Assembly: GCF_000402035.1 (NCBI RefSeq)
Contig: NC_021287.1
Coordinates: 1,488,001-1,552,000, forward strand
Direction: 5' to 3'
Source: Caballeronia insecticola
Lineage (GTDB): Bacteria > Pseudomonadota > Gammaproteobacteria > Burkholderiales > Burkholderiaceae
Length of the DNA: 64,000 nt
The stretch's first letter is position 1, and every line of letters starts with the position of its first letter. The translations under genes and the position numbers were made by a program. Shown here piece after piece: positions 1 through 64,000 of this stretch. Under the pieces are notes generated by a model. It had not been told where the DNA came from. It made no database searches and worked only from the letters and a program-made list of their open reading frames with translations.

Positions 1-1
1 C

Positions 2-520
2 TTGAAGGCGAAGGCCGCGATGGGCCCGTGGTTCGGTCTGCGCGTCGGCAGCCCCACGACGGATTCGAACAGCCATTGCCGCCACTACGATTCGCACGTG
101 CTCACGCTCGTGATCCTGCTGCAATCCGCCGACGACGAACGCGCGGGCGATCTCATCGCCTATACCAGGCCGCGCCGTCTGCCGGGCCGCACGCGCAATC
201 TCTTCACCAAAAGCCTGCAGTGGAGCGAGCGCAACATGCCCCTCCCGCTACGCCTCGCGCGAACGCAACGGCATCTCGATCAGGGCATCTGCACGCGTAT
301 CAAGGGCAAGCCCGGCAGCGTGTTCGTGTTCAACGGCTTTCTGATGCAGCACTGCAATCTCGACGTGATGAACGGCGAGCGCCGCAGTCTGATCGTTCAC
401 TATCTCGATCCGGGACTCTCGATGGGACTCTCCGCCCTCAACCGCTTCCGCCGCGATTTCGCGCCGCCGACCGAGCCGGTGCGCCCGGTCGAGCCCGTCA
501 CCGGCATGGACGCGACCTGA
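2..520 (+). CDS. 2-oxoglutarate/Fe(II) oxygenase-like protein, C-terminal part (5' truncated by window edge)
   Basis: The reading frame is open from the first bases and ends in TGA at 518-520, so the true start lies outside the window. The visible 170 or so residues contain HYDSHVLTLVILLQ near residue 30 and GSVFVFNGFLMQHC near residue 105, followed by a basic residue and a strand ending LIVHYLDPG. Strand segments with an early H-x-D-like pair and a late His resemble the double-stranded beta-helix of 2OG-Fe(II) or phytanoyl-CoA dioxygenases, but this is a weak, motif-level impression. The high third-position GC of the frame supports coding. It converges on the CBS gene, whose stop codon begins directly after it. 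Function unassigned without the N-terminus. Confidence 0.6.
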   Translation: MKAKAAMGPWFGLRVGSPTTDSNSHCRHYDSHVLTLVILLQSADDERAGDLIAYTRPRRLPGRTRNLFTKSLQWSERNMPLPLRLARTQRHLDQGICTRIKGKPGSVFVFNGFLMQHCNLDVMNGERRSLIVHYLDPGLSMGLSALNRFRRDFAPPTEPVRPVEPVTGMDAT

Positions 521-1027
521 TCAAATGAAGCGCGTCTCGAGCGTCTGCGGGATCGGCATGCTGCGCGTGAGCGCGCACGTCGGCGTGTCGTGGTGCGGGC
601 CGCGCACGTAACTCTCCAGTTGATCGATGGCGAACTGCTGCTCCTCGATCAAATGCCGCACCATGTCGCCGATCGACACCATGCCGATCAGCCGTCCGCC
701 TTCCATCACCGGCAGATGACGGATGCGGTACCGCGTGATGAGCGCCATGCATTCTTCGGCGCTCGTGCGCAGGCTCACGGACATCACCGGCGCGGTCATG
801 ATTTCGCAGACCGTGGTGGTGCGCGAAACCTTGTCCTGCAGGATCACCTTGCGCGCATAGTCGCGCTCGGTGACGATGCCGCACACCGCGTCGCCCACCG
901 TGACCACGAGCGCGCCCACCTGAACCTTCGACATCAACGCGACTGCCTCGAAGACACTCGCTTCGGCATCGATCGTATGCACCGATGCGTCGGACTTCGC
1001 TCTCAGGATCTGCTTCACCGTTGCCAT
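521..1027 (-). CDS. CBS-domain protein (tandem CBS pair)
   Basis: A 168-residue protein made almost wholly of two CBS motifs (about residues 10-62 and 70-130), which together form a Bateman module that usually binds adenosyl ligands such as AMP, ATP or SAM. Typical signatures are GIVTERDYARKV closing the first unit and RHLPVMEGGRLIGMVSIGDMV closing the second when read in two halves. No catalytic domain is attached, so it is a stand-alone sensor of the kind common in Burkholderiales. The start was placed at the ATG before ATVKQI because a GGAG ribosome site lies about 8 bases upstream; the frame extends 23 codons further upstream without homology-like sequence. It is followed upstream by the zinc-ribbon gene on the same strand, a gap of about 65 bases. 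Confidence 0.88.
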   Translation of the reverse strand: MATVKQILRAKSDASVHTIDAEASVFEAVALMSKVQVGALVVTVGDAVCGIVTERDYARKVILQDKVSRTTTVCEIMTAPVMSVSLRTSAEECMALITRYRIRHLPVMEGGRLIGMVSIGDMVRHLIEEQQFAIDQLESYVRGPHHDTPTCALTRSMPIPQTLETRFI

Positions 1028-1092
1028 TGCCGTTCTCCGTGTTGTCTCTGCTGTCCGCAACGTGCGGGTTGTGCTGCATCTCGCGCATCCGC

Positions 1093-1410
1093 TCAATCGA
1101 AATCGAACAGATCGCCGAGAAATGACTTCTTGCGGCGCGGATGCTCACGCCGCACGCGCGCATCTCCATAGCGGTAATTCTCTTGATGGTGTTCTTCCGT
1201 GCGATGCGGCCGCCGCTCGCGCTCCTGCTCGCGCCATTCCGCGCGCTCGGCCTGCACTTCGGCGAGCGCGGCTTGCTCCGCGCGGCGAATCAGCTGATCG
1301 AGTTCGCCACGGTCGAGCCAGATGCCGCGGCACTGCGGGCAATAGTCGATCTCGATGCCTTCCCGCACGCTCATCAGCAGCTCGGTCGCCGGACACACTG
1401 GGCACTTCAT
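1093..1410 (-). CDS. TFIIB-type zinc-ribbon protein
   Basis: A 105-residue protein with two CxxC knuckles at Cys3/Cys6 and Cys24/Cys27 (CPVC and CPQC), followed by RGIWLDRGELDQLI, the hallmark of the zf-TFIIB family (COG3809-like). The rest, about residues 40-105, is a charged Glu/Arg-rich tail ending KKSFLGDLFDFD, likely a helical segment with an acidic-aromatic terminal peptide. The family is thought to bind zinc; its cellular role is not established. It lies upstream of the CBS gene on the same strand and may be cotranscribed with it. The first ATG directly precedes the CPVC knuckle, so the start is well constrained. Confidence 0.85.
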   Translation of the reverse strand: MKCPVCPATELLMSVREGIEIDYCPQCRGIWLDRGELDQLIRRAEQAALAEVQAERAEWREQERERRPHRTEEHHQENYRYGDARVRREHPRRKKSFLGDLFDFD

Positions 1411-1671
1411 ATCGAATCCTTTCTGTTTGCTTTCGATGTAAGCAATGTAGCGAAAGGACGCATATCGAAAAATGCGAAATTACGGGGGAATAGGTTCGTA
1501 AAAACCGAAGTTGACGACGTGGGGCGAGAAGCACGACACACTTCGCACCAAATCTGTGCATACAAAAGTTGAAATAATGGAGCTGACTTGCGATCCGTCT
1601 CAAAAATGCGCAAGCTTTCGGTCTGAAGCGGCACGCGCCGCACGACAGAACCCAATAGCCAAGGCAATCCC

Positions 1672-2373
1672 ATGTCCGACAGATCCGCGATGAGTGACGA
1701 ACGCGAAGGCTCCGACGCGCCCGATCTCCTGTATCTCCTGCAAGGCGTCGACGATTTCAGCCGTTTCGTCTTTCCCGACAGCGAAGCGCTGTTCAAGAGC
1801 CTCGCGCGTCGGCAGACGCCGCACACGCTGTTCATCACCTGTGCGGATTCGCGCGTGTCGCCGGAGATGATCACGCAGACGCGTCCCGGCGAGCTGTTCG
1901 TATGCCGCAACATCGGCAATATCGTGCCGGCTTATGGCGAGATGCTGGGCGGCGTGTCGGCGGTGGTCGAATACGCGGTGCTCGCGCTCAATGTGCGGCA
2001 GATCGTGATTTGCGGCCACTCGGATTGCGGCGCGATGAAGGGACTCGCGTCAGGCGCGACCATCGCCGATGAAATGCCGACGGTGCACGCGTGGCTGCGC
2101 AATGCGGAAGCGGCGCGCAGCGTCGTGATGGCGCGCAAGCTCGAAGAGGAGCGCATCGTGCATGCGATGGTCGAGGAGAACATCCGCCTGCAGCTGACGC
2201 ATTTGCGCACGCATCCGGCGGTCGCGGGACATCTCGCGCTCGGCAAGCTGCAGGTTCAGGGCTGGGTGTACGACATCGGGCGCGGCAAGGTGTCGGTGTA
2301 CGACGAAGCGGAGAGCAGGTTCGAATCGCTCGAAGACGCGCGCCTGCGGATGCTGCGCCGCGCCGCGCGCTAG
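1672..2373 (+). CDS. beta-class carbonic anhydrase
   Basis: A 233-residue enzyme for reversible CO2 hydration to bicarbonate. The zinc ligands of the beta class are visible: Cys57 and Asp59/Arg61 in CADSRVSPE, and His116 with Cys119 in GHSDCGAMKG. ELFVCRNIGNIVP and the YAVLALNVRQIVICGHS strand are also family hallmarks. Length fits bacterial Can/CynT enzymes (about 200-230 residues). Two candidate starts exist six codons apart (1672 and 1690); the upstream ATG has AAGG 6-10 bases ahead. The gene stands alone on this strand and converges on the DUF4142 gene. No cyanase is adjacent, so the symbol cynT is not applied. Confidence 0.95.
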   Translation: MSDRSAMSDEREGSDAPDLLYLLQGVDDFSRFVFPDSEALFKSLARRQTPHTLFITCADSRVSPEMITQTRPGELFVCRNIGNIVPAYGEMLGGVSAVVEYAVLALNVRQIVICGHSDCGAMKGLASGATIADEMPTVHAWLRNAEAARSVVMARKLEEERIVHAMVEENIRLQLTHLRTHPAVAGHLALGKLQVQGWVYDIGRGKVSVYDEAESRFESLEDARLRMLRRAAR

Positions 2374-2410
2374 GCGGCGCGGCGTGCTTCGCGTAAGGGT
2401 TGCGTGAGCG

Positions 2411-2956
2411 TTACTGCACGCCCTTCTTCGCGGCGAGTTCCTGTGCCATTTTCAGGTGCTGCTGAATCGTCGGCAGCGCCTTTTGCGCGGCTTCCTTCAG
2501 TTTGGCGTTCTGTCCTTCCTGCGCTTCCTTCTGGAAGACCTGCACCGCCTCCTGATGTCCCTGCACGCCGACCTTCTGGATATACGCGGCATCGAATTCC
2601 TTGCCGTGCAGCGCCTTGAGCGATTCGATCGTGGACGGGTCCGAGTTGCTCATCGGCACCGTGACGCCGTGGGGCGCGGCCATCTTCAGCTGAAGCGCGA
2701 GCCGCGTGTGATCGATCATCATGTGATGCGCGAAGTCTTTCACGTCCTTGTCCTGCGATTGCTTGGTCGCGAGCTTGGCTGCGTCGATTTCCGTCGATCC
2801 CGCCGCGGACGCCGCCTGTACGAAAGCCTTATCCACGGGCGGCAGATCGTTGGCCATCGTCGTGCTGGCTGCCTCGGTCTGCGCGAGCGCGACGGGCGCG
2901 GCGGCGACGAGGATGGTCGATGCGAGCGCCGCGAACAGCGTGGCATTGCGTTTCAT
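2411..2956 (-). CDS. DUF4142 exported protein
   Basis: A 181-residue protein with a clear Sec signal peptide (basic start, hydrophobic core, likely cleavage after VALA at residue 25). The mature part is a helical DUF4142 domain, a ferritin-like four-helix bundle; DFAHHMMIDHTRL near residue 80 and GHQEAVQVFQKE near residue 135 carry the conserved His/Asp/Glu positions that could bind metal. Members are periplasmic and often expressed under stress, but no activity is established. The ATG is preceded by AAGGAGG about 6 bases upstream. It stands alone on the minus strand with the FmdB-like gene divergent. Confidence 0.88.
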   Translation of the reverse strand: MKRNATLFAALASTILVAAAPVALAQTEAASTTMANDLPPVDKAFVQAASAAGSTEIDAAKLATKQSQDKDVKDFAHHMMIDHTRLALQLKMAAPHGVTVPMSNSDPSTIESLKALHGKEFDAAYIQKVGVQGHQEAVQVFQKEAQEGQNAKLKEAAQKALPTIQQHLKMAQELAAKKGVQ

Positions 2957-3127
2957 GAAACCTCCTTAAGTGTCTTGTCGAAAATGACCTTAGTCATGTT
3001 TCAGCAATGGCGATGCCACGACGCGTTTTATCAGAGAGACGGCGGATAAGCGATCGATCGCCCCCGACGCGCTTGATAAACTGAAATAACCGAAAAGACT
3101 CACCTCCTTTTTGCAAACGGAACCGAC

Positions 3128-3352
3128 ATGCCTGTCTACGATTACGAGTGCGCCGGCTGCGGCGCGTTCGAAGCCATGCGCCGCATCGCGGAGCGCGACG
3201 AACCCGCCGCCTGCCCGCACTGCGGCGCGACGGCTGCGCGCGTGACCATCGGCGCGCCAAGCGTCGGCGGCGCGGGCGCGTCGGACGGCGGCGCCGAGGA
3301 AGCCGGCGGTTACGGCATGCGCCATCGCGGCGGCTGCGCCTGCTGTCCTTAG
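3128..3352 (+). CDS. FmdB-family zinc-ribbon protein
   Basis: A 74-residue protein starting MPVYDYECAGCG, the classic FmdB/CxxC_CXXC_SSSS opening. Zinc-binding cysteines are Cys8/Cys11 and Cys29/Cys32 (CPHC). A Gly-rich linker leads to an unusual Cys-rich end, GGCACCP, which may bind a further metal. The family was named beside formamidase genes and is regarded as a putative regulator or metal-binding accessory protein; there is no amidase nearby here. The ribosome site is GGAACC-like and weak, but the start before MPVYDY is fixed by the family. Confidence 0.85.
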   Translation: MPVYDYECAGCGAFEAMRRIAERDEPAACPHCGATAARVTIGAPSVGGAGASDGGAEEAGGYGMRHRGGCACCP

Positions 3353-3588
3353 CAGGTGCGGGCATGGCCATTGCAAAGTCACCCGGACACGCCCCGGTTG
3401 CATGGCGGGCGTATGATGCAAGACGACGGTGCTGATGCACGATGCCGCGCGAGGCGGCATGCACCGTCGAATAGCATCTTCATCGCAAGACGTGCGGGTT
3501 TCCCGGCCGCAGTTTCATCGCGCAATGACATGATTTGCGCGTTCTGCGTGTTCTGCATGTTCCCAACGAATAACAGGAGGTGATAAGG

Positions 3589-3864
3589 ATGGCGATAGAG
3601 TTCAGCGGGCGACGTCATGTCGTGGCGGCAGCGCGAGTCGCATTCGAGGCCAATGTCGATGGCCGCGAGGTCTGGTGCAGCGTTTCTCTCGATGCGCTTA
3701 ACGATCACTTCGGCAACAACGGGACGTCATCGCACGATTTGCTCTCCGCCTTCGAAGGCGGACGCGTGCAAATCGAAGAGGCGGCGCGGCGCGCGCTCGA
3801 GCGCAATCACGGCCAGTCGGTGGAACTGGAAACCAACGATTTCAAGACTTCCCGCAGCATGTGA
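3589..3864 (+). CDS. DUF1488 family protein
   Basis: A 91-residue protein starting MAIEFSGRRHVVAAARVAF. The pattern of a substrate-like beta hairpin followed by GREVWCSVSLDALNDHF resembles the DUF1488 family, which is widespread in Burkholderia and Pseudomonas and has no known function. A GTG nine bases upstream would add three residues, but AGGAGG at 3575-3580 sits 8 bases before the ATG, which decides the start. No partner gene is obvious; the next gene converges from the right. Confidence 0.78.
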   Translation: MAIEFSGRRHVVAAARVAFEANVDGREVWCSVSLDALNDHFGNNGTSSHDLLSAFEGGRVQIEEAARRALERNHGQSVELETNDFKTSRSM

Positions 3865-3910
3865 CGCAGCACGGCGGGCGGCCGTTCCGGCTGCCCGCTT
3901 CAATCGCGCT

Positions 3911-4372
3911 TCAATTGACATAGAAGCACTTCAACACGTCGTATAGCCACCAGACCGGACACGGCGTCCGGCAAAAGCCGTCGTAGGCGGCTTCGTGCAG
4001 CGTGTCGCGCGGATCGCGCGTGGCATCGGCGGCGAGTGCGATCATCAATTGCGTTTCGACTTCATCGCCCTCGGCGACATCCGCGAACACCTCCCGCAAC
4101 TGACGCGCGAGCGCATGATCGTGCAACTCGCCGATGAGCGTATCGACAAACAACACTTGTGGCTGCCATTGACGCGCAAAGTGCAACGCGGCGGGCACAT
4201 CGGCCATTTGCACGGCTTCGAAACCGCGCATGGCGAGCAGCAGCGCGAACGATTCGCCGACGTTCGTTTCGGAATGCGCGATCAACACGCGCCGCGGTCC
4301 TCCGAACGTCGTCGTCCGCGGGTTCCATATCTCGCACCGGTTGGTGCGCCTGTCGTACGGTCGTTCTTCCAT
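3911..4372 (-). CDS. response-regulator receiver-like protein (degenerate)
   Basis: A 153-residue protein whose middle part reads like a CheY-type receiver fold: strand RRVLIAHS at about residue 23, helix GESFALLLAMRGFEAVQMA, then strand QVLFVD whose Asp lies where the phospho-acceptor normally sits. The acidic pair expected after the first strand is replaced by HSETN, so magnesium binding and phosphorylation are doubtful. No output domain is present, and the C-terminal stretch ends WWLYDVLKCFYVN. The ATG at 4372 was preferred over upstream codons because the extension is Arg-rich and overlaps the DUF883-type gene. The pair lies on the same strand with 95 bases between them. Confidence 0.65.
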   Translation of the reverse strand: MEERPYDRRTNRCEIWNPRTTTFGGPRRVLIAHSETNVGESFALLLAMRGFEAVQMADVPAALHFARQWQPQVLFVDTLIGELHDHALARQLREVFADVAEGDEVETQLMIALAADATRDPRDTLHEAAYDGFCRTPCPVWWLYDVLKCFYVN

Positions 4373-4467
4373 GGCGGGCCGGCGCGGCGATGGGCGCCGT
4401 GCCGGCATCATCCTTTCAGCAAGGACGAGGCCCGCTGTCCGCTTCCGTCTTATCGCACGCGTGCCGA

Positions 4468-4923
4468 TCAACGCGCGGCCAGCAATCCGACGATCAAACC
4501 GCCGACCGCCGCCATCGCGATTGCCTTCCACGGGTTGTCATGGACGAAGTCGTCGGTGCCGTCGCTCATGCGGCGATAACGCACCACGAACGCATCCTGC
4601 GCGTTGGCGAGCCTGTCGCGCGTGCGCCGTGCGGAGCGCGGCGGCGGATGGAACGTGCTGCCCTTCCCTTCGGCGCGCGCGGCGGCCGGTTGTGCGAGCA
4701 CGGCCGGACTGTCGCCGCCTTCGAGCACGCTGCCGTGGACGTGATACGGCGCGTTCATCGCCGGCTTGTGCGCTGCGCCGGGTGCGAGCGGTCTCACGTT
4801 CGCCTCTGTCGCCTGCGCCATGCCCGGCGCGAGCGCGGCTTCCATGGCGCTCGCCACCGTGCGGCGCGCGAGCGGCGCGTCATCGGATTGAATTGCAGGT
4901 GCGCTGCCGTTTGCCTGGTCCAT
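4468..4923 (-). CDS. DUF883/ElaB-YqjD-type membrane-anchored protein
   Basis: A 151-residue protein with a long polar Ala/Pro-rich N-terminal region and one C-terminal membrane segment. The end, DDFVHDNPWKAIAMAAVGG followed by LIVGLLAAR, is the hallmark of the DUF883 family (ElaB, YqjD, YgaM): an amphipathic HDNPW motif then a Gly-rich tail anchor. Such proteins sit in the inner membrane and in E. coli associate with stationary-phase ribosomes. The usual coiled coil before the anchor is short here and the N-terminal 90 residues look disordered. It is followed on the same strand by the receiver-like gene, so both may form one transcript. Confidence 0.75.
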   Translation of the reverse strand: MDQANGSAPAIQSDDAPLARRTVASAMEAALAPGMAQATEANVRPLAPGAAHKPAMNAPYHVHGSVLEGGDSPAVLAQPAAARAEGKGSTFHPPPRSARRTRDRLANAQDAFVVRYRRMSDGTDDFVHDNPWKAIAMAAVGGLIVGLLAAR

Positions 4924-5311
4924 GGCTTTCTCCCGAGTTCACCGCGTCCATCGCGCTGCAAAAAGCGATCTTTCCGATCGATGCAGCAAGGTTCGCACCG
5001 AATCGATCCGTCGGCAATCCGGCCGTACGCGTGTCGGCCGAATCTCGAAGATATTTCGGCCGCTTGCTAATCGAACTCGCAATAACCGCGCGGCTTAGTG
5101 CAATTTTTTTCACATAACGGTGAGAATTGCTCGTTTGTCGCCGCCCGCGTGCGCGCCTTACGATGCGGGCGTAGAGCGAAGCCAGCCGCATTCCGCACAC
5201 CGCCGCCGGACGCCGGCCGCACGCATCTTTCGTTTCACGCCGCGCCGAAACGTTGTCCGGCCGCGCACCGATACGATGGCTTCGCGATCCACTCTCAAAA
5301 CGAAGCCCGCC
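4924..5311. other. intergenic region between divergent genes
   Basis: These 388 bases separate the minus-strand DUF883-type gene from the plus-strand EamA transporter, so both promoters should lie here. An AT-richer stretch near 5060-5115, including a run of T at about 5104-5110, stands out from the GC-rich surroundings and is a plausible promoter zone. No convincing small gene or RNA was seen. Confidence 0.5.
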
Positions 5312-6262
5312 ATGAATCCCGTCAATCTCGCTCAACTGTTCGTGCTCGCCGCGCTGTGGGGCGGCTCGTTTCTGTTTATCCGCGTCGGCGTGACCGATCT
5401 CGGCGTCGCGCCGCTGATGGCGCTGCGGGTCGGCATCGGCGCGCTGTTTTTGCTGTCGATGCTCGTCTTTCGCGGCACGCTGCGCACGGCACTCGCCACG
5501 ATGCGTGAGCGCGCGTGGCCGCTTATCGTCGTCGGCGTGCTGAATTCGGCCGCGCCGTTTTGTCTTTTTGCGTATGCCGAGCTGACGCTGTCGGCGGGCG
5601 TGACGTCGGTGATCAACGCGACGACGCCGCTGTGGGGCGCGCTCGTCGCCTTCCTGTGGCTCAACGATCGCCTGACGCGCATGCGCGTCGCCGGGCTCGC
5701 GATCGGCTTTGCCGGCGTGCTGGCGCTCGTCTGGGACCAGATGTTCGTCCACGATGCCGCCGCCGCGCCCATTTCCCCGCTGACGACTGCGCTTGCGGCG
5801 CTCGCCGCGCTAGGCGCGACGCTCTGCTACGGCATCGCTGCCAGTTACACGAAGCGGCATCTGACGGGTGTCGATTCGCTGACGGTCGCGGCCGGCACGA
5901 TGAGCGCGGCGACCCTCGTGCTCGCGCCGTTCGCGCTCGTGTGGTGGCCGGTCTCGCCGGTGTCGATGCAATCGTGGGGCGCCGTGCTCGGCCTGGGCGT
6001 TGCCTGCACGGGCGTCGCCTACATGATGTTCTTTCACCTCATCGCGGTCGTCGGGCCTGCACGCGCGATCACCGTTACTTTCGTGATTCCGATTTTCGGC
6101 ATTCTGTGGGGCGCGCTGTTTCTCGGCGAACGCGTATCGGTGGGGATGGCGGCGGCGTGCGCCATCGTACTCGTCGGCACGGCATTGGCGACGGGCGTCG
6201 TCAAGCGCGTGCCGCTCGTCCGCGCACGACGCGCGCAATGCGCCGAGGAAGGCAAGGCGTGA
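5312..6262 (+). CDS. EamA/DMT-family transporter
   Basis: A 316-residue inner-membrane protein with ten predicted hydrophobic helices arranged as two EamA repeats (about residues 5-140 and 160-300). The opening MNPVNLAQLFVLAALWGGSF is typical of RhtA/YdcZ-like metabolite exporters. The second repeat ends PIFGILWGALFLGERVSVG, also a family signature. The substrate cannot be read from sequence; amino acids or other small metabolites are usual. An in-frame ATG at 5276 would add 12 polar residues; the inner ATG fits family length better, though neither has a strong ribosome site. Confidence 0.85.
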   Translation: MNPVNLAQLFVLAALWGGSFLFIRVGVTDLGVAPLMALRVGIGALFLLSMLVFRGTLRTALATMRERAWPLIVVGVLNSAAPFCLFAYAELTLSAGVTSVINATTPLWGALVAFLWLNDRLTRMRVAGLAIGFAGVLALVWDQMFVHDAAAAPISPLTTALAALAALGATLCYGIAASYTKRHLTGVDSLTVAAGTMSAATLVLAPFALVWWPVSPVSMQSWGAVLGLGVACTGVAYMMFFHLIAVVGPARAITVTFVIPIFGILWGALFLGERVSVGMAAACAIVLVGTALATGVVKRVPLVRARRAQCAEEGKA

Positions 6263-6283
6263 AGCACACAAAGCGGACGCGGT

Positions 6284-6823
6284 TCAGCGCCAGTGGCGAA
6301 CCAGCGGGCCGTTTTCACCCGCGACGGGATCGCACGGCGGAAACGGCAGCAGTTCCATCGCGGCGCGGGCGGCATCGCTGATCGCGTCGCGCCGGATATC
6401 CCATTGCTGGCCGGGCGGATACGCGCCGACCACCTGAAAACGGCGCCCGGCCATCAGCAGGCAGTGGCCGGTCCCGGCGGGCAACACGAGCGCGTCGCCG
6501 GCGTTGACGGCAATCTTTCGGCCATGCGGGCCGCCCAGAATCAGCTCCGCGTCGCCCGATGCGATGCCGAGCGCCTCGTGTGCGGTCGAATGAAAGTGGT
6601 GATAGTCGAAGACGCCGTCGCGCCATTGCGGCGGCCAGCCGTTCTGCGCGAACAGTGCTTCGAAGCGGGTAGCGCCATCTGCGGCGCGGGGATCGAGATC
6701 GAGCGCGCCGCGCCAGAGGAGCACCGGCAGACGCGAATTGTTCGGCACCCAGCCATTCGGCGCCAGCATGAAATGCTCGCAGCGGGCGTTTTGCGCGAGC
6801 AGGCTTACAGTTTGTTCGGCCAT
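6284..6823 (-). CDS. YjlB-type cupin protein
   Basis: A 179-residue single cupin-fold protein. The first cupin motif is recognisable in YHHFHSTAHEALGIASGDAEL and the second in GDALVLPAGTGHCLLM when read as separate pieces; these supply His and Glu ligands for a metal ion. The NNSRLPVLLWRGAL opening and the FxxNGWPP.W motif match the YjlB group, whose reaction is unknown. It converges with the EamA gene and is followed on the same strand, further upstream, by two small exported-protein genes, but spacing does not suggest an operon. Confidence 0.82.
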   Translation of the reverse strand: MAEQTVSLLAQNARCEHFMLAPNGWVPNNSRLPVLLWRGALDLDPRAADGATRFEALFAQNGWPPQWRDGVFDYHHFHSTAHEALGIASGDAELILGGPHGRKIAVNAGDALVLPAGTGHCLLMAGRRFQVVGAYPPGQQWDIRRDAISDAARAAMELLPFPPCDPVAGENGPLVRHWR

Positions 6824-6897
6824 CGTGCGGTTTCTCCGGAAGTGTCAGAAAAAGCGCAGCAACGGCCGTTCCAAGTGATGAATTCGTGCCTCGGTCC

Positions 6898-7164
6898 TCA
6901 GTGACCGTGCCCGTGGCCGCCCCCGCCCCCGCCCCCGCCGCCGAAGCCGATACCCAGCGACACCGAAGGCGCCGCGTAATAGCCCGGTCCATAGGCATAA
7001 CCATAGGCCGGCGCGTAGCCATACCCATACGCCGGCGCGGGCGCGTAGCCATACGGCGGCGCATAAACGCAGCCGCCGATGCCCGCGGTCAGCACGAGCG
7101 CCAGCGGCACGATCAGCCGGCGCGCGAGCCGCGCCCTGGTGCTAGTTCGAGATGTGTCTTTCAC
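6898..7164 (-). CDS. small Tyr/Gly/Pro-rich exported protein
   Basis: An 88-residue protein with a basic N-terminus, a hydrophobic stretch (LIVPLALVLTAGIGG) and Cys32 just after it, so it is probably a lipoprotein although the lipobox (IGGC) is not ideal. The mature part is low-complexity: repeats of YGYAPAP and YAYGPGYY, then a run of glycines and an HGHGH end. The start codon is GTG, chosen because GGGGAG lies 9 bases upstream. Similar short Tyr-Pro-Gly proteins are common in Burkholderia envelopes and have no known function. It lies directly downstream of another such gene. Confidence 0.72.
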   Translation of the reverse strand: MKDTSRTSTRARLARRLIVPLALVLTAGIGGCVYAPPYGYAPAPAYGYGYAPAYGYAYGPGYYAAPSVSLGIGFGGGGGGGGGHGHGH

Positions 7165-7191
7165 GATGTCTGCTCCCCGGCCACTCGACGC

Positions 7192-7536
7192 TTACCAGTG
7201 GCGATAACCGTAGCCGCCGCGATACGCATGCCAGTCGCGGCGATTCCAGTAGCGATACCCGTCCCAGTAGCGGTCGCCATGCCATCCCACGACGACGGCC
7301 GGTCCCGGCGCCACGACAACCGGCGCGGGCTGATACACGACGGCGGGCGGCGCGGCATAAACCGGCGCGGGCGGTGCGACATAAACCGGCGGCGGCGGTG
7401 CGACGTACACCGGCGCCGGCGCGGCATAGACGGGAAGCCCGAGATTGATGCCGACGCTCACGCGCGCCATCGCGGCTTCGCACGCGAGACCCGCGCACAG
7501 TGCGATGCCGATGCCAACCAGGCCCTTGACGTTCAT
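7192..7536 (-). CDS. PXPV-repeat exported protein
   Basis: A 114-residue protein with a signal peptide (cleavage after about AAMA, residue 24), then a tract of APVYVAPPP-like units: six or so copies of a Pro-Val-Tyr repeat between residues 35 and 80. The C-terminal part is rich in Trp, Tyr, Arg and His (HGDRYWDGYRYWNRRDW). This matches the PXPV repeat family of beta-proteobacterial exported proteins, function unknown. A 27-base gap separates it from the following Tyr/Gly-rich gene, so they are probably cotranscribed. Confidence 0.8.
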   Translation of the reverse strand: MNVKGLVGIGIALCAGLACEAAMARVSVGINLGLPVYAAPAPVYVAPPPPVYVAPPAPVYAAPPAVVYQPAPVVVAPGPAVVVGWHGDRYWDGYRYWNRRDWHAYRGGYGYRHW

Positions 7537-7797
7537 TTCTGCCTCTTTTGATCAGGCTGAGTAACAAGCTGCGATGAAATTCTCAATAGCCGCCACACGG
7601 CCATGAATTCATGTTAGCCGCAGGCATTTGCCGCTGAGTTACAAGCCCTGTAACAGATGTGAATCCTGAAACGAATATGCGGAAATGCGCCAGCCGCCCG
7701 GACCGACGCGTGGCGCGCCGTTCGCCCGGCGTCCGGGTTGCGCGCGCCCGCGCCCGCGTGGGATAGTTCCCGCTTCGCTAAAACGGATGACGGGACG

Positions 7798-8751
7798 ATG
7801 GACCTGTTGCGAAGCATGAGGATCTTTGCGCGTGTGGCGGAAGCGGCCAGCTTCACGATCGCGGCGCAGCACATGGACATCACGACGGCGCAGGCCTCGC
7901 GCGCGGTGACCGAACTCGAGACGCATCTGCGCACGCGTCTTCTGAACCGCACGACACGCCGCGTCGCGCTGACCGACGCGGGAAACCGCTATCTCGCGCG
8001 CTGCAAGGAAGTGCTCGAACTCGTCGATCTGTCGGAAGCCGAGGCCGGCGACGCGCAGACTTCGCCGAGCGGCGTGCTGCGCATGCATGCGCCCATCACG
8101 TTCGGACATCACTATGTGGTGCCTGCGCTGACGCGCTATCTGGAGCAGCATCCGCAAGTGCGCGTCGAGCTGACGCTGTCGCAACATGTGCCCGACATGC
8201 TCGACGAAGGCTTCGACGTTTTCCTGCAAGTCACCACATCCGCCCTTCCCGATTCCGCGCTCGTCTCCACGAAGATTTGCTCGATGCCGAGCGTGCTGTG
8301 CGCGTCGCCCGCGTATCTGGAAAAAGCGGGCGCGCCGCACAATCTCGAAGACTTGCCGAGACACGCGTGCCTGCAAATGGTCACGACGTTTTTCCCGATC
8401 GACCGATGGATTTTCGAAGGTCCGGGCGGCCCCGTCGCGGTGGATCTGGAACCGGGCCGTCTGCGCGTGAATTCGGCCGATGCGGTCGCCGTCGCGCTGG
8501 CGGACGGCCTCGGCATCGCCCCGCTGCCGATGCTCGCCGCGCTGCCGTGGCTGCAAAGCGGCGCGCTCGTGCGCGTGCTGCCCGAGTGGGAACTCCAGAC
8601 CATGACCATCTATGCGATGTATGCGTCGCGCCAATATCTCGACGCGAAAATCCGCACCTGGGTCGCGTTTTTGCGCGAATACGTCGAAGAGACGCTGGCG
8701 AACGAACCCGCCTGCGCCGCCGGCAAAACTTCACATCGTAAGACCAATTAA
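7798..8751 (+). CDS. LysR-family transcriptional regulator
   Basis: A 317-residue regulator. Residues 1-60 form the winged helix-turn-helix (MRIFARVAEAASFTIAA, then ASRAVTELETHLRTRLLNRT), and residues 90-300 the periplasmic-binding-protein-like effector domain. It belongs to the CrgA/AaeR-like group that starts MDLLRSMRIF. The start at 7798 is fixed by this family opening. It is transcribed away from the PXPV gene, so the 260-base gap between them (7537-7797) is a divergent control region. The target is not evident; the next gene downstream is the TpsA-like gene, 152 bases away on the same strand. Confidence 0.9.
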   Translation: MDLLRSMRIFARVAEAASFTIAAQHMDITTAQASRAVTELETHLRTRLLNRTTRRVALTDAGNRYLARCKEVLELVDLSEAEAGDAQTSPSGVLRMHAPITFGHHYVVPALTRYLEQHPQVRVELTLSQHVPDMLDEGFDVFLQVTTSALPDSALVSTKICSMPSVLCASPAYLEKAGAPHNLEDLPRHACLQMVTTFFPIDRWIFEGPGGPVAVDLEPGRLRVNSADAVAVALADGLGIAPLPMLAALPWLQSGALVRVLPEWELQTMTIYAMYASRQYLDAKIRTWVAFLREYVEETLANEPACAAGKTSHRKTN

Positions 8752-8903
8752 GTAGTCAGGTGCGTGGCCGAACGCACACAGCCCGCACGCGCGCGCATTC
8801 TCTAAACGCGTAGTTGCAAGCATGATTCGGAACACTAAACTGCTTGATGGTGCGCCCGCATTCGTTCCCCACGGTGCAGCGCAACAGAAAGGGGTCGGCC
8901 GAC

Positions 8904-11303
8904 ATGATCAAGACTCTGCGCGCGGGCGCCGCGTCCCCCGCGCTGCGGCTGTGCGTCGCCACGCTTTTAAGCGCGACGTGCGCGCACGCGCATGCGGGGC
9001 CGGGCGGCGCGCACGTCGTCGCGGGGTCCGGATCGGTCACGACGAGCGGCGCCAGCACCACCATCCAGCAGAACAGCAACCGGCTCGCCATCGACTGGAA
9101 TTCGTTCAGCACGCGGCCCGGCGAGTCCGTCACGTTCAATCAGCCGGGCGCGAACGCGATCGCGCTCAACCGCGTCGTCGGGCCGAGACCGTCGGCGCTG
9201 TTCGGCAAGCTGAATGCGAACGGCCAGGTTTTCATCGTCAATCCGAACGGCGTGATTTTCGGGCCGGGCGCGCAGGTCAATGTCGGCGGATTGCTGGCAT
9301 CGACGCTCAATCTCTCCACCAGCGATTTCATGAGCGGCCATTACGCATTCGCCGACGATGGCCGCCGCGGCTGGCGCGAGCGTCACTGGCATCGCGGTCA
9401 TGATCGCGACGATGGCGCGGCCGTCGTCAATCTCGGCTCGATCACGAGCGCGCCGGGCGGCTACGTCGCGCTGATCGGGGCGCGCGCGATCAACGCCGGC
9501 ACGATCAACACGCCCGATGGCGTCGCCGCGCTCGCCGCCGGTGAACGGATCGCGGTCACTTTGGGCGACCACAGCATGATTGGCCTCTCGGTCGAGCGCG
9601 GCACGCTCCACGCGCTCGCCGCGAATCACGGACTCATTCAGGCCGATGGCGGCCAGGCGTGGCTCAGCGCGAACGCCGAAGACGCGCTGTTCGCGAGCGT
9701 CGTCAACAACACCGGCATCATCCGCGCGCACAGTGCCGTCAGCGAGAACGGCGTGATCCGGCTCGTGGCCGATGGCGGCATCGTGCGCGTCGGCGGCACG
9801 CTCGATGCGTCCGCGCCGAACAACGGGAATGGCGGCGTCATCGAGACGTCGGGAACGCAGGTGCGCGTCGCGCAAAACGCGACGATCACCACGGCGGCCG
9901 CAGCGGGACACACCGGGACGTGGCGCATTGCGAGCGACTTCGCCGCGCTCGTCGGCTCGGGCAACCGCTTCGACCAGCGCTTCGGCACGATTCAAGGCAC
10001 GACGCTCTCGCGCGTGCTCGACTCGACCAACGTCAGCATCAGCGCGTCCGCGCCCGCCGGTTTCCAGCCGTTCGGCTTCGTATTGATCGACGGGCCGCTC
10101 GCGTGGCGCAGCGCGAACACGCTGTCGCTCGCCGCGCAAAACGGCATCGTGCTCGCGGCGCCGGTCAGCGCGCCGAACGGCACGCTCGCTTTGTCCGCCG
10201 GGAGCAGCGCAATCCAGCGCGCGCCGATCGACGCAGCCCGTCTCGCGCTGCAAGGCGGCACGGGGAACTACACGCTGTCGAACGCGGGGAACCGCATCGG
10301 CACGCTTGCCGCGAATGCCGCGTCGGTCGTCGTCAACAGCGCCGCGCCGATGACGATCGGCAACGTCGCCGGACTCGCGGGCGTCGCGGCGAGCGGCGCA
10401 GTGACGCTCGCGGCGCCGTTGCTTACGCTTGTCGCGCCGGTGTCGAGCCGGGCGAGCGGCACGGCCATCACGCTCGCGTCCGCTTCGCTCGACAATCGCG
10501 CGGGCGCGCAGGCACTCGTTACGCCCAACGGCCGCTGGCTCGTCTACTCCGATTCGCCCGACACCGACAATTTCGGCGGCCTGCAAAGCGGCAATCTCGC
10601 GCTCTGGGGCGATACATACAACGGCGCCGCCGATGCACGCGCCGCATCGTCCGGCGGCAACCGCTTCGCGTTCACCGCGTTGCAGCAGGTCACGCTCGCG
10701 GCGGTGAACCTCGACGTGCCGTTCGACACGCCGCGCACGCTCGGTCCCGACGACGTGACCGTCGCGATGCGCTACGACGGCTCGAACTACGGCCACGCCT
10801 TCGCCGACAGCGCGACGGTCCACGAACCGTTCATCTTCACCGTGACGAGCACGGGCGCGGCACCGGGCGCAGCGAGCGGCGAGTACACGATCACGATCAC
10901 GGCGACGGGCGGCCCGACCGGCTACCGGATCACGACGCAAAGCGGCACGCTGCGCATCGCCGCCGCGCCTCCGCCGCCGTCGCTGCCTCCACCGCCAACG
11001 CAGCCGAGCCAGCCGACGCAAGTCACCGGCCCCATCACGCCGCCGCCGCCGCCGCCGCCGCCGACACCGATTCAGCCGGTTCAGCCAAGCGCGCCAGATT
11101 CAATCGTGACGACGACGGCGGCGACGCTGCCCGGCATCCTCGATTCGGTGCGCACGGACGCGTCGAATCCCGCGAATCTGAGCGACGCCGCGCCGGGGCT
11201 CGAGCCGCAGTCGGCGCCGCTCGTGCAGCAGCGCACCGATTCGTCGAGCGACGGCAGCCGCCTGCCGGACGACGCATGGCCCGGCCACGTATGCCGCATG
11301 TGA
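8904..11303 (+). CDS. TpsA-like secreted protein with filamentous-haemagglutinin N-terminal domain
   Basis: A 799-residue protein with a signal peptide (to about Ala30) and a two-partner-secretion domain at about residues 35-165. The TPS signature NPNGVIFG lies at residues 113-120, preceded by NQPGANAIALNRV. The middle part continues as beta-helix-like repeats, with a YDG/MBG-like segment near residues 615-695. A proline-rich linker containing a run of eight or nine prolines follows, then a polar tail. At 799 residues it is short for a TpsA adhesin. The start was placed at the ATG preceding IKTLRAG, with a GAAAGGGG site upstream. The gene overlaps the TpsB gene by 13 bases and heads a six-gene run. 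Role as adhesin, toxin or other exoprotein is unknown; no toxin domain is visible. Confidence 0.88.
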   Translation: MIKTLRAGAASPALRLCVATLLSATCAHAHAGPGGAHVVAGSGSVTTSGASTTIQQNSNRLAIDWNSFSTRPGESVTFNQPGANAIALNRVVGPRPSALFGKLNANGQVFIVNPNGVIFGPGAQVNVGGLLASTLNLSTSDFMSGHYAFADDGRRGWRERHWHRGHDRDDGAAVVNLGSITSAPGGYVALIGARAINAGTINTPDGVAALAAGERIAVTLGDHSMIGLSVERGTLHALAANHGLIQADGGQAWLSANAEDALFASVVNNTGIIRAHSAVSENGVIRLVADGGIVRVGGTLDASAPNNGNGGVIETSGTQVRVAQNATITTAAAAGHTGTWRIASDFAALVGSGNRFDQRFGTIQGTTLSRVLDSTNVSISASAPAGFQPFGFVLIDGPLAWRSANTLSLAAQNGIVLAAPVSAPNGTLALSAGSSAIQRAPIDAARLALQGGTGNYTLSNAGNRIGTLAANAASVVVNSAAPMTIGNVAGLAGVAASGAVTLAAPLLTLVAPVSSRASGTAITLASASLDNRAGAQALVTPNGRWLVYSDSPDTDNFGGLQSGNLALWGDTYNGAADARAASSGGNRFAFTALQQVTLAAVNLDVPFDTPRTLGPDDVTVAMRYDGSNYGHAFADSATVHEPFIFTVTSTGAAPGAASGEYTITITATGGPTGYRITTQSGTLRIAAAPPPPSLPPPPTQPSQPTQVTGPITPPPPPPPPTPIQPVQPSAPDSIVTTTAATLPGILDSVRTDASNPANLSDAAPGLEPQSAPLVQQRTDSSSDGSRLPDDAWPGHVCRM

Positions 11304-13078
11304 CGCCCAGGCGTGTGCGACGCTTGCGGCCTTCCGCGCGACCGAACCGGCCGGGTCGGGGCACGTCGCGCCGCTTCGCCGCTTTGTTCGCCGCACTGGC
11401 CGCGGCCTCCGCCCGCGACATGCACGACGCCCGCGCGCAAGCAATCGCTCAGGTCGCGCAAGTGGCTCCGGCGCTGCCGAACGCGGGCAGCATCCTGCGC
11501 GAGCAGCAACAGCAGACGCCCGTCCCGCCGCCGCCATCCGACCTGCGCCTGAACGTGACGCCCGCGCCCCAACCGCCGTCCGCCGCCGCGCCGGGCGGCA
11601 TCCGCTTCGAGGTGAAAGGCTTCGAATTCACCGGCAACACGATCTTCCCGGCGGCCGAACTGCTCGACGCCGCGCGCACGCTGATCGGCCCGGATCGCTC
11701 GCTCGACGATCTCGAAAGCGCCGCGGACCGCGTGAGCGCCTATTACCGCCGGCATGGCTATCTGGTCGCGCGCGCGTATGTGCCGCCGCAGCAGATCGAC
11801 GGCGGCATCGTGCGGATCGCGGTGAGCGAGGGGCGCTACGGGCGCATCGGGATCGACAACCGGTCGCGCACGCGCGATTCCGTCGTCACGCGCTTTCTCG
11901 GCGCGCTGCATCCGGGCGATGTCATCGACGAAAGCGCCCTCACCCGCGCGACGCTGCTCGCGCAGGACGCCGCCGGCACGACGGGCGCGAACGCGACCAT
12001 CTCGCCGGGCCTGCTGCCGGGCACATCCGACATGACGCTGCAAGTGCCCGCCGCGCGGGCGCTGTCCGGCAGCGTGCAGGCCGACAACTACGGTCAGGCG
12101 ACGACCGGCACCGCGCGGCTGATCGGCGCGCTGCAATGGAACAATCCGCTCGGCATCGGCGACCAGTTGGGCGCACGGCTGCTCGGCTCGATCACCGGGC
12201 AGTTCTACGGCAACATCGGCTATACGGTGCCGGTTGGCGGCAGCGGGCTCGCGTGGGGCGTCGGCTATACGCGCTCGACGTACTCCGTCGGCGGCCAGTT
12301 CGACGAACTCGATGCCTACGGCAGCGCCAACGTCTGGTCGACGTTCGTGAGCTATCCGCTGCTGCGCTCGCCTGCGGCGAACCTGTACGCGACGGCGGGC
12401 TTCGACCACAAGCTGCTGTCCGATCATCTCGGCGCGTTCGATTCCGTCAGCGACAAGAACAGCGACGTCGGGCGCCTCGCGCTGTCGGGCAATCTCACGC
12501 TGGAAAAAAGCATCACGACGTTCGAGACGAGCATTCAGCAAGGCAACTTGCGCTTCAAGTCGCCGCAGGCGGAACAGATCGCCGCGCAGATCGCGGGCTC
12601 GTTCACGAAGTTCGTGTTCGCCATGACGCACACGCAGGTGATCGGCGCTCAGTCCAACGGCACGCAGCTGTACTTTTCGCTGACGGGACAGGCGAGCTCG
12701 CGCAATCTGGATTCGTCCGAGCAGATTTCCCTCGGCGGTCCGTATGCGGTGCGCGCCTATGCGACCGGCGATGCGCCCGTCGACGAAGCGTATATCGCCA
12801 CTTTCGAAGTGCGGCAGACGCTCAGGCAGTCGCTCGTGCCGGTGCTGATCACGCTGACGGGCTTCATCGATACCGCCGACGGCAAGGTTGTCGCGCATCC
12901 GGTCGCGCCGGGCAGCAATCACGTGCGGCTGTCGGGGCTGGGCGTCGGCGCGACCTTCGCCGCGCCGCACGACGTCCTGCTCTCGATGTCGTATGCGCAC
13001 ACGCTCGGCTATGTCCCGGCGACGCTCGGCACCGGCCACGCGAACCGCTTCTGGGTCGCACTCACGAAGTCCTTTTGA
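11291..13078 (+). CDS. TpsB-family outer-membrane transporter (ShlB/FhaC type)
   Basis: A 595-residue outer-membrane protein that should export the upstream TpsA protein. After a long basic N-terminal region and hydrophobic stretch (FAALFAALAAASA) comes a Pro/Gln-rich linker. A POTRA domain follows at about residues 98-175 (IRFEVKGFEFTGNTIFPA onward), then a 16-strand barrel domain to the C-terminus. The final residue is Phe (FWVALTKSF), the usual beta-signal for BAM insertion. The start is uncertain: 11276 or 11291 are possible; both overlap the end of the TpsA gene, consistent with translational coupling. The next gene, FecR-like, begins 18 bases downstream. Confidence 0.9.
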   Translation: MPHVTPRRVRRLRPSARPNRPGRGTSRRFAALFAALAAASARDMHDARAQAIAQVAQVAPALPNAGSILREQQQQTPVPPPPSDLRLNVTPAPQPPSAAAPGGIRFEVKGFEFTGNTIFPAAELLDAARTLIGPDRSLDDLESAADRVSAYYRRHGYLVARAYVPPQQIDGGIVRIAVSEGRYGRIGIDNRSRTRDSVVTRFLGALHPGDVIDESALTRATLLAQDAAGTTGANATISPGLLPGTSDMTLQVPAARALSGSVQADNYGQATTGTARLIGALQWNNPLGIGDQLGARLLGSITGQFYGNIGYTVPVGGSGLAWGVGYTRSTYSVGGQFDELDAYGSANVWSTFVSYPLLRSPAANLYATAGFDHKLLSDHLGAFDSVSDKNSDVGRLALSGNLTLEKSITTFETSIQQGNLRFKSPQAEQIAAQIAGSFTKFVFAMTHTQVIGAQSNGTQLYFSLTGQASSRNLDSSEQISLGGPYAVRAYATGDAPVDEAYIATFEVRQTLRQSLVPVLITLTGFIDTADGKVVAHPVAPGSNHVRLSGLGVGATFAAPHDVLLSMSYAHTLGYVPATLGTGHANRFWVALTKSF

Positions 13079-13096
13079 AGTCCTCTTGAGACCGCC

Positions 13097-13744
13097 ATGA
13101 CGCGCGCCCGACATGTCCTGCTGCTTGTCCTTCTCGCCTTCGCCGCGCGCGGCGTGTGCGCGGCGCCGGTCGCGACGATCACCGCGCTCGTCGGCAACGT
13201 CGCGATTCAGGCGGCGGGCGGCGCGCAGCGCGTGGCGACGGTCGGCGGCAACATCGACAACGGCGACACCGTGCAGACCGGCATCGCTTCCGAAATCGTG
13301 ATGATCTTCACCGACAAACAGCGCGTGTATCTGAAGCCGGGCTCGGTGTTTCGTGTCGACGATTTTCATTACGCCGCGAACGCGCCGCAGGAAGACCGCA
13401 GCTTTCTGTCGCTCGTGAAGGGCGGGCTGCGCGCGGTGGACGGGCTCGTGGCGAAGGAAGGCAAGCCCGAGAACTATCGCGTGAAGACGCCGACCTCGAC
13501 CATCGGCATACGCGGCACCGAATATTCCGTCACCGATTGCGCGAATCTCGATCCCGGCGGCAACGCGGATTGCAAGGGCGATCAGATCGTCGTCTACGAC
13601 GGGCAGATCGTCATCGTCAATCAGGTGGACCGGCGCATCGTGCGGGCGGGCGAAGGCGCGATCGTCGTGAGTCCGCTGCTGCCCTTTCGCGTGCTGCCGG
13701 CGACGCGGGTCACGCCGGTGATTCCGTCGGCGGCGTGCCGCTAG
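13097..13744 (+). CDS. periplasmic FecR-domain protein
   Basis: A 215-residue protein with a signal peptide (cleavage after about GVCA, residue 22) and a FecR domain covering about residues 30-135: NGDTVQTGIASEIVMIF, LKPGSVFRVDDF, then TPTSTIGIRGTEYSV. It lacks the cytoplasmic sigma-regulating segment and transmembrane helix of true FecR, so it is the free periplasmic type. In many beta- and gamma-proteobacteria this type sits beside CHASE2 adenylate cyclases, as it does here two genes downstream. Cys residues at about 150 and 160 could form a disulfide. Part of the tps-FecR-SulP-cyclase run; a 21-base gap leads to the SulP gene. Confidence 0.87.
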   Translation: MTRARHVLLLVLLAFAARGVCAAPVATITALVGNVAIQAAGGAQRVATVGGNIDNGDTVQTGIASEIVMIFTDKQRVYLKPGSVFRVDDFHYAANAPQEDRSFLSLVKGGLRAVDGLVAKEGKPENYRVKTPTSTIGIRGTEYSVTDCANLDPGGNADCKGDQIVVYDGQIVIVNQVDRRIVRAGEGAIVVSPLLPFRVLPATRVTPVIPSAACR

Positions 13745-13765
13745 CCGGGACCAGCCGGGACCATC

Positions 13766-16045
13766 ATGAGCGAAAACACCAGCGACGATTCGAAATTCCA
13801 CCGCACGACGCCCGCGCGCGCGGCGGCGTCGTCGTCAGACCCGCCGCATGCGGCGTTCGCCTCGTTCGGCGTGGACGCGCTCGCGGGTCTGCTCACCACG
13901 CTCATCGCGCTGTCCTACGCTGCGGGCTACGGCGCGATGATCTTCTCGGCCGGGCTCTCGCCGTGGATCGCAGCCGGCATGCCGACGGCTCTGCTCAGTT
14001 GCGTGATCGTCGCGCTGGTGGTGTCGCTCACGAGTTCGCAGCCGTTCATGATCGCCGGCCCCGATTCGAACGGCACGGCGCTCCTCGCGGGACTCGCCTC
14101 GGCGCTCGCGCTCTCGGTGCACGCCGCGGGCGGCAGCGACGACGCCGTGCTCGCCACCGTGCTCGTGCTGATTGCGGTGACATCGCTCGTGACCGGCGCG
14201 CTGCTCTTCGCGCTCGCGTACTGGAAGCGCGGCAACGCGATCCAGTACATTCCGTTTCCCGTGATCGGCGGCTTTCTCGCGGGCACGGGACTGCTGCTTC
14301 TGGAAGGCGCGCTGCGCGTGCTCACCGACCTGCCCGTCGGCATCGCGACGCCGCGCATCGTCATGCAGTTGCCGTGGTTCGCGAGCGTGCCCGCGCTCGT
14401 CGTGGGCTTGGGGCTGCTCGTGATGACGCGCATCACGCCGCCCTCGCGCTACGTGATCGTCCTGCCGTCGATGATGACGCTCGGCATCGCCATCTTCTAT
14501 ATCGGACTGGCTTCGTCGGGAAAGAGTCTCGAAGACGCCCGCCACATGGGCCTCTTGTTCCACTACGAGCCGATAGGCGGTGCGCGTCTGCCGTTCGCGC
14601 TGCTGCACGACGCGTGGCTGCCCGCGCTGTTCTCGAACGCGCCCGAGATTCTGGCGATTGCCGCCGTATCGTCGATGACCGTGCTGCTCAACACGACGAG
14701 CATCGGCGTGACGACTTCGCGCGACATCGACTTCAACCGCGAAATGCGCGCGGCCGGACTCGCGAATCTCGTTACCGGACTGGCGGGCGGGCTGGTCGGC
14801 GCGCAATCGATGACGCGCACCATGACCAACTGGCGCCTGGGCGTGCGCGACCGGCGCGCGGGCGTGCTCGCGGCGTGTTTCTCGCTCGTCGTGATCGCGT
14901 TCTTTCCGAGCCTGATGGCGCTGCTGCCGAAGCCCGTGCTGGTCGGCCTGCAGATTTTCATCGGCGCGGCGATGCTGATCGAATGGCTCATCAACTCGTT
15001 CAGACGCCTGCCGTGGCACGACTATCTGCTGATTCCCGCGATCATGGTGTGCATCGCGGTGTATGGCATCGTCGCGGGCGTGCTGCTCGGCGTGGTCGCC
15101 GCGTGTCTGCTGTTCGTCGTGCGCTATGGATGCGTCAGTTGCTTTCGCCTCGAATTCGACGGACGCGGCCGGCGCTCGAACGTCGAGCGCACCGTCGACG
15201 AAAACCGCGTGCTCGATGCGCAAGCCCACGCGCTCTACGGCGTCGCGCTGCAAGGCTTTCTGTTCTTCGGCACGGCATATTCGATCCTCACGCACATGCG
15301 CGCGCGCATCGAGGCGGCGCCCGCTGCGAAGAACGGCAGCGCGAACGTGCGCTTCGTGCTCGTCGATTTCGCGCGCGTGCACGGCGTGGATGCGTCGAGC
15401 ACCGCGAGCTTCATGCGGCTGCGTCAGGCGTGCGCGCGCGCCAACACACAACTCGTGCTGACCGGCCTTTCGCCCGCGTTGAAGGCGTGGTTCGCCAAAG
15501 GCATCACGGACCTGAAAAGTCCGGTCGGCCCGCATGTTTTCGCCGATCTCGACAACGGGCTCGAATGGATCGAAACGCAAGTGCTGAACGCGGCGCGCGC
15601 CGCGAATCCGACGTTTGCTGCGCACACGGGCACGTTTGCATCGACATTGCCCGATACGCTCGACGCACTGCGTCCGCATCTGGAAACGCTCACGCTCGCA
15701 CCCGGCGCCTACGTGTTCCGGCAAGCCGATCCGGGCGATTCGATCTACTTCGTCGAAAGCGGACGCGTGACCGTGGCGCTGTCCGTCGGCGACGAGCGCA
15801 CGCTGCGGCTGCGCAGCTTCGGCGCGGGCACGATCGTCGGCGAGATGGCGGTTTATACGGGCGCGCGGCGCAGCGCGGATGTCGTCGCCGATGAGCCGAC
15901 TGTCGTGCTGCGCCTCGCACTTTCGACGCTGCAACGCCTCGAAACCGACGATCCCGCGCTCGCCGCGCGCATGCACAAGTTCGTCGCGCGCGTGCTGGCG
16001 GCGCGGCTCGTCGTCGCGAACGAGCAGATCCGGGCGGCGCAATGA
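13766..16045 (+). CDS. SulP-family anion transporter with STAS and cyclic-nucleotide-binding domains
   Basis: A 759-residue inner-membrane protein. Residues 30-470 hold the SulP (SLC26-like) core of about 12-14 helices, with QPFMIAGPDSNGTALLAGL where substrate-site helices lie. Residues 515-620 form a STAS domain (NVRFVLVDFARVHGVDASST). Residues 640-745 form a cyclic-nucleotide-binding domain; its phosphate-binding cassette is intact, with GEMA at 692-695 and RRSA at 701-704, the Glu and Arg that hold cAMP or cGMP. Transported anion unknown: sulfate, bicarbonate or a dicarboxylate are possible. The stop overlaps the start of the adenylate cyclase gene (ATGA), which argues that the domain reads cAMP made by that enzyme. 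Confidence 0.92.
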   Translation: MSENTSDDSKFHRTTPARAAASSSDPPHAAFASFGVDALAGLLTTLIALSYAAGYGAMIFSAGLSPWIAAGMPTALLSCVIVALVVSLTSSQPFMIAGPDSNGTALLAGLASALALSVHAAGGSDDAVLATVLVLIAVTSLVTGALLFALAYWKRGNAIQYIPFPVIGGFLAGTGLLLLEGALRVLTDLPVGIATPRIVMQLPWFASVPALVVGLGLLVMTRITPPSRYVIVLPSMMTLGIAIFYIGLASSGKSLEDARHMGLLFHYEPIGGARLPFALLHDAWLPALFSNAPEILAIAAVSSMTVLLNTTSIGVTTSRDIDFNREMRAAGLANLVTGLAGGLVGAQSMTRTMTNWRLGVRDRRAGVLAACFSLVVIAFFPSLMALLPKPVLVGLQIFIGAAMLIEWLINSFRRLPWHDYLLIPAIMVCIAVYGIVAGVLLGVVAACLLFVVRYGCVSCFRLEFDGRGRRSNVERTVDENRVLDAQAHALYGVALQGFLFFGTAYSILTHMRARIEAAPAAKNGSANVRFVLVDFARVHGVDASSTASFMRLRQACARANTQLVLTGLSPALKAWFAKGITDLKSPVGPHVFADLDNGLEWIETQVLNAARAANPTFAAHTGTFASTLPDTLDALRPHLETLTLAPGAYVFRQADPGDSIYFVESGRVTVALSVGDERTLRLRSFGAGTIVGEMAVYTGARRSADVVADEPTVVLRLALSTLQRLETDDPALAARMHKFVARVLAARLVVANEQIRAAQ

Positions 16046-18276
16046 AGCGCGCACCGCGCGAGTCGTTCGCTCACACGCTCAAACGCTCGGGCCTGCGCTG
16101 GCTTCTGGGTCTCGCGATCCTCGCGGCGCTCGCGGGACACGCGCTCGCGCGTTACGACCTGCGTTTCGTCGACACGCTCGACGCGCTGATCTACGACACG
16201 AAAGTGCGCCTCTTCATGCCGCGCACGACCGATTCGCGCATCGCGATTCTCGATATCGACGAGAAAAGTCTCGCGGAACTCGGCCGCTGGCCGTGGGATC
16301 GCGCGCGCATGGCGGAACTGGTGAACGCGCTGTTCGCGCGCGAGCGCATTGCGGTGCTCGGCTTCGACATGGTGTTCGCCGAACCCGATGCAAGTTCGGG
16401 TCTCGCCGTGCTCGACGAACTCGCACGCGGCGCGCTTGCGAACAATGCCGCTTACCGCGATGCGCTCGCGCGTCTCGCGCCGCACCTCGACTACGATCAA
16501 CGCTTCGCGGATGCGCTCGCGGGTCATCCCGTCGTGCTCGGCTATTACTTCTCGAATCAGGATGTGTCGAGCGGTGCAATTCCTGCGCCGTTGATGAACG
16601 CGAGCGCGTTCGGCACGCATCCTTTCACGCTGTTCGACTGGACCAGCTACGGCGGCAATCTGCCTGCGCTGCAGAAGGCGGCGCGGCGCGCGGGCTATTT
16701 CAATCCGGTGATCGATTTCGACGGCGCCGTGCGGCGCGTGCCGCTCGTTACCGAATATCGTGACGGCATCTACGGCGCGCTCTCGCTCGAAGTGATCCGC
16801 GCGCTTTTCAACGATGCCGCAGTGACGCCGCTCTTCGACGATCCGACCGATCCCGCCGCGCCGCTCGCGGGCCTCGCACTGACGACGCCGCGCGGCATAC
16901 GCGTCATTCCCGTCGATGCCAACGGCGCGGCGCTCGTGCCCTATCGCGGCGCGGCCGGCAGCTTCCCGTATTACTCGATCGCCGACGTGCTCGCGCACCG
17001 CATTCCGCCGAACGCGCTCGCGGGCAAGGTGGTGCTCATCGGCACGACGGCGCCCGGTCTCATGGATCAGCGCACGACGCCCGTTGGCGAGGTGTATCCG
17101 GGCGTCGAGGTGAATGCGAATCTGGTGAGCGGCATGCTCGATGGCGCGATCCGCTTCCAGCCGCCTTTCGCCGCGACGCTCCAGACAATCGCGCTTGTGT
17201 TCGCCGGTCTCGCGATGATCTTTCTCTGGCCGTGGCACACGCCCGCGCGCGCGACGCTCGCGACCGCGCTTCTATTAGGCGCGATCGTCGCCGCCGATGT
17301 CTTCGTGTTCGCGCGGCTCGACTGGTCGATTCCGGCCGCCTCGCTGCTGCTCGCGGTGCTGGCGCTCTATGTGCTCAACATGTCGTACGGCTATTTCGTG
17401 GAGGCGCGCGCGAAGCGTTACTTCGCCGCGTTGTTCGGGCAGTACGTGCCGCCCGAACTCGTCGAGGAAATGAGCCGCCATCCCGAGGACTACAGCATGA
17501 CGGGCCGGCGCGCCGAACTGACCGTGCTCTTCTGCGACGTGCTCGGCTTTACCGCCATCGCTGAGACGCTCGAACCGGAAGCGCTCGCGCGCCTGATGAA
17601 CGAGTATCTCGGCACGATGACGGAAGTGATCCGCGCGCATCGCGGCACGCTCGACAAATACATGGGCGATGCGATCATGGGCTTCTGGGGCGCGCCCGTC
17701 GACGATCCGGAGCATGCGCGTCATGCGGTGGCGGCGGCGCTCGGCATGCGCGCGGCGCTCGTCGATCTGAACCGCACGCTCACGTCGCGCGGCTGGCCGA
17801 CGCTGTGGATCGGCATCGGCATCAATACCGGGCCGATGACCGTCGGCGACATGGGTTCGACCGTGCGCAAGGCCTACACCGTGATGGGCGATGCGGTCAA
17901 CGTCGCCGCACGGCTCGAAGGCCTCACGCGGCGTTTCGATATCGACATCATCGTGGGCGAAGCGACGCGCGAGCAGGCGCCGGATGTTCTGTTCCGCGAG
18001 CTGGACCGCGTGCGCGTGAAGGGACGCAACGCGCCGATCGCGGTGTTCGAGCCGCAGTCGTCGAACCGTAACGCCGACGAACTCGCGCGCTGGCACGCAG
18101 CGCTTTCGCACTATCGCGCGCGTGCATGGGACGAGGCGCAGGCGCTGCTCGACGTGCTCGCGGCGCAGTATCCCGAGCGGCAACTGTATGCGTTGTATCG
18201 CAAGCGTATCGATGCGTTGCGCGGTGTCGAACTGCCCGAGGACTGGGACTGCGTGAGCGCATTCGACACCAAATAG
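16042..18276 (+). CDS. CHASE2-domain class III adenylate cyclase
   Basis: A 744-residue membrane enzyme making cAMP from ATP. An N-terminal helix (about 20-37) precedes a periplasmic CHASE2 sensor (about 45-350), then three helices (about 370-450) and a cytoplasmic class III cyclase domain (about 485-680). Catalytic residues are present: metal-binding Asp499 in LFCDVLGFT and Asp543 in DKYMGDAIMGF, adenine-selecting Lys539, and transition-state Asn620 and Arg624 in GDAVNVAARLE. Lys539 with Thr613 favours ATP over GTP. A roughly 60-residue tail follows. It overlaps the SulP gene by 4 bases and is followed after 37 bases by a phosphodiesterase gene, giving a synthesis-sensing-degradation set. 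The CHASE2 ligand is unknown. Confidence 0.93.
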   Translation: MKRAPRESFAHTLKRSGLRWLLGLAILAALAGHALARYDLRFVDTLDALIYDTKVRLFMPRTTDSRIAILDIDEKSLAELGRWPWDRARMAELVNALFARERIAVLGFDMVFAEPDASSGLAVLDELARGALANNAAYRDALARLAPHLDYDQRFADALAGHPVVLGYYFSNQDVSSGAIPAPLMNASAFGTHPFTLFDWTSYGGNLPALQKAARRAGYFNPVIDFDGAVRRVPLVTEYRDGIYGALSLEVIRALFNDAAVTPLFDDPTDPAAPLAGLALTTPRGIRVIPVDANGAALVPYRGAAGSFPYYSIADVLAHRIPPNALAGKVVLIGTTAPGLMDQRTTPVGEVYPGVEVNANLVSGMLDGAIRFQPPFAATLQTIALVFAGLAMIFLWPWHTPARATLATALLLGAIVAADVFVFARLDWSIPAASLLLAVLALYVLNMSYGYFVEARAKRYFAALFGQYVPPELVEEMSRHPEDYSMTGRRAELTVLFCDVLGFTAIAETLEPEALARLMNEYLGTMTEVIRAHRGTLDKYMGDAIMGFWGAPVDDPEHARHAVAAALGMRAALVDLNRTLTSRGWPTLWIGIGINTGPMTVGDMGSTVRKAYTVMGDAVNVAARLEGLTRRFDIDIIVGEATREQAPDVLFRELDRVRVKGRNAPIAVFEPQSSNRNADELARWHAALSHYRARAWDEAQALLDVLAAQYPERQLYALYRKRIDALRGVELPEDWDCVSAFDTK

Positions 18277-18313
18277 CGAAGTCGCGTGATAACGAAATAC
18301 TCGGGGAACGGTC

Positions 18314-19099
18314 ATGAAAATTCGCGTGCTCGGCTGCAATGGCGCTATCGGCAACAGCGGCAAAGGCGGCGGCACCACGGCGCTGCTCGTCGATCATGAT
18401 GTGCTGATCGATGCGGGCACCGGCGTCGCCGTGCTCGGCGATGATGAACTCGCGCGCATCGATCATGTGTTCCTCACGCATTCGCATCTCGATCACATGG
18501 CGTATTTGCCGTTGATGATCGACGCCGTGGGCGAGGTTCGCAATGAAGCGCACAACGAGCCGCTCATCGTGCACGCGAGCCGCGCGACGCTCGATATTCT
18601 GCATGCGCATGTCTTCAACAATCTGATCTGGCCGGACTTCACGCGCATTCCTTCCGCCGATGCACCCGGCGTGCGATTCGAGGCGCTGGAAGTGGGCGAG
18701 CGCGTGGTGCTGAACGGCCGCAGCATCGTTGCGTTGCCGGCGTGTCATTCGGTGCCGGCGATGGGTTACGCGCTATGCAGCGACACGGCCTCGCTCGCGT
18801 TCAGCGGCGACACGACGACCAATCCCGCGTTCTGGTCCGCGATTGCCACGCTGCCGGGCCTGCGCCATGTGATCGTCGAAACCGCGTTTCGCGACGAGCA
18901 AATCGCGTTGGCGCACGCGGCGCATCATTACTGTCCGAGGCTTATCGCGGAGGATTTGCGCGGCGTCGAGATGCAGGCGGAATTGCTGATCTCGCATCTG
19001 AAACCGCCGCACGGCGCGCAGATTCTCGAAGAACTGCGCGCCGCGTTGCCGGACATCGCGTTGCGTGCGTTGATCGACGGCGAAGCCCTGGATGTGTGA
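18314..19099 (+). CDS. metallo-beta-lactamase-fold 3',5'-cyclic-nucleotide phosphodiesterase (class II-like)
   Basis: A 261-residue cytosolic metallo-hydrolase. The metal-binding signature HSHLDH lies at residues 56-61, and later ligands are visible in ACHSVPAMGYAL, FSGDTTTNPAFW and ISHLKPPHG. The opening MKIRVLGCNGAIG and spacing match the group commonly annotated as 3',5'-cyclic-nucleotide phosphodiesterase in beta-proteobacteria (COG5212-like); activity here is inferred from the family and strongly supported by position, 37 bases after an adenylate cyclase. A GGGGA ribosome site precedes the ATG. The fold also contains RNases and other hydrolases, so the substrate remains to be shown. Confidence 0.8.
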   Translation: MKIRVLGCNGAIGNSGKGGGTTALLVDHDVLIDAGTGVAVLGDDELARIDHVFLTHSHLDHMAYLPLMIDAVGEVRNEAHNEPLIVHASRATLDILHAHVFNNLIWPDFTRIPSADAPGVRFEALEVGERVVLNGRSIVALPACHSVPAMGYALCSDTASLAFSGDTTTNPAFWSAIATLPGLRHVIVETAFRDEQIALAHAAHHYCPRLIAEDLRGVEMQAELLISHLKPPHGAQILEELRAALPDIALRALIDGEALDV

Positions 19100-19105
19100 T
19101 GCCGT

Positions 19106-20152
19106 TCAGCGCGCGCCCGCCGCCACACGACGTTCGATGGATCGCACATTGTTGCCGACCGGCGCGGCATTCACCGGCGCCGCCGGCAATAACTTGCCTT
19201 GCAACATTGCGCGCACCGTTCCCGCGATCAACAGGCCGATCACGACATTGCCCAGCACGAAAGCCACCGGCGCGATCCATTGCATCGGGCCTGTTGCGCC
19301 GCGTTCGAGCATGCGGATTGCCATCGTCGGCAACGCGGCGGCGCCGAAGCTCACGGCCCAGTACGAAGGCGTGAACGCGCTTTGTCGAATCCACGGAACG
19401 AGCCGCGTGAGCGTCAGTGCCTGATAAATCCCGTAGCCGAGCAGCATGTACGCGAACAAGTCCGGCACGCCATGCGTGATCGCGAGATACGACACGCCTC
19501 CGACGACCGGCGGCGCAAGCTGGATGCCGAGCGTCGGGCGCAGCGCCTCGGGCAGCGGTTCGTGCACGGCGGCGCGATGCAGCACGATGGATTCGATCGC
19601 GATCCACGAGAACACGCCCGCGCCGAAGAAGAGCGCGCCAATCTGCGTGAAGCCGAGCGCCGCGGCCGCCGTTGCCGCAACGAAGCTCGGCGCGACCGTC
19701 GGGAGATAGATGGCGGGCGTCGTCAGTTCCGGTTTGCGGCCGCCTTGCCAGAAGCGTCCGTGCAGATACGCGCCCAATACCAGTTGACTCGATACGCCGA
19801 TCGCGAAGAGCGCGATGGCCAGCTCGCGCGAATAGGCCTGCACGGCCTGGGCGACGAGCATCGTCGAAACGGGGGCCAAGGCGGCGAACGAAGACTGCAC
19901 CGGATGTTGCATCTCGGCGATTGCCGCATCGCGCTGCACGAGCCATTTGCGCGCATACGCCGCGACAACGACGAGCCACACGACGAGCGACGCCGCCGTC
20001 AGAAGCGCCGGCACGGCATCGGGGATGCTCCATACGCGAGCCGCCGCGCGCCATGCGCCCGCAAGCGCCAGCCCACCGACTGCGACTCCGAAAAACGCGA
20101 CCGGCATCGGCGCGTGACCGTTCGAATGATCCGTACCCTTGTTGCTGTTCAT
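19106..20152 (-). CDS. TehA/SLAC1-family (TDT) transporter
   Basis: A 348-residue inner-membrane protein with ten predicted helices. The opening PMPVAFFGVAVGGLALAGAWR is characteristic of the TehA/TDT family, structurally like the plant anion channel SLAC1; members move anions such as C4-dicarboxylates, or confer tellurite resistance. YLPTVAPSFVAATAAAALG in the middle also fits, with a Phe in the pore-helix region. TehB is not adjacent. It ends 6 bases from the end of the phosphodiesterase gene, so the two converge. AAGGG precedes the ATG closely. Confidence 0.85.
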   Translation of the reverse strand: MNSNKGTDHSNGHAPMPVAFFGVAVGGLALAGAWRAAARVWSIPDAVPALLTAASLVVWLVVVAAYARKWLVQRDAAIAEMQHPVQSSFAALAPVSTMLVAQAVQAYSRELAIALFAIGVSSQLVLGAYLHGRFWQGGRKPELTTPAIYLPTVAPSFVAATAAAALGFTQIGALFFGAGVFSWIAIESIVLHRAAVHEPLPEALRPTLGIQLAPPVVGGVSYLAITHGVPDLFAYMLLGYGIYQALTLTRLVPWIRQSAFTPSYWAVSFGAAALPTMAIRMLERGATGPMQWIAPVAFVLGNVVIGLLIAGTVRAMLQGKLLPAAPVNAAPVGNNVRSIERRVAAGAR

Positions 20153-20277
20153 GGCCCTTCTCCGTGAATGGGGTGGAAAGCGCTTGGGCTTTCTGTCCGT
20201 CGTTGGAGAAAGATTAGCGGCGAAGGGCCTTGGCGCGAATGTCGCAGCGTCTCGTTCGTCTGCTCGCGCGTCTCAAA

Positions 20278-20547
20278 TCACTCGCCGCCGCGCAGCTTCA
20301 CCGCGATGTCGTGCCAGTCATCGACCGCGCTTTTCAGTTCTCGGCACAGTCGCGGATCGAGCGTGTGCAGCCGCGTCCACAAGTTCGCGAGGGTTTTCTC
20401 GCGGGCCTCGAAGACGGCCACCGCCGCGAGCCGGCTTGCGCCGGCAAGACGCGCCTCGGCATCGGCGCATTCCATATACAAATGCGCGAGATGCGAATCC
20501 GCGAGTTCGACGGATCGAAGATGAACAGCCGTAAAGCGTGACTTCAT
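20278..20547 (-). CDS. hypothetical protein, 89 residues
   Basis: A short, probably cytosolic, helical protein: Leu/Ala/Arg-rich, with a conserved-looking core SELADSHLAHLYMECADAEA-like segment and DPRLCRELKSAVDDWHDI near the end. I do not recognise the family. The ATG at 20547 has GGGGA 6 bases upstream and codon use matches neighbours. It lies downstream, on the same strand, of the gap before the TehA gene's promoter side and is divergent from the diacylglycerol kinase gene. Confidence 0.6.
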   Translation of the reverse strand: MKSRFTAVHLRSVELADSHLAHLYMECADAEARLAGASRLAAVAVFEAREKTLANLWTRLHTLDPRLCRELKSAVDDWHDIAVKLRGGE

Positions 20548-20775
20548 GATGTATCCCCGGTTCTCTCTTTTAGTTCTCGACGCGCCGGTTTTCAACGAGC
20601 GATTCGCACGCTCGTGCAGCGCGTTTGCGGGCCAGTATGAAGGCGCGTCGTCAGGCGTGACAAGGCGATTTGCACCCGCTTTGTGCGGTATGGATCGGCA
20701 AACGTTTTCGTCGCGAGGGAAACACCGATGCGCGATGCGTTCAACGCCGGCATTGCGCGCGGTAACATCACTTTC

Positions 20776-21219
20776 ATGACACGGCCCACGCAATCCTCTT
20801 CGCATTCGACGTCCGCGCCCGCCGCCGATACGCACGGCAAGCGCCGCGGCCTCATGCGCGGCCTGTTCGCGCTGCGTCACTCATGGGCGGGCATTGCCGC
20901 GACCTGGCGCGATGAAAGCGCGTTTCGTCAGGAAGCGTGCGTCGCGGCCGTGCTGCTGCCGATTGCCGCGTTCGTTCACGTGAGCGCGGCCGAACGCGTG
21001 CTGCTCGCGGGATCGGTGTTGCTCGTGCTGCTCGTCGAGCTCATCAATTCGAGCATCGAGGCGGCCATCGACCGCATCTCGCTCGAACGTCACGAACTCT
21101 CGGCGCGCGCGAAAGATTGCGGCAGCGCCGCCGTGACGATGGCGATACTCATCGCCGTCATTGCGTGGGCCGTGATCTGCGGGCCGCTCGCGTGGCGATG
21201 GTTACGCGTGCATCTCTGA
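20776..21219 (+). CDS. dgkA: diacylglycerol kinase
   Basis: A 147-residue small integral-membrane kinase that phosphorylates diacylglycerol and so recycles lipid from membrane-derived glucan synthesis. A polar N-terminus leads into an amphipathic helix (LRHSWAGIAATWRDESAFRQ), three membrane helices, and the family signature ELINSSIEAAIDRISLERH with ELSARAKDCGSAAV; the Glu residues in these motifs are catalytic/metal-binding. An in-frame ATG at 20728 would give a longer N-terminus. It converges with the alpha/beta hydrolase gene, one base apart. Confidence 0.92.
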   Translation: MTRPTQSSSHSTSAPAADTHGKRRGLMRGLFALRHSWAGIAATWRDESAFRQEACVAAVLLPIAAFVHVSAAERVLLAGSVLLVLLVELINSSIEAAIDRISLERHELSARAKDCGSAAVTMAILIAVIAWAVICGPLAWRWLRVHL

Positions 21220-21220
21220 T

Positions 21221-22207
21221 TCAGCGCGATACGAACGCGCCGATGTGCCGCGCGAGTTCGATCGGATATTGGTACATCAGCGCGTGCCCTGCATCGGAGA
21301 CGATATCGAGTGTGGCGCGCGGAATGATCCGTTCGAGCTGACGCGCGTTGCTGTCCGCCAGGACGTCGTCGTTCGCGCCCGCGATGATCAGCGTGCGCAC
21401 CGGCGAGCTTCGCAACGCAGCGGCGGCGGCGGAATCGGCGAACCAGCGCGTCATCGCCTGATTCTGCTGCGCGGCGACCGCATCGGAAACGGGCCGGCCT
21501 GTGTAATCGCGCGGCGCGAACATGTCGCCGACAAAACACTTCGACGCGTCCGCGACCACGTTCGCCGGGAACAGCACGGCCATGATCTGCGCGAACGCAT
21601 CGCGGCCAGAGCTCGCCAACACGTGCTGCACCTGCGGCGTCAGCGGCACCGCGTCCGGGCCCGGCGGCGCGGTCGCGATCAGCGTCAGCGAGGCGACCTT
21701 CTCGCGCGCATCGAGTGCGAGTTGCTGCGCGATCATGCCGCCCATCGACCAGCCGGCCACATCGACGCGACCAAGCCTCAGGCCCGCGATGACATCCGCC
21801 GCGTCCTCCGCCATCTCGCGCATGCCGTAATCCGGCCCGAAACGTCCGTCGACGATCGCCGAGCGCCCCACGCCACGATTGTCGAAGATGATCACCTCGT
21901 GATGCTTTGCAAGCTCGCCGAGAAAATACGCGTTCCATTCGCCGAGCGTCGCGCGGTAGCCGGTGATAAGCAGAAGCGGCGCGCCGCGCCCGAAGCGCGC
22001 ATAGCCGATCGGCCCGTTCCTGCCCTGCACGGTTTTCACCTGCACGGCGGGATTGCGGTCGGGGCGCGCGGTATTCAGGCCGCATAGCTGGTTCTGGCCC
22101 AAGGAGACATCGTCGGCGCGGGCGGACGGCGTGAACACGGCGAGCGCGGCCAACGCAGCGGCGAGCACGCACGACGACACAACGCTTGCGAGCGGCATGG
22201 GTTTCAT
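21221..22207 (-). CDS. exported alpha/beta hydrolase
   Basis: A 328-residue protein with a signal peptide (MKPMPLASVVSSCVLAAALA onward, cleavage after about SARA). The mature domain is an alpha/beta hydrolase: oxyanion-hole region LLLITGYRATLGEW, FDNRGVGRS, and nucleophile elbow GWSMGG with Ser as the likely nucleophile; a late Asp (in AGANDDVLAD) and His (DAGHALMYQYP) complete the triad. The ATG at 22207 was chosen for the GGAG 7 bases ahead; another ATG lies two codons upstream. Substrate unknown: esterase, lipase or haloperoxidase-like activity is possible. Periplasmic location is inferred from the signal. Confidence 0.85.
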   Translation of the reverse strand: MKPMPLASVVSSCVLAAALAALAVFTPSARADDVSLGQNQLCGLNTARPDRNPAVQVKTVQGRNGPIGYARFGRGAPLLLITGYRATLGEWNAYFLGELAKHHEVIIFDNRGVGRSAIVDGRFGPDYGMREMAEDAADVIAGLRLGRVDVAGWSMGGMIAQQLALDAREKVASLTLIATAPPGPDAVPLTPQVQHVLASSGRDAFAQIMAVLFPANVVADASKCFVGDMFAPRDYTGRPVSDAVAAQQNQAMTRWFADSAAAAALRSSPVRTLIIAGANDDVLADSNARQLERIIPRATLDIVSDAGHALMYQYPIELARHIGAFVSR

Positions 22208-22344
22208 CGGCATGCTCCGGACGATCGGATCGAAGACAGGTTGGAAAGATCTGCGCAAAAACACGCTACGCGTCATGGCCGCGAGGAATAATAGGCGGCG
22301 GATCACGCGCCTTCAACAAGAGCTTAAAAAAGGAGTGTCAACCG

Positions 22345-22668
22345 ATGAACCGACTCTTACGCGCCGGATTGTCCTGTGCCGCCGTGCTCGCCCTCGCCGC
22401 CTGCTCGACGCCCGTCGAATTCTCGGCGAGCGCCAACCCGCCGCCCTGGAACGACCCCGGCGGCGACGCCGATTTCAGCGGCATGGACAACACCATGTCC
22501 GCGTGCAAGACTACCGCGAAGGCGGCGGGCGCGGGCCGCTGCACGCAGGTGCGCGCCTACGAGGCATGCATGAAGGACCGCGGTTACATCACCGTGCTCG
22601 GACCCGAGAATCCGCCGAACTGCGGTCAGCCCGAATGGGAGCAGGACGTGCGCAAGTGGCTCAAATGA
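22345..22668 (+). CDS. small lipoprotein with four cysteines
   Basis: A 107-residue lipoprotein: the signal peptide ends LALAAC with the lipid-bearing Cys at residue 20. The mature part has a Pro-rich opening, then four cysteines (in SACKTT, GRCTQV, EACMKD and PNCGQP) that probably make two disulfides. GYITVLGPENPPNC resembles short Burkholderia lipoproteins of unknown function. AGGAG lies 9 bases before the ATG. The NCS1 permease gene converges 7 bases downstream. Confidence 0.75.
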   Translation: MNRLLRAGLSCAAVLALAACSTPVEFSASANPPPWNDPGGDADFSGMDNTMSACKTTAKAAGAGRCTQVRAYEACMKDRGYITVLGPENPPNCGQPEWEQDVRKWLK

Positions 22669-22675
22669 AGGCGTT

Positions 22676-24154
22676 CTATTTTCGGTTCGCCATGCGCATG
22701 AACAGCACATAGAGCAGCGCGCCGGCCACCGCGCCGATCAGCCAGCCGAGATTGTTCGGCGGCAGCAGCTTGAGCATCTGCGTCGACAATTCCCAGCCGA
22801 CCGACACCACGCCCGAGACGAGAAGCGCCGCGAGCCCGACTTTGTTCCATCCGCCGTCGTAATAGAAGCGTCCGCTGGGCTGCATCGTATAAAGCTCGGC
22901 GGTCTTCACCTGCTGATGTTTGACGAGGTAGTAGTCGGACATCATCACGCCGTACATCGGCGCGAGCACGGCGCCGAACACCGACACGAAGATGGTGATC
23001 GCCTTCGGGCTGTCCACGAAAATCCACGGGCACACCAGCACCGCGAGGATCGATGCGATCAGCCCGCCCTTCTTGAAGTCCACATGCTTCGGAAACAGAT
23101 TGGCGATGTCATAGGCGGGCGACACGAAGTTCGCGACGATATTGATGCCCATCGTCGCGATGACGAACGTGATGCTGCCGATCGCGACCCACACCTTGTT
23201 CTCGATGCGCGAGACGATCTCGACCGGGTCCATGATCATCGTGCCGAACACTTTCTCGCTGCCCGCCGTGACGATCACGGTGATGATGGCGAACGCCACG
23301 AAATTGAACGGCAGCCCGAGAAAATTGCCGATCTTCATCTGCCGCTCGCTCTTCGCGAAGCGCGAGAAGTCGCCGAAATTCAACAGCAGCGCGGCGAAAT
23401 AACTCACGACGAGGAGGATCGCGTTGATCATCGCGTGGAGTTGTTCGTCGCCGGAAAGCACCTTGCCCGAGAGCGTCAGATTCAGGCTGCCGAGGCCCGC
23501 GCGGTAAAGAATCCAGCCCATCAGGACGAACATCACGACATACACGGCCGGTCCGCAAAAATCGATGAACTTGCGGATGATCTCCATGCCGCGCTGGAAA
23601 ATGATGAGCTGCAACAGCCACATGAAAAGAAAGCTCACCCAGCCGAGCATGTCGAGCCTGAGGAAGCTCGTATCGCGCCACGCGGCGACGGACGGCACGA
23701 ACAACAGCAGCAGCGTCGCGACGGCTTTCGACGCGAAGTAGGTCTGCACGCCGTACCAGACAATGCCGACCACGCCGCGAATGAGCGCCGCGAGATTCGC
23801 GCCCATCACGCCCATCGAGACGCGCGCCATGACGGGAAACGGAATGCCGTGCACGAGGCTCGGCTTGCCGACCCAGTTCATCAGCACATAGACCACCAGA
23901 ATGCCGATGGTGAGCGCGAGCAGCACTTGCCAGCCCGAGATGCCCAGCAAAAAGAGGCTCGCCGCGAACGTATAGCCGCCGACGCTGTGCACGTCCGACA
24001 TCCACATCGCGAAGATGCTGTAGCCGTTCCAGGTGCGCTTTGCGCGCGGGACGGGGGCGAGATCGTGGTTGTAGAGGCGTTCGTCGGCATCGACGATTTC
24101 GGCGTCGGCACCGAGCGAGGCATCGGTGGCGGAGGCGATGTGGGAAGCTGACAT
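22676..24154 (-). CDS. NCS1-family nucleobase/allantoin-type permease
   Basis: A 492-residue inner-membrane transporter with about 12 helices. Family features are NHDLAPVPRAKRTWNGYSIF before helix 1, MWMSDVHSVGGYTFAASLF as the substrate-binding helix, and GKPSLVHGIPFPVMARVSMG. These match NCS1 permeases (uracil, allantoin, cytosine, hydantoin). The exact substrate cannot be read; no purine or pyrimidine catabolic gene is adjacent. A GGAGG ribosome site lies a few bases before the ATG. Confidence 0.9.
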   Translation of the reverse strand: MSASHIASATDASLGADAEIVDADERLYNHDLAPVPRAKRTWNGYSIFAMWMSDVHSVGGYTFAASLFLLGISGWQVLLALTIGILVVYVLMNWVGKPSLVHGIPFPVMARVSMGVMGANLAALIRGVVGIVWYGVQTYFASKAVATLLLLFVPSVAAWRDTSFLRLDMLGWVSFLFMWLLQLIIFQRGMEIIRKFIDFCGPAVYVVMFVLMGWILYRAGLGSLNLTLSGKVLSGDEQLHAMINAILLVVSYFAALLLNFGDFSRFAKSERQMKIGNFLGLPFNFVAFAIITVIVTAGSEKVFGTMIMDPVEIVSRIENKVWVAIGSITFVIATMGINIVANFVSPAYDIANLFPKHVDFKKGGLIASILAVLVCPWIFVDSPKAITIFVSVFGAVLAPMYGVMMSDYYLVKHQQVKTAELYTMQPSGRFYYDGGWNKVGLAALLVSGVVSVGWELSTQMLKLLPPNNLGWLIGAVAGALLYVLFMRMANRK

Positions 24155-24316
24155 TGTTTCCTCCTTGTCCGATGCGCGCTCGCATCATGCACCAAGAGTA
24201 ATCGATGAAACACGCGAGGGTGAGTCCGCTGTGCGCTGCGCCGCCGCATATTAAAGTCCGCCCGAAGCGCTGCCGATATGTGATTCATGAGAAAAAAACG
24301 CCTTCACTCCCGGGAC

Positions 24317-24487
24317 ATGAACGACGCCTTCGCCGCCGCAGCCGAGGCGCTCGCGCTCTTTTGCCGGCTGCGCAACATCGACGCGGAGGACCTGCCCGCG
24401 CAGGAAGTCGATACCCTGCTCGATCTCGCGTTCGAGGAAGCCGCGCAGCGGGCCGCCGCGCGCAGCGAGGCCCGCCGCGCCGGCTGA
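24317..24487 (+). CDS. possible small hypothetical protein, 56 residues
   Basis: An acidic Ala/Glu-rich helical peptide (MNDAFAAAAEALALFCRLRN, then DLPAQEVDTLLDLAFEEAAQ). Third-position GC bias and frame integrity suggest coding, but there is no recognised family. A start ten codons earlier at 24287 is possible. It precedes the YihY gene by 97 bases on the same strand. Confidence 0.4.
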   Translation: MNDAFAAAAEALALFCRLRNIDAEDLPAQEVDTLLDLAFEEAAQRAAARSEARRAG

Positions 24488-24584
24488 CGCCTGACGCCTG
24501 ACGCTCGCCGTTCGCCGTTAGCGGCATGGGCTCGGAACTTGCTCGCCGCTAGAGATGCGGCAGCGTTCGCGCCGCGGAGGGTTC

Positions 24585-25496
24585 ATGTCCAAGATTCTCG
24601 GCCCCGTGCTCGGCCCGCAAGTGCGCAGCGTCGCGCGCAATCCGTTCGGCTTCGCGATGCGCACGCTCAAGGCATTTCGCGCGAACCAGGGCTTGCTGCT
24701 CGCGGGCGCGGTGGCGTATTACGCGCTGCTGTCGATCGTGCCGCTCCTGATCCTGATCGTCATCGTGCTGTCGAAATTCATCGGACAGCAGGAATTGCTC
24801 GAAACGCTCGCGCATCTGCTCGAATGGCTCGTGCCGGGTCAGGCGCGCGCCGTCGTAAAAGAACTGGCCAACTTTCTGGCGCACCGCGCCGTGCTCGGCT
24901 GGCTTTTACTCGTCACGATGATCTTCTTCAGCTCGCTCGCCTTCACCGTGCTGGAAAACGCGATGTCGGTGATCTTCGTGCATCGCGTTGCCGTGCGCCG
25001 CCGGCATTTCCTGCTCTCCGCGCTGCTGCCTTATTGCTACATCCTGTTTCTGGGCGTCGGCATGCTGATCGTCACGTTCGTGTCGAACGGCTTGCAGGCG
25101 ATGGGCACCAACAGCGTGGACCTGCTCGGCGTCGAGGTGTCGCTCAAGGGCGTGTCGCGGTTGCTGCTCTATCTGCTCGGTGTCGCGGGCGAAATCTTCG
25201 TGCTCACGTCGATCTATCTCGTCATGCCGGTCGGACGGCCGTCGCTCAGGCTCGCGCTGCTCGGCAGCATCACCGCCGCCGTGCTGTGGGAAATCACCCG
25301 GCACGTGCTCGTGTGGTACTTCGCGACGCTCTCGCAAGTGAGCGTGGTCTACGGTTCGCTGACCACGTCGATCGTCGTGCTGTTCAGCCTCGAAGCGCTC
25401 GCGACGCTGCTCCTCTTCGGCGCGCAGGTCATTTCCGAGTTCGAGCGATTCGGCATGGAACGCGATACGCCGCCCCCGCCCTTCAGGACGGATTGA
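24585..25496 (+). CDS. YihY/BrkB-family membrane protein
   Basis: A 303-residue protein with about six membrane helices. GLLLAGAVAYYALLSIVPLLI near residue 40 is the family hallmark; later TSIYLVMPVGRPSLRLALLG and VVYGSLTTSIVVLFSLEALA also fit. Once thought to be RNase BN, the family is now regarded as putative transporters or envelope proteins of unknown activity. GCGGAGG sits just before the ATG at 24585. The EamA gene downstream begins 67 bases later on the same strand. Confidence 0.88.
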   Translation: MSKILGPVLGPQVRSVARNPFGFAMRTLKAFRANQGLLLAGAVAYYALLSIVPLLILIVIVLSKFIGQQELLETLAHLLEWLVPGQARAVVKELANFLAHRAVLGWLLLVTMIFFSSLAFTVLENAMSVIFVHRVAVRRRHFLLSALLPYCYILFLGVGMLIVTFVSNGLQAMGTNSVDLLGVEVSLKGVSRLLLYLLGVAGEIFVLTSIYLVMPVGRPSLRLALLGSITAAVLWEITRHVLVWYFATLSQVSVVYGSLTTSIVVLFSLEALATLLLFGAQVISEFERFGMERDTPPPPFRTD

Positions 25497-25563
25497 AGCA
25501 GCGCAGCATGCCTTCGCGGCCCGCGCGCGATACAGTGGTGCGCCCCCGTTCAGCGCGCTGCCG

Positions 25564-26445
25564 ATGACCAAGCCCCCGTCCGACGCCGCCTCGTCCGTCA
25601 CATCGCCGCACGGCATCCGCGTGGCGATGCTGACCGTCATCGCGATGCTCGCCTTCGCCGGCAATTCCCTGCTCTGCCGTCTCGCGCTGAAAGGCACGCA
25701 GATCGATGCAGCGAGCTTCACGCTCGTGCGCATCGCGTCGGCGGCGCTGGTGCTGTGGCTGATCCTGATCGCGCGCGGCGGCGAGCGTCGTGCGGGAAGC
25801 TGGGCATCGGCGCTCGCGCTGATCGTCTACGCGGCGGCGTTTTCCTATGCCTATGTGCGCCTTGCGGCCGGCACCGGCGCGCTGCTGCTCTTCGGCGCCG
25901 TGCAGGCGACGATGATCGGCTACGGTCTCAGCCGCGGCGAGCGGCTCGCCGCGGCGCAATGGCTCGGCCTCGCGCTCGCGCTTGCCGGACTCGTCTGGCT
26001 GGTGCTGCCGGGGTTGGCCGCGCCCGAGCCGTTTTCGTCGCTGCTGATGATCGCCGCGGGCGTCGGATGGGGCGCGTATTCGCTGCGCGGACGCGGTCTC
26101 GCCGATCCGGTCGCGGCCACGGCGGGCAACTTTCTGCGCGCCTTGCCATTCGCGATCGCAGTGTCGGCGCTGGCATTCGCGCACGCACGTCTGGATGCCG
26201 CGGGCTTCGCCTGCGCCGTCGCCTCGGGCGCGCTGACGTCGGGCATGGGCTATATCGTCTGGTATGCGGCGCTGAGGGACTTGCGGCCCGCCACGGCGGC
26301 GACCGTGCAACTGAGCGTGCCCGTCATCACGGCGACGGGCGGCGTGTTGCTGCTCGGCGAAGCACTCACCGCGCGGCTCGTCGTGAGTTCGGTCGCGATA
26401 CTCGGCGGCATCGCGCTCGTCGTGCTCTCCCGGCGCACGCATTGA
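25564..26445 (+). CDS. EamA/DMT-family transporter
   Basis: A 293-residue inner-membrane protein with about ten helices in two EamA repeats (MLTVIAMLAFAGNSLLCRLA opens the first; TAATVQLSVPVITATGGVLL lies in the second). It is a metabolite exporter by family; the substrate is unknown. A polar N-terminus precedes the first helix. The start ATG lacks a strong ribosome site, so an alternative start nearer the first helix is possible. It follows the YihY gene and may share its transcript. Confidence 0.86.
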   Translation: MTKPPSDAASSVTSPHGIRVAMLTVIAMLAFAGNSLLCRLALKGTQIDAASFTLVRIASAALVLWLILIARGGERRAGSWASALALIVYAAAFSYAYVRLAAGTGALLLFGAVQATMIGYGLSRGERLAAAQWLGLALALAGLVWLVLPGLAAPEPFSSLLMIAAGVGWGAYSLRGRGLADPVAATAGNFLRALPFAIAVSALAFAHARLDAAGFACAVASGALTSGMGYIVWYAALRDLRPATAATVQLSVPVITATGGVLLLGEALTARLVVSSVAILGGIALVVLSRRTH

Positions 26446-26461
26446 CGCGCGCGGCATCGGC

Positions 26462-26485
26462 CGTATGTGCGCTACCTCACATACG
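26462..26485. repeat. perfect 8-bp inverted repeat
   Basis: CGTATGTG at 26462-26469 is mirrored by CACATACG at 26478-26485 around an 8-base spacer. It lies just after the EamA stop and could be a protein-binding site or an RNA hairpin; no T-run follows, so it is not a typical terminator. Confidence 0.5.
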
Positions 26486-26769
26486 CACAGGAACTTCCTC
26501 TGAAGAATGATGCATGCGGATTTTCCCCGATTCTCCAAATGGGGCTGGAACGGAGCGTGCTAACGTAGGTTTTCGGACATGCTTCAACGGCATGTCGCGC
26601 GGTGCGGCGAATGGTTTCGCATTGGCCGCCGAGGCCCTGTCAGAGCCCGGCGCATCGAGCATCGCGCGGAGTTCCGCATCTGGCTTCAGCGCCTGACTGC
26701 CGTTCGAACGTCGCGGCATCCGGCGCAAGTTACATCGTCCGGGCAAAAATAGCCTGCCGGTTCCAGCCG

Positions 26770-26795
26770 GGCGGGCATACGCTGTTATGCCCGCC
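26770..26795. repeat. perfect 10-bp hairpin
   Basis: GGCGGGCATA at 26770-26779 pairs with TATGCCCGCC at 26786-26795 around a 6-base loop. It is GC-rich enough to fold stably in RNA. No U-run follows on either strand. Confidence 0.6.
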
Positions 26796-26801
26796 GAAAC
26801 C

Positions 26802-26844
26802 GCGGTGAATCATCGGTTGATATTTTCATACGATGAATCACCGC
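26802..26844. repeat. imperfect 14-bp inverted repeat around an AT-rich spacer
   Basis: GCGGTGAATCATCG at 26802-26815 matches the reverse complement of the 14 bases at 26831-26844 at 13 of 14 positions. The 15-base spacer is AT-rich. It looks like a regulator-binding or promoter-overlapping element upstream of the membrane protein and diguanylate cyclase genes. Confidence 0.5.
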
Positions 26845-26978
26845 ACAGAAACAGCAACGGCGCGGCGCATGCCGCAGCGCCTTCGATTGTCGCGCCGTCC
26901 GGTTGTCTCCGGAATGCGCCATGCCGGGCCTGGCACGCCCGCCCGCCGTTCGACGAATATGTACTGGAGAGCGCTGCC

Positions 26979-27743
26979 ATGCCTCACCACGCTGAGCTAC
27001 CACCCGAAGAGCGCATCGCGGGCCGCGCGAGTCCCGCGAACGACGCCAACGTCATCAATCTCCCCGCGCCCGCAGCCGAATTCGAAGACGAAGCCGGACC
27101 GCCGCGCACGCCGCTGCGCTTCGGGCGTCTCGCGCTGTGGATGGCGTCCGCGACCGCGCTCGGCATCGGCGTGCTCGGGACCGTCGCCTACAGCATGTGG
27201 TTCAACCACGATCAGCGCGTGTACGCCGAAGCCATGGCGAGCGCGCGTAAGACGCTCGGCATCGATCAGCCGGCGATCGTCGCGCAGACGGAATCGGCGG
27301 GCGTGGTCGAAGCGCCCGTGACGACGACGCCCGTGTACACGAGCACGCTCGCGCCCGCGGACAACGCCGCGCGGCTTTCGCCCGACACCGCATCCGACGA
27401 TACCGCCGACGCCGCCGGCACGGCCGCGCTCGCGGCGACGTCCGCGGCGGCAGCCGCAGCGGCGCAATCGACACAATCGGCGCAGTCGACACAATCGGCG
27501 CAGGCCGCACCGGCCGCCGCACAACGGCGCGCGAACGCATCGGCTACGCAAACGGCCGCCGGCAATCGCGCGAATCAGGCAACGCAGTCGGCACAGGCTA
27601 ATCAGGCCGCTCAGGCCCGCAAACGCGCGGCTCACGCCAAGCCCGAAGGCGGACTCTTTGCGCGCGTGGGCGCGTTCTTTCATCGAGTGAGCTATCGACA
27701 CAATGTCCCGACCCGTCAGCGAGAGGAGTATTCCCGCCCCTGA
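26979..27743 (+). CDS. single-pass membrane protein with Ala/Gln/Thr-rich low-complexity domain
   Basis: A 254-residue protein with a cytosolic N-terminus of about 55 residues, one membrane helix near 57-75 (LALWMASATALGIGVLG), then a long Ala/Thr/Gln-rich extracytoplasmic tract. The tract includes AQSTQSAQSTQSAQ, encoded by an 18-bp DNA unit repeated exactly at about 27468-27503. The C-terminus is basic (RKRAAHAKPEGGLFARVG...). I do not recognise the family. CTGGAG lies 9 bases before the ATG at 26979. Its 3' end overlaps the diguanylate cyclase gene by 41 bases in another frame, pointing to coupled expression. Confidence 0.7.
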   Translation: MPHHAELPPEERIAGRASPANDANVINLPAPAAEFEDEAGPPRTPLRFGRLALWMASATALGIGVLGTVAYSMWFNHDQRVYAEAMASARKTLGIDQPAIVAQTESAGVVEAPVTTTPVYTSTLAPADNAARLSPDTASDDTADAAGTAALAATSAAAAAAAQSTQSAQSTQSAQAAPAAAQRRANASATQTAAGNRANQATQSAQANQAAQARKRAAHAKPEGGLFARVGAFFHRVSYRHNVPTRQREEYSRP

Positions 27744-28845
27744 GGCGAGCTTCGCGAGCCGCGCCCGGCTCGCCCTGCAGCGTGTGCCGGTGCCGGGCCC
27801 GACGCCGCTCGCGGGCGCGGCGCTGCTGTGTTTGCTCTTCGGCCTGCTGTTTCTGGCGCTTCAGGTGCGCGCGATCTTCTCGGCGCAATTGCAGCAGGAA
27901 TACGTCGGCCTCGTGCTCGAAGCGGTCGAGCGCGCGGATGCGGTGCGCGCCACTGCGCTGTCTTTGCAGGACACGCCCGCCGGGGACACGCAACATCGCG
28001 CTGCATATCGCGAAGCGCGCATCGAACTGGCGGCGCGGCTCGCGGCGCTGCACGCGCTGATCACGTCGAGCCCGATGGCGGCGCCCCCCTTGCCGATGTC
28101 CGCGCTCTCGCCCGCCACCGCGCTCGGCGAGGCGAGCGGCGCGCTCGATTCCGCCTACGCGTACTGGCGCACCGAACGCGACCGCGCGAGTGCGGACGTG
28201 CGCGAGCGAATTCTGAGCGTGTCGCATACGCTGATTGCGTTGTCGGCGATCGTGTTCGGCGTGCTCATCACGGCGCTCGGCATGTATGCGAAGCGCAATC
28301 GCCAGCTTCTCGGCATCTCCAACGAATTCGAGCACGCGTCGCTGCACGATCCGATGACGGGCCTGCCCAACCGCCGCAAGCTCTTCGCGGCGCTGGAAGG
28401 CGCAGCGAATGCGCTCGCGAGCGGCATGCGCGGGTCGGCGCGCATCGCGGTGCTGTATATCGATCTGGATGGTTTCAAGCGCGTGAACGACACGCACGGC
28501 CACCGCATCGGCGACGAATTTCTGATTGCGGTATCGCGGCGCTTTCGTCAGACGGTGCGCGGCGGCGATATGGTCGCGCGCATCGGCGGCGACGAATTCG
28601 CGCTGCTCGTGCGCGACTATTCGAGCGATGGCGAACTCGCGGCGATCGCGCAGCGCATCATTGCGTGCGTCGGCGAAACCGACGCGCAGATGGGCCTGTC
28701 GATCGTGCGCGCGAGCATCGGCATTGCGAGCTTCCCGGATCGCGTCAACGATTACTGGCGGCTCGTCGCCGCCGCCGATGAAACGATGTACACCGTCAAG
28801 CGCAACGGCAAGAACGGCTACGCGTTCGCATCGGCATCCGCTTGA
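27703..28845 (+). CDS. membrane-anchored diguanylate cyclase (GGDEF)
   Basis: A 380-residue enzyme making cyclic-di-GMP from two GTP. Helices at about 35-57 and 175-195 bracket a 115-residue periplasmic helical sensor; the GGDEF domain covers about 215-375. The active-site motif GGDEF is intact at residues 295-299, and an RxxD inhibitory site (RGGD, 286-289) stands at the normal 5-residue distance, so product inhibition is expected. HDPMTGLPNRRKLF opens the domain. No EAL domain is attached. Overlap with the preceding membrane protein gene suggests shared regulation, perhaps a sensor pair. Confidence 0.93.
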   Translation: MSRPVSERSIPAPEASFASRARLALQRVPVPGPTPLAGAALLCLLFGLLFLALQVRAIFSAQLQQEYVGLVLEAVERADAVRATALSLQDTPAGDTQHRAAYREARIELAARLAALHALITSSPMAAPPLPMSALSPATALGEASGALDSAYAYWRTERDRASADVRERILSVSHTLIALSAIVFGVLITALGMYAKRNRQLLGISNEFEHASLHDPMTGLPNRRKLFAALEGAANALASGMRGSARIAVLYIDLDGFKRVNDTHGHRIGDEFLIAVSRRFRQTVRGGDMVARIGGDEFALLVRDYSSDGELAAIAQRIIACVGETDAQMGLSIVRASIGIASFPDRVNDYWRLVAAADETMYTVKRNGKNGYAFASASA

Positions 28846-28868
28846 GCGAAGCGACGAGCAAAGAGCCG

Positions 28869-29780
28869 TCAGGCCGCCGCGCGCAGGTCTTCTTCGCCGC
28901 CGAGTGCGCCCGTCAGGGCCGACAGCATGCGCGCGAGTTCACCCGTCATCAGGATGAAGTCGGCTTCGAAGCGTTCGTCGTCGTTTGCTGCGGTGGGGTC
29001 GGCCGCTTCCTTGAGGACATCGAGCGCGCTCACGCGCTTCAACGTGAACGACGGCGTCAGCACGAACGACACGCGGTCATCCCACGACATCGCGAGACGC
29101 ATGCATTGTTTGCCCGCTTCGATATGACGCCGCATGTCCTCGGTTTCGAGCGCGTGACCGACATAGCGCACGGTCGCGTTGCCTTCGCCGGTCGAGCGCA
29201 GTTCGGTGTCGCGATCGAGCGTGAAGCCCGAGGGCGCGTCGCCCGACAGCAGCCACTCGGTCATCGCGGACACCGGCGAGCGCGCGGTGCGCACGCTGGC
29301 GAGCGGCAGATCGGTGACCGACTTCACCAGCAAGCCGATGATGTCGTCGCACAACGCTGTCGACGATGAATCGATCGCGAGCCAGCCGTTGACCGGATCG
29401 ATCCACACGCGCGTGTCGCGGCGAATGCTGAACGCGCGCGGCAACAGTTCGTCGGTGACTTGCTCCTTCAGTTCGCGCAACTGCTTGCGGCCCGGTTTGA
29501 AGCCCTGCTGCTCTTCGAGTTCGGCCGCGCGTTCCTTGACGAATTGCGTGACCACCGATGCCGGCAGAAGCTTCTTTTCCGCACGATACGTGATGAGCAT
29601 CTGACGGTTCGCCGTGTAGACGAGCGCATCGTCGCCGCGCGGCGAGACCCAGCCGCGGCGCTCGTTCTCAATACTCGACGCCGCGCTGAACGCGAGCGGT
29701 TCGAGCCATTGCTGCATGTGCTGCGGCGTGACGGACCAGTGAGCGGGAAGACGGTGAAGCTGGAGATTCTTGAACCACAT
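28869..29780 (-). CDS. rdgC: recombination-associated protein RdgC
   Basis: A 303-residue nucleoid-associated DNA-binding protein that forms a ring around double-stranded DNA and limits RecA activity. The opening MWFKNLQLHRLP and internal RQMLITYRAEKKLLPASVV and GFKPGRKQLRELKEQVTDEL are diagnostic. Length matches E. coli RdgC (303). It stands alone, converging with the diguanylate cyclase gene. The start ATG is fixed by the family. Confidence 0.97.
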   Translation of the reverse strand: MWFKNLQLHRLPAHWSVTPQHMQQWLEPLAFSAASSIENERRGWVSPRGDDALVYTANRQMLITYRAEKKLLPASVVTQFVKERAAELEEQQGFKPGRKQLRELKEQVTDELLPRAFSIRRDTRVWIDPVNGWLAIDSSSTALCDDIIGLLVKSVTDLPLASVRTARSPVSAMTEWLLSGDAPSGFTLDRDTELRSTGEGNATVRYVGHALETEDMRRHIEAGKQCMRLAMSWDDRVSFVLTPSFTLKRVSALDVLKEAADPTAANDDERFEADFILMTGELARMLSALTGALGGEEDLRAAA

Positions 29781-29831
29781 GGCGCGGGATTTCGATGTAG
29801 TCGGCGGGGCGCCATTCTATACGAGATGACG

Positions 29832-30770
29832 TTACTCGTTCGCTCGCACGCGTGCCGGCACGATCCGCCATTGCAGATTCACGCCTGCCGCCGCGAGCAG
29901 AATGAGCGCGGCGCCCGCCACTTGCAGCCACGCGAGCCGCTGCCCGAACGCGAGCCAGTCGACGACGATCGCGACCACCGGATAGATGAACGACAGCGCG
30001 CCGATGGTCGCCGTCGGCAGCTTCTGGATCGCGCCGTAGAGCAGCACGTACATGAGCCCCGTGTTCACGACGCCGAGCACGACGAGATCGCTCCAGCCCG
30101 CAAGCGTCGCGGGCGCCTGATCGAAACGCGCGAACGGCGCGAGCATTGCGATGCCGAACAGCACATGCAGCATCGCGATGAGATGCGGCGGCGTGCCCTT
30201 CAAACGCTTCGTGACGATCGACGAGATCGCGTACAGAAAGGCCGCGCCGAGCGCATACGCGATGCCTTCGAGATATTGCCCCGGCATGGCGAGCACGGCG
30301 GGCTCCACGCGCACCACCATCACGAGCCCGACGAATGCAATGCCGAGCCACGCGACGGTCGATGCCGACACGCGTTCGCGCAAGACGATCACCCCGAGCG
30401 CGACAAGCATGAACGGCTGCGTGTTGTAGACGGTCGTCGCCATCGAGATCGATGCGCGCGAATACGCGGCGAACAGCAAGAGCCAGTTGCCGACGATCGC
30501 CACGCTGCCGATCAGCACGAGGCCGATCATCCGCCACGAAAAATAGCGCGCCTTTAAAAAGCCCAGCGCCGCGCACACGGCGAGCAGCGTCGCCCCGCCG
30601 AACACGCAGCGAAAAAACACCACGTTCCAGGGCGTTTGCCCCGACGACACGACGAGCCAGCCGATCGTGCCCGACATCAGCATGGCAAGCGACATCTCGA
30701 TCGCGCCGCGACGCAAGTCATTCCCGTGCGATGCGTTCGCAATGCGCGCGTTCATTTGTTCGGTGTTCAT
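29832..30770 (-). CDS. EamA/DMT-family transporter
   Basis: A 312-residue inner-membrane exporter with ten predicted helices in two EamA repeats; MSGTIGWLVVSSGQTPWNVV and VVNTGLMYVLLYGAIQKLPT are typical. Substrate unknown. It is divergent from an Lrp/AsnC regulator 113 bases away, an arrangement common for amino-acid exporters controlled by Lrp-type proteins, so an amino acid is a reasonable guess. Confidence 0.88.
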   Translation of the reverse strand: MNTEQMNARIANASHGNDLRRGAIEMSLAMLMSGTIGWLVVSSGQTPWNVVFFRCVFGGATLLAVCAALGFLKARYFSWRMIGLVLIGSVAIVGNWLLLFAAYSRASISMATTVYNTQPFMLVALGVIVLRERVSASTVAWLGIAFVGLVMVVRVEPAVLAMPGQYLEGIAYALGAAFLYAISSIVTKRLKGTPPHLIAMLHVLFGIAMLAPFARFDQAPATLAGWSDLVVLGVVNTGLMYVLLYGAIQKLPTATIGALSFIYPVVAIVVDWLAFGQRLAWLQVAGAALILLAAAGVNLQWRIVPARVRANE

Positions 30771-30883
30771 CCTGGCCTGCTTAAAACGAGTTTCGATGCG
30801 TTCAAGTCTAACGATGCGCTTCGCTCAAAACCATGCTTAAAATGAGGCACGCAAAACGTTCATCCTTTGAATCGAAGGCGATT

Positions 30884-31351
30884 ATGACAAAGAACCTTGG
30901 CGCATCGCCGGCGGGCATCGACGCTATCGACCGCGAACTGATCGGCGTGCTGGCAAGCGACGGACGCATCGCGATCAGCGAGCTTGCCAAACGCATCGGC
31001 TTGTCCGCGCCGAGCACGGCCGAACGCGTGCGGCGGCTGGAAACGCAAGGCGTGATCCGCGGCTTTACCGTCGATATCGACCCGCGCGCGCTCGGCTATA
31101 CGTTGCAGGCCATCGTGCGGGTACAGCCGCTGCCGGGGCAGCTGCATCTCGTCGAGGACGCGATCCGGCGCATTCCCGAGTTCGTCGAATGCGACAAAGT
31201 CACGGGCGACGACTGTTTCGTGTGCCGCCTTTATCTACGCTCGATCGAGCATCTCGACGACATCCTCAGCCGCGTGACGGAACGCGCCGCGACGAGCACG
31301 GCCATCGTGAAGGCGACGCCGATCGAAAGACGTCTGCCGCCGCTTGGCTGA
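30884..31351 (+). CDS. Lrp/AsnC-family transcriptional regulator
   Basis: A 155-residue regulator with an N-terminal helix-turn-helix (about 10-60: DAIDRELIGVLASDGRIAIS, then GLSAPSTAERVRRLE) and a C-terminal RAM/AsnC ligand-binding domain (about 70-150). It probably controls the divergent EamA gene and senses an amino acid. The ATG at 30884 was taken because the frame upstream is unlike the family. A second upstream ATG at 30833 would add 17 residues. Confidence 0.9.
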   Translation: MTKNLGASPAGIDAIDRELIGVLASDGRIAISELAKRIGLSAPSTAERVRRLETQGVIRGFTVDIDPRALGYTLQAIVRVQPLPGQLHLVEDAIRRIPEFVECDKVTGDDCFVCRLYLRSIEHLDDILSRVTERAATSTAIVKATPIERRLPPLG

Positions 31352-31454
31352 ATGAAGCCCGTGCGTTTTTTGCGCGCCGGGGAACGGCGTTACACTAAGG
31401 GCGCTTGGAACGCAGGACGGGTTCTGCAACAGCTTATGCGCGAAAGGAGCGACC

Positions 31455-31775
31455 ATGAGTGACTTCGACGCCAGCAGCACCTTCCGCGGGCTTCCGCTGA
31501 CTCCCGAGCAGGATGCCGAAGTGCGGCATTACATCAAGAAGAAAAAGCAGCGCGACGAGCCGTGGGACACGCCCGAACTGGAAGCGATGCTGCAGGACAT
31601 GCTGGAGCCGCCCGCCGACGAAGACTCGGTGATCGATGAAGACACCGACGACGAAACGCGCGCGGTGGCGGAGCGCGCGTCGGCGTTCATCGACGAAGGC
31701 ATGGACCCGATCGAGAACAGCGAGGAGTGGCACGCGGCGATGGAAGCCGAGGCTATGAAAGGGCCGCGCCGCTGA
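31455..31775 (+). CDS. acidic hypothetical protein, 106 residues
   Basis: A highly acidic protein (many Asp/Glu between residues 45 and 80) with a short basic patch KKKKQRDEPWDTPE near residue 30. LPLTPEQDAEVRHYIKKKKQ suggests an N-terminal helix. No family recognised, but the compact frame, AAGGAG 7 bases before the ATG and normal codon use support a real gene. It is followed by a terminator that serves the convergent small gene. Confidence 0.72.
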   Translation: MSDFDASSTFRGLPLTPEQDAEVRHYIKKKKQRDEPWDTPELEAMLQDMLEPPADEDSVIDEDTDDETRAVAERASAFIDEGMDPIENSEEWHAAMEAEAMKGPRR

Positions 31776-31793
31776 GTTTGCAGCGTCACTTGC

Positions 31794-31820
31794 AAAAAAA
31801 GCGCCGGTCGATGCCGGCGC
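31794..31820 (-). terminator. Rho-independent terminator (minus strand)
   Basis: GCGCCGG at 31801-31807 and CCGGCGC at 31814-31820 form a 7-bp GC stem with a 6-base loop; a run of seven A at 31794-31800 becomes a U-run on the minus-strand transcript. It sits just past the stop of the minus-strand small membrane protein gene. Confidence 0.8.
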
Positions 31821-31853
31821 CGTCTGTACTTTCTTCATATGCTGCGCTGCACT

Positions 31854-32009
31854 TCAGCGCCGGTGCATCCAGTCACGCGGCGGATGCGTGTCGAGCCAGC
31901 GCGCTTTGGGCGTGTGAATGTGCGGGTGCCGGTGATGCATGACGAGAACCACCGCGATGCACAACACCAGGATGACGCCCGCCATCAGGCTGATCATCGG
32001 CTCGGTCAT
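31854..32009 (-). CDS. small single-pass membrane protein, 51 residues
   Basis: MTEPMISLMAGVILVLCIAV forms one membrane helix, followed by a His-rich tail (MHHRHPHIHTPKARW...) that could bind metal. An AGGAGGT ribosome site 4 bases before the ATG at 32009 decides the start. A good terminator follows. Family unknown. Confidence 0.68.
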   Translation of the reverse strand: MTEPMISLMAGVILVLCIAVVLVMHHRHPHIHTPKARWLDTHPPRDWMHRR

Positions 32010-32234
32010 CGGGACCTCCTCTCGGTCAAGGGACGATGACTTCATTCTAGGCGCTGTTCCGCGCGCCGTTTCATCGCCGTTTCATACGCCCGCGCAAAAG
32101 CTAAGCTGCAACACAGATAAACGAATCGGCGCCAAGCGAAAGCGCCCGGCGTGCTTGTGTCCTATGCTTGTGTCCATGGTGCTTTGGCAATCGACGATCA
32201 CGCAACCGACGATCACGCAACCAGGAGACGCAGC

Positions 32235-33629
32235 ATGGCGACATGGAAACCGGATCCGAGCTTCTACCCTTCCCCGCGGCTCGCGGCGAAGGCTCCGCGC
32301 GAAACGCTCGCCTACGTCGCGACATTCGATCCCGAGCGCAAGACACCGGACAAGATCGCCGTAGTCGATGTGGACCCCGCTTCGTCGAGCTATACGAAGA
32401 TCGTCGGCGAAGTGTCGATGCCCGATATCGGCGACGAGTTGCATCACTTCGGCTGGAACGCGTGTTCTTCATGCTTGTGCCCGAACGCGCCGCATCCGCA
32501 TATGGAGCGGCGTTATCTCGTCGTGCCGGGGCTGCGCTCGTCGCGCATTCATATTCTCGATACGAAGCCCGATCCGAAGCAGCCGGTCATCGTCAAAACG
32601 ATCGAGCCTGAAGAACTCGCCGAAAAGACCGGCTATACGCGCCCGCATACCGTGCACTGCGGGCCGGGCGGCATCTATATCACCGCGCTCGGCAATGCCG
32701 AAGGCAAGGCGCCCGGCGGCGTGCTGATGCTCGACCAGCAGAGCTTCGATCCGCTCGGCCGCTGGGAAGTGGATCGCGGCCCGCAACGTCTCGCTTACGA
32801 CGGTTGGTGGCATCTCGGCTACGACACGATGGTCACGAGCGAATGGGGCACGCCCGATACCTTCGAGGACGGCCTTGTGCCCGAGCTTTTGCTCGGCGCG
32901 AAATACGGGCGCAAGCTGCATTTCTGGGACTTCACCAAACGCAAGCACCTACAGGAAATCGACTTCGGCGACGAATATCAACTCGTCTTCGAACTGCGCC
33001 CCGCGCACGATCCGACCAAGGCGTACGGCTTCGTCAATTGCGTGATCAGCCTGAAGGACCTGTCGTCGTCGATCTGGACCTGGTATCGCGACAAGGACAA
33101 GTGGGCGGTCAAGAAAATCATCGACATTCCCGCCGAACCCGCCGACGCCGACAAGCTTCCGCCGCTGCTCAAAGGCTTCGGCGCGGTGCCGCCGCTCGTC
33201 TCCGATATCGATCTGTCGATGGACGACCGCTTCCTCTACGTCTCGTGCTGGGGCACCGGCGACATGCTGCAATACGACGTCTCCGACCCGTTCGCGCCGA
33301 AACTGACGGGCAAGGTGCGCCTGGGCGGCATCGTCTCGCGCGCGACGCATGCGGGGGCCGCGAACGGCGCGCTCAACGGCGGACCTCAGATGGTCGAAGT
33401 GAGCCGCGACGGCCGCCGCGTCTACTTCACGAACTCGCTTTACGGCGCCGTGGATGCGCAGTTCTATCCCGAAGGCATCGACGGCTGGATGGTCAAGCTC
33501 GACGCCGCGCCGGACGGCGGGCTTGCCGTCGACCGAGACTTCTTCATCGACTGGCCGAAGGGACATCGGCCGCATCAGATCCGGCTGCAAGGCGGCGATT
33601 GCTCGTCGGATTCTTACTGTTATCCGTGA
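32235..33629 (+). CDS. selenium-binding-protein-family methanethiol oxidase
   Basis: A 464-residue beta-propeller protein of the SELENBP1/MtoX family, which oxidises methanethiol to formaldehyde, hydrogen sulfide and hydrogen peroxide using copper. Recognisable pieces are PDPSFYPSPRLAAKAPRETL, the Cys motif NACSSCLCPNAPHPHMERRY and HQIRLQGGDCSSDSYCYP at the end; His residues in the HPH and HCGPGG segments match metal ligands. The gene encodes no signal peptide, unlike secreted bacterial MtoX, so it may be cytosolic or exported by other means. GGAGA lies 7 bases before the ATG. It is followed by a membrane protein gene 19 bases later; SCO1 and MauG-like partners seen in some mto operons are absent. 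Confidence 0.9.
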   Translation: MATWKPDPSFYPSPRLAAKAPRETLAYVATFDPERKTPDKIAVVDVDPASSSYTKIVGEVSMPDIGDELHHFGWNACSSCLCPNAPHPHMERRYLVVPGLRSSRIHILDTKPDPKQPVIVKTIEPEELAEKTGYTRPHTVHCGPGGIYITALGNAEGKAPGGVLMLDQQSFDPLGRWEVDRGPQRLAYDGWWHLGYDTMVTSEWGTPDTFEDGLVPELLLGAKYGRKLHFWDFTKRKHLQEIDFGDEYQLVFELRPAHDPTKAYGFVNCVISLKDLSSSIWTWYRDKDKWAVKKIIDIPAEPADADKLPPLLKGFGAVPPLVSDIDLSMDDRFLYVSCWGTGDMLQYDVSDPFAPKLTGKVRLGGIVSRATHAGAANGALNGGPQMVEVSRDGRRVYFTNSLYGAVDAQFYPEGIDGWMVKLDAAPDGGLAVDRDFFIDWPKGHRPHQIRLQGGDCSSDSYCYP

Positions 33630-33648
33630 TGCGCCGCGAGCCGCCCGC

Positions 33649-34281
33649 ATGAACGCCGTGAATGCCGTCTCTCCCGCGCTGCTCCTCACGGCCGCGGGCC
33701 TCGGCGCGTTTCATGGCCTCAATCCCGCGATGGGCTGGCTGTTCGCGGTCGCGCTCGGCATCTACGCGAAGAGCCGGCGCGTCGCGCTCGTGTCGCTCGT
33801 GCCGATCGCGCTGGGACACGCGGCGTCCGTGGCGCTCGTGCTGGCGGGCGCGCTCACTCTGGGCGCCGTCGTCGGTCACGACAGCCTCGCACGCGCGTGC
33901 GGTGTGCTACTGATCGGCTGGGGCGTATGGAACGCGTGGCGCGGCCATCGCGGACGGCCGACCGTCGGCATGCGCACGGGTCTGGCGGGGCTCGCGCTGT
34001 GGTCGTTCGTGATGTCGAGCGCGCACGGCGCGGGGCTCATGCTCGTGCCCGCGCTGCTGCCGCTGTGCAGCGGGCCGGTGTCGGGCGGCGCTTTCGAGGC
34101 CGGCGCGCTCGCGCTGACGGTGCACACGGGCGCGATGCTCGCGGTGATCGCCGCCATCTCCATGTTCGCGATGTCCCTTCAAGCGCGCGGCGGACTGGGC
34201 TTTTTGCGCCACGGCTGGATCAACATCGATTGGCTCTGGAGTGTGGCCCTGATCGCATGCGGCGTGCTGCTCTTCGTGTAG
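33649..34281 (+). CDS. polytopic membrane protein downstream of methanethiol oxidase
   Basis: A 210-residue protein with about six helices. GAFHGLNPAMGWLFAVALG near residue 20 and MSSAHGAGLMLVPALLPLC near residue 125 place His and Gly at matching positions in two halves, which resembles NicO-type metal exporters or DsbD-like HisGly motifs, but I cannot assign it firmly. Its 19-base distance to the methanethiol oxidase gene suggests one operon; a role in copper supply or substrate/product transport would fit but is inference. Confidence 0.75.
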   Translation: MNAVNAVSPALLLTAAGLGAFHGLNPAMGWLFAVALGIYAKSRRVALVSLVPIALGHAASVALVLAGALTLGAVVGHDSLARACGVLLIGWGVWNAWRGHRGRPTVGMRTGLAGLALWSFVMSSAHGAGLMLVPALLPLCSGPVSGGAFEAGALALTVHTGAMLAVIAAISMFAMSLQARGGLGFLRHGWINIDWLWSVALIACGVLLFV

Positions 34282-34483
34282 CCTCGACTCATTTCCCGTG
34301 TGCGTGCGCGCCGCTCGACGCGTAGCCGGCGGCATGGCCGAAGTCGGCTCTAGTTCGGCGGGGAACGCCTACCGGTGTCGATTGCGCGCGCATGCGACTC
34401 CCGGCAATATCGCCCGGACAGAACACGAATATCGCGGCGCACCACCGAATCATCCAGCCGACAACAACGTGGGGAGCTTCCCG

Positions 34484-35173
34484 ATGCGTGAAATTTCATA
34501 CGAAGAACAAACAGTCAATTCCGGCAATCCGCTCGCACGCTTCGCGCATCGCAGCCGCATGTCGATGGCGATCGATCTCGTCAGCAAACTGTGCGCGAAT
34601 CGCGGCACGGTCGTCGATTTCGGCGCGGGGCCGGGTCTGTTTCTGCATACGCTCGGCGGAGCGCGCCCGGACGTTACGCTGATCGGTCACGATATGTTCA
34701 TGGCGCCGGCGTTTCCCGAAGTGAACTACGCCGAATCGCTCGATTCAGTGGCGTCGAGCAGCGTGGATGTGCTCACCGCGTTCGAGGTCTGCGAGCATCT
34801 CTACGACAACGAACTCGATAACCTTTTGAGCGACGCCGCGCGCATTTTGAAGCCGAACGGCGCGTTCGTGATCTCCGTGCCGATCATGTACGGGCTCGCG
34901 ATCGGGCCGAAAGTATCGAACTGGATGATTCGCAGCCGCTCGTTCAAGTCCGAGTACTCGCCTGCGGAACTGGTCAAGGCGATGGTCGGCATTCGCGTGA
35001 GCCGCCCCGAAAATCCGCGCACGACGCATAAGGGGTTTGATTTCCGCGAACTGCGTGATGTGGTGAGCAAGCGCTTCGTGATCGATGCCACGCATCTGAG
35101 CCCGTTGCCGATCGCGCCGTGGTGGATGAGTTCGCAGTATTTTATGATCTGCCGGCCGAAGGGTAAGGGTTGA
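34484..35173 (+). CDS. SAM-dependent class I methyltransferase
   Basis: A 229-residue cytosolic enzyme with Rossmann-fold motif I TVVDFGAGPGLFLHTLG (about 36-52), acidic motif II after the second strand (LIGHDMF), and VDVLTAFEVCEHLYDNE as motif III/IV, typical of Methyltransf_11/UbiE-like families. The C-terminal part ends SQYFMICRPKGKG. Substrate unknown; no biosynthetic neighbours. GGGGAG lies 7 bases before the ATG. Confidence 0.84.
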   Translation: MREISYEEQTVNSGNPLARFAHRSRMSMAIDLVSKLCANRGTVVDFGAGPGLFLHTLGGARPDVTLIGHDMFMAPAFPEVNYAESLDSVASSSVDVLTAFEVCEHLYDNELDNLLSDAARILKPNGAFVISVPIMYGLAIGPKVSNWMIRSRSFKSEYSPAELVKAMVGIRVSRPENPRTTHKGFDFRELRDVVSKRFVIDATHLSPLPIAPWWMSSQYFMICRPKGKG

Positions 35174-35245
35174 TTGTTCGGGGCGTGGTGGGGGCTGTTG
35201 GCGCTTTCGTTGACGATCGCGTTGGCATTGGCACCGCGTCCGGCA

Positions 35246-35694
35246 TTTTGCATGCGTTATGCCGGATGGCGCTTTGTATGCAGAATGCCGACGGTGAAGG
35301 TTATTGATCTGTAGCTATTACTCCACGTACATCGAGCCGGACTGGCGGTTGTTAGTCCGGCTCTTGCATTTGGACTTTTGCATTTTGTCTTTTGGATGCG
35401 TTATGCCGGATGGCTTTCGCATGCAAAAACGCCAACGCCAAAGGGGCTCTCGTCCACGGCCCACACTTCGCAGGGTATTGAGCCGGCTGGCTACCGTTAG
35501 CCCGACTTTTCGTGGGCTAGTCCGCCGTATCGCGTTTTGACTTCTGCATGCGATATACCAGATGGCGTTTTGCATGCACAACGCCAACACTGAGGGCTAT
35601 TCCCCCGCACCGTATTGATCAGAACCGGCAATCGTCGGCCCGGCTTTTGCATTTGACCTTATGCATGCGTTATTCCATTTGGAACAACGCATGC
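35246..35694. repeat. array of four degenerate repeats, about 117-152 bp apart
   Basis: Four copies of a core reading about TGCATGCGTTATGCCGGATG, then a variable G/T part, GCATGCAAAACGCC-like and AACnnnAAGGG, begin at about 35252, 35396, 35548 and 35665. The spacers are related too: each has a TAGTCCGGCT/AGCCCGAC-like hairpin followed by TTGCATTTGAC. The first spacer hairpin is perfect (AGCCGGACT at 35335-35343 with AGTCCGGCT at 35354-35362). Copies are 60-80 percent alike by eye. No gene overlaps it. It lies between the methyltransferase and the efflux operon. Confidence 0.75.
35663..35694. repeat. long hairpin at the end of the repeat array
   Basis: GCATGCGTT at 35663-35671 pairs with AACGCATGC at 35686-35694, and TTCC with GGAA inside, leaving a 4-base loop. 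It lies 12 bases beyond the stop of the efflux outer-membrane gene and could stabilise or end that minus-strand transcript, though no U-run follows. Confidence 0.55.
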
Positions 35695-35705
35695 AAAATG
35701 CACAT

Positions 35706-37241
35706 TCAATCCCGCCGCGACACTTCTTCAGCACTCGGCAACTCCGCCGTAGTCCATCCTCCGCCAAGCGCTTTGACGAGCGCGACACTCGCCGCCATGC
35801 GCCTCCGTTCGATGCGCACGGCCGCGCGTTGATCGGACAGCACGATTGCCTGCGTCACCACCACGCTGAGATACGTGATCGCGCCGTTTTCATATCGGTT
35901 GCTGACCTTGCCGAGCGCCCGTTGCGCCGCGTCCACCGCATCGCGCTGCGCTTCGCCCTCGCGGCGCAGCACGTCGAGCGCGTTCAGGTTGTCCTCCACC
36001 TGTCCGAAGGCCGTCAGCACGGTTTGCCGATAATCGGCGACGCTCTCGTCGTAGGCGGCGCGCGCGGTGTCGCGCGCCGCTGCCCGGCCGCCGAAGTCGA
36101 GCACGGTGAATGCAAGCTGCGGCCCGAGCGACCAGAAGCGGCTCGGCGCTTGCAGCCACGAACTGAAATGCGTCGCCTCCAGGCCGCCCGTCGCGGCCAG
36201 CAGCAGGTTCGGAAAGAACGCCGCCGTCGCCACCCCGACGCGCGCATTCGCATCGGCGACGCGCCGCTCTGCCGCCGCGATATCCGGCCGTCGTTCGAGC
36301 AGCGCCGACGGCACGCTGAGCGGCAACGCGGCGAGCGCGGCCGAAGGATGCGGCGCATGCGCTTCGTTGAGCGGCGCGACATCGAGTGTGAAGCTCGAAG
36401 GCGCTTCGCCGACGAGAATCGCAATCGCATTGACGAGGCTCACGCGCGTGGTTTCGAGATCGATGAACTGCGCCTGCGTCGCGCGCAATTGCTCCTCGGC
36501 CTGCGCGACGTCCGACTCTGCCGCAACGCCGCCCGCGAAGCGATCGCGCGTCAAGGCGAGCGCGCGCTCGTAAGCCTGCAATGTCGCTTGCAACAGCCGC
36601 TCTTCCTCCACCGTGCCGCGCAGATCGAAGTAGTTGGTGGCAAGCTCGGCCTGCATCGACAGAATGGCGCTCTGCAGGTCCGCGGCGCTGGCCTGCGCCT
36701 GCGCCCGCCCGCCTTCGACCGCACGCGAAATGCGGCCCCACAGGTCCGGCTCCCACGAAATTTGCGCATCGATCAGATAGTCCGGCACCGTCACGCCCGC
36801 GCTCGACTTGTACAACACGTTCGACGACGCCCGCGACTGATTGAACGCCGCATTCGCGGTGACGGTCGGGAAGTAAGCCGACCGCGCCTGCGCCACTGCG
36901 GCGCGCGCTCCGCGAAAACGCGCGGCGGCGGCGGCAACGGTCTGATTGGCCGTCGCGACGCGCTCTTCCAGCGCGTTCAATTGCGGATCGCCGTAGACCT
37001 CCCACCATGGCGCGCGCGGCTTTGCATCGGCGGGTTGCGCGGGCTTCCAGTCCTGCGATGTTGAAGTCGATATTGATGCCGATGCCCCCGAAGGCGCATC
37101 GAGCGGCGCTTGCGATTTATACGCAGCCGGCACGGCGACTTCGGGCCGCACATAGTCCGGTCCAACCGTGCAGCCCGCGATACTTGCGACGCTCGCGATG
37201 CTCGCGATAGTGAGCCACCGGGGAACACTCACGCGCATCAT
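35706..37241 (-). CDS. RND efflux outer-membrane lipoprotein (NodT/OprM type)
   Basis: A 511-residue outer-membrane channel of the TolC family. The signal peptide ends SIAGC (lipobox, Cys24), then TVGPDYVRPEVAVPAAY and PWWEVYGDPQLNALEERV, the usual NodT opening. Two OEP repeats with long helices follow (YFPTVTANAAFNQ and LLERRPDIAAAERRVADANA). It completes a tripartite pump with the adaptor and permease upstream; its ATG overlaps the adaptor stop by one base. Confidence 0.94.
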   Translation of the reverse strand: MMRVSVPRWLTIASIASVASIAGCTVGPDYVRPEVAVPAAYKSQAPLDAPSGASASISTSTSQDWKPAQPADAKPRAPWWEVYGDPQLNALEERVATANQTVAAAAARFRGARAAVAQARSAYFPTVTANAAFNQSRASSNVLYKSSAGVTVPDYLIDAQISWEPDLWGRISRAVEGGRAQAQASAADLQSAILSMQAELATNYFDLRGTVEEERLLQATLQAYERALALTRDRFAGGVAAESDVAQAEEQLRATQAQFIDLETTRVSLVNAIAILVGEAPSSFTLDVAPLNEAHAPHPSAALAALPLSVPSALLERRPDIAAAERRVADANARVGVATAAFFPNLLLAATGGLEATHFSSWLQAPSRFWSLGPQLAFTVLDFGGRAAARDTARAAYDESVADYRQTVLTAFGQVEDNLNALDVLRREGEAQRDAVDAAQRALGKVSNRYENGAITYLSVVVTQAIVLSDQRAAVRIERRRMAASVALVKALGGGWTTAELPSAEEVSRRD

Positions 37242-38449
37242 CACGACTCGCTTCCTTCGGCTTTCGCCGTCGCGCCGCTCGCGCCCGCGCCCGCCTCCGC
37301 GCGTCCGACGCGCACGGCCGCGCCGTCGATAATCGAGTCGGGCGGATTGACGATCACGCGTTCATCGCCCTTCAGGCCCGACACGATTGACACGCGCGTG
37401 CCGTAGTCCGTGCCGAGCGTGATCGGCAGGAGCTTCACGCGATTGTTCGCATCGACGCTTGCCGCATGCACGCCATCGGGACGAAACAGCAACGCGTTGC
37501 CCGGCAGCGTGTACGAAGGATTCGCGCTCGTGAGACGAAAGCGCACCTGCGCATACGCGCCTGCGAACAACTCGCCGGTCGGATTCTTGACATCGACTTC
37601 GACGCGCATCGTGCGTGCCACCGGATCGACCGCGCCCGACGTGCGCACCGTCACGCCTTCGAACTTGCGATTGCGCTCTTCGTTGAGCAACAGCTCGGCG
37701 GGCAAGCCCGTGTTGACCATTCGCGCATACGCCTGCGGCACATCGACGAACACACGCAACGTCGATGCATCCTGAATGTGAAAGAGCTCGCGGCCTGCCG
37801 TGCCGCTGCCCGCATCGATCAATTGACCGACATCCGTATTGCGCGCGGTCACGACGCCATCGAACGGTGCATAGATCTTTTGGAACGACACGAGTTGTTC
37901 GAGCCGCGACACGTTCGCCTGCGCCGCGTTGAGCGCCGCTTCCTTCGCGAGCATGTCGCCGTTCTTCTCGTCCGTTTCCTGACGCGATACCGAATTGTTC
38001 TTGAGCATCTGCGCCCAGCGTTCGGCGGTCGTTCTCGCGAGCAGATAGTTCGCGCGCGCGGTCTGCGCATCGGCGCGAGCCTGACGCAACTGATCGTTGA
38101 TTTCGGGCGCATCGATCTCCGCGAGCAACTGGCCCTTCTTCACTTTCGTGCCGATATCCACGGTCCAGCGCTTCAGATAACCGTTGGTGCGCGCGAAGAT
38201 CGGCGCATCGGAGTATGCGCGGATATCGCCCGCGAGCACGAGGTCCTGCGATGCCTTCATGCGCATCGGCTTGATGACCTCCACCGTCTGCATGCCATGC
38301 TCGTTCGCATCGCGTTCGAGTTCCGCATGCGCTGCACGCCGCGAAAGTATGCCTTGCGCGATGAGCGCGACGATCACGACGAGCGCGATCACGAGCCATA
38401 AGCGCCCGCGCTTCGTGTTGCCCGATCGTTGCGACAACTGCTTCTCCAT
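37241..38449 (-). CDS. RND efflux periplasmic adaptor (MFP)
   Basis: A 402-residue membrane-fusion protein anchored by one N-terminal helix (LWLVIALVVIVALIAQGIL). Lipoyl, hairpin and beta-barrel domains follow: KRWTVDIGTKVKKGQLLAEI (about 80-100), the coiled coil to residue 190, then APFDGVVTARNTDVGQLIDA. It links the inner-membrane permease to the NodT channel. GGAG lies 5 bases upstream of the ATG at 38449. Substrates of this pump cannot be told from sequence. Confidence 0.94.
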   Translation of the reverse strand: MEKQLSQRSGNTKRGRLWLVIALVVIVALIAQGILSRRAAHAELERDANEHGMQTVEVIKPMRMKASQDLVLAGDIRAYSDAPIFARTNGYLKRWTVDIGTKVKKGQLLAEIDAPEINDQLRQARADAQTARANYLLARTTAERWAQMLKNNSVSRQETDEKNGDMLAKEAALNAAQANVSRLEQLVSFQKIYAPFDGVVTARNTDVGQLIDAGSGTAGRELFHIQDASTLRVFVDVPQAYARMVNTGLPAELLLNEERNRKFEGVTVRTSGAVDPVARTMRVEVDVKNPTGELFAGAYAQVRFRLTSANPSYTLPGNALLFRPDGVHAASVDANNRVKLLPITLGTDYGTRVSIVSGLKGDERVIVNPPDSIIDGAAVRVGRAEAGAGASGATAKAEGSES

Positions 38450-38476
38450 TCTCACTCCGCCTGCAGATCGATTGTG

Positions 38477-41400
38477 TTAATGCGCCGCTTCACTGGCCGC
38501 CGCGTTCGGACCTTTGCCACGCGCTTCCATGCGTCGATAGATGATCGAGAACACCACGGGCACGAAGAACAACGTCGCGATGGTGCCGACCATGAGCCCG
38601 CCGATCACCGCGCGTCCGAGTGGCGCGTTCTGCTCGCCGCCTTCGCCGAGACCGATCGCCATCGGCACCATGCCGATCATCATCGCGGCGGCAGTCATCA
38701 ATACCGGACGAAAGCGCGAATAGCCCGCTTCGAGCGCAGAGCGCACCGCATCGCCGTGCTCGGCCAGCGCCGTGCGTGCGAAACTCACCACCAGAATGCT
38801 GTTCGCCGTCGCGATGCCGATACACATGATCGCGCCCGTCAATGCGGGAATCGAGAGCGTCGTATGCGTGAGGAACAGCATCCATACGATGCCCGCAAGC
38901 GCGCCCGGCAACGCGGTGATGATCACGAACGGATCGATCCACGATTGAAAGTTCACGACGATCAGCAGATACACCAGCACGACCGCGAGGATGAGCCCGA
39001 ACGCGAGCCCGGAGAACGAACCGTTCATCGTCTCGACCTGGCCGCGCATCTCGATCGACGAGCCCTTGGGCAACGCGCCGCGTGCTTCGTCGATGATGCC
39101 TTGCACGTCGTCCGACACCGCGCCGAGATCGCGCCGCTCGGTCGTCGCATAGAGGTTGATGGTGGTCTGCGCGTTGTAGTGATAGACGACCGCGTCGCGC
39201 GAACCGCGCGAGAGCGACGCGAGCGCGCCGAGAATATTGGTCTTGCCGCTCGACGACGTGACCGGAATGTTGGCGACCGATTGCAGCGAGTCCATGTCGT
39301 ATTGCGGCGCGGACGTGATCACGTTGTAGCTCACGCCGTTCACGGGATTGAGCCAGAAGGTTGGCGTCGTCTGCTGGCTGCCGGACAGCGTGATCAGCAG
39401 ATTGTTTGCGACATCGCGCTGCGTGAAGCCCGCTTGCAGCGCCTTCGTGCGATCGACCTCGACGTTGATCGAAGGCAGATCGGATGGCTGTTGAATGCGT
39501 GCATCGACGAGACCCGGCACGCGGCGAATCTTTTCCAGCAGGCGATTCGCAAGCGCACGATTGCCGCGCACGTCGCGCCCGGTGATGGCGATATCGATCG
39601 GTGCGGGCACGCCGAAGTTCAGAATCTGGCTGACGATATCGGCGGGCAAAAACGAGAACGCGACGCCTGGAAATTCCTGCGGCAGACGCTTGCGCAGTTC
39701 GTGGATATAGCCTTCGGTTGGCGCATGATCTTCGTTCAGGCTGATGAGCACATCGGCATCGGCGGAGCTGACCGTACCCGTGTTGTTATACGAGAGATTG
39801 ATGCCCGAGACCGGCAGACCCATGTTGTCGATGATCGAGCGAATTTCGCCGCGAGGAATCAACTGGCGGATGCGCGCATCGACGCGATCGGTGAGCGCAG
39901 CGGTTTCCTCGATACGTGTGCCGGTTTTCGCGCGCATGTGCAGCGCGATCACGCCGGAGTCGATCGACGGAAAGAAGTCGCGACCGAGGAACGGCGCAAG
40001 ACCGAGCGACAACAGACAGCACAGCAGAAACAATGATGCGAAGCGTCCGGGCCGCGCAAGCCGTGCTTCGAGAAAACCCTTGTAGCGATTGCGCACGGAT
40101 TCGAAATGCCGCTCGAATGCGAGATGCACGCGCACGAACGGATTGCGCGAACCCTTCATCGATTCGATATCGCCGCCCATGTGTTCGTGATGACGCAGCA
40201 GATATTTCGCGAGCGTCGGGATCAGCGTGCGCGAAAAGAAATACGATGCGAGCATCGCGAAGACCACGGCCTCGGCCATCGGCACGAAGAGATAATGCGC
40301 AACGCCGGTCAACAGGAACATCGGAATGAATACGATGCAGATGGAGAGCGTCGATACGAGCGTGGGCACCGCGATCTGCTGTGCGCCGTCGAGAATCGCC
40401 TGCTCCAGTTCCTTGCCCTGCTCCAGATTCTGACTGATGTTCTCGATCGCGACGGTGGCATCGTCGACGAGAATACCGACCGCGAGCGCGAGACCGCCCA
40501 GCGTCATGATGTTGATGGTCTGCCCGATCGCGGAGAGCGCGACGATCGACGTGAGCATCGAGAGCGGTATCGAGATTGCAATGATGAGCGTCGCGCGCCA
40601 GCTGCCGAGAAAGAGCAGCACCATGAGCGCGGTCAGGCCCGCGGCGATCACCGCTTCGCGCAACACGCCCGACACCGATGCGCGCACGAACAGCGATTGA
40701 TCCGCAACCGGCTCTATCTTGAGCGACTCGGGCACCATGCCGCGCAGCGTGGGCAACAGGTTCTTCACGCGCGCGACGATATCGAGCGTCGATGCATTGC
40801 CGCTCTTGTTGATCGTGAGTAGCGAGGCGCGCGTGCCGTCCACGCGCACGATGTTGGTCTGCGGCTGAAAGCCGTCACGCACGTTCGCGACGTCCTTGAT
40901 ATAGATCGTGCCGCCGGGGCCGGTGCGAATCGGTATGTCGTTGAGTCCTTCGATCGAGCTCGGACTCGCGTTCAGGCCGACCGAATATTCCATCGAGCCG
41001 ATCTTCGTCGTGCCCGTCGGCAGGATGAGGTTCTGCGCGCTGATCGCGTTGACGACATCGGTGGGCGCGAGGTTCTTCGCCTGCAGCTTGCGTGAGTCGA
41101 TATCGACCATGATCTGACGCTGCTTGCCGCCATAGGGCAGCGGCACCGATGCGCCCTGCACCGTTGCGAGCTGCGTCTTCAGGAAGCTGTTGCCGAAGTC
41201 GTAGAGCTGCTGCTCCGTGAGTTCCGCCGACGACAACGCGAGCCGCAGAATCGGCACCGTGGACGCATTGAAGCGCAGGATATTCGGCGGCGTGATGCCC
41301 GGCGGAAGCGAACGCAATTGCGTTTGCGAGAGCGCGGTGATCTCGGCGATCGCTTCATCGACATTCGCGTTCGGCTGAAAATAGATGCGGATCACCGCGA

Positions 41401-41665
41401 TGCCCGGCAGCGATTCCGATTCGATATGCTCGATATCGTTCACCGCCACCGACAGCCCGCGCTCATAGTTGAGCGTGATGCGGCGCTCCATCTGATCGGG
41501 CGGCAAACCCGTGTACGACCAGATGACGCTGACCACCGGAATGTCGATGTTGGGGAAGATGTCGGTCGGCGTGCGCAGGATGACGAGCGGACCGATGATC
41601 AGCAGAAGCAGCGACAGAACAATGAATGTGTACGGGCGCTTGAGCGCGAGTCTGACGATCCACAT
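38477..41665 (-). CDS. RND efflux permease (HAE1-like)
   Basis: A 1062-residue inner-membrane proton antiporter with 12 helices and two large periplasmic loops. TPTDIFPNIDIPVVSVIWSY and GGLALAVGILVDDATVAIEN (the helix-4 Asp pair for proton relay) are hallmarks; the second half has the matching ITALPGALAGIVWMLFLTHT. The sequence resembles the MdtB/AcrB-like group with a YTGLPPDQME motif. First gene of the efflux operon, its promoter should lie in the 240 bases up to 41905. No regulator gene is adjacent. Confidence 0.95.
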   Translation of the reverse strand: MWIVRLALKRPYTFIVLSLLLLIIGPLVILRTPTDIFPNIDIPVVSVIWSYTGLPPDQMERRITLNYERGLSVAVNDIEHIESESLPGIAVIRIYFQPNANVDEAIAEITALSQTQLRSLPPGITPPNILRFNASTVPILRLALSSAELTEQQLYDFGNSFLKTQLATVQGASVPLPYGGKQRQIMVDIDSRKLQAKNLAPTDVVNAISAQNLILPTGTTKIGSMEYSVGLNASPSSIEGLNDIPIRTGPGGTIYIKDVANVRDGFQPQTNIVRVDGTRASLLTINKSGNASTLDIVARVKNLLPTLRGMVPESLKIEPVADQSLFVRASVSGVLREAVIAAGLTALMVLLFLGSWRATLIIAISIPLSMLTSIVALSAIGQTINIMTLGGLALAVGILVDDATVAIENISQNLEQGKELEQAILDGAQQIAVPTLVSTLSICIVFIPMFLLTGVAHYLFVPMAEAVVFAMLASYFFSRTLIPTLAKYLLRHHEHMGGDIESMKGSRNPFVRVHLAFERHFESVRNRYKGFLEARLARPGRFASLFLLCCLLSLGLAPFLGRDFFPSIDSGVIALHMRAKTGTRIEETAALTDRVDARIRQLIPRGEIRSIIDNMGLPVSGINLSYNNTGTVSSADADVLISLNEDHAPTEGYIHELRKRLPQEFPGVAFSFLPADIVSQILNFGVPAPIDIAITGRDVRGNRALANRLLEKIRRVPGLVDARIQQPSDLPSINVEVDRTKALQAGFTQRDVANNLLITLSGSQQTTPTFWLNPVNGVSYNVITSAPQYDMDSLQSVANIPVTSSSGKTNILGALASLSRGSRDAVVYHYNAQTTINLYATTERRDLGAVSDDVQGIIDEARGALPKGSSIEMRGQVETMNGSFSGLAFGLILAVVLVYLLIVVNFQSWIDPFVIITALPGALAGIVWMLFLTHTTLSIPALTGAIMCIGIATANSILVVSFARTALAEHGDAVRSALEAGYSRFRPVLMTAAAMMIGMVPMAIGLGEGGEQNAPLGRAVIGGLMVGTIATLFFVPVVFSIIYRRMEARGKGPNAAASEAAH

Positions 41666-41905
41666 CGAAGTTCCGCCTGCCCCGTTTGTTCGTTATTCGA
41701 ATGCTGTTCTGGTGCGACAAGAATGCACTCGCTACGATGACACAATAGAAGCTTACAAAACAATTTGCGCAAACGGTTGCGAGGGTTTATGCGGAAGGAA
41801 TTGTGCAGAAGAATGCATGACCGCACCGGAAATGGAACGCGCGCTCCAGATGGTGGGAACAGCGTTGCGCCCCGCGGCACGCGAGGCGCTTGACGAAACG
41901 AGTGT

Positions 41906-43246
41906 TTAAGCGGTCGCGGGACGCAGGTCCAGCACGCGCTTGGCCTTGCCCGTGGCGGTCGTCGGCAGTTCGCCTGAATCGAGCACGCGCACTTGCGTCG
42001 AAACACCGACGATCGTCTTGACGCGTTGCTGAAGCTCGCGCGACAAGCCCGCGCGATCGCCGTCGCTCAGGGTCGCACAGATTTCGGCGCGCGCTTCGAC
42101 AGCAACGGCCAGCGAATCCATGTGGCCCTCACGCGACACGCACAACTGATATTGCCCGCTCAAACGCGGAATCGCGAGAATCAGCTCTTCGATCTGGCTC
42201 GGAAATACATTCACGCCGCGAATGATGAGCATGTCGTCCGAGCGGCCCGTGATCTTCGCGAGACGTCGCATCGAACGCGCGCTCGGCGGCAGCAGCGACG
42301 TGAGATCGCGCGTGCGGTAACGGATCATCGGCATCGCTTCCTTCGTGAGCGACGTGAAAACAAGTTCGCCCGTACTGCCTTCAGGAAGCACTTCGCCCGT
42401 CAGCGGGTCGATGATCTCGGGATAGAAATGGTCTTCCCAGATCGTCGGACCGTCCTTCGTTTCGATGCATTCGCACGCGACGCCCGGCCCCATGATCTCC
42501 GACAGTCCATAGATATCCAGCGCCTGAATGCCTGCGCGCGTCTCGATCTCGCTGCGCAAACCCTGACTCCACGGCTCTGCGCCGAAGATGCCGATTTTGA
42601 GCGACGTGTTGGCCGGGTCCATGCCCTGACGCGTCATCTCGTCGATGAGGTTCAGCATGTACGACGGCGTGACGAGAATGATCGACGGCTCGAAATCGCG
42701 GATCAGTTGCACTTGCTTTTCGGTCTGGCCGCCCGACATCGGCACGACCATGCAGCCCAGTCGCTCGGCGCCGTAGTGAATGCCGAGGCCGCCCGTGAAG
42801 AGGCCATAGCCGAATGCGTTGTGCAACGTGTCGCCCTTGCGGCCGCCCGCCGCGCGAATCGATCGCGCGGTGACGTGGGCCCACGTGTCGATGTCCTTCG
42901 CTGTATAGCCAACTACCGTCGGCTTGCCGGTCGTGCCGCTCGATGCATGCACGCGCACCACCTGATCGCGCGGCACGGCGAAGAGACCGAACGGATAGTT
43001 ATCGCGCAGATCGGTTTTCGATGTGGTCGGAAAACGCGCGAGGTCGGAGAGTTCGCGCAGATCGTCGGGATGCACGCCTGCGGCATCGAACGCGCAACGA
43101 TAGTGCGGCACGTTGTCATACGCGTGACGCAGCGTCCATTTGAGGCGTTCGAGTTGCAACGCCTGCAATTCGTCGCGGCTCGCGCGTTCGATCGGCTCCA
43201 GTTCGCTCTGCTGTGCAATGGCTTGAACCACGATTGTCTCCTGCAT
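41906..43246 (-). CDS. paaK: phenylacetate-CoA ligase
   Basis: A 446-residue AMP-forming ligase that activates phenylacetate to phenylacetyl-CoA, the first step of the aerobic paa pathway. The nucleotide-binding loop SSGTTGKPTVVGYT is at residues 102-115, GAEPWSQGLRSEIE and DIYGLSEIMGPGV follow (adenylate core), and the hinge with IIRGVNVFPSQIEE begins the C-terminal lid. It is the most downstream gene of the cluster on the minus strand, 33 bases after paaH. Length agrees with PaaK (about 435-440). Confidence 0.96.
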   Translation of the reverse strand: MQETIVVQAIAQQSELEPIERASRDELQALQLERLKWTLRHAYDNVPHYRCAFDAAGVHPDDLRELSDLARFPTTSKTDLRDNYPFGLFAVPRDQVVRVHASSGTTGKPTVVGYTAKDIDTWAHVTARSIRAAGGRKGDTLHNAFGYGLFTGGLGIHYGAERLGCMVVPMSGGQTEKQVQLIRDFEPSIILVTPSYMLNLIDEMTRQGMDPANTSLKIGIFGAEPWSQGLRSEIETRAGIQALDIYGLSEIMGPGVACECIETKDGPTIWEDHFYPEIIDPLTGEVLPEGSTGELVFTSLTKEAMPMIRYRTRDLTSLLPPSARSMRRLAKITGRSDDMLIIRGVNVFPSQIEELILAIPRLSGQYQLCVSREGHMDSLAVAVEARAEICATLSDGDRAGLSRELQQRVKTIVGVSTQVRVLDSGELPTTATGKAKRVLDLRPATA

Positions 43247-43279
43247 GAAGGCTCAAAAAATGGATGACACGAATTCGCT

Positions 43280-44800
43280 TCAATGAAAGCGCTGGCCCGA
43301 ATGACGCAAGGCGGCGATCAGCGGCGACGCACGATAACGGTCCTCGCCGTAATGCGCCGCGAGATGGAGCAGCACGTCATGAACGCGATCGATGCCGATG
43401 CGCTCGCCCCACGCCAACGGTCCGAGCGGATAGTTCACGCCCTTCTCCATCGCGAGGTCGAGATCGGCGCTCGTGCAGACGCCCTGATTCACCGCGTCCG
43501 CCGCTTCGTTGATCAGCATCGCCACCGTGCGCACCACGGCCATGCCGGCGACATCTTTGAAAGGCACGACTGCATAGCCGCTTCTCGCGAGCGCGCCGGC
43601 GACTGCCGCGTAGGCATCGTCGTGACATTGACGCGCGCGCGTGATGGCCACGCTTGGCGCGTTCGCATAGTCGAGGGCGAGATCGATCAGCACAACGTTG
43701 TCGATGCCGAGTGCGTGCGCGCGTTCGGTTGCGGTACGGCCATCGGTGAGAAAGAGACAGGCGTCGTCGATCTTCGCGATGAGGCCGGGCAGCACATTGC
43801 CGTGTTCGATCGCGGCATGCTGCGCAATGCGCGATTGCAGACTCGCATACAGCGAAGCGCTTTCACCGAGCACGATCTTCGACGGCGTGCGCGTGTTCGT
43901 TTCGATACGCGGTGCGGGCTTCGCGGCATCCGCTGCGTAGTCGTAGAAGCCACGGCCCGTCTTGCGCCCAAGAAAACCCGCGTTCACCAGTTCCTGCTGA
44001 ATCAACGAAGGCGTAAAGCGCGGATCGTTGAAATAGGCGTTGAACACCGATTGCGTCACGGCGAAGTTCACGTCGTGGCCGATCAAATCCATCAGTTCGA
44101 ACGGGCCCATTTTGAAGCCGCCCGCATCGCGCATGACGGCATCGATGGAAGCGGCATCCGCGCCCTGCTCGCCGAGCACGCGCAGGCCTTCCGCATAGTA
44201 CGGCCGCGCCGCACGATTGACGATGAAGCCCGGCGTCGACTTCGCGAACACAGGCTTCTTGCCCCATGCCGCGGATGTCGCATAGACCGTTTGCGCGATT
44301 GCTTTAGATGTTGCCAGACCGCTAACGACTTCAACGAGCGCCATCAACGGTGCCGGGTTGAAGAAGTGCATGCCGACCACGCGCGACGGATGCTTCAACG
44401 CCGCTGCAATCGCCGTGATGGAAATGGACGACGTGTTGGTCGCGAGGATGCATTCCGGCGTCACGATGCCTTCGAGCTCCGCGAACAACGCACGCTTGAT
44501 GTCGAGCCGCTCGGCGACGGCTTCGATGACGAGCGCCGTCGTACGCATGTCGGCGAGACTCGTCACGATGCGCACGCGTTCGAGTGCGGCTTTACCTGCT
44601 GCTTCATCGAGTTTCTGCTTGTCGATCAGACGCTGCACATTCGCGGCGATACCGTTGCGTGCACGGTCGAGCGCTTTGGGATCGAGATCGCAGAGCAGCA
44701 CGGTATGTCCCGCGAGCGCGGCGACCTGCGCGATGCCCGCGCCCATCGCACCAGCGCCGATCACGCCTACGCACGCTGATGTCGAAATGCCTTGTGTCAT
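43280..44800 (-). CDS. paaH: 3-hydroxyacyl-CoA dehydrogenase of phenylacetate degradation
   Basis: A 506-residue NAD-dependent dehydrogenase (called PaaH in E. coli, PaaC in some Pseudomonas schemes) oxidising 3-hydroxyadipyl-CoA. The NAD fold begins VGVIGAGAMGAGIAQ (GxGxxG at about 15-20), catalytic His lies in VVGMHFFNPAPLM, and NRAARPYYAEGLR and LMDLIGHDVNFAVT follow. A second 3HCDH C-terminal domain (GVNYPLGPLAWGE) makes it longer than simple enzymes, as usual for this family. The ATG at 44800 is fixed by homology; paaJ ends 10 bases upstream. Confidence 0.93.
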   Translation of the reverse strand: MTQGISTSACVGVIGAGAMGAGIAQVAALAGHTVLLCDLDPKALDRARNGIAANVQRLIDKQKLDEAAGKAALERVRIVTSLADMRTTALVIEAVAERLDIKRALFAELEGIVTPECILATNTSSISITAIAAALKHPSRVVGMHFFNPAPLMALVEVVSGLATSKAIAQTVYATSAAWGKKPVFAKSTPGFIVNRAARPYYAEGLRVLGEQGADAASIDAVMRDAGGFKMGPFELMDLIGHDVNFAVTQSVFNAYFNDPRFTPSLIQQELVNAGFLGRKTGRGFYDYAADAAKPAPRIETNTRTPSKIVLGESASLYASLQSRIAQHAAIEHGNVLPGLIAKIDDACLFLTDGRTATERAHALGIDNVVLIDLALDYANAPSVAITRARQCHDDAYAAVAGALARSGYAVVPFKDVAGMAVVRTVAMLINEAADAVNQGVCTSADLDLAMEKGVNYPLGPLAWGERIGIDRVHDVLLHLAAHYGEDRYRASPLIAALRHSGQRFH

Positions 44801-44810
44801 GCCACAGCCC

Positions 44811-46013
44811 TCACACTCGTTCGATTGCAATGGCAATGCCCTGCCCCACGCCGATGCACATCGTGCACAGCGCATAGCGGCCGTTGCGGCGTTCGAGTTC
44901 ATAAAGCGCGGTCGTGACGAGACGCGCGCCGGACGCGCCGAGCGGATGCCCAAGCGCGATGGCGCCGCCATTCGGATTCACGCGCGGATCGTCCTCGGCG
45001 AGCCCGAGCTGACGCAGCACCGCGATGCCTTGCGATGCGAAGGCTTCGTTCAGTTCGATCACGTCGAATTGTTCGAGCGTGAGCCCCGTGCGTGCGAGCA
45101 GCTTCTGCGTGGCCGGCGCGGGACCGATGCCCATGATGCGCGGCGCGACGCCCGCCGTCGCCATGCCGATAATGCGCGCGCGAGGCGTGAGGCCGTGGCG
45201 CTTCGCCGCATCTTCGCTCGCGATGATGAGCGCGCATGCGCCATCGTTCACGCCCGATGCATTGCCGGCCGTCACGCTGCCATCCGGCCGCACGACGCCC
45301 TTCAACTTCGCGAGCGTCTCGAGCGATGTTTCGCGCGGATGCTCGTCTTGCGTGATCGCGATCGTTTCACCCTTCTTTTGCGGCACATTCACGACGACGA
45401 TCTCCTGCGCGAGCGTGCCGTCGGCTTGTGCACGCGCCGCGCGCTGCTGGCTGCGCAATGCGAAGCGGTCTTGCGCATCGCGCGAGATGCCGAAATCGAC
45501 GGCCACGTTCTCCGCTGTTTCCGGCATCGAATCGACGCCGTATCGTTCGCGCATCGCACGATTGATGAAGCGCCAGCCGATGGTCGTATCGAAGATATCG
45601 GCCGAACGCGAGAACGCACTCGACGCCTTGCCCATCACGAACGGTGCGCGCGTCATGCTCTCGACGCCGCCTGCAATATAGAGCGCGCCGTCGCCCGCCT
45701 TGATTGCGCGCGCCGCGCTGCCGACCGCATCCATGCCGGACCCGCACAGGCGGTTGATCGTCGAACCGGGCACGTCGATCGGCAAGCCAGCGAGCAGGGC
45801 CGACATGCGCGCGACGTTACGATTGTCTTCGCCGGCCTGATTGGCGCAGCCGTACAACACGTCATCGACTTGCGACCAGTCCACCGATGCGTTGCGCTGC
45901 ATGAGCGCGGCGATGGGCACGGCGCCGAGATCGTCGGCGCGCACGTCCTTGAACACACCGCCGTAGCGGCCGATGGGCGTACGAATGGCATCGCAGATAA
46001 AGGCTTCTGTCAT
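44811..46013 (-). CDS. paaJ: beta-ketoadipyl-CoA thiolase
   Basis: A 400-residue thiolase cleaving 3-oxoadipyl-CoA (and 3-oxo-5,6-dehydrosuberyl-CoA) to acetyl-CoA and succinyl-CoA. The acyl-enzyme Cys90 is in NRLCGSGMDAV, NEAFASQGIAVLRQLGL and GGAIALGHPLGASGAR carry the catalytic His, and the second Cys is in LCTMCIGVGQG. The opening MTEAFICDAIRTPIGRYGG is typical of PcaF/PaaJ. It follows paaE after 142 bases, a gap with a hairpin, so it may have its own promoter. Confidence 0.95.
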   Translation of the reverse strand: MTEAFICDAIRTPIGRYGGVFKDVRADDLGAVPIAALMQRNASVDWSQVDDVLYGCANQAGEDNRNVARMSALLAGLPIDVPGSTINRLCGSGMDAVGSAARAIKAGDGALYIAGGVESMTRAPFVMGKASSAFSRSADIFDTTIGWRFINRAMRERYGVDSMPETAENVAVDFGISRDAQDRFALRSQQRAARAQADGTLAQEIVVVNVPQKKGETIAITQDEHPRETSLETLAKLKGVVRPDGSVTAGNASGVNDGACALIIASEDAAKRHGLTPRARIIGMATAGVAPRIMGIGPAPATQKLLARTGLTLEQFDVIELNEAFASQGIAVLRQLGLAEDDPRVNPNGGAIALGHPLGASGARLVTTALYELERRNGRYALCTMCIGVGQGIAIAIERV

Positions 46014-46113
46014 GGCAAGTCCCGATGTGGAGAATGTTTGATCGCGACAAAGCCGCGCAATGGTTGCATGGCTAACGACTTCGGCGCGTAAATGGTTTTG
46101 AATGCTCAGGCTT

Positions 46114-46134
46114 CGCGCATCGTTGCGATGCGCG
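46114..46134. repeat. 9-bp hairpin between paaE and paaJ
   Basis: CGCGCATCG at 46114-46122 pairs perfectly with CGATGCGCG at 46126-46134 around TTG. No T-run follows on the minus strand, so it is more likely a processing, attenuation or protein-binding site than a terminator. Confidence 0.5.
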
Positions 46135-46155
46135 CGATGTTGCGAATGACAGCGC

Positions 46156-47244
46156 TCAACGCTCGTCGAAACTCACGACCACCCGCTCGCTCAACGGATG
46201 ACACTGACACGTCAGCACGAATCCGTCTTCGATTTCGTGCGGCTCCAGCGTGTAGTTCTTGTCCATCTTCACTTCGCCTTCGAGCACTTTCGCGCGGCAC
46301 GTGCAGCACACTCCGCCCTTGCACGCGTACGGCAGCGCAAGCCCCGCTTTCAGACCTACATCGAGCACGCTCACGCCTTCGTACGGCAAGCGCAGCTTGC
46401 GCTTCTTGCCATCGATGATCAGCTCCAGCTCCGCTGCCGGCGTGTTCTCCGTGATCTCGATCGGCGCCACGCCCGCTTGCGGCAGCGGCGTGCCGAAGCG
46501 CTCCACATGAATCTGCTTCGACGGCACGCCCGCGTCTTTCAACGCAGCTTCGGCCGCATCCATCATCGGACCGGGACCGCAGATGAATGCTTCATCGATA
46601 TCGTTCGGCGAGAGCAAGCTCTCCAGAAACGCCTGGCACTTCGCCTGATCCAGCACGCCGTTGAACAACTCCACGTCCTGCAGATCATCCGAGAGCACGT
46701 GATACAGCGAGAAGCGATCCATATAGCGATTCTTCAGATCTTCGAGCTCCTCGGCGAACATGATCGCGTCCACGCTGCGATTGCCGTACACGAGCGTGAA
46801 GCGGCTGGTCGGCTCGGTGTCGAGCGTCGTCTTGATGATCGCCAGCACCGGCGTGATGCCCGAGCCGCCCGAGAACGCCACATACTGCTTCGCGTGATCC
46901 GCGTTCAGGTGCGTGAAGAAGCGGCCATCGGGCGTCATTACGTCGATCTCGTGCCCGGCCTTGAGCGTATCGAATGCGAAGTTCGAGAAGCGCCCGCCGC
47001 GCACGCGCTTGATGCCGATGCGCAGTTCGCCATCGCGATCGTAATCGGTCACGCCCACGCAGATCGAATACGAGCGACGCGTCTCTTCGCCATCGATATG
47101 CGTCTTGAGCGTCACGAACTGCCCTTGCGTAAAGCGAAACGCGTCGCGTAGCGCGGGCGGCACCTCGAATGACACGGTGAACGCATCGGCGGTTTCGGGT
47201 CGCACCTCGCGGATGCGCAACGGATGGAATTGCGGAGTCGCCAT
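46156..47244 (-). CDS. paaE: phenylacetyl-CoA epoxidase reductase subunit
   Basis: A 362-residue reductase that passes electrons from NADPH through FAD and a [2Fe-2S] cluster to the PaaAC oxygenase. FAD domain: RRSYSICVGVTDY; NAD(P) domain: YVAFSGGSGITPVLAI; C-terminal plant-type ferredoxin with cluster Cys in LPYACKGGVCCTCRAKV and a later Cys in FVLTCQCHPLS. Last gene of the tight paaABCDE run; paaD lies 39 bases upstream. Confidence 0.96.
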   Translation of the reverse strand: MATPQFHPLRIREVRPETADAFTVSFEVPPALRDAFRFTQGQFVTLKTHIDGEETRRSYSICVGVTDYDRDGELRIGIKRVRGGRFSNFAFDTLKAGHEIDVMTPDGRFFTHLNADHAKQYVAFSGGSGITPVLAIIKTTLDTEPTSRFTLVYGNRSVDAIMFAEELEDLKNRYMDRFSLYHVLSDDLQDVELFNGVLDQAKCQAFLESLLSPNDIDEAFICGPGPMMDAAEAALKDAGVPSKQIHVERFGTPLPQAGVAPIEITENTPAAELELIIDGKKRKLRLPYEGVSVLDVGLKAGLALPYACKGGVCCTCRAKVLEGEVKMDKNYTLEPHEIEDGFVLTCQCHPLSERVVVSFDER

Positions 47245-47283
47245 CTTTATCGGCTCGCTTTCAGTGAATGCAGTGAATTCGGT

Positions 47284-47808
47284 TTAGTACGGCTTGAAGT
47301 AATCGAACGGCTCGCGACAATCCACGCAGCGATACAACGCCTTGCACGCGGTCGAGCCGAATTGCGCAAGCCGCTCGGTGTGCGTCGAGCCGCAGCGTGG
47401 GCATGCGATCGCTTCCCTTTTGTACGGCACGAAACGAATAGGCTTCGTGCTCGTGTCCGGAATGCTGCCGCAAGCGCCCGTCGGTGGCGCGATGCCATAA
47501 CGGCGCAGCTTCTCGCGCGCTTCGTCGGTGATCCAGTCGGTGGTCCACGCGGGCGCCAGCACCGTCTCGATGCGATGCGCGCCCAATCCCGCATCATCGA
47601 TCGCCTGCGCGATGTCCTCCGCGATCTGCGACATCGCCGGGCAACCCGAGTATGTCGGCGTGATCACCACTTCGAGCACGCCATCGTCGCCGTGACGCAC
47701 ATCGCGCAGAATGCCCAGCTCGCGGATCGACACCACCGGTATCTCCGGATCGGGCACCGCTTCGAGTACGCTCCACACGCGCTCGATGCTTGCGTTGGTC
47801 GTATCCAT
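47284..47808 (-). CDS. paaD: phenylacetyl-CoA epoxidase maturation protein
   Basis: A 174-residue protein needed for PaaABCE activity, probably in iron-sulfur or diiron assembly. Residues 8-95 form a DUF59/MIP18-like domain (VLEAVPDPEIPVVSIRELGI, TYSGCPAM). The C-terminus has two zinc-like Cys pairs (ACPRCGS and YRCVDCREPF). Its ATG abuts the paaC stop exactly, indicating coupling. Confidence 0.95.
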   Translation of the reverse strand: MDTTNASIERVWSVLEAVPDPEIPVVSIRELGILRDVRHGDDGVLEVVITPTYSGCPAMSQIAEDIAQAIDDAGLGAHRIETVLAPAWTTDWITDEAREKLRRYGIAPPTGACGSIPDTSTKPIRFVPYKREAIACPRCGSTHTERLAQFGSTACKALYRCVDCREPFDYFKPY

Positions 47809-48618
47809 TTACCAGCTCGCGCCCGGATGTTGCCGCGCCAGGCTCTGCATTTCCGCCAGCAGATAGCCCATATGCTCCGAATGCTCGCCGAGCTTGCCCG
47901 TGCTGATGTGCTTCACTTCAGCGGGTGCCACGAGCGTCGCTTCTTCCAGCGCGGATGTCACCTGTTCGCGCCACGCTTCTTCGAACTCGCTTGCCAGAGG
48001 CGCGATGCCTGCATCGGCGACGGCTTGCTCGGTTGCATCGACAGCGAAGAACTCGCGCGTGTACGGCATCAGATAATCGAGCGCTGCCTGCATGCGTCGA
48101 TGCGACTCCTCCGTGCCATCGCCCAGTCGCACCAGCCAGTCGTGCGCGTGATGCAGGTGATAGCTCGTCTCCTTGATCGACTTCGCCGCGATCGCCGCGA
48201 GTTGCGCGTCGTTCGATGCTTGCAGCGCCGTCCACATCTGCGCCATCAGCGCCGAGTACAGGAAGTTGCGCACGATCGTCACTGCATAGTCGCGTTCGCT
48301 TCGCGCCGTACCCGCGAGCGGGCCGAAGTGCGGCAACTCGGCGATCGTGTAGTTCGCGAACTCGCGCTCGCTGCGGAAGTATGCGTAATCGTCTTCGGTT
48401 TTCTTCGTACCGTTTAGCGCCGCTTCGAGCGTCGCTGCATGCGTATAGAGAAGACGCGCCTGGCCGATCAAGTCCAGACTCATGTTCGCCAGCGCAATGT
48501 CTTCTTCCAGCGCCGGGCCGTGACTGCACCACTCGGCGTTGCGCTGGCCGAGGATCAGCGCGTTGTCCGCCAGACGCAGCACGTAGGCGAGATGTTCGTG
48601 ACTCTGCTTGTGGCTCAT
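47809..48618 (-). CDS. paaC: phenylacetyl-CoA epoxidase structural subunit
   Basis: A 269-residue ferritin-like helical protein that pairs with PaaA as the non-catalytic partner in ring 1,2-epoxidation. YVLRLADNALILGQRNAEWC opens it and LAFMSLDLIGQARLLY-type helices (here ANMSLDLIGQARLLYTHAA) follow. Length matches PaaC (about 250). It lies between paaB (14 bases upstream) and paaD (no gap). Confidence 0.95.
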   Translation of the reverse strand: MSHKQSHEHLAYVLRLADNALILGQRNAEWCSHGPALEEDIALANMSLDLIGQARLLYTHAATLEAALNGTKKTEDDYAYFRSEREFANYTIAELPHFGPLAGTARSERDYAVTIVRNFLYSALMAQMWTALQASNDAQLAAIAAKSIKETSYHLHHAHDWLVRLGDGTEESHRRMQAALDYLMPYTREFFAVDATEQAVADAGIAPLASEFEEAWREQVTSALEEATLVAPAEVKHISTGKLGEHSEHMGYLLAEMQSLARQHPGASW

Positions 48619-48631
48619 GTCGCGCTCGCCC

Positions 48632-48916
48632 TTACATGTGATTGATTTCGTCGGGCAGCACGAAGAACGTCGGATGCCGGTAGATCTTGTCGCTCGCGGG
48701 CTCGAACAGCTCGCCCTTGTCCGCCGGGTCCGATGCCGTGATCGCCGCCGACGGCACCACCCAAATGCTCACGCCTTCCTGTCGACGCGTGTACACGTCG
48801 CGTGCCATGCGCAATGCCGCGCCCGCGTCCGGTGCGTGCAGGCTGCCGCAGTGTTTGTGATCCAGTCCCTGCTTGCTGCGCACGAACACTTCCCAGATCG
48901 GCCATTCCTTGTTCAT
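48632..48916 (-). CDS. paaB: phenylacetyl-CoA epoxidase small subunit
   Basis: A 94-residue protein holding the PaaAC heterodimers together. MNKEWPIWEVFVRSKQGLDH and HCGSLHAPDAGAALRMARDV are diagnostic, and VVPSAAITASDP follows. The ATG at 48916 gives family length; the frame runs 36 codons further upstream into the paaA end, which is ignored. paaA lies 25 bases upstream. Confidence 0.96.
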   Translation of the reverse strand: MNKEWPIWEVFVRSKQGLDHKHCGSLHAPDAGAALRMARDVYTRRQEGVSIWVVPSAAITASDPADKGELFEPASDKIYRHPTFFVLPDEINHM

Positions 48917-48941
48917 CTTCGATATCTCCCGTGTCCTGTCT

Positions 48942-49949
48942 TCAAGCCGCTTGCTTGTGTGCGCGGGCTTTCTGCTTCTCCGCATACGCGAGCGCCGCTT
49001 CGCGCACCCACGCGCCTTCCTCATGGGCCTTCACGCGTGTGGCGAGCCGCTCCTTGTTGCAGGGGCCATCGCCATTGACCACGCGCCAGAACTCTTCCCA
49101 ATCGATCTCGCCGTAGTCGTGCGCGTTGCGTTGCGCGTTCCACTTGAGATCCGGATCGGGCAGCGTGACGCCCAGAATCTTCGCCTGCTCGACGGTGGCA
49201 TCGACGAACTTCTGGCGCAGATCGTCATTCGAGATGCGCTTGATGCCCCACGCGAACGACTGACCGCTGTGGATCGAATCCTTGTCGCTCGGGCCGAACA
49301 TCATCAGCACCGGCCACCACCAGCGGTCCACCGCCTGCTGCACGAGATCCTTCTGCGCCTGCGTGCCCTTCATCATCGCGAGCAGCGCATCGAAACCCTG
49401 GCGCTGATGGAACGACTCTTCCTTGCAGATGCGGATCATCGCGCGCGCATACGGGCCGTAGGTGCAGCGGCACAGCGGGATCTGGTTCATGATCGCGGCG
49501 CCATCCACCAGCCAGCCGATCACGCCGACATCGGCCCACGTGGGCGTCGGATAGTTGAAGATGCTCGAATACTTGGCGCGCCCCGCGTGCAGCGCATCGA
49601 CGAGTTGATCGCGCGAGACGCCGAGCGTCTCCGCTGCGCTGTACAGATAAAGACCGTGGCCGCCTTCGTCCTGCACCTTGGCCAGCAGAATCGCCTTGCG
49701 CTTCAGACTCGGCGCGCGGCTGATCCAGTTGCCCTCCGGCTGCATGCCGATGATCTCCGAATGCGCGTGCTGCGAAATCTGCCGCACCAGCGTCTTGCGA
49801 TACGCCTCAGGCATCCAGTCCTGCGGCTCGATCTTGCCGTCGGCCTGCATGGTCGCGTCGAAGCGGGTTTGTGCGGGGGATGTGCTTGCGGCGGCCTCGC
49901 CTGGGACGGCGGGTGTGGGAGTTGGGAGGTCGAGGGATTGGGTGTACAT
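48942..49949 (-). CDS. paaA: phenylacetyl-CoA 1,2-epoxidase catalytic subunit
   Basis: A 335-residue diiron monooxygenase that epoxidises the ring of phenylacetyl-CoA. The ferritin-like fold bears the iron ligands in [15 protein letters not shown] and [32 protein letters not shown] and [19 protein letters not shown] are also characteristic. First gene of the paaABCDE operon. The ATG at 49949 was chosen on family length. A palindromic operator-like site lies about 50-65 bases upstream. Confidence 0.97.
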
Positions 49950-49996
49950 GCAGGGGCCACCGTCTTTTTGAGATGCGATGGAGCGAAGTATATCTA

Positions 49997-50021
49997 TTAA
50001 CCGACCGGACGGTTGATTAAT
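49997..50021. promoter_or_regulatory. TetR/PaaR-type operator candidate upstream of paaA
   Basis: AACCGACCGGACGGTT at 49999-50014 is a near-perfect palindrome of the form AACCGnCCGGnCGGTT, embedded in AT-rich flanks (ATT before, GATTAAT after). It sits about 50 bases upstream of the paaA start, where a repressor would block transcription. TetR-family PaaR repressors control paa genes in many beta-proteobacteria and use similar sites; the factor itself is not encoded here. Confidence 0.65.
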
Positions 50022-50096
50022 TTTGTTTGTTATTTTTGGATAGAAATAGCATCTCGTAAACCCTCTACCGATCAAACGCCCGGCGGCCATGAATGC

Positions 50097-50126
50097 AAAA
50101 AAGCCCAGCTGAAATACAGGCTGGGC
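50097..50126 (-). terminator. Rho-independent terminator, apparently orphaned
   Basis: GCCCAGC at 50103-50109 and GCTGGGC at 50120-50126 make a 7-bp stem; the A-run at 50097-50102 gives a U-run on the minus strand. It would insulate paaA from minus-strand transcription from the right, but no intact gene ends before it: the adjacent DNA is IS110 debris. Confidence 0.65.
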
Positions 50127-50189
50127 GAAACCACCGGGAAGCCTGCGGCGGAGGTTGCTTCGCGATCGCGCACGCGCGCGAGAAACGTA

Positions 50190-50317
50190 TTAAATAAGGT
50201 GGTCAGACCGATCGAAACGGCCCGATTGGCATATGCTGATCGAGCCATTCCCTTTTTGGAGGCGCGACGTTGATTGGTGTCGACTTGGGCAAGCATATCG
50301 ACTCTACATCCAGATAG
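50190..50317 (+). mobile_element. IS110-family left end and 5' stub of transposase
   Basis: From about 50190 to 50299 the sequence is clearly related to the left end of the IS110 copy at 54.7 kb: AATAAGGTGGTCA, CGAAACGGCCCGA, a TTTTTGGAGGC ribosome site, then TTGATTGGTGTCGAC. Translation from 50270 reads LIGVDLGKHID, the N-terminal DEDD-type Asp motif of IS110 transposases, then diverges and stops at 50315-50317. Only 11 or so transposase codons remain. Confidence 0.7.
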
Positions 50318-51161
50318 CACCTAAAGCGCCATGAACCGCTCGCTCCAGACCCGCCTTCGCTCGACGAACTCCCGCATAATGCAGATGAATAAAGAGCCGA
50401 CGCGTACGGATATGCACTGCCTGATCCGCAAGGTGCAGCACACGCGGCTTCAGTTGGGACAAGGTGAGAGAACTGTTGGACGAGCATGACCGCGAGTTGC
50501 GGAAGCGCCATCTAGACGAGTTGAGGCGCTGAACTTCGGCGTTTCGCCAAGCTGAGGCGCGAGTGCTTTCGCAGACCCGGCGTATCGGGACGGTGGATGA
50601 CGCACCGAAACGCCGAGCCCTGGCTCGCATGCCGCCCCAACAAGACAGGAGGCCATAAAATCGAAACACAGCGATTCGCTATCGGGCTCTGAATTGCGTG
50701 GCGACTCGGTCATATTGAACCCGAGCGGGTGTACTGCGCCCAGATTCGTCTGATGCACTTGCCGAGCCGCGTGCAGGGCTTTTTCCTTTCAGCCAGCACG
50801 CCTCACGACGCGGTCGCCCTTGAGGCGGGTGTCCCCGATATTACGCCGCGCCGCTGGAATATCCCGCTGCCCATATTTGTTCGCAGATCGCCGGGCACTT
50901 AATTCACGTTCGGGATCACGGAAAATGTACATCGCGAGCAGCGCCGCGAAGACATAAGACGATGACGCGAATGCAAATGAAGGCATCAGCAAAACAGAAA
51001 CTTACGACGATAAACAGGCATATTCGATTGCACCGGGCGCTGAATCCGTATCGAAGCACCATCTATAGCCAAAGTGCGCCGCCGATCAGCCCAAATTCTA
51101 TGAACAAGTGTGGATAAAAGGTGTCATTGGGTTCTAAGTATCCGCGCCGAAGCCGAACCCG
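50318..51161. other. gene-free accessory stretch
   Basis: No intact gene is supported. A short open stretch on the plus strand at about 50461-50532 (VRELLDEHDRELRKRHLDEL) and one on the minus strand at 50789-50992 (with FAALLAMYIFRDPERELSAR) look like coding scraps but match no family I recognise. The base composition is less GC-biased than in flanking core genes. It reads as eroded DNA between two insertion-sequence remnants. Confidence 0.5.
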
Positions 51162-52520
51162 TCCGCAATTTTGTATGCGAGGCGGTTAGCGGAATTACCC
51201 ACGTGCGTTTGTGAAGCGTTCACCAAACAGGATGGCAAACTGGCTCATGGCGGAGAACCAGTCGAATGCCGCCCGTACGGACTTAGCCAGCACGTTGCGC
51301 AGGGCCAGCCACAGTAGCTTGATGGCTGCCTCGTCGTTGAGGAAGTGGCCGCGTGTCTTGAAGATCTTGCGCAACTGCATGTTCAGACTCTCTATGGCGT
51401 TCGTGGGGTACACCACTTGCCGTATGTCGGACGGAAACACGAAGAACGGTGTGACGTTTTCCCACGCCCGTCGCCATGGCTGCACGATGGTCGGATACTT
51501 CGCGCCAGACGGCCCTTCGGCAAAGACCTCCAGTGCCTGCTTCGCGGCCTGTTCGCCCGCGGCTGCATAAGATCGAGCGCAGCGCTGCGGCGACGCTTTT
51601 GCGGTCCTTGTAGCTGGCATATTCCAGACTGTTACGGATCAGATGCACGATGCAGGTCTGCACGGTCGTGCGCGGGTACGCCGTGCCGATCGCCTCGGCC
51701 AGTCCCTACAGGCCGTCGACCACTGCGATCCGGATGTCCTGACAACCCCGGGTCTTCAGTTCATTAAACACCTTGAGCCAGAACTTCGCGCCCTCGGTCT
51801 GTTCGATCCACAGGCCGAGCCCATCGCGCTGGCCGTCGGCCTGGATTCCCAGCGCCAGATACACCGCCTTGTTGCTCACCACGCCGTCGCCACCGATCTT
51901 CACGCGCAGCGCGTCGAAGAACACCACCGGATACATCGGCTCGAGCGGACGGTTCTACCAGGCAAGCGTTTCGGCCATCACCTCGTCGGTGACCGAGCTG
52001 ATGAAGTCGGCGGAGACCTCGGTGCCGTAGCTTTCGGCCAGAAACGCCTGGATTTCGCGCACGCTCATGCCACGGGCGTACATCGCGATGATGCGTTCGT
52101 CGAAACCGGTGAAACGGCGCTCGTGTTTGGGAATCAGGAGGGGCTCGAAACTGCCCTCACGATCGCGCGGCAAATCAACCCGTACCGGGCCGCGCTCGGT
52201 GATCACTGTCTTGCCGCTGGCGCCCTTGCGTTCATTGGTCTGCGCAGAAGGCTTGAGCTGGCCGGGCCGGTAGCCCAGACGCATGTTCATTTCTGCGCCC
52301 ATCGCGCGTTCGATGAGCGCCTTGTTGAACGCCAGCATCAGGTCGTGAACCTCGGCGGGCGTCATCGGGCCCTTCACCAGTTCATCGAGCAGCCCCTCAG
52401 GCAGTTCAGGCAGCGGCCCATGGGCCGCTGCCTGAGAGGCGACGGTACGTTTCTTTTTCATCTGAATATCCATGACCTCGATCCTTCGTGATATGCCTCG
52501 ACCACGAAATTTCGGATAGG
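51162..52520 (-). mobile_element. decayed IS256-family insertion sequence
   Basis: The element is bounded by imperfect terminal inverted repeats: the left end reads TCCGCAATTTTGTATGCGAG at 51162-51181, and the right end at 52496-52520 read on the other strand gives TCCGAAATTTCGTGGTCGAG. Between them lies one minus-strand transposase gene, now broken. Target-site duplications were not identified by eye. Confidence 0.75.
51195..52473 (-). pseudogene. IS256-family transposase, disrupted
   Basis: The frame starts MDIQMKKKRTVASQ and keeps the family sequence through NKALIERAMGAEMNMRLGY, RDREGSFEPLLIPKHERRFT and AMYARGMSVREIQAFL. A TAG at 51955-51957 breaks it after DEVMAETLAW (Gln to stop); PLEPMYPVVFFDALRVKIGG and GIQADGQRDGLGLWIEQTEG follow in the same frame. 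A second TAG at 51706-51708 replaces Lys after VVDGL. A one-base frameshift near 51568-51573 moves the C-terminal part (YPTIVQPWRRAWENVTPFFV, NAIESLNMQLRKIF) to another frame. All three lesions make the gene inactive unless the sequence is in error. Confidence 0.88.
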
Positions 52521-52991
52521 GCCGGTCGCGAAGGGCTTCGCCCGATGGAGCTGACGACATAACTCAGTCCAAGAAGCCGCACGCCCAAAGCGGACATCTG
52601 AAAATGGCTTTGACAGTCACCACTATGATGAAGAAAAACATCTTCGACGCGACGACAGGTGATCGCTATATACAAGAGCGCGAAAGTGATCATCACCGGA
52701 CATAAGAAGCGCAGCAGCTCTCCCGCTGCTGCGGGCGTGCCGTCCGCTCGACCGAAGCTGATCATCAAGCGCGACTGCCTGCGGCGCAATCAGCAAAATT
52801 CTTCGATGGAACCTGGGGCGCAGCGAATCCCCAGTCCAAGAAAGGCAAATGCGGAAGCTTTACCACCTGCGACGAGTCGGCTTGGTGCCGTGAGCATGTC
52901 ACTCACACCAAATACAAGCAGCCCGAGAAAGACGAGCCGGCGCAATCCGAGTTAGGGTGATGCGCCGTGGAAAAAAATTGAAACGTGCCTA
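52521..52991. other. gene-poor stretch with coding scraps
   Basis: No intact gene is supported. A short plus-strand open stretch at about 52627-52706 begins MMKKNIFDATTGDRYIQERE. Another frame, 52796-52960, reads KFFDGTWGAANPQSKKGKCG and ends in TGA; FFDGTW is the opening motif of DUF2235 hydrolases, of which an intact copy lies at 59.1 kb. These look like frameshifted remnants of secretion-system-associated genes, but the evidence is thin. Confidence 0.4.
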
Positions 52992-54071
52992 TTAACTGGG
53001 TCGTTTTTTAGCGGCAATCCCACCTACCGCGCTCGGGCTAGCGCGACGCCGAAGCCAATGCTGAATTGGCAACTCGACGTAGCGATATGTGATGACACCC
53101 AACACAACTGCTGCGACGACGAACGCAGCCCAGACAGCATCGCCGGGAAGACGCATCGACGAGTCAAGTTTGCGGGCGATCACGGAGAGCGCATACATCA
53201 AGAGGACATGTGTGAGATACAGCGAGTACGAGGCGTCACCGATGGTCTCAACCAATCGCGCCGACCGCCACGCACCAGCACGCTCAAGAAAAAGCGCGCC
53301 CGCCACCAGTAAGGCAGCCGGAATACCCCAGAAAACTACTCTCTCGTGATCGCCGACTGTGATCGGGTTTGTTGCAATCATGAGTCCCGCTCCAAGGACG
53401 AAGAGCACAGCCGAAAGCTTCTTGCTGAGCATCGTCCCACGCCGATAGAGTTCTCCGATGCAGCATCCTGCAACAAACTCCAACATTAGCGGATTTGTGT
53501 ATGTCCGGAACGCCAACCCGCCGCTCCACAGGAATCCAAGTGCAGTAGAGCACAAAAAGAAGATGGCTACTGCCTCGGCGCGGCGTCTCGTTACAAGCAG
53601 CGCGCATGCGAACGTCAGGTAGAACCACATCTCATAGACCAACGTCCAGCCGGTTGGCAGGACGGGGAACCAATGGCCTGTGTACCGATTTTCGCAGGGT
53701 AGGAACAGATAGGAGCAAACCGCGTGCGCCGGGTCTAGCCGATTGTGTGCAAACTGCGTGTGCAACAGCACCAGCATCATTACCATGACCGTTGAGCACA
53801 GCCAATATAGCGGCACGATGCGAATAAGTCTGGCCTTCAGGAAAGCCGCGGCCGAGGCGCGGCTAGGGGTTACATTACCGGTCGTGACGATCATGATGAC
53901 GCCGGAAATTACGAAGAAAACATCGACGCCAAAATTTCCCCATCCCTCGAATACCTGAGACACGTGCCGCGACCATCCGCGAAAACCGACTTCTAGCGAC
54001 ATGTGGAGTGCGATGACGACCACGGCCGCCAAGGCGCGTAGCGCCTGAACCGAATGCAACTTGTCCTTCAA
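52992..54071 (-). CDS. OafA/YrhL-type membrane O-acyltransferase
   Basis: A 359-residue integral-membrane acyltransferase 3 protein with about ten helices. Family motifs are SVQALRALAAVVVIALHMSL with the conserved His, then FGVDVFFVISGVIMIVTT and FLKARLIRIVPLYWL. Such enzymes O-acetylate surface polysaccharides, peptidoglycan or lipids. The start codon appears to be TTG at 54071, preceded by GAGAG 7 bases upstream. It is intact while everything around it is broken, lies inside the IS-rich segment, and is less GC-biased than neighbours, which suggests acquisition by transfer. No glycan gene cluster accompanies it. Confidence 0.88.
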   Translation of the reverse strand: MKDKLHSVQALRALAAVVVIALHMSLEVGFRGWSRHVSQVFEGWGNFGVDVFFVISGVIMIVTTGNVTPSRASAAAFLKARLIRIVPLYWLCSTVMVMMLVLLHTQFAHNRLDPAHAVCSYLFLPCENRYTGHWFPVLPTGWTLVYEMWFYLTFACALLVTRRRAEAVAIFFLCSTALGFLWSGGLAFRTYTNPLMLEFVAGCCIGELYRRGTMLSKKLSAVLFVLGAGLMIATNPITVGDHERVVFWGIPAALLVAGALFLERAGAWRSARLVETIGDASYSLYLTHVLLMYALSVIARKLDSSMRLPGDAVWAAFVVAAVVLGVITYRYVELPIQHWLRRRASPSAVGGIAAKKRPS

Positions 54072-54658
54072 TTTATTCTCTCGCTTTTTTAATTTGGATA
54101 ACTAACAATCTATAAGGGTAGCACTTTTTTATTGCGGCCTTGGTCGCAAAAAAGTTAATTTTCGGAGCCACGCAACAAGCTTTGCTGTTTGCTGCTCGGC
54201 CGCGTGCCTCCATGTAGCGGCGCGCCGCCCCCTTGGCTCACCCTCTGCTATCAGCCTGAACTCGCATATCCGCCTGAGCTTTCCCGCGAAAAGGAAGCCA
54301 CACCCAGGACTGCTCCGATCGTGAGCGTCATGTCGGCCGACAGCGTGACCGGCTGCACGGGGAACAGCGGGCGGGACGAACAGCGAGATGATGCAGAGGC
54401 TGAATTTGAAGCCAATGAACGGCCTCCACGTACACAAACGCTGGGGCAGCGCTGAAAAGCCGCCTGGAAAATCGGAACGAAGTCCGCATAAGTTAAAAAA
54501 TCAATGGCCCGAAAACGGACTGGGCTCCCACTCACACCGTGCAAAAAGCCTGCAAGATAACGTTAGAAGATTAGGATTGTGATTCCTGTCGCCGTGAGTT
54601 CGCGTCCCATCGGCCACCCGACAAGAAGTACCAATTGAATCAAAAGCTTCGCCGAATA
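54072..54658. other. gene-free accessory stretch
   Basis: No gene is supported on either strand; the open frames present are short and have no family-like content. AT-rich DNA at 54072-54160 likely includes the promoter of the acyltransferase gene. Confidence 0.5.
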
Positions 54659-55652
54659 GGCGCTGCGAAAAATCGCAGTGCCTTCAATAAGATGGTCACC
54701 CTGACCGAAAATGGCCCGAGTGGCTTACGGTGATCAGGTTATTTCATTTTTTGGAGGCCATCACAGCAAACGCGGCGTTGATTGGTGTCGACCTAGACAA
54801 GCCCTAGTTTCTCCTGCACGCTCAAGACATCTTCGGCCATTCTCAGTGGCGTAATCAAGTGCGATTAATCGCGCCGCAGTTCGTCAAAGATAACAAGACC
54901 GATTTCGCCGACGCCGAAGCAATCTGCGAAGCAGCCTCGCGTCCGGCGATGCACTTTATCGCCGTCAAGACGCCCGAGCAGCAGACGCTGCTTCCCCATC
55001 ATGGGTGCGTGAAGCGCTGGTGGCCGAACGCGCGCTCACGCGTAATCAGATCCACGCTTTTTGCTCGAATTTGGCATCAGCCTGGCGGTGGGCTCACTTG
55101 CCGTCACACGCCTGCTCGTGCTGCTCGACGGTCTGGCCACGCGTGCTGCTGCCGCCGATGGTGGCCCTGCTGCTGCGCCTGCACCGTCGCTATGGCCAAC
55201 TCAGCGATGAATCACTCAACTTGAGACCGAGCTCAAGCGCCATCTGGCTGACAACGAAGCCGGCCAGCGGCGCCTTACCATTCCGGGAATCGGCCTGATC
55301 ACCGCGAGCAGTTTGCTGGCGATGGCCGGCGACGTGCATGGATTCAAGCGCGGGCGCGACTTCGCCGCCTCGCTGGGCTTGGTGCCCCGACAGCACTCGA
55401 CTGGTGGCCGGGCAACGCTGCCGGGCATTCCAAGCGCGGTGACAAACATCTGCGAAGTCTGCTGGTGCACGGTGCGCGCGGGCATGCGCTTTGCCAAACA
55501 ACGCTCTGATGCGCTCGATACCTAGATGCAAGCCCTTCTGTAACGTCGTCACTCGAACGTTGTTGCCTGCGCTAGCCAACAAAATGGCCAGAATCGTGTG
55601 GGCGATGCTGGCTAAGGGTGGAGAGTATCAAGCGCATCCGCGTTCCGCCTGA
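54659..55652 (+). mobile_element. IS110-family insertion sequence remnant
   Basis: The left non-coding part begins with a hairpin (GGCGCTGCG at 54659-54667 with CGCAGTGCC at 54674-54682, one G-U pair) followed by sequence shared with the 50.2-kb copy. The transposase remnant runs to 55652. The right boundary is not defined because IS110 elements lack inverted repeats. In IS110 elements the left non-coding end encodes the guide-like bridge RNA. Confidence 0.72.
54758..55652 (+). pseudogene. IS110-family transposase, disrupted
   Basis: Reading frames in succession reproduce the family order: AITANAALIGVDLDK with a TAG soon after at about 54805; then LLHAQDIFGHSQWRNQVRLI, PQFVKDNKTDFADAEAICEA and KTPEQQTLLPHH. 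Frameshifts move to ALVAERALTRNQIHAF, then to MVALLLRLHRRYGQLSDESL. GIGLITASSLLAMAGDVHGF and DFAASLGLVPRQHSTGG follow, and the terminal MARIVWAMLAKGGEYQAHP lies in yet another frame. The start codon and several frames are lost, so no functional transposase can be made. Confidence 0.87.
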
Positions 55653-55983
55653 CTAGCATTGCCTGCTTTTGCGACCATTAACTTGTGATGAAGATAACGG
55701 CGCACGGTTCGACGGAAAACCTGATTCCAGTCCTCACGAGACTAAGTTTTTTTAGGACAGTCGGGCGCGGCTCATCATCGAAGGCCGTGCCCTCTGATCC
55801 GCGCCCATTTCTAGCCCGGATACATTTGCGCAAGCATTTTTATCGTAGGTAACAAATCGAGGTTGCAGAATCCCGGCTGACCATACACTGAGTTTTGCAT
55901 GCAAACGACCGGCTTACTGCTGCTCGGAACCCGCTTCAACATTCGTGCAGGCATCGACTGCGGATCGTTTGCGTCCCGGTCGC
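55653..55983. other. gene-free stretch at the right end of the accessory region
   Basis: No gene is seen. A T-run near 55747-55754 and AT-rich DNA at 55820-55900 stand out. From 55984 onward the DUF4148 gene has normal local composition, so the accessory segment probably ends here. Confidence 0.5.
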
Positions 55984-56301
55984 TTATTGGCCGAAGAACA
56001 CGCCTTGCGGATCGACGCGTTTGCTCCCATTGCCCGATCGGGCCGCGCTATCCGTCGATGCACCGTAGCCGCTGTCCGATTGCGCTCGCGCCATGCGGAC
56101 GTCCGCGACACGCGCCTCGGCAGCCTGCAGATTCGCTGGATAAGACGCGTCTTCCGCTGCGGGCGAATAACCGGCCTTTTCGAGCTGCACAAGCTCGGCG
56201 CGAACTTCCGCGCGGCTTGCCGGTAAGCTCGATTGCGCGAACGCGGCGAGCGGCGTGGACAAGACGACTGCAACGATGGCTGCCTGACCCCACGACTTCA
56301 T
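55984..56301 (-). CDS. DUF4148 exported protein (minus copy)
   Basis: A 105-residue secreted or periplasmic protein: signal peptide to about AAFA (residue 22), then the DUF4148 core SRAEVRAELVQLEKAGYSPA and DASYPANLQAAEARV, a Ser/Gly-rich linker, and the terminal motif VFFGQ. The family is confined mostly to Burkholderiales and has no known function. It is divergent from a paralogue 386 bases away. Confidence 0.88.
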   Translation of the reverse strand: MKSWGQAAIVAVVLSTPLAAFAQSSLPASRAEVRAELVQLEKAGYSPAAEDASYPANLQAAEARVADVRMARAQSDSGYGASTDSAARSGNGSKRVDPQGVFFGQ

Positions 56302-56687
56302 AATCGACTCTCCCTTTATCGATTAGACCCGGCGTCTTAAGAACTCAAACGCGCCGAGCGAACGACGGGAGTGTAGATACACACCCATTGAAGATCATTC
56401 GCCGATGCACAGAAGCATCGTTACGGATTTCGCAAGAAACGGCCGTGATTCAGGCAACGTGATGTTGCGAAGCAGCAGGCAAATTCTGCCGAGGCAGACA
56501 ATCTGCCTAACGCATCGAGCGAAAAACGGATCACTTCGTGCAACGCAACGTCGATTATTTCCGTATCGACAAGGATCATTCAACGGAAACGAGAATGATC
56601 TTCAGTGTCCGCGTCTTTACACTCCGTTCACAAGCTGCTTAACACAAACGGCAGCATCGTCAGAAATCCGAATCGGAGGTAGTTACC
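56302..56687. promoter_or_regulatory. divergent control region between two DUF4148 genes
   Basis: These 386 bases must hold both promoters. GGAGGTAG directly precedes the plus-strand gene. Several short AT-rich stretches are present but no clear operator was recognised, and no small gene is supported. Confidence 0.5.
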
Positions 56688-57014
56688 ATGAAGACGCTTA
56701 TTTCCGCAGTTGCCGTTGCCGCCGCGATCGCAGTTCCCGCGCTCTCCTTCGCACAGCAATCGGACTCGCAACTCACCCGCGCTCAAGTGCGCGCCGATCT
56801 GGTTCAGCTGGAAAAGGCCGGCTATAACCCGAACGTCAGCGACCCGTCGTATCCGTCGAATATCCAGGCTGCCGAAGCTCGCGTAAGCGCGCAAACCGTC
56901 GCGCAAGCGCCGACGCAAACGAGCGACTACGGTTCGGTGGCAACGGGTTCGTCTCAATCGGGTCGCACGACGACGGCTCAGCCGCGTGCGCTCGGCGCGT
57001 ACTTCGGCCAGTAA
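56688..57014 (+). CDS. DUF4148 exported protein (plus copy)
   Basis: A 108-residue protein with a signal peptide (cleavage after about LSFA, residue 22) and the core TRAQVRADLVQLEKAGYNPN and DPSYPSNIQAAEARV, ending GAYFGQ. It is clearly paralogous to the minus-strand neighbour (LVQLEKAGY shared exactly). CGGAGGTAG lies just ahead of the ATG. A very strong terminator follows. Confidence 0.9.
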   Translation: MKTLISAVAVAAAIAVPALSFAQQSDSQLTRAQVRADLVQLEKAGYNPNVSDPSYPSNIQAAEARVSAQTVAQAPTQTSDYGSVATGSSQSGRTTTAQPRALGAYFGQ

Positions 57015-57055
57015 GCCGACGATATCGCCGGCCGACACGATTCGGTCGATACAGC

Positions 57056-57087
57056 AAAGAGCGGCATCGTCACGATGCCGCTCTTTT
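57056..57087 (+). terminator. strong Rho-independent terminator
   Basis: A 14-bp perfect stem (AAAGAGCGGCATCG at 57056-57069 with CGATGCCGCTCTTT at 57073-57086) and a 3-base loop is followed by T residues; the A residues on the other side make it potentially bidirectional. It ends the plus-strand DUF4148 transcript. Confidence 0.9.
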
Positions 57088-57090
57088 GCG

Positions 57091-57155
57091 TTTTGCATGC
57101 GTAATGCGTAATGCGTAATGCACATGGGCATCTTGCATACCGAATGCATGATGCA
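57091..57155. repeat. GCGTAAT tandem repeat related to the 35-kb array
   Basis: TTTTGCATGCGTAATGCGTA begins three tandem GCGTAAT-type units, then TTGCATACCGAATGCATGAT follows. TTTTGCATGCGT-A/T-ATGC is the same core as in the repeat array at 35.2-35.7 kb, so this appears to be another copy of one dispersed family. Confidence 0.55.
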
Positions 57156-57238
57156 ATCCTCGCGCGACGAACGTCGCATCGGAACGTCCCCGTCGAACGC
57201 AATCACAAACGCGTCCGCACCGCGAATGACCACGTGAA

Positions 57239-58366
57239 TCAGTTCGCCGGAATAGTGACCACCGGCGATTTCGCCGATTCCGTCACTTCCGCCAGCGCCA
57301 TCAAATTCTGCACGACCGTGAACGCGTACTTCGAATCGAAATCGCCGCGATCGATCCAGTACGTTGCCTTGTCGTACAGCACGCTCACGTAGGCGTCCTT
57401 CGGCGGCTTCTCGCTCGTCCTCACGATGATCGTCGGCCGCGTCTCGCCGCCGATAAGGCCGATCGTCGGCTTGGTCGCTCCGCTGCCCACCTGCTCGGAC
57501 GGCACCGAGATCTGCGCGCCGAGATCGGTGAGGATGCCGAGCACCGAGCGCGTGACCATCGGGATGCGGTTCTGATCCGACGCCTGCCCGTACACGATCT
57601 CGTAAGTCTTCATCTTCGGCGAGAGATGCAGAAGCTTTCTCACGAGCGCGAGATCGTCGACCACTTCCTTGTTCGATCCGCTGCGCGTCGCACCGAGCGT
57701 GATGAAAACACCGCCCTTGTCCCCGCTGTTGCCCTTCCCGGCCTTGGCCTTCTTGCCGCCTTTGCTGTCGGCTTTGTCATCGTCGGAATTGCGCGATTCG
57801 ATGTTCAGTTCGCCCGCGAGTTGCAATCGACGCAATGCCTGCAACAGCAGAAAGAATTGCGGCGATCCTGGCGCATTGGGTCCGGCCAGCGCCGTGCCGT
57901 TCTGCAAGCCGCTGATCGACTGCGCGGTGATCCGCAGCAACAGATCGACCGGAATGCCGCTTTCCGCAAGCGGCATCACGAGCGTCGGCGAGAGCGGGCG
58001 GATGTAGGCGCTCGCGTAAGCATCGCCGGTCGTGGGCGAAAACGTGAAGGTCGGATGGTTCGAGTACGAGACGCTGCCCGTCGCCTGCGCGTAGTTCGGC
58101 TGCGCACCCGACCCTGCGTTGAGGATGGCGCCGCCGCTGGCATCGAACGAATAGGCCGCGATGATGCTGCTCACGGTGAGGAACGACGGCGCGTCGGCGA
58201 AGCGCAATCCGACAATCGCGGCAAGAATTTCACGCTTTTTCGCGTCGCCGAGTGCGCGGGCGTAGTCGACCTGATCGGCTTTCAGCCGCGTCGGGCCGAT
58301 GCCCGCGCAGCCCGCGGCGAGAAAGGATACGGAGATGACGGCGATCGATAGGGCTTTCCTTGTCAT
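57239..58366 (-). CDS. lipoprotein of unknown function
   Basis: A 375-residue outer-envelope lipoprotein: the signal peptide ends FLAAGC with Cys20 as the lipidation site. The mature part has an Ala/Gly/Ser-rich segment, a beta-rich core (SSIIAAYSFDASGG, YSNHPTFTFSPTTGDAYASA), an acidic-basic low-complexity insert (DDDKADSKGGKKAKAGKG) at about residues 200-220, then YWIDRGDFDSKYAFTVVQNL near the C-terminus. I do not recognise the family. The ATG at 58366 was chosen for the signal peptide; the frame extends 61 codons upstream without such features. Confidence 0.78.
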   Translation of the reverse strand: MTRKALSIAVISVSFLAAGCAGIGPTRLKADQVDYARALGDAKKREILAAIVGLRFADAPSFLTVSSIIAAYSFDASGGAILNAGSGAQPNYAQATGSVSYSNHPTFTFSPTTGDAYASAYIRPLSPTLVMPLAESGIPVDLLLRITAQSISGLQNGTALAGPNAPGSPQFFLLLQALRRLQLAGELNIESRNSDDDKADSKGGKKAKAGKGNSGDKGGVFITLGATRSGSNKEVVDDLALVRKLLHLSPKMKTYEIVYGQASDQNRIPMVTRSVLGILTDLGAQISVPSEQVGSGATKPTIGLIGGETRPTIIVRTSEKPPKDAYVSVLYDKATYWIDRGDFDSKYAFTVVQNLMALAEVTESAKSPVVTIPAN

Positions 58367-58608
58367 GGGTTCTCGGGTGATGGTGATGGCAGGAATCGTC
58401 GGCGCACGGCCGCGGAGCACCCGGTGCGCGGTCGCAAATTTCATACCTTTGGGCGTGAAGAAAATGCCGGAGCCATCGATCGCCGGACACACAAACGATC
58501 TCATCCGGCGCATTGCACGCCGGTTTTCAGCGGGCATTCGAACCCGCAATGCAGACCACGCAAACGGCTCAGCGGACCATCGCGATCCGCTGCCGCCGCC
58601 GAGTCAGC

Positions 58609-58818
58609 TCAGGACGCGCCCTGCTGCGTTTTGTGCTGTGCGCGCTTCTCCTGCGATGGCGTCTGCGCGATATGCCGGCTCGCTTCCTGGTGCTGCGCGA
58701 CGATCGCATCGAGCCGGTCCTGCGCGAAACGCGGGCCGTCGTCGCGTGCAAAAACGGACGTAGCCGATACGGCGAGCGCCGCCGTGACGATGACCGTGGC
58801 GAAATGCGTTCTTCTCAT
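58609..58818 (-). CDS. small exported protein, 69 residues
   Basis: A signal peptide (MRRTHFATVIVTAALAVSAT, cleavage after about VFA at residue 24) is followed by a charged, Gln/His-rich helix (RFAQDRLDAIVAQHQEASRH). Similar tiny exported peptides occur in Burkholderia; function unknown. It lies upstream of the lipoprotein gene on the same strand, 242 bases apart. Confidence 0.65.
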   Translation of the reverse strand: MRRTHFATVIVTAALAVSATSVFARDDGPRFAQDRLDAIVAQHQEASRHIAQTPSQEKRAQHKTQQGAS

Positions 58819-59086
58819 GATTCACCCCGCGATTTTGAGCGGCCAGATCCCCATCGACCGCCCGATTAGCATCGCACATCGGCGCAAAAGCTGCGCGTCG
58901 CCGGGCGGCGTCAGACACGCTCGTATCCCACGCCTATCCGCCAAAATCCAGCGCGCCCGCGCACGAAGCACGCTTTCATCCAATGCGCGCTTGCGCACGG
59001 CTCTCCAATTACCTATTCCTTACAGCAAGACGTCTTTTGTCATACAGACGCGATCGAATCGAGCCAGCTTCCGGAGACCCGCCCTC

Positions 59087-60130
59087 ATGAATCTCGCCAT
59101 CTTCTTCGACGGCACTTGGAACGAACCCAACGACCGCACCAACGCCTATCTCCTCTACAAGCTCGCGCCCGAAACCGACCAGCAGGAAACCTTCTACGTG
59201 CCCGGCGTCGGCACACAAGGCAGCGGGCTTTTTGCGCTGGCGAACAAGTTTCTGGGCGGCGCATTCGGCGACGGTCTGAGCGACAACATCAAGAGCGGTT
59301 ACGCGTGGCTGTGCCAGCGTTACAGTCCGGGCGCGCGCATCTACATCTTCGGCTTCAGCCGCGGCGCTTATTCGGCCCGCAGTCTCGCGGGACTCATCCG
59401 CAAATGCGGCCTCATGAACGACTGGAGCGCGCAATCGATCGATCAGGCGTACGGCATCTATCGCGATCGCGAAGTCGGGCCGTCGGATCAGCCGGTCACG
59501 GATTTCCGCAAGCAGTTTGCGCGCGAGGTGGATGTCGAATTCATCGGCGTATGGGATACCGTCGGCGAACTCGGCATTCCGCTCGACGGCCTGCCGGTGC
59601 CGGGCTTTTCGAGTTACTACAAGTTCCACGACACGACGCTCTCCAACACCACGCGAGCCGCCTATCACGCGATCGCGGCAAACGAATTCCGCTCGCTCTA
59701 CAAGCCGACGCTGTGGACGCCCGGCAAAGACGCACGCGGCGCGCTGCCGCTCGAACAGCGCTGGTTCGCGGGCGCGCACGCGAATGTCGGCGGCGGCTAT
59801 GTAAGCCCGCCGCGCAATCCGGAAGACCTGTTGCCGCTGATTCCCGCCGAATGGCTGCGCAGCTGCGCGGTGAATCATCAACTGAAGATGGACGGTCCGA
59901 TCGCGATTCCGCCGCAAGCATTCGATTCCGCGCCGATCGACTCCTACACCGAGTTCACGAAGCACCACTTGTTTCTGAAGGAAGTATGCAAAAAGGAACC
60001 ACGCGAGGCCGGCCGCGCGCTGAATGAAACAATCGATCCGAGTCTGCTCGCGCGTCTCGATACGCCCGGATTTCTCGATATGTATCCGGCGCTCGTCGCT
60101 CAATTGCGTGCATTGCCCGTCGGAAAATGA
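59087..60130 (+). CDS. DUF2235 alpha/beta hydrolase (Tle1-like catalytic domain)
   Basis: A 347-residue predicted hydrolase. The family opening LAIFFDGTWNEPNDRTN is at residues 3-19; the nucleophile elbow FGFSRGAYSARSLAGLIRKC puts Ser at about residue 90; Asp in FIGVWDTVGELGIP and His in RWFAGAHANVGGGY complete a likely triad. The domain is the same as in type VI secretion phospholipase effectors of the Tle1 family, but no VgrG, PAAR or immunity gene is nearby and no signal peptide is seen, so a cytosolic role is equally likely. GGAG lies 10 bases before the ATG. The next gene, a membrane protein, begins 261 bases downstream on the same strand. Confidence 0.88.
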   Translation: MNLAIFFDGTWNEPNDRTNAYLLYKLAPETDQQETFYVPGVGTQGSGLFALANKFLGGAFGDGLSDNIKSGYAWLCQRYSPGARIYIFGFSRGAYSARSLAGLIRKCGLMNDWSAQSIDQAYGIYRDREVGPSDQPVTDFRKQFAREVDVEFIGVWDTVGELGIPLDGLPVPGFSSYYKFHDTTLSNTTRAAYHAIAANEFRSLYKPTLWTPGKDARGALPLEQRWFAGAHANVGGGYVSPPRNPEDLLPLIPAEWLRSCAVNHQLKMDGPIAIPPQAFDSAPIDSYTEFTKHHLFLKEVCKKEPREAGRALNETIDPSLLARLDTPGFLDMYPALVAQLRALPVGK

Positions 60131-60391
60131 GCCGGGAAATGAGTCGCAAAATAAGTCAGGATTCCGCAGCGCATGACGCTTTGTGTGCGCATGCACGCAC
60201 ACGGCCGCCCGATTCGACGCCTAGAATGCGATTACCAAACGTTTGCGATGCAAATCAATCGCGTCCCGCGACGCGTAGCTTCGAGCACCGTGCGTAAATA
60301 GTTGCATGCGAAATCATTTCGCCTGAAGCGCACGGTTCAGACGATGTCCGCCCGCAGCCCATGCTCCGCCCGGACACGATGGGAGACGGGC

Positions 60392-62068
60392 ATGAGCGTA
60401 CCCACGACACCGGAATTCGCCGGACACGGCGCCCGCGGCGAGAACGAGCCGCCCGCGAGCGAGAACAAGGGCGACACCGACGCGGACAACGGCCACGGCC
60501 AGCCCGGCCCGCGCGTGGCAGCCGACCTCGCCAAGTGCGAGGCGCTCATCTCGCATGCGGCCGAAACCGGCACGCTCCTCACAAAAGAAGACGTCGATGC
60601 AGTCCGCAACGCGCGCGCCGCCTTCGACGACGGCGTGTGGAATCGCACGATCGGCAGCGCGTTTTATGCCGCGATGAGCCGCATCGCGGCATCGGTGCAA
60701 TATCCGGGGCGACGCATCGTCGACGATCTCGACCACTGCCGCGACATGGTTTCGTACGGCGCGCAGAACGGCCGGCTGCTCGACGAACACGATATCGAAG
60801 CGATGTCGAAGGCGCGCGCCGCGCAGCAGGATCACACGTGGAATCCCGAGATCGAGAGCGCGTTCTACGCGGCGATGAGCCGTATCGCGCATGCGGTGAC
60901 GCCGGTCGTCGCCGAGACGGCCGGCGAGGAAGCCCGCGAAGGCGCGCGGCGCGCGATCCGCATCTACACGCATTCGGCGATCGCGCTGACGTTGCTCGTC
61001 GTGTCGCTGTCGTGTCTGCTGTTCGTCGCCAATCAGGTGTCGACGGATATCGCCATGGTCGTCAAGGGCAACGACACGGCCGCGCTCACGCTGCACAATC
61101 AGTTGCAGGCGCATGCCGTGGCCATCGCCGAGGCGGACAAGAAGAAGGATCTCGCCGCGATCGTCGCGTTGCAGAACTCGCAGCCCGCGCTGCAGATCAA
61201 GGAGGAACTGCAGAACTTCGCCACCAACAACCGGCAGCTTTTCGCGGACGTGTCGCGCATCAGCGCATTCACGACGAGTCTCGGACTGGGCGCGATCCGC
61301 AGCCCCTACAAGGCGCCCTGCGACGCCGAAGAAAACGTGCTCAATTTTCAGGGCGCTTATCGCACGTCGCATTCGCCCAAGTATTACGACGGACAGGTCG
61401 GCAGCGGCGACTGGCAATGCAATCCGGACGTCGCGCGCAAGGTGCTGGAAATCACGCTGCCCTTGCTCGCCAAGCCGAATGCCGAACCCGGCGACACCAA
61501 TCCGCCCTCGGATGTCGACGCCGTTCAGCAAGGCTTCCAGAAAATCGCGGTGTATCAGGACATCCGCGCGATGGCGCTTTATGCGAACGACATCATCCTG
61601 TCGATCGTCGGCGCGGTGACGGGCTTTTTGCTGCCCGTGCTGTACGCGTGGCTCGGCGCGTGCGCGGCGATTCTGCGGCAGCTTTCCGCCGATTCGGCCG
61701 CCAACACCTTTCACCCCGAGCATTCGAAAGTCGCGAACCGCGCGCATGTGACGAGCGCGATCATCGTCGGGATTTCGATCGGGCTGTTCAGCAAACTGCT
61801 CGAAGGCGGCAAGGATGTGTCGCCGCTCGCGGTCGCTTTTATCGCGGGCTACGCCTCGGATAAGTTCTTCTTTTTCGTCGACCGGCTCGTCGGCGCGATG
61901 TTTCCGCCACGCGCCGATGCACCCGCGCGGCCCGCCCGTCCCGATGGCGGCGCGCCCCGGCCGCCTGGGCCGAATGGACCGAGCGCTACGTCCGGTCCAC
62001 CCAAGCAAGCGGTCGCAAGAGCCACGCTGCCGGGCAACGCGCCGCTGGGGCCGCCGCCGGGCGCGTGA
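60392..62068 (+). CDS. membrane protein with an internally duplicated N-terminal domain
   Basis: A 558-residue protein. Residues about 45-105 and 112-170 are two copies of one domain: compare DLAKCEALISHAAETGTLLT with DLDHCRDMVSYGAQNGRLLD, and IGSAFYAAMSRIAASV with IESAFYAAMSRIAHAV. A helix follows at about 196-216, then a 200-residue extracytoplasmic part containing a coiled segment, three more hydrophobic helices (about 420-500: IILSIVGAVTGFLLPVLYAW, VTSAIIVGISIGLFSKLL, VAFIAGYASDKFFFFV) and a Pro-rich tail. I do not recognise the family. GGGAGA lies before the ATG. Position after the DUF2235 gene suggests, but does not prove, a functional pair. Confidence 0.78.
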   Translation: MSVPTTPEFAGHGARGENEPPASENKGDTDADNGHGQPGPRVAADLAKCEALISHAAETGTLLTKEDVDAVRNARAAFDDGVWNRTIGSAFYAAMSRIAASVQYPGRRIVDDLDHCRDMVSYGAQNGRLLDEHDIEAMSKARAAQQDHTWNPEIESAFYAAMSRIAHAVTPVVAETAGEEAREGARRAIRIYTHSAIALTLLVVSLSCLLFVANQVSTDIAMVVKGNDTAALTLHNQLQAHAVAIAEADKKKDLAAIVALQNSQPALQIKEELQNFATNNRQLFADVSRISAFTTSLGLGAIRSPYKAPCDAEENVLNFQGAYRTSHSPKYYDGQVGSGDWQCNPDVARKVLEITLPLLAKPNAEPGDTNPPSDVDAVQQGFQKIAVYQDIRAMALYANDIILSIVGAVTGFLLPVLYAWLGACAAILRQLSADSAANTFHPEHSKVANRAHVTSAIIVGISIGLFSKLLEGGKDVSPLAVAFIAGYASDKFFFFVDRLVGAMFPPRADAPARPARPDGGAPRPPGPNGPSATSGPPKQAVARATLPGNAPLGPPPGA

Positions 62069-62090
62069 TGCGTCGTCGCGGTGGGTTGAA

Positions 62091-62414
62091 TCAGAGATCG
62101 TCGAGTTCGAATTCGACGCCCGGATAATCCTGCAGCCGCCCGCTCACCTCGGCTTCGCGCTCGCTGGTGAAGAGGCCGTCGAGATAGTCGAACGAGAGTT
62201 GCCCGACGAGCGCCTTGAGCGCGAGTTCGGCGCTGCGTTTCGGCTCCGTCGCAATGTCGCCGGAATCCATGCGGGCGCAGAATTGCCCGTTGTTCGCCTC
62301 CATCGCGCCGATGTCGATCACCTTGCCATCGACGTTCTGCGCCAACACGCGCTGCTCCACCGCGAAGAGCCTGAAAGGACGTTCGAATCCGGCTTCGTTG
62401 TCTGAGCGGGTCAT
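62091..62414 (-). CDS. hypothetical protein, 107 residues
   Basis: A soluble acidic protein: RPFRLFAVEQRVLAQNVDGK, then IGAMEANNGQFCARMDSGDI and SFDYLDGLFTSEREAEVSG. No family recognised. CGGAGAA lies 7 bases before the ATG at 62414. It converges on the membrane protein gene and is divergent from the SDR gene. Confidence 0.65.
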   Translation of the reverse strand: MTRSDNEAGFERPFRLFAVEQRVLAQNVDGKVIDIGAMEANNGQFCARMDSGDIATEPKRSAELALKALVGQLSFDYLDGLFTSEREAEVSGRLQDYPGVEFELDDL

Positions 62415-62600
62415 GGTGCGTTCTCCGGTAAGTGCCGCGACGCGTATGAACGAGCAAGGGCCGCGCCCGACGCGCGGCGTGCCTGTGCGGCGTCTGTGCG
62501 GCGTCTTTGCGGCGCAGCATCGACACGCCTTTGTGCCTGCATCGCGCCGTCCTACAGTGAACCATTGCCCACGCACGAAACGCGAAAAGGAGCACTCACC

Positions 62601-63371
62601 GTGAACGGACCCATGAACGGCAAGGTTGCGGTCATCACCGGCGCGAGCCGCGGACTCGGACGCAATGCCGCGCTGCACCTCGCGCGCCAGGGCGCGGGCG
62701 TGATCGGCACGTATCAGCGCAATGCGGAGGCGGCGCAATCTCTCGTCGATGACATCGCGCAAGCCGGCGGCCGCGCGGCCGTGCTCGAACTCGACATCGC
62801 CCGATCGGACACGTTCGCCGCCTTCGCGGACGCGCTCTGCAAGACGCTCGAAGACACCTTCGAGCGCGAGAATTTCGACTTTCTGGTGAACAACGCGGGC
62901 ATCGGCGTCCACGCGCCCTTCGCCGAAACGACGCCCGCGCAATTCGACGAGCTCGTAAACATCCACCTGAAAGGCCCGTTTTTTCTGACGCAGACGCTGT
63001 TGCCGTATCTCCACGAGGAAGGCGCGATCGTCAACGTGTCGAGCGGTCTCACGCGCTTCGCGCTGCCGGGCTATGCGGCCTATGCCGTGATGAAGGGCGG
63101 CATCGAAGTGCTCACGCGCTATCTGGCGAAAGAGCTCGGGCCGCATGGGATCACGGTGAACACCATCGCGCCGGGCGCAATCGAAACGGATTTTGGCGGC
63201 GGCGTCGTGCGCGACGATCACGACGTCAATCAGTTCGTCGCGCAGAACACGGCGCTCGGGCGCGTGGGCGTGCCGGACGATATCGGCGGTGCGATTGCGG
63301 CGATGCTCTCGGACGGCAATCGCTGGATGACGGCGCAGCGCGTGGAAGTGTCGGGCGGAATGTTTATCTGA
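62601..63371 (+). CDS. short-chain dehydrogenase/reductase
   Basis: A 256-residue NAD(P)-dependent oxidoreductase. The cofactor motif GASRGLGRNAA (TGxxxGxG) is near residue 15, NNAGIGVHAPF near 98, and the catalytic Ser with YAAYAVMKGG (Tyr-x-x-x-Lys) near 165. IAPGAIETDF and the terminal VEVSGGMFI complete the classical SDR fold. Start is GTG at 62601, with AAGGAG 8 bases upstream; an ATG four codons in is possible. Substrate unknown. Confidence 0.9.
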   Translation: MNGPMNGKVAVITGASRGLGRNAALHLARQGAGVIGTYQRNAEAAQSLVDDIAQAGGRAAVLELDIARSDTFAAFADALCKTLEDTFERENFDFLVNNAGIGVHAPFAETTPAQFDELVNIHLKGPFFLTQTLLPYLHEEGAIVNVSSGLTRFALPGYAAYAVMKGGIEVLTRYLAKELGPHGITVNTIAPGAIETDFGGGVVRDDHDVNQFVAQNTALGRVGVPDDIGGAIAAMLSDGNRWMTAQRVEVSGGMFI

Positions 63372-63410
63372 GGCGGCTTTCTGCGTCCGCCGTCGCGCGA
63401 GAGGCGAAAA

Positions 63411-63439
63411 AAAAACCGGACGCCTGGGCGTCCGGTTTT
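63411..63439. terminator. bidirectional Rho-independent terminator
   Basis: CCGGACGCC at 63416-63424 pairs with GGCGTCCGG at 63427-63435; the A-run before and T-run after allow it to stop transcripts from both the SDR gene and the convergent porin gene. Confidence 0.9.
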
Positions 63440-63483
63440 CGTGTCGCGGCGGTGAAGCCGCAACGTGTAGCCTGAAGCGTCGC

Positions 63484-64000
63484 TTAGAAGCGGTGGATGA
63501 TGCCCACGCCTGCTGCGAACTGGCTGCGCGAGGACGACGGTGCCGTCTGGAAGCCATCGCCGATCGTCGCGGTTGCGTTGATCTGACGGTTGATCGCGCC
63601 GGTCGGCGTGAACGTCGGCGTACCGAGCGTGCGGCCGTTGGCGCGCTGGAATGCTTCTAGTGCGTACAGACCCGTGCGCTTCGACAGCGAGTAGTACTGG
63701 GACAGGTTGAACTGATGGTACGACGCTGCGTCGTCGATGCCGTTCGACTTGCTTGCCCACGTGTAGCTATAGCCCGCGGCGAAGTCCCATGCGGTCGTCG
63801 CCTTCCAGTGCAGCACGGTGCCGGCCGTGTTGAAGATGGCCGTATCGGTGAACTTCGAGTTGATACCCGGGATGTACTGAACGTTCGTGTACGTCGCCGA
63901 AAGATCCCACGCGCTGTTGAACGTGTAGCCCAAGCCGACCGCGAAGCGATTCTGAGCCTGCGCGCCTTGATAGCCGTTGGTCACGGCCGACACGCCCGAC
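63484..64000 (-). CDS. general porin, C-terminal part (5' truncated by window edge)
   Basis: The last 170 or so residues of a Burkholderia-type outer-membrane porin (Gram-negative porin family, OmpC-like trimeric barrel). Alternating strands are visible, for example NRFAVGLGYTFNSAWDLSAT, AWDFAAGYSYTWASKSNG and RTGLYALEAFQRANGRTL. The sequence ends QFAAGVGIIHRF with a terminal Phe, the BAM signal. The gene continues beyond position 64000. A bidirectional terminator follows its stop. Confidence 0.95.
   Translation of the reverse strand, partial: SGVSAVTNGYQGAQAQNRFAVGLGYTFNSAWDLSATYTNVQYIPGINSKFTDTAIFNTAGTVLHWKATTAWDFAAGYSYTWASKSNGIDDAASYHQFNLSQYYSLSKRTGLYALEAFQRANGRTLGTPTFTPTGAINRQINATATIGDGFQTAPSSSRSQFAAGVGIIHRF

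Follow-up and report, generated by a model that had tools for sequence, protein, structure and literature searches.

Why is a two-partner secretion (TPS) operon followed, on the same strand, by genes that may make, read and erase cAMP? The question is raised by positions 8904-19099 of a 64,000-nt stretch of Caballeronia insecticola DNA (NC_021287.1, 1,488,001-1,552,000; GCF_000402035.1), here called the window, to which all coordinates refer. The order given in the original prediction (TpsA, TpsB, a FecR-domain protein, a SulP transporter, a CHASE2 cyclase and a phosphodiesterase (PDE), all on the plus strand) was borne out with all six genes present, and the coordinates confirm the 4-base overlap between transporter and cyclase genes and the 37-base gap between cyclase and PDE genes. 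The Pfam domains of all six proteins exceed the family cut-offs, and dN/dS against three relatives lies between 0.10 and 0.28 across the six genes. A co-occurrence search found the block retained in 23 of 58 Caballeronia genomes, in some without SulP or PDE, and complete at six loci in four other genera; the arrangement is therefore more than chance, and the six genes can be regarded as a conserved unit, as had been proposed. Scans of 8600-19300 gave no excess over shuffled sequence of either sigma-70 promoter-like sites (1 versus 1.3) or terminator-like sites (4 versus 7.2). Two neighbors are not counted in the unit: an upstream LysR regulator (7738-8751, plus strand), kept in the host's subclade of the genus, and a SLAC1-type anion channel (19106-20152, minus strand), a convergent neighbor within the genus.

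TPS systems, in which TpsB exports TpsA, are known to deliver adhesins and other proteins to the cell surface. The TpsA of this locus (8904-11303, plus strand; 799 aa) has a signal peptide-like start, a TPS domain at residues 32-299 and a proline-rich C-terminus, and its match to PF05860 (126 bits, cut-off 33.5) identifies it as a type Vb TpsA. Its outer-membrane partner TpsB (11291-13078, plus strand; 595 aa), whose start overlaps TpsA by 13 bases, combines POTRA_2 (PF08479, 66 bits) and ShlB barrel (PF03865, 83 bits) domains, the adjacent partner of a type Vb system. The FecR-domain protein (13097-13744, plus strand; 215 aa) scores above the Pfam FecR cut-off and shows, by eye, a signal peptide-like start and no other membrane segment, features that probably place it in the periplasm. 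FecR-type signaling is known in connection with TonB receptors and with sigma factors, and the modeled protein lies nearest to the PupR cell-surface signaling domain and an anti-sigma factor, in keeping with a FecR-type periplasmic domain. The likeness to FecA-FecR and PupB-PupR (PDB 6ovk) is thus one of fold in that signaling domain, whereas the anti-sigma part is absent from the 215-residue protein, which consists of the FecR domain alone, Pfam detects no sigma factor among the six genes and two flanking genes, and the block has TpsB and a cyclase in place of a TonB receptor.

The remaining three genes encode the predicted cAMP components. The CHASE2-domain class III nucleotide cyclase (16042-18276, plus strand; 744 aa; PF05226, 189 bits; Guanylate_cyc PF00211, 72 bits) is probably the cAMP maker, and its CHASE2 sensor region (residues 34-389, 16141-17208, plus strand) is taken as extracytoplasmic, since CHASE2 domains sit outside the cytoplasm. 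Residues D499, K539, D543, N620 and R624, reported intact at the outset, are invariant in a 12-sequence alignment, as is T613, absent from the earlier list; by the roles that we assume for them, these six supply the two metal-binding Asp, the Lys/Thr base-selecting pair and the transition-state Asn and Arg of a class III cyclase. The SulP-family anion transporter (13766-16045, plus strand; 759 aa) has the Sulfate_transp (PF00916, 94 bits) and STAS (PF01740, 33 bits) domains of the SulP/SLC26 family, as do the SulP proteins of two further loci (L078 and L164), followed by a cNMP_binding domain (PF00027, 69 bits); it scores 113 bits against the TIGR00815 sulfate permease subfamily, below the cut-off of 380. 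The cyclic-nucleotide-binding (CNB) domain (residues 643-725, 15692-15940, plus strand) can be aligned with the protein kinase A chain 5j3u, and the intact GEMA and RRSA motifs of the original prediction hold up, in that G692-E693-M694-A695 and R702-S703-A704 are invariant in 13 SulP sequences. This GE...R-S/A-A signature presumably acts as the phosphate-binding cassette, and the transporter is probably a cAMP reader. By eye, only this SulP and a paralogue carry the canonical GE...R-S-A cassette among the 11 cNMP-binding domains of the host genome. The literature search, among the matches listed, returned no study of a bacterial SulP with a CNB domain.

The PDE (18314-19099, plus strand; 261 aa), of class II type with a metallo-beta-lactamase fold (Lactamase_B_2 and PDEase_II), is probably the cAMP eraser. 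Its HSHLDH motif (56-61) is indeed intact, H56, H58, D60 and H61 being invariant in 11 PDE sequences together with H145, D166 and H228, and it matches the PDEase_II profile at 48 bits (cut-off 23.7), although its score against NCBIfam NF041851 (cyclic nucleotide-degrading phosphodiesterase) is 25.9 bits, below the cut-off of 400. It shares the HXHLDH motif and an FN.LIWPD(F/L)T stretch with yeast PDE1 (4ojv) and appears to resemble it in fold, but at only 25% identity, and it is a bacterial protein that adjoins its own cyclase. Excerpts of PMC9293780 give HXHLDH as a motif of class II phosphodiesterases and describe atypical class II members, YhfI and Rv1339, with which the PDE has the motif and apparently the fold in common. 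Making, reading and erasing of cAMP are each plausible from these sequences.

We tentatively favor, at a little below even chance, the reading that the locus is a conserved cell-surface signaling unit built on the TPS system, with a FecR-CHASE2 cyclase relay and cAMP as its output. TpsB would export TpsA; the periplasmic FecR protein would sense the state of TpsB/TpsA, in the manner of FecR/PupR responding to TonB receptor occupancy, and pass the signal to the CHASE2 domain; the cyclase, whose catalytic residues are intact, would then raise cytoplasmic cAMP; a SulP-CNB protein, either the locus copy or a paralogue, would bind cAMP and alter anion flux; and the PDE would reset the signal. The analysis establishes which genes are present, how they are conserved, that they recur in other arrangements, that catalytic and binding residues are intact and that folds are alike; every signaling step in this scheme we infer. 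The flow may also run the other way, the cyclase itself sensing an outside cue via CHASE2 and cAMP controlling TpsA production or surface retention, with FecR helping to hold or mature TpsA and the TPS pair serving as effector rather than sensor. This direction appears unlikely: there is no CRP-type site upstream of TpsA, the 16 sites across the window match chance (15.1 expected), and, by eye, the CRP/FNR-like proteins among the host genome's cNMP-binding matches all lack the canonical cassette.

Comparison across relatives separates a constant core of TPS, FecR and cyclase from an exchangeable reader and eraser. In favor of the surface-signaling reading, 29 of 33 cyclase loci of the host's family, including all 23 of the genus, carry TpsA, TpsB and FecR; TpsA was found at all 29 of these TPS-type loci (at one, L038, it is cut by the contig end). 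Against it, neither TPS nor FecR accompanies the cyclase at the four other family loci (L080-L083, all of one genus), and no cyclase passes the chosen cut-off in 35 of 58 genus genomes. It also counts against this reading that SulP and PDE are dispensable at the locus: of the 29 TPS-type loci, nine have lost SulP or carry a broken copy, with at least seven state changes on the cyclase tree, and six have no PDE, with at least three, while TPS, FecR and cyclase remain linked. Another SulP-CNB gene lies elsewhere in the host genome, so the candidate reader is not restricted to the locus. The originally envisaged self-contained circuit gating anion transport is not supported, given these losses and the paralogue. 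An intact SulP-CNB gene is present, in one or more copies, in each of the 23 cyclase-positive Caballeronia genomes, which favors the surface-signaling reading, and the paralogue occurs in 22 of 23 genomes with the cyclase versus 7 of 35 without, a comparison that ignores kinship and genome size and takes a broken copy (G034) and a fragment (G008) as absent.

The transporter might instead be central. Cyclases of the Lys/Thr (IIIb) type are stimulated by bicarbonate in studied cases, and SulP could import or export that anion, with cAMP acting on SulP to close a feedback loop and the TPS pair as a passenger. Consistent with such a loop are the invariance of K539 and T613 in the 12 cyclase sequences, the presence of the bacterial cyclases 3r5g, 2w01 and 1wc0, some of which we take to be bicarbonate-responsive, among the best solved relatives, and a weak likeness of SulP to BicA (55 bits, cut-off 880). 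The loop is improbable, however, since the Lys/Thr pair is general to this cyclase family and thus nothing special to loci with SulP, since the nine SulP losses left TPS in place, and since 143 stretches (79, 60 and 4) from beyond the family's TPS clade yield no SulP match that reaches 60 bits, the only ones being four weak matches at 28-49 bits.

Outside the family's TPS clade, TPS genes were found at 14 of 141 cyclase loci, a lower bound because short contigs were scored as without; the 127 others count against the favored unit. One outside set comprised the best 80 of at least 585 cyclase loci listed and so leans to near relatives; another drew on 60 of 118 matching genomes other than the host's, from the top of the list down, skipping G669, G783 and G516, with one locus per genome. 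Duplicates were excluded (L084, L178 and L191, equal to L041, L114 and L121, respectively) and L087 was omitted from the tree. FecR occurs at 10 of the 14 TPS loci versus 18 of the 127 others (Fisher p = 1.2e-5, kinship ignored), and four TPS loci have no FecR in the stretch examined, which again weighs against the unit; the PP2C/FHA set is found at none of the 14 versus 77 of the 127. Both contrasts, TPS with FecR and TPS apart from PP2C/FHA, favor the surface-signaling reading. The generalization that FecR often neighbors CHASE2 cyclases is true of a minority here (28 of 141), PP2C or FHA being present at 77. Adjacency without function, in which a TPS operon came to lie beside a cyclase and its PDE and common descent kept them there, is a very unlikely reading. 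It draws on the fact that much of the conservation falls in one family and on the outside cyclases with PP2C/FHA (77/141) or with none of these partners (33/141), but it must accommodate six separate clades in which TPS adjoins the cyclase in differing gene orders, at a distance of no more than 300 bases at 11 of 12 loci listed, and the retention of TpsB inside the block at L076 despite its relocation beyond PDE. The five clades beyond the family's own, which support the surface-signaling reading, show TpsB-TpsA-FecR-cyclase, cyclase-TpsB-TpsA-FecR, cyclase-TpsA-FecR-TpsB and other orders and orientations. TPS changed six times on the cyclase tree and three times on an earlier tree with fewer loci; both were inferred rapidly under LG+G4, and the earlier one was flagged for long branches.

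Literature searches agree with the original prediction that no system of this exact make-up is described, but a related cluster from Campylobacterota is in print, whose excerpted text (PMC9239204) describes a clustered CHASE2 adenylate cyclase, cAMP phosphodiesterase and FecR-domain protein with a TPR protein and mentions neither a TPS pair nor a SulP reader; here, neither the six proteins nor the products of the two flanking genes match a Pfam TPR family at E <= 0.001. In Sinorhizobium meliloti, the outer-membrane barrel NsrA feeds CHASE2 cyclases (PMC13001267, in excerpt), a precedent in favor of the surface-signaling reading. The FecR-domain gene smc02177 of that species lies next to cyaD1, judged by gene number, and is dispensable for plant-signal perception according to excerpts of PMC5498481, which, like the missing anti-sigma part of the FecR protein here, argues against the reading. 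That NsrA-CyaD1/CyaD2/CyaK-Clr pathway resembles the present one in barrel and cyclases but has the CRP-type regulator Clr as output, and the excerpts (PMC13001267, PMC5498481) do not term NsrA a TPS partner or mention SulP. The order-wide cluster (CHASE2-kinase, PP2C, FHA, CHASE2-cyclase, PDE, in some a CNB-rhodanese protein, and T2SSE) places homologues of the cyclase and the PDE next to each other, and its CNB protein is a possible other reader, whereas TpsB occurs in none and FecR in one of 77 loci, with no strong SulP match.

Somewhat less probable is the broader proposal that in several lineages the TPS pair is a cell-surface receptor. A FecR-type protein would then serve as periplasmic adaptor, reading whether the pair is idle, exporting or bound and switching a CHASE2 cyclase in response; cAMP would thereby signal surface-protein export or contact to readers that can be exchanged, a cAMP-gated SulP anion transporter among them. 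The SulP-CNB protein would be a bacterial transporter directly gated by cAMP. The conserved block suggests that cAMP may carry information on the export system into the cell; if true, the TPS-FecR-cyclase unit would give the TPS pair a receptor role, FecR-type signaling a second-messenger output, and the CHASE2 domain a testable partner.

The six genes lie on the plus strand of the window with the overlapping or abutting layout that the original prediction gave them, and Pfam recognizes the domain of each above its cut-off: TpsA (8904-11303) and TpsB (11291-13078) of a two-partner secretion (TPS) system, FecR (13097-13744), a SulP transporter with a C-terminal cyclic-nucleotide-binding domain (SulP-CNB; 13766-16045), a CHASE2 cyclase (16042-18276), and a phosphodiesterase (PDE; 18314-19099). 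The key residues are all intact and do not vary among aligned relatives, namely D499, K539, D543, T613, N620, and R624 of the cyclase (12 sequences), H56, H58, D60, H61, H145, D166, and H228 of the PDE (11 sequences), and the SulP cassette G692-E693-M694-A695 plus R702-S703-A704 (13 sequences). Across all six genes dN/dS is 0.10-0.28 (against three relatives), and all look to be under purifying selection. In its first half, the structural model of FecR is similar to a cell-surface anchoring domain (5ix9); the protein also has a sub-threshold NCBIfam match to a retention module.

Scored at E <= 1e-100, the cyclase is found in 23 of 58 Caballeronia genomes; among 398 genomes drawn from the family it occurs in 33, i.e., these 23 and ten of other genera. 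The full six-gene set occurs in five genera, Caballeronia included. Six of the ten loci outside Caballeronia (L074-L079, four genera) carry the complete set, and the other four (L080-L083, one genus) have the cyclase without TPS or FecR. Pfam confirmed the domains of all six proteins at L078, as well as the displaced TpsB of L076, which has moved behind the PDE and is still kept inside the block and thus argues for a functional set over a frozen gene order. TpsA of L074-L079 ranges from 752 to 1522 aa, the other five proteins being nearly constant in length; at a further locus (L047, genome G008), the block has shrunk to remnants flanked by LysR and SLAC1.

Among 29 TPS-type family loci (the window, L031-L046, and L068-L079, a set picked as TPS-type), TpsA, TpsB, FecR, and the cyclase are present in all, with TpsA of L038 cut by the contig end, and the PDE is intact in 23, with at least three state changes on the cyclase tree (parsimony minimum). 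SulP is intact in just 20, with a parsimony minimum of at least seven changes, which speaks against the stress that the original prediction put on it. Without selection of loci, TPS genes and FecR occur at 23/23 cyclase loci of the genus; the conserved unit is real. Four of the nine SulP-less loci (L036, L045, L068, and L070) represent losses, since SulP remnants persist there.

A second SulP-STAS-CNB gene with an intact cassette lies on another contig of the window's genome (L164:1268-3466); in the genus, this paralogue shares 47-49% identity with the locus SulP. It is intact in 22/23 cyclase-positive vs 7/35 cyclase-negative genomes of the genus (Fisher p = 1e-8, genomes treated as independent despite relatedness), is kept in all nine genomes whose locus SulP is lost or broken, and lacks an intact copy in only one cyclase-positive genome (G019), where the locus SulP is kept. 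Every cyclase-positive genome of the genus (23/23) hence has at least one intact SulP-CNB gene, and the locus SulP can probably be lost because the paralogue remains elsewhere. The window's genome encodes two class III cyclase domains and 11 cNMP-binding domains (E <= 0.001); of the latter, read by eye, none but those of the two SulP proteins show the canonical cassette, and the rest resemble CRP/FNR-type regulators, thioredoxin-reductase-like proteins, and ABC proteins. This makes SulP the leading candidate for a cAMP receptor in the cell, although proteins without this cassette may also serve as receptors. At L072 and L073, the paralogue is convergent to the cyclase, and an additional cyclase-like stretch (33% identity) lies farther along; the small 3.7 Mb genome G034 has a SulP copy broken by two in-frame stops.

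A PDE search of 101 relatives yields matches in 44, including 26 that belong to other genera (the match in G080 is weak); G008 has fragments only. Among 20 order loci fetched, the PDE adjoins a cyclase (46-55% identity) in 14, 12 of which also carry CHASE2-kinase, PP2C, and FHA genes, and stands without a cyclase in six. Given this adjacency across the order, cyclase and PDE would be the older pair, with the remaining block genes exchanged. By Pfam, the L054 block comprises CHASE2-kinase, PP2C, FHA, cyclase, PDE, and a GAF-MshEN-T2SSE ATPase; some such loci hold a CNB-rhodanese protein (L067, Pfam), which may be their reader. At L054:6616-16405 and similar loci among L048-L067, this block is conserved, and its CHASE2-Ser/Thr kinase and CHASE2-cyclase put two CHASE2 sensors, one with a kinase and one with a cyclase output, next to each other.

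Outside the TPS clade of the family, 79 named-genome loci (best among the matches listed), 60 class loci from 118 other matching genomes, and four TPS-less family loci were pooled, giving 141 loci after removal of two duplicates. In this pool, drawn partly from the best matches listed and treated as independent loci, PP2C or FHA is found in 77, FecR in 28, TpsB in 14, and none of these in 33, with FecR in 10/14 TPS loci vs 18/127 others (p = 1.2e-5) and PP2C/FHA in 0/14 vs 77/127. In a quick tree built from 169 cyclases, again partly best matches listed, the rows with TPS fall into six clades: the family, a nine-row clade (with Massilia, Duganella, Pseudoduganella, Janthinobacterium, Herbaspirillum, and Limnobacter), and four small clades with one or two rows each. 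Judged from these sequences, TPS genes came to lie next to the cyclase through several origins or retentions, gain and loss being indistinguishable by parsimony. Gene order varies among the clades, and in 11 of 12 listed loci no more than 300 bases, stop to stop, separate the cyclase frame from the nearest TPS or FecR frame (474 bases at L158). Pfam confirmed TPS, POTRA_2/ShlB, and FecR at L154, L159, and L163, and FecR at L158. With three POTRA_2 matches above the cut-off in the 6.96 Mb of the window's genome, chance alone would place a TPS gene at a distance of about 10 kb or less from any one gene in roughly one per hundred loci, taken as unrelated. In Duganella (L138, L150), another TpsA-like gene comes after TpsB.

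Most Campylobacterota CHASE2 cyclases are reported to cluster with a cAMP phosphodiesterase and with FecR-domain and TPR proteins (PMC9239204), and because of these clusters the combination of make, erase, and FecR is already known by gene context. The TPS link and the SulP reader are without an account in the open-licence literature searched: among the matches listed, no description of a TPS-linked CHASE2 cyclase was found, nor a study of a bacterial SulP-CNB protein or of SulP as a cAMP reader, and no paper on CHASE2 adenylate cyclases in Burkholderia and its relatives came up.

In TPS systems, TpsA is exported by TpsB. In the likeliest scheme for this locus, the state of the TpsA/TpsB pair would be sensed in the periplasm by FecR and relayed to the CHASE2 domain of the cyclase, raising cAMP, to which the SulP-CNB of the locus or its paralogue would respond before the PDE reset the signal; the steps after export are proposed from synteny, residues, and fold. 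The scheme has two precedents: PupR-type domains read an outer-membrane receptor (cf. the title of PDB 6ovk), and in S. meliloti the outer-membrane barrel NsrA feeds CHASE2 cyclases (PMC13001267). Counting against it, smc02177, an S. meliloti FecR-domain gene numbered next to cyaD1, is reported to be dispensable for plant-signal perception, although it is required for infection control (PMC5498481).

The six-gene block had originally been read as a cAMP make-read-erase module fused to a TPS operon; the recurrent TPS-FecR-cyclase core is more striking than the make-read-erase set.
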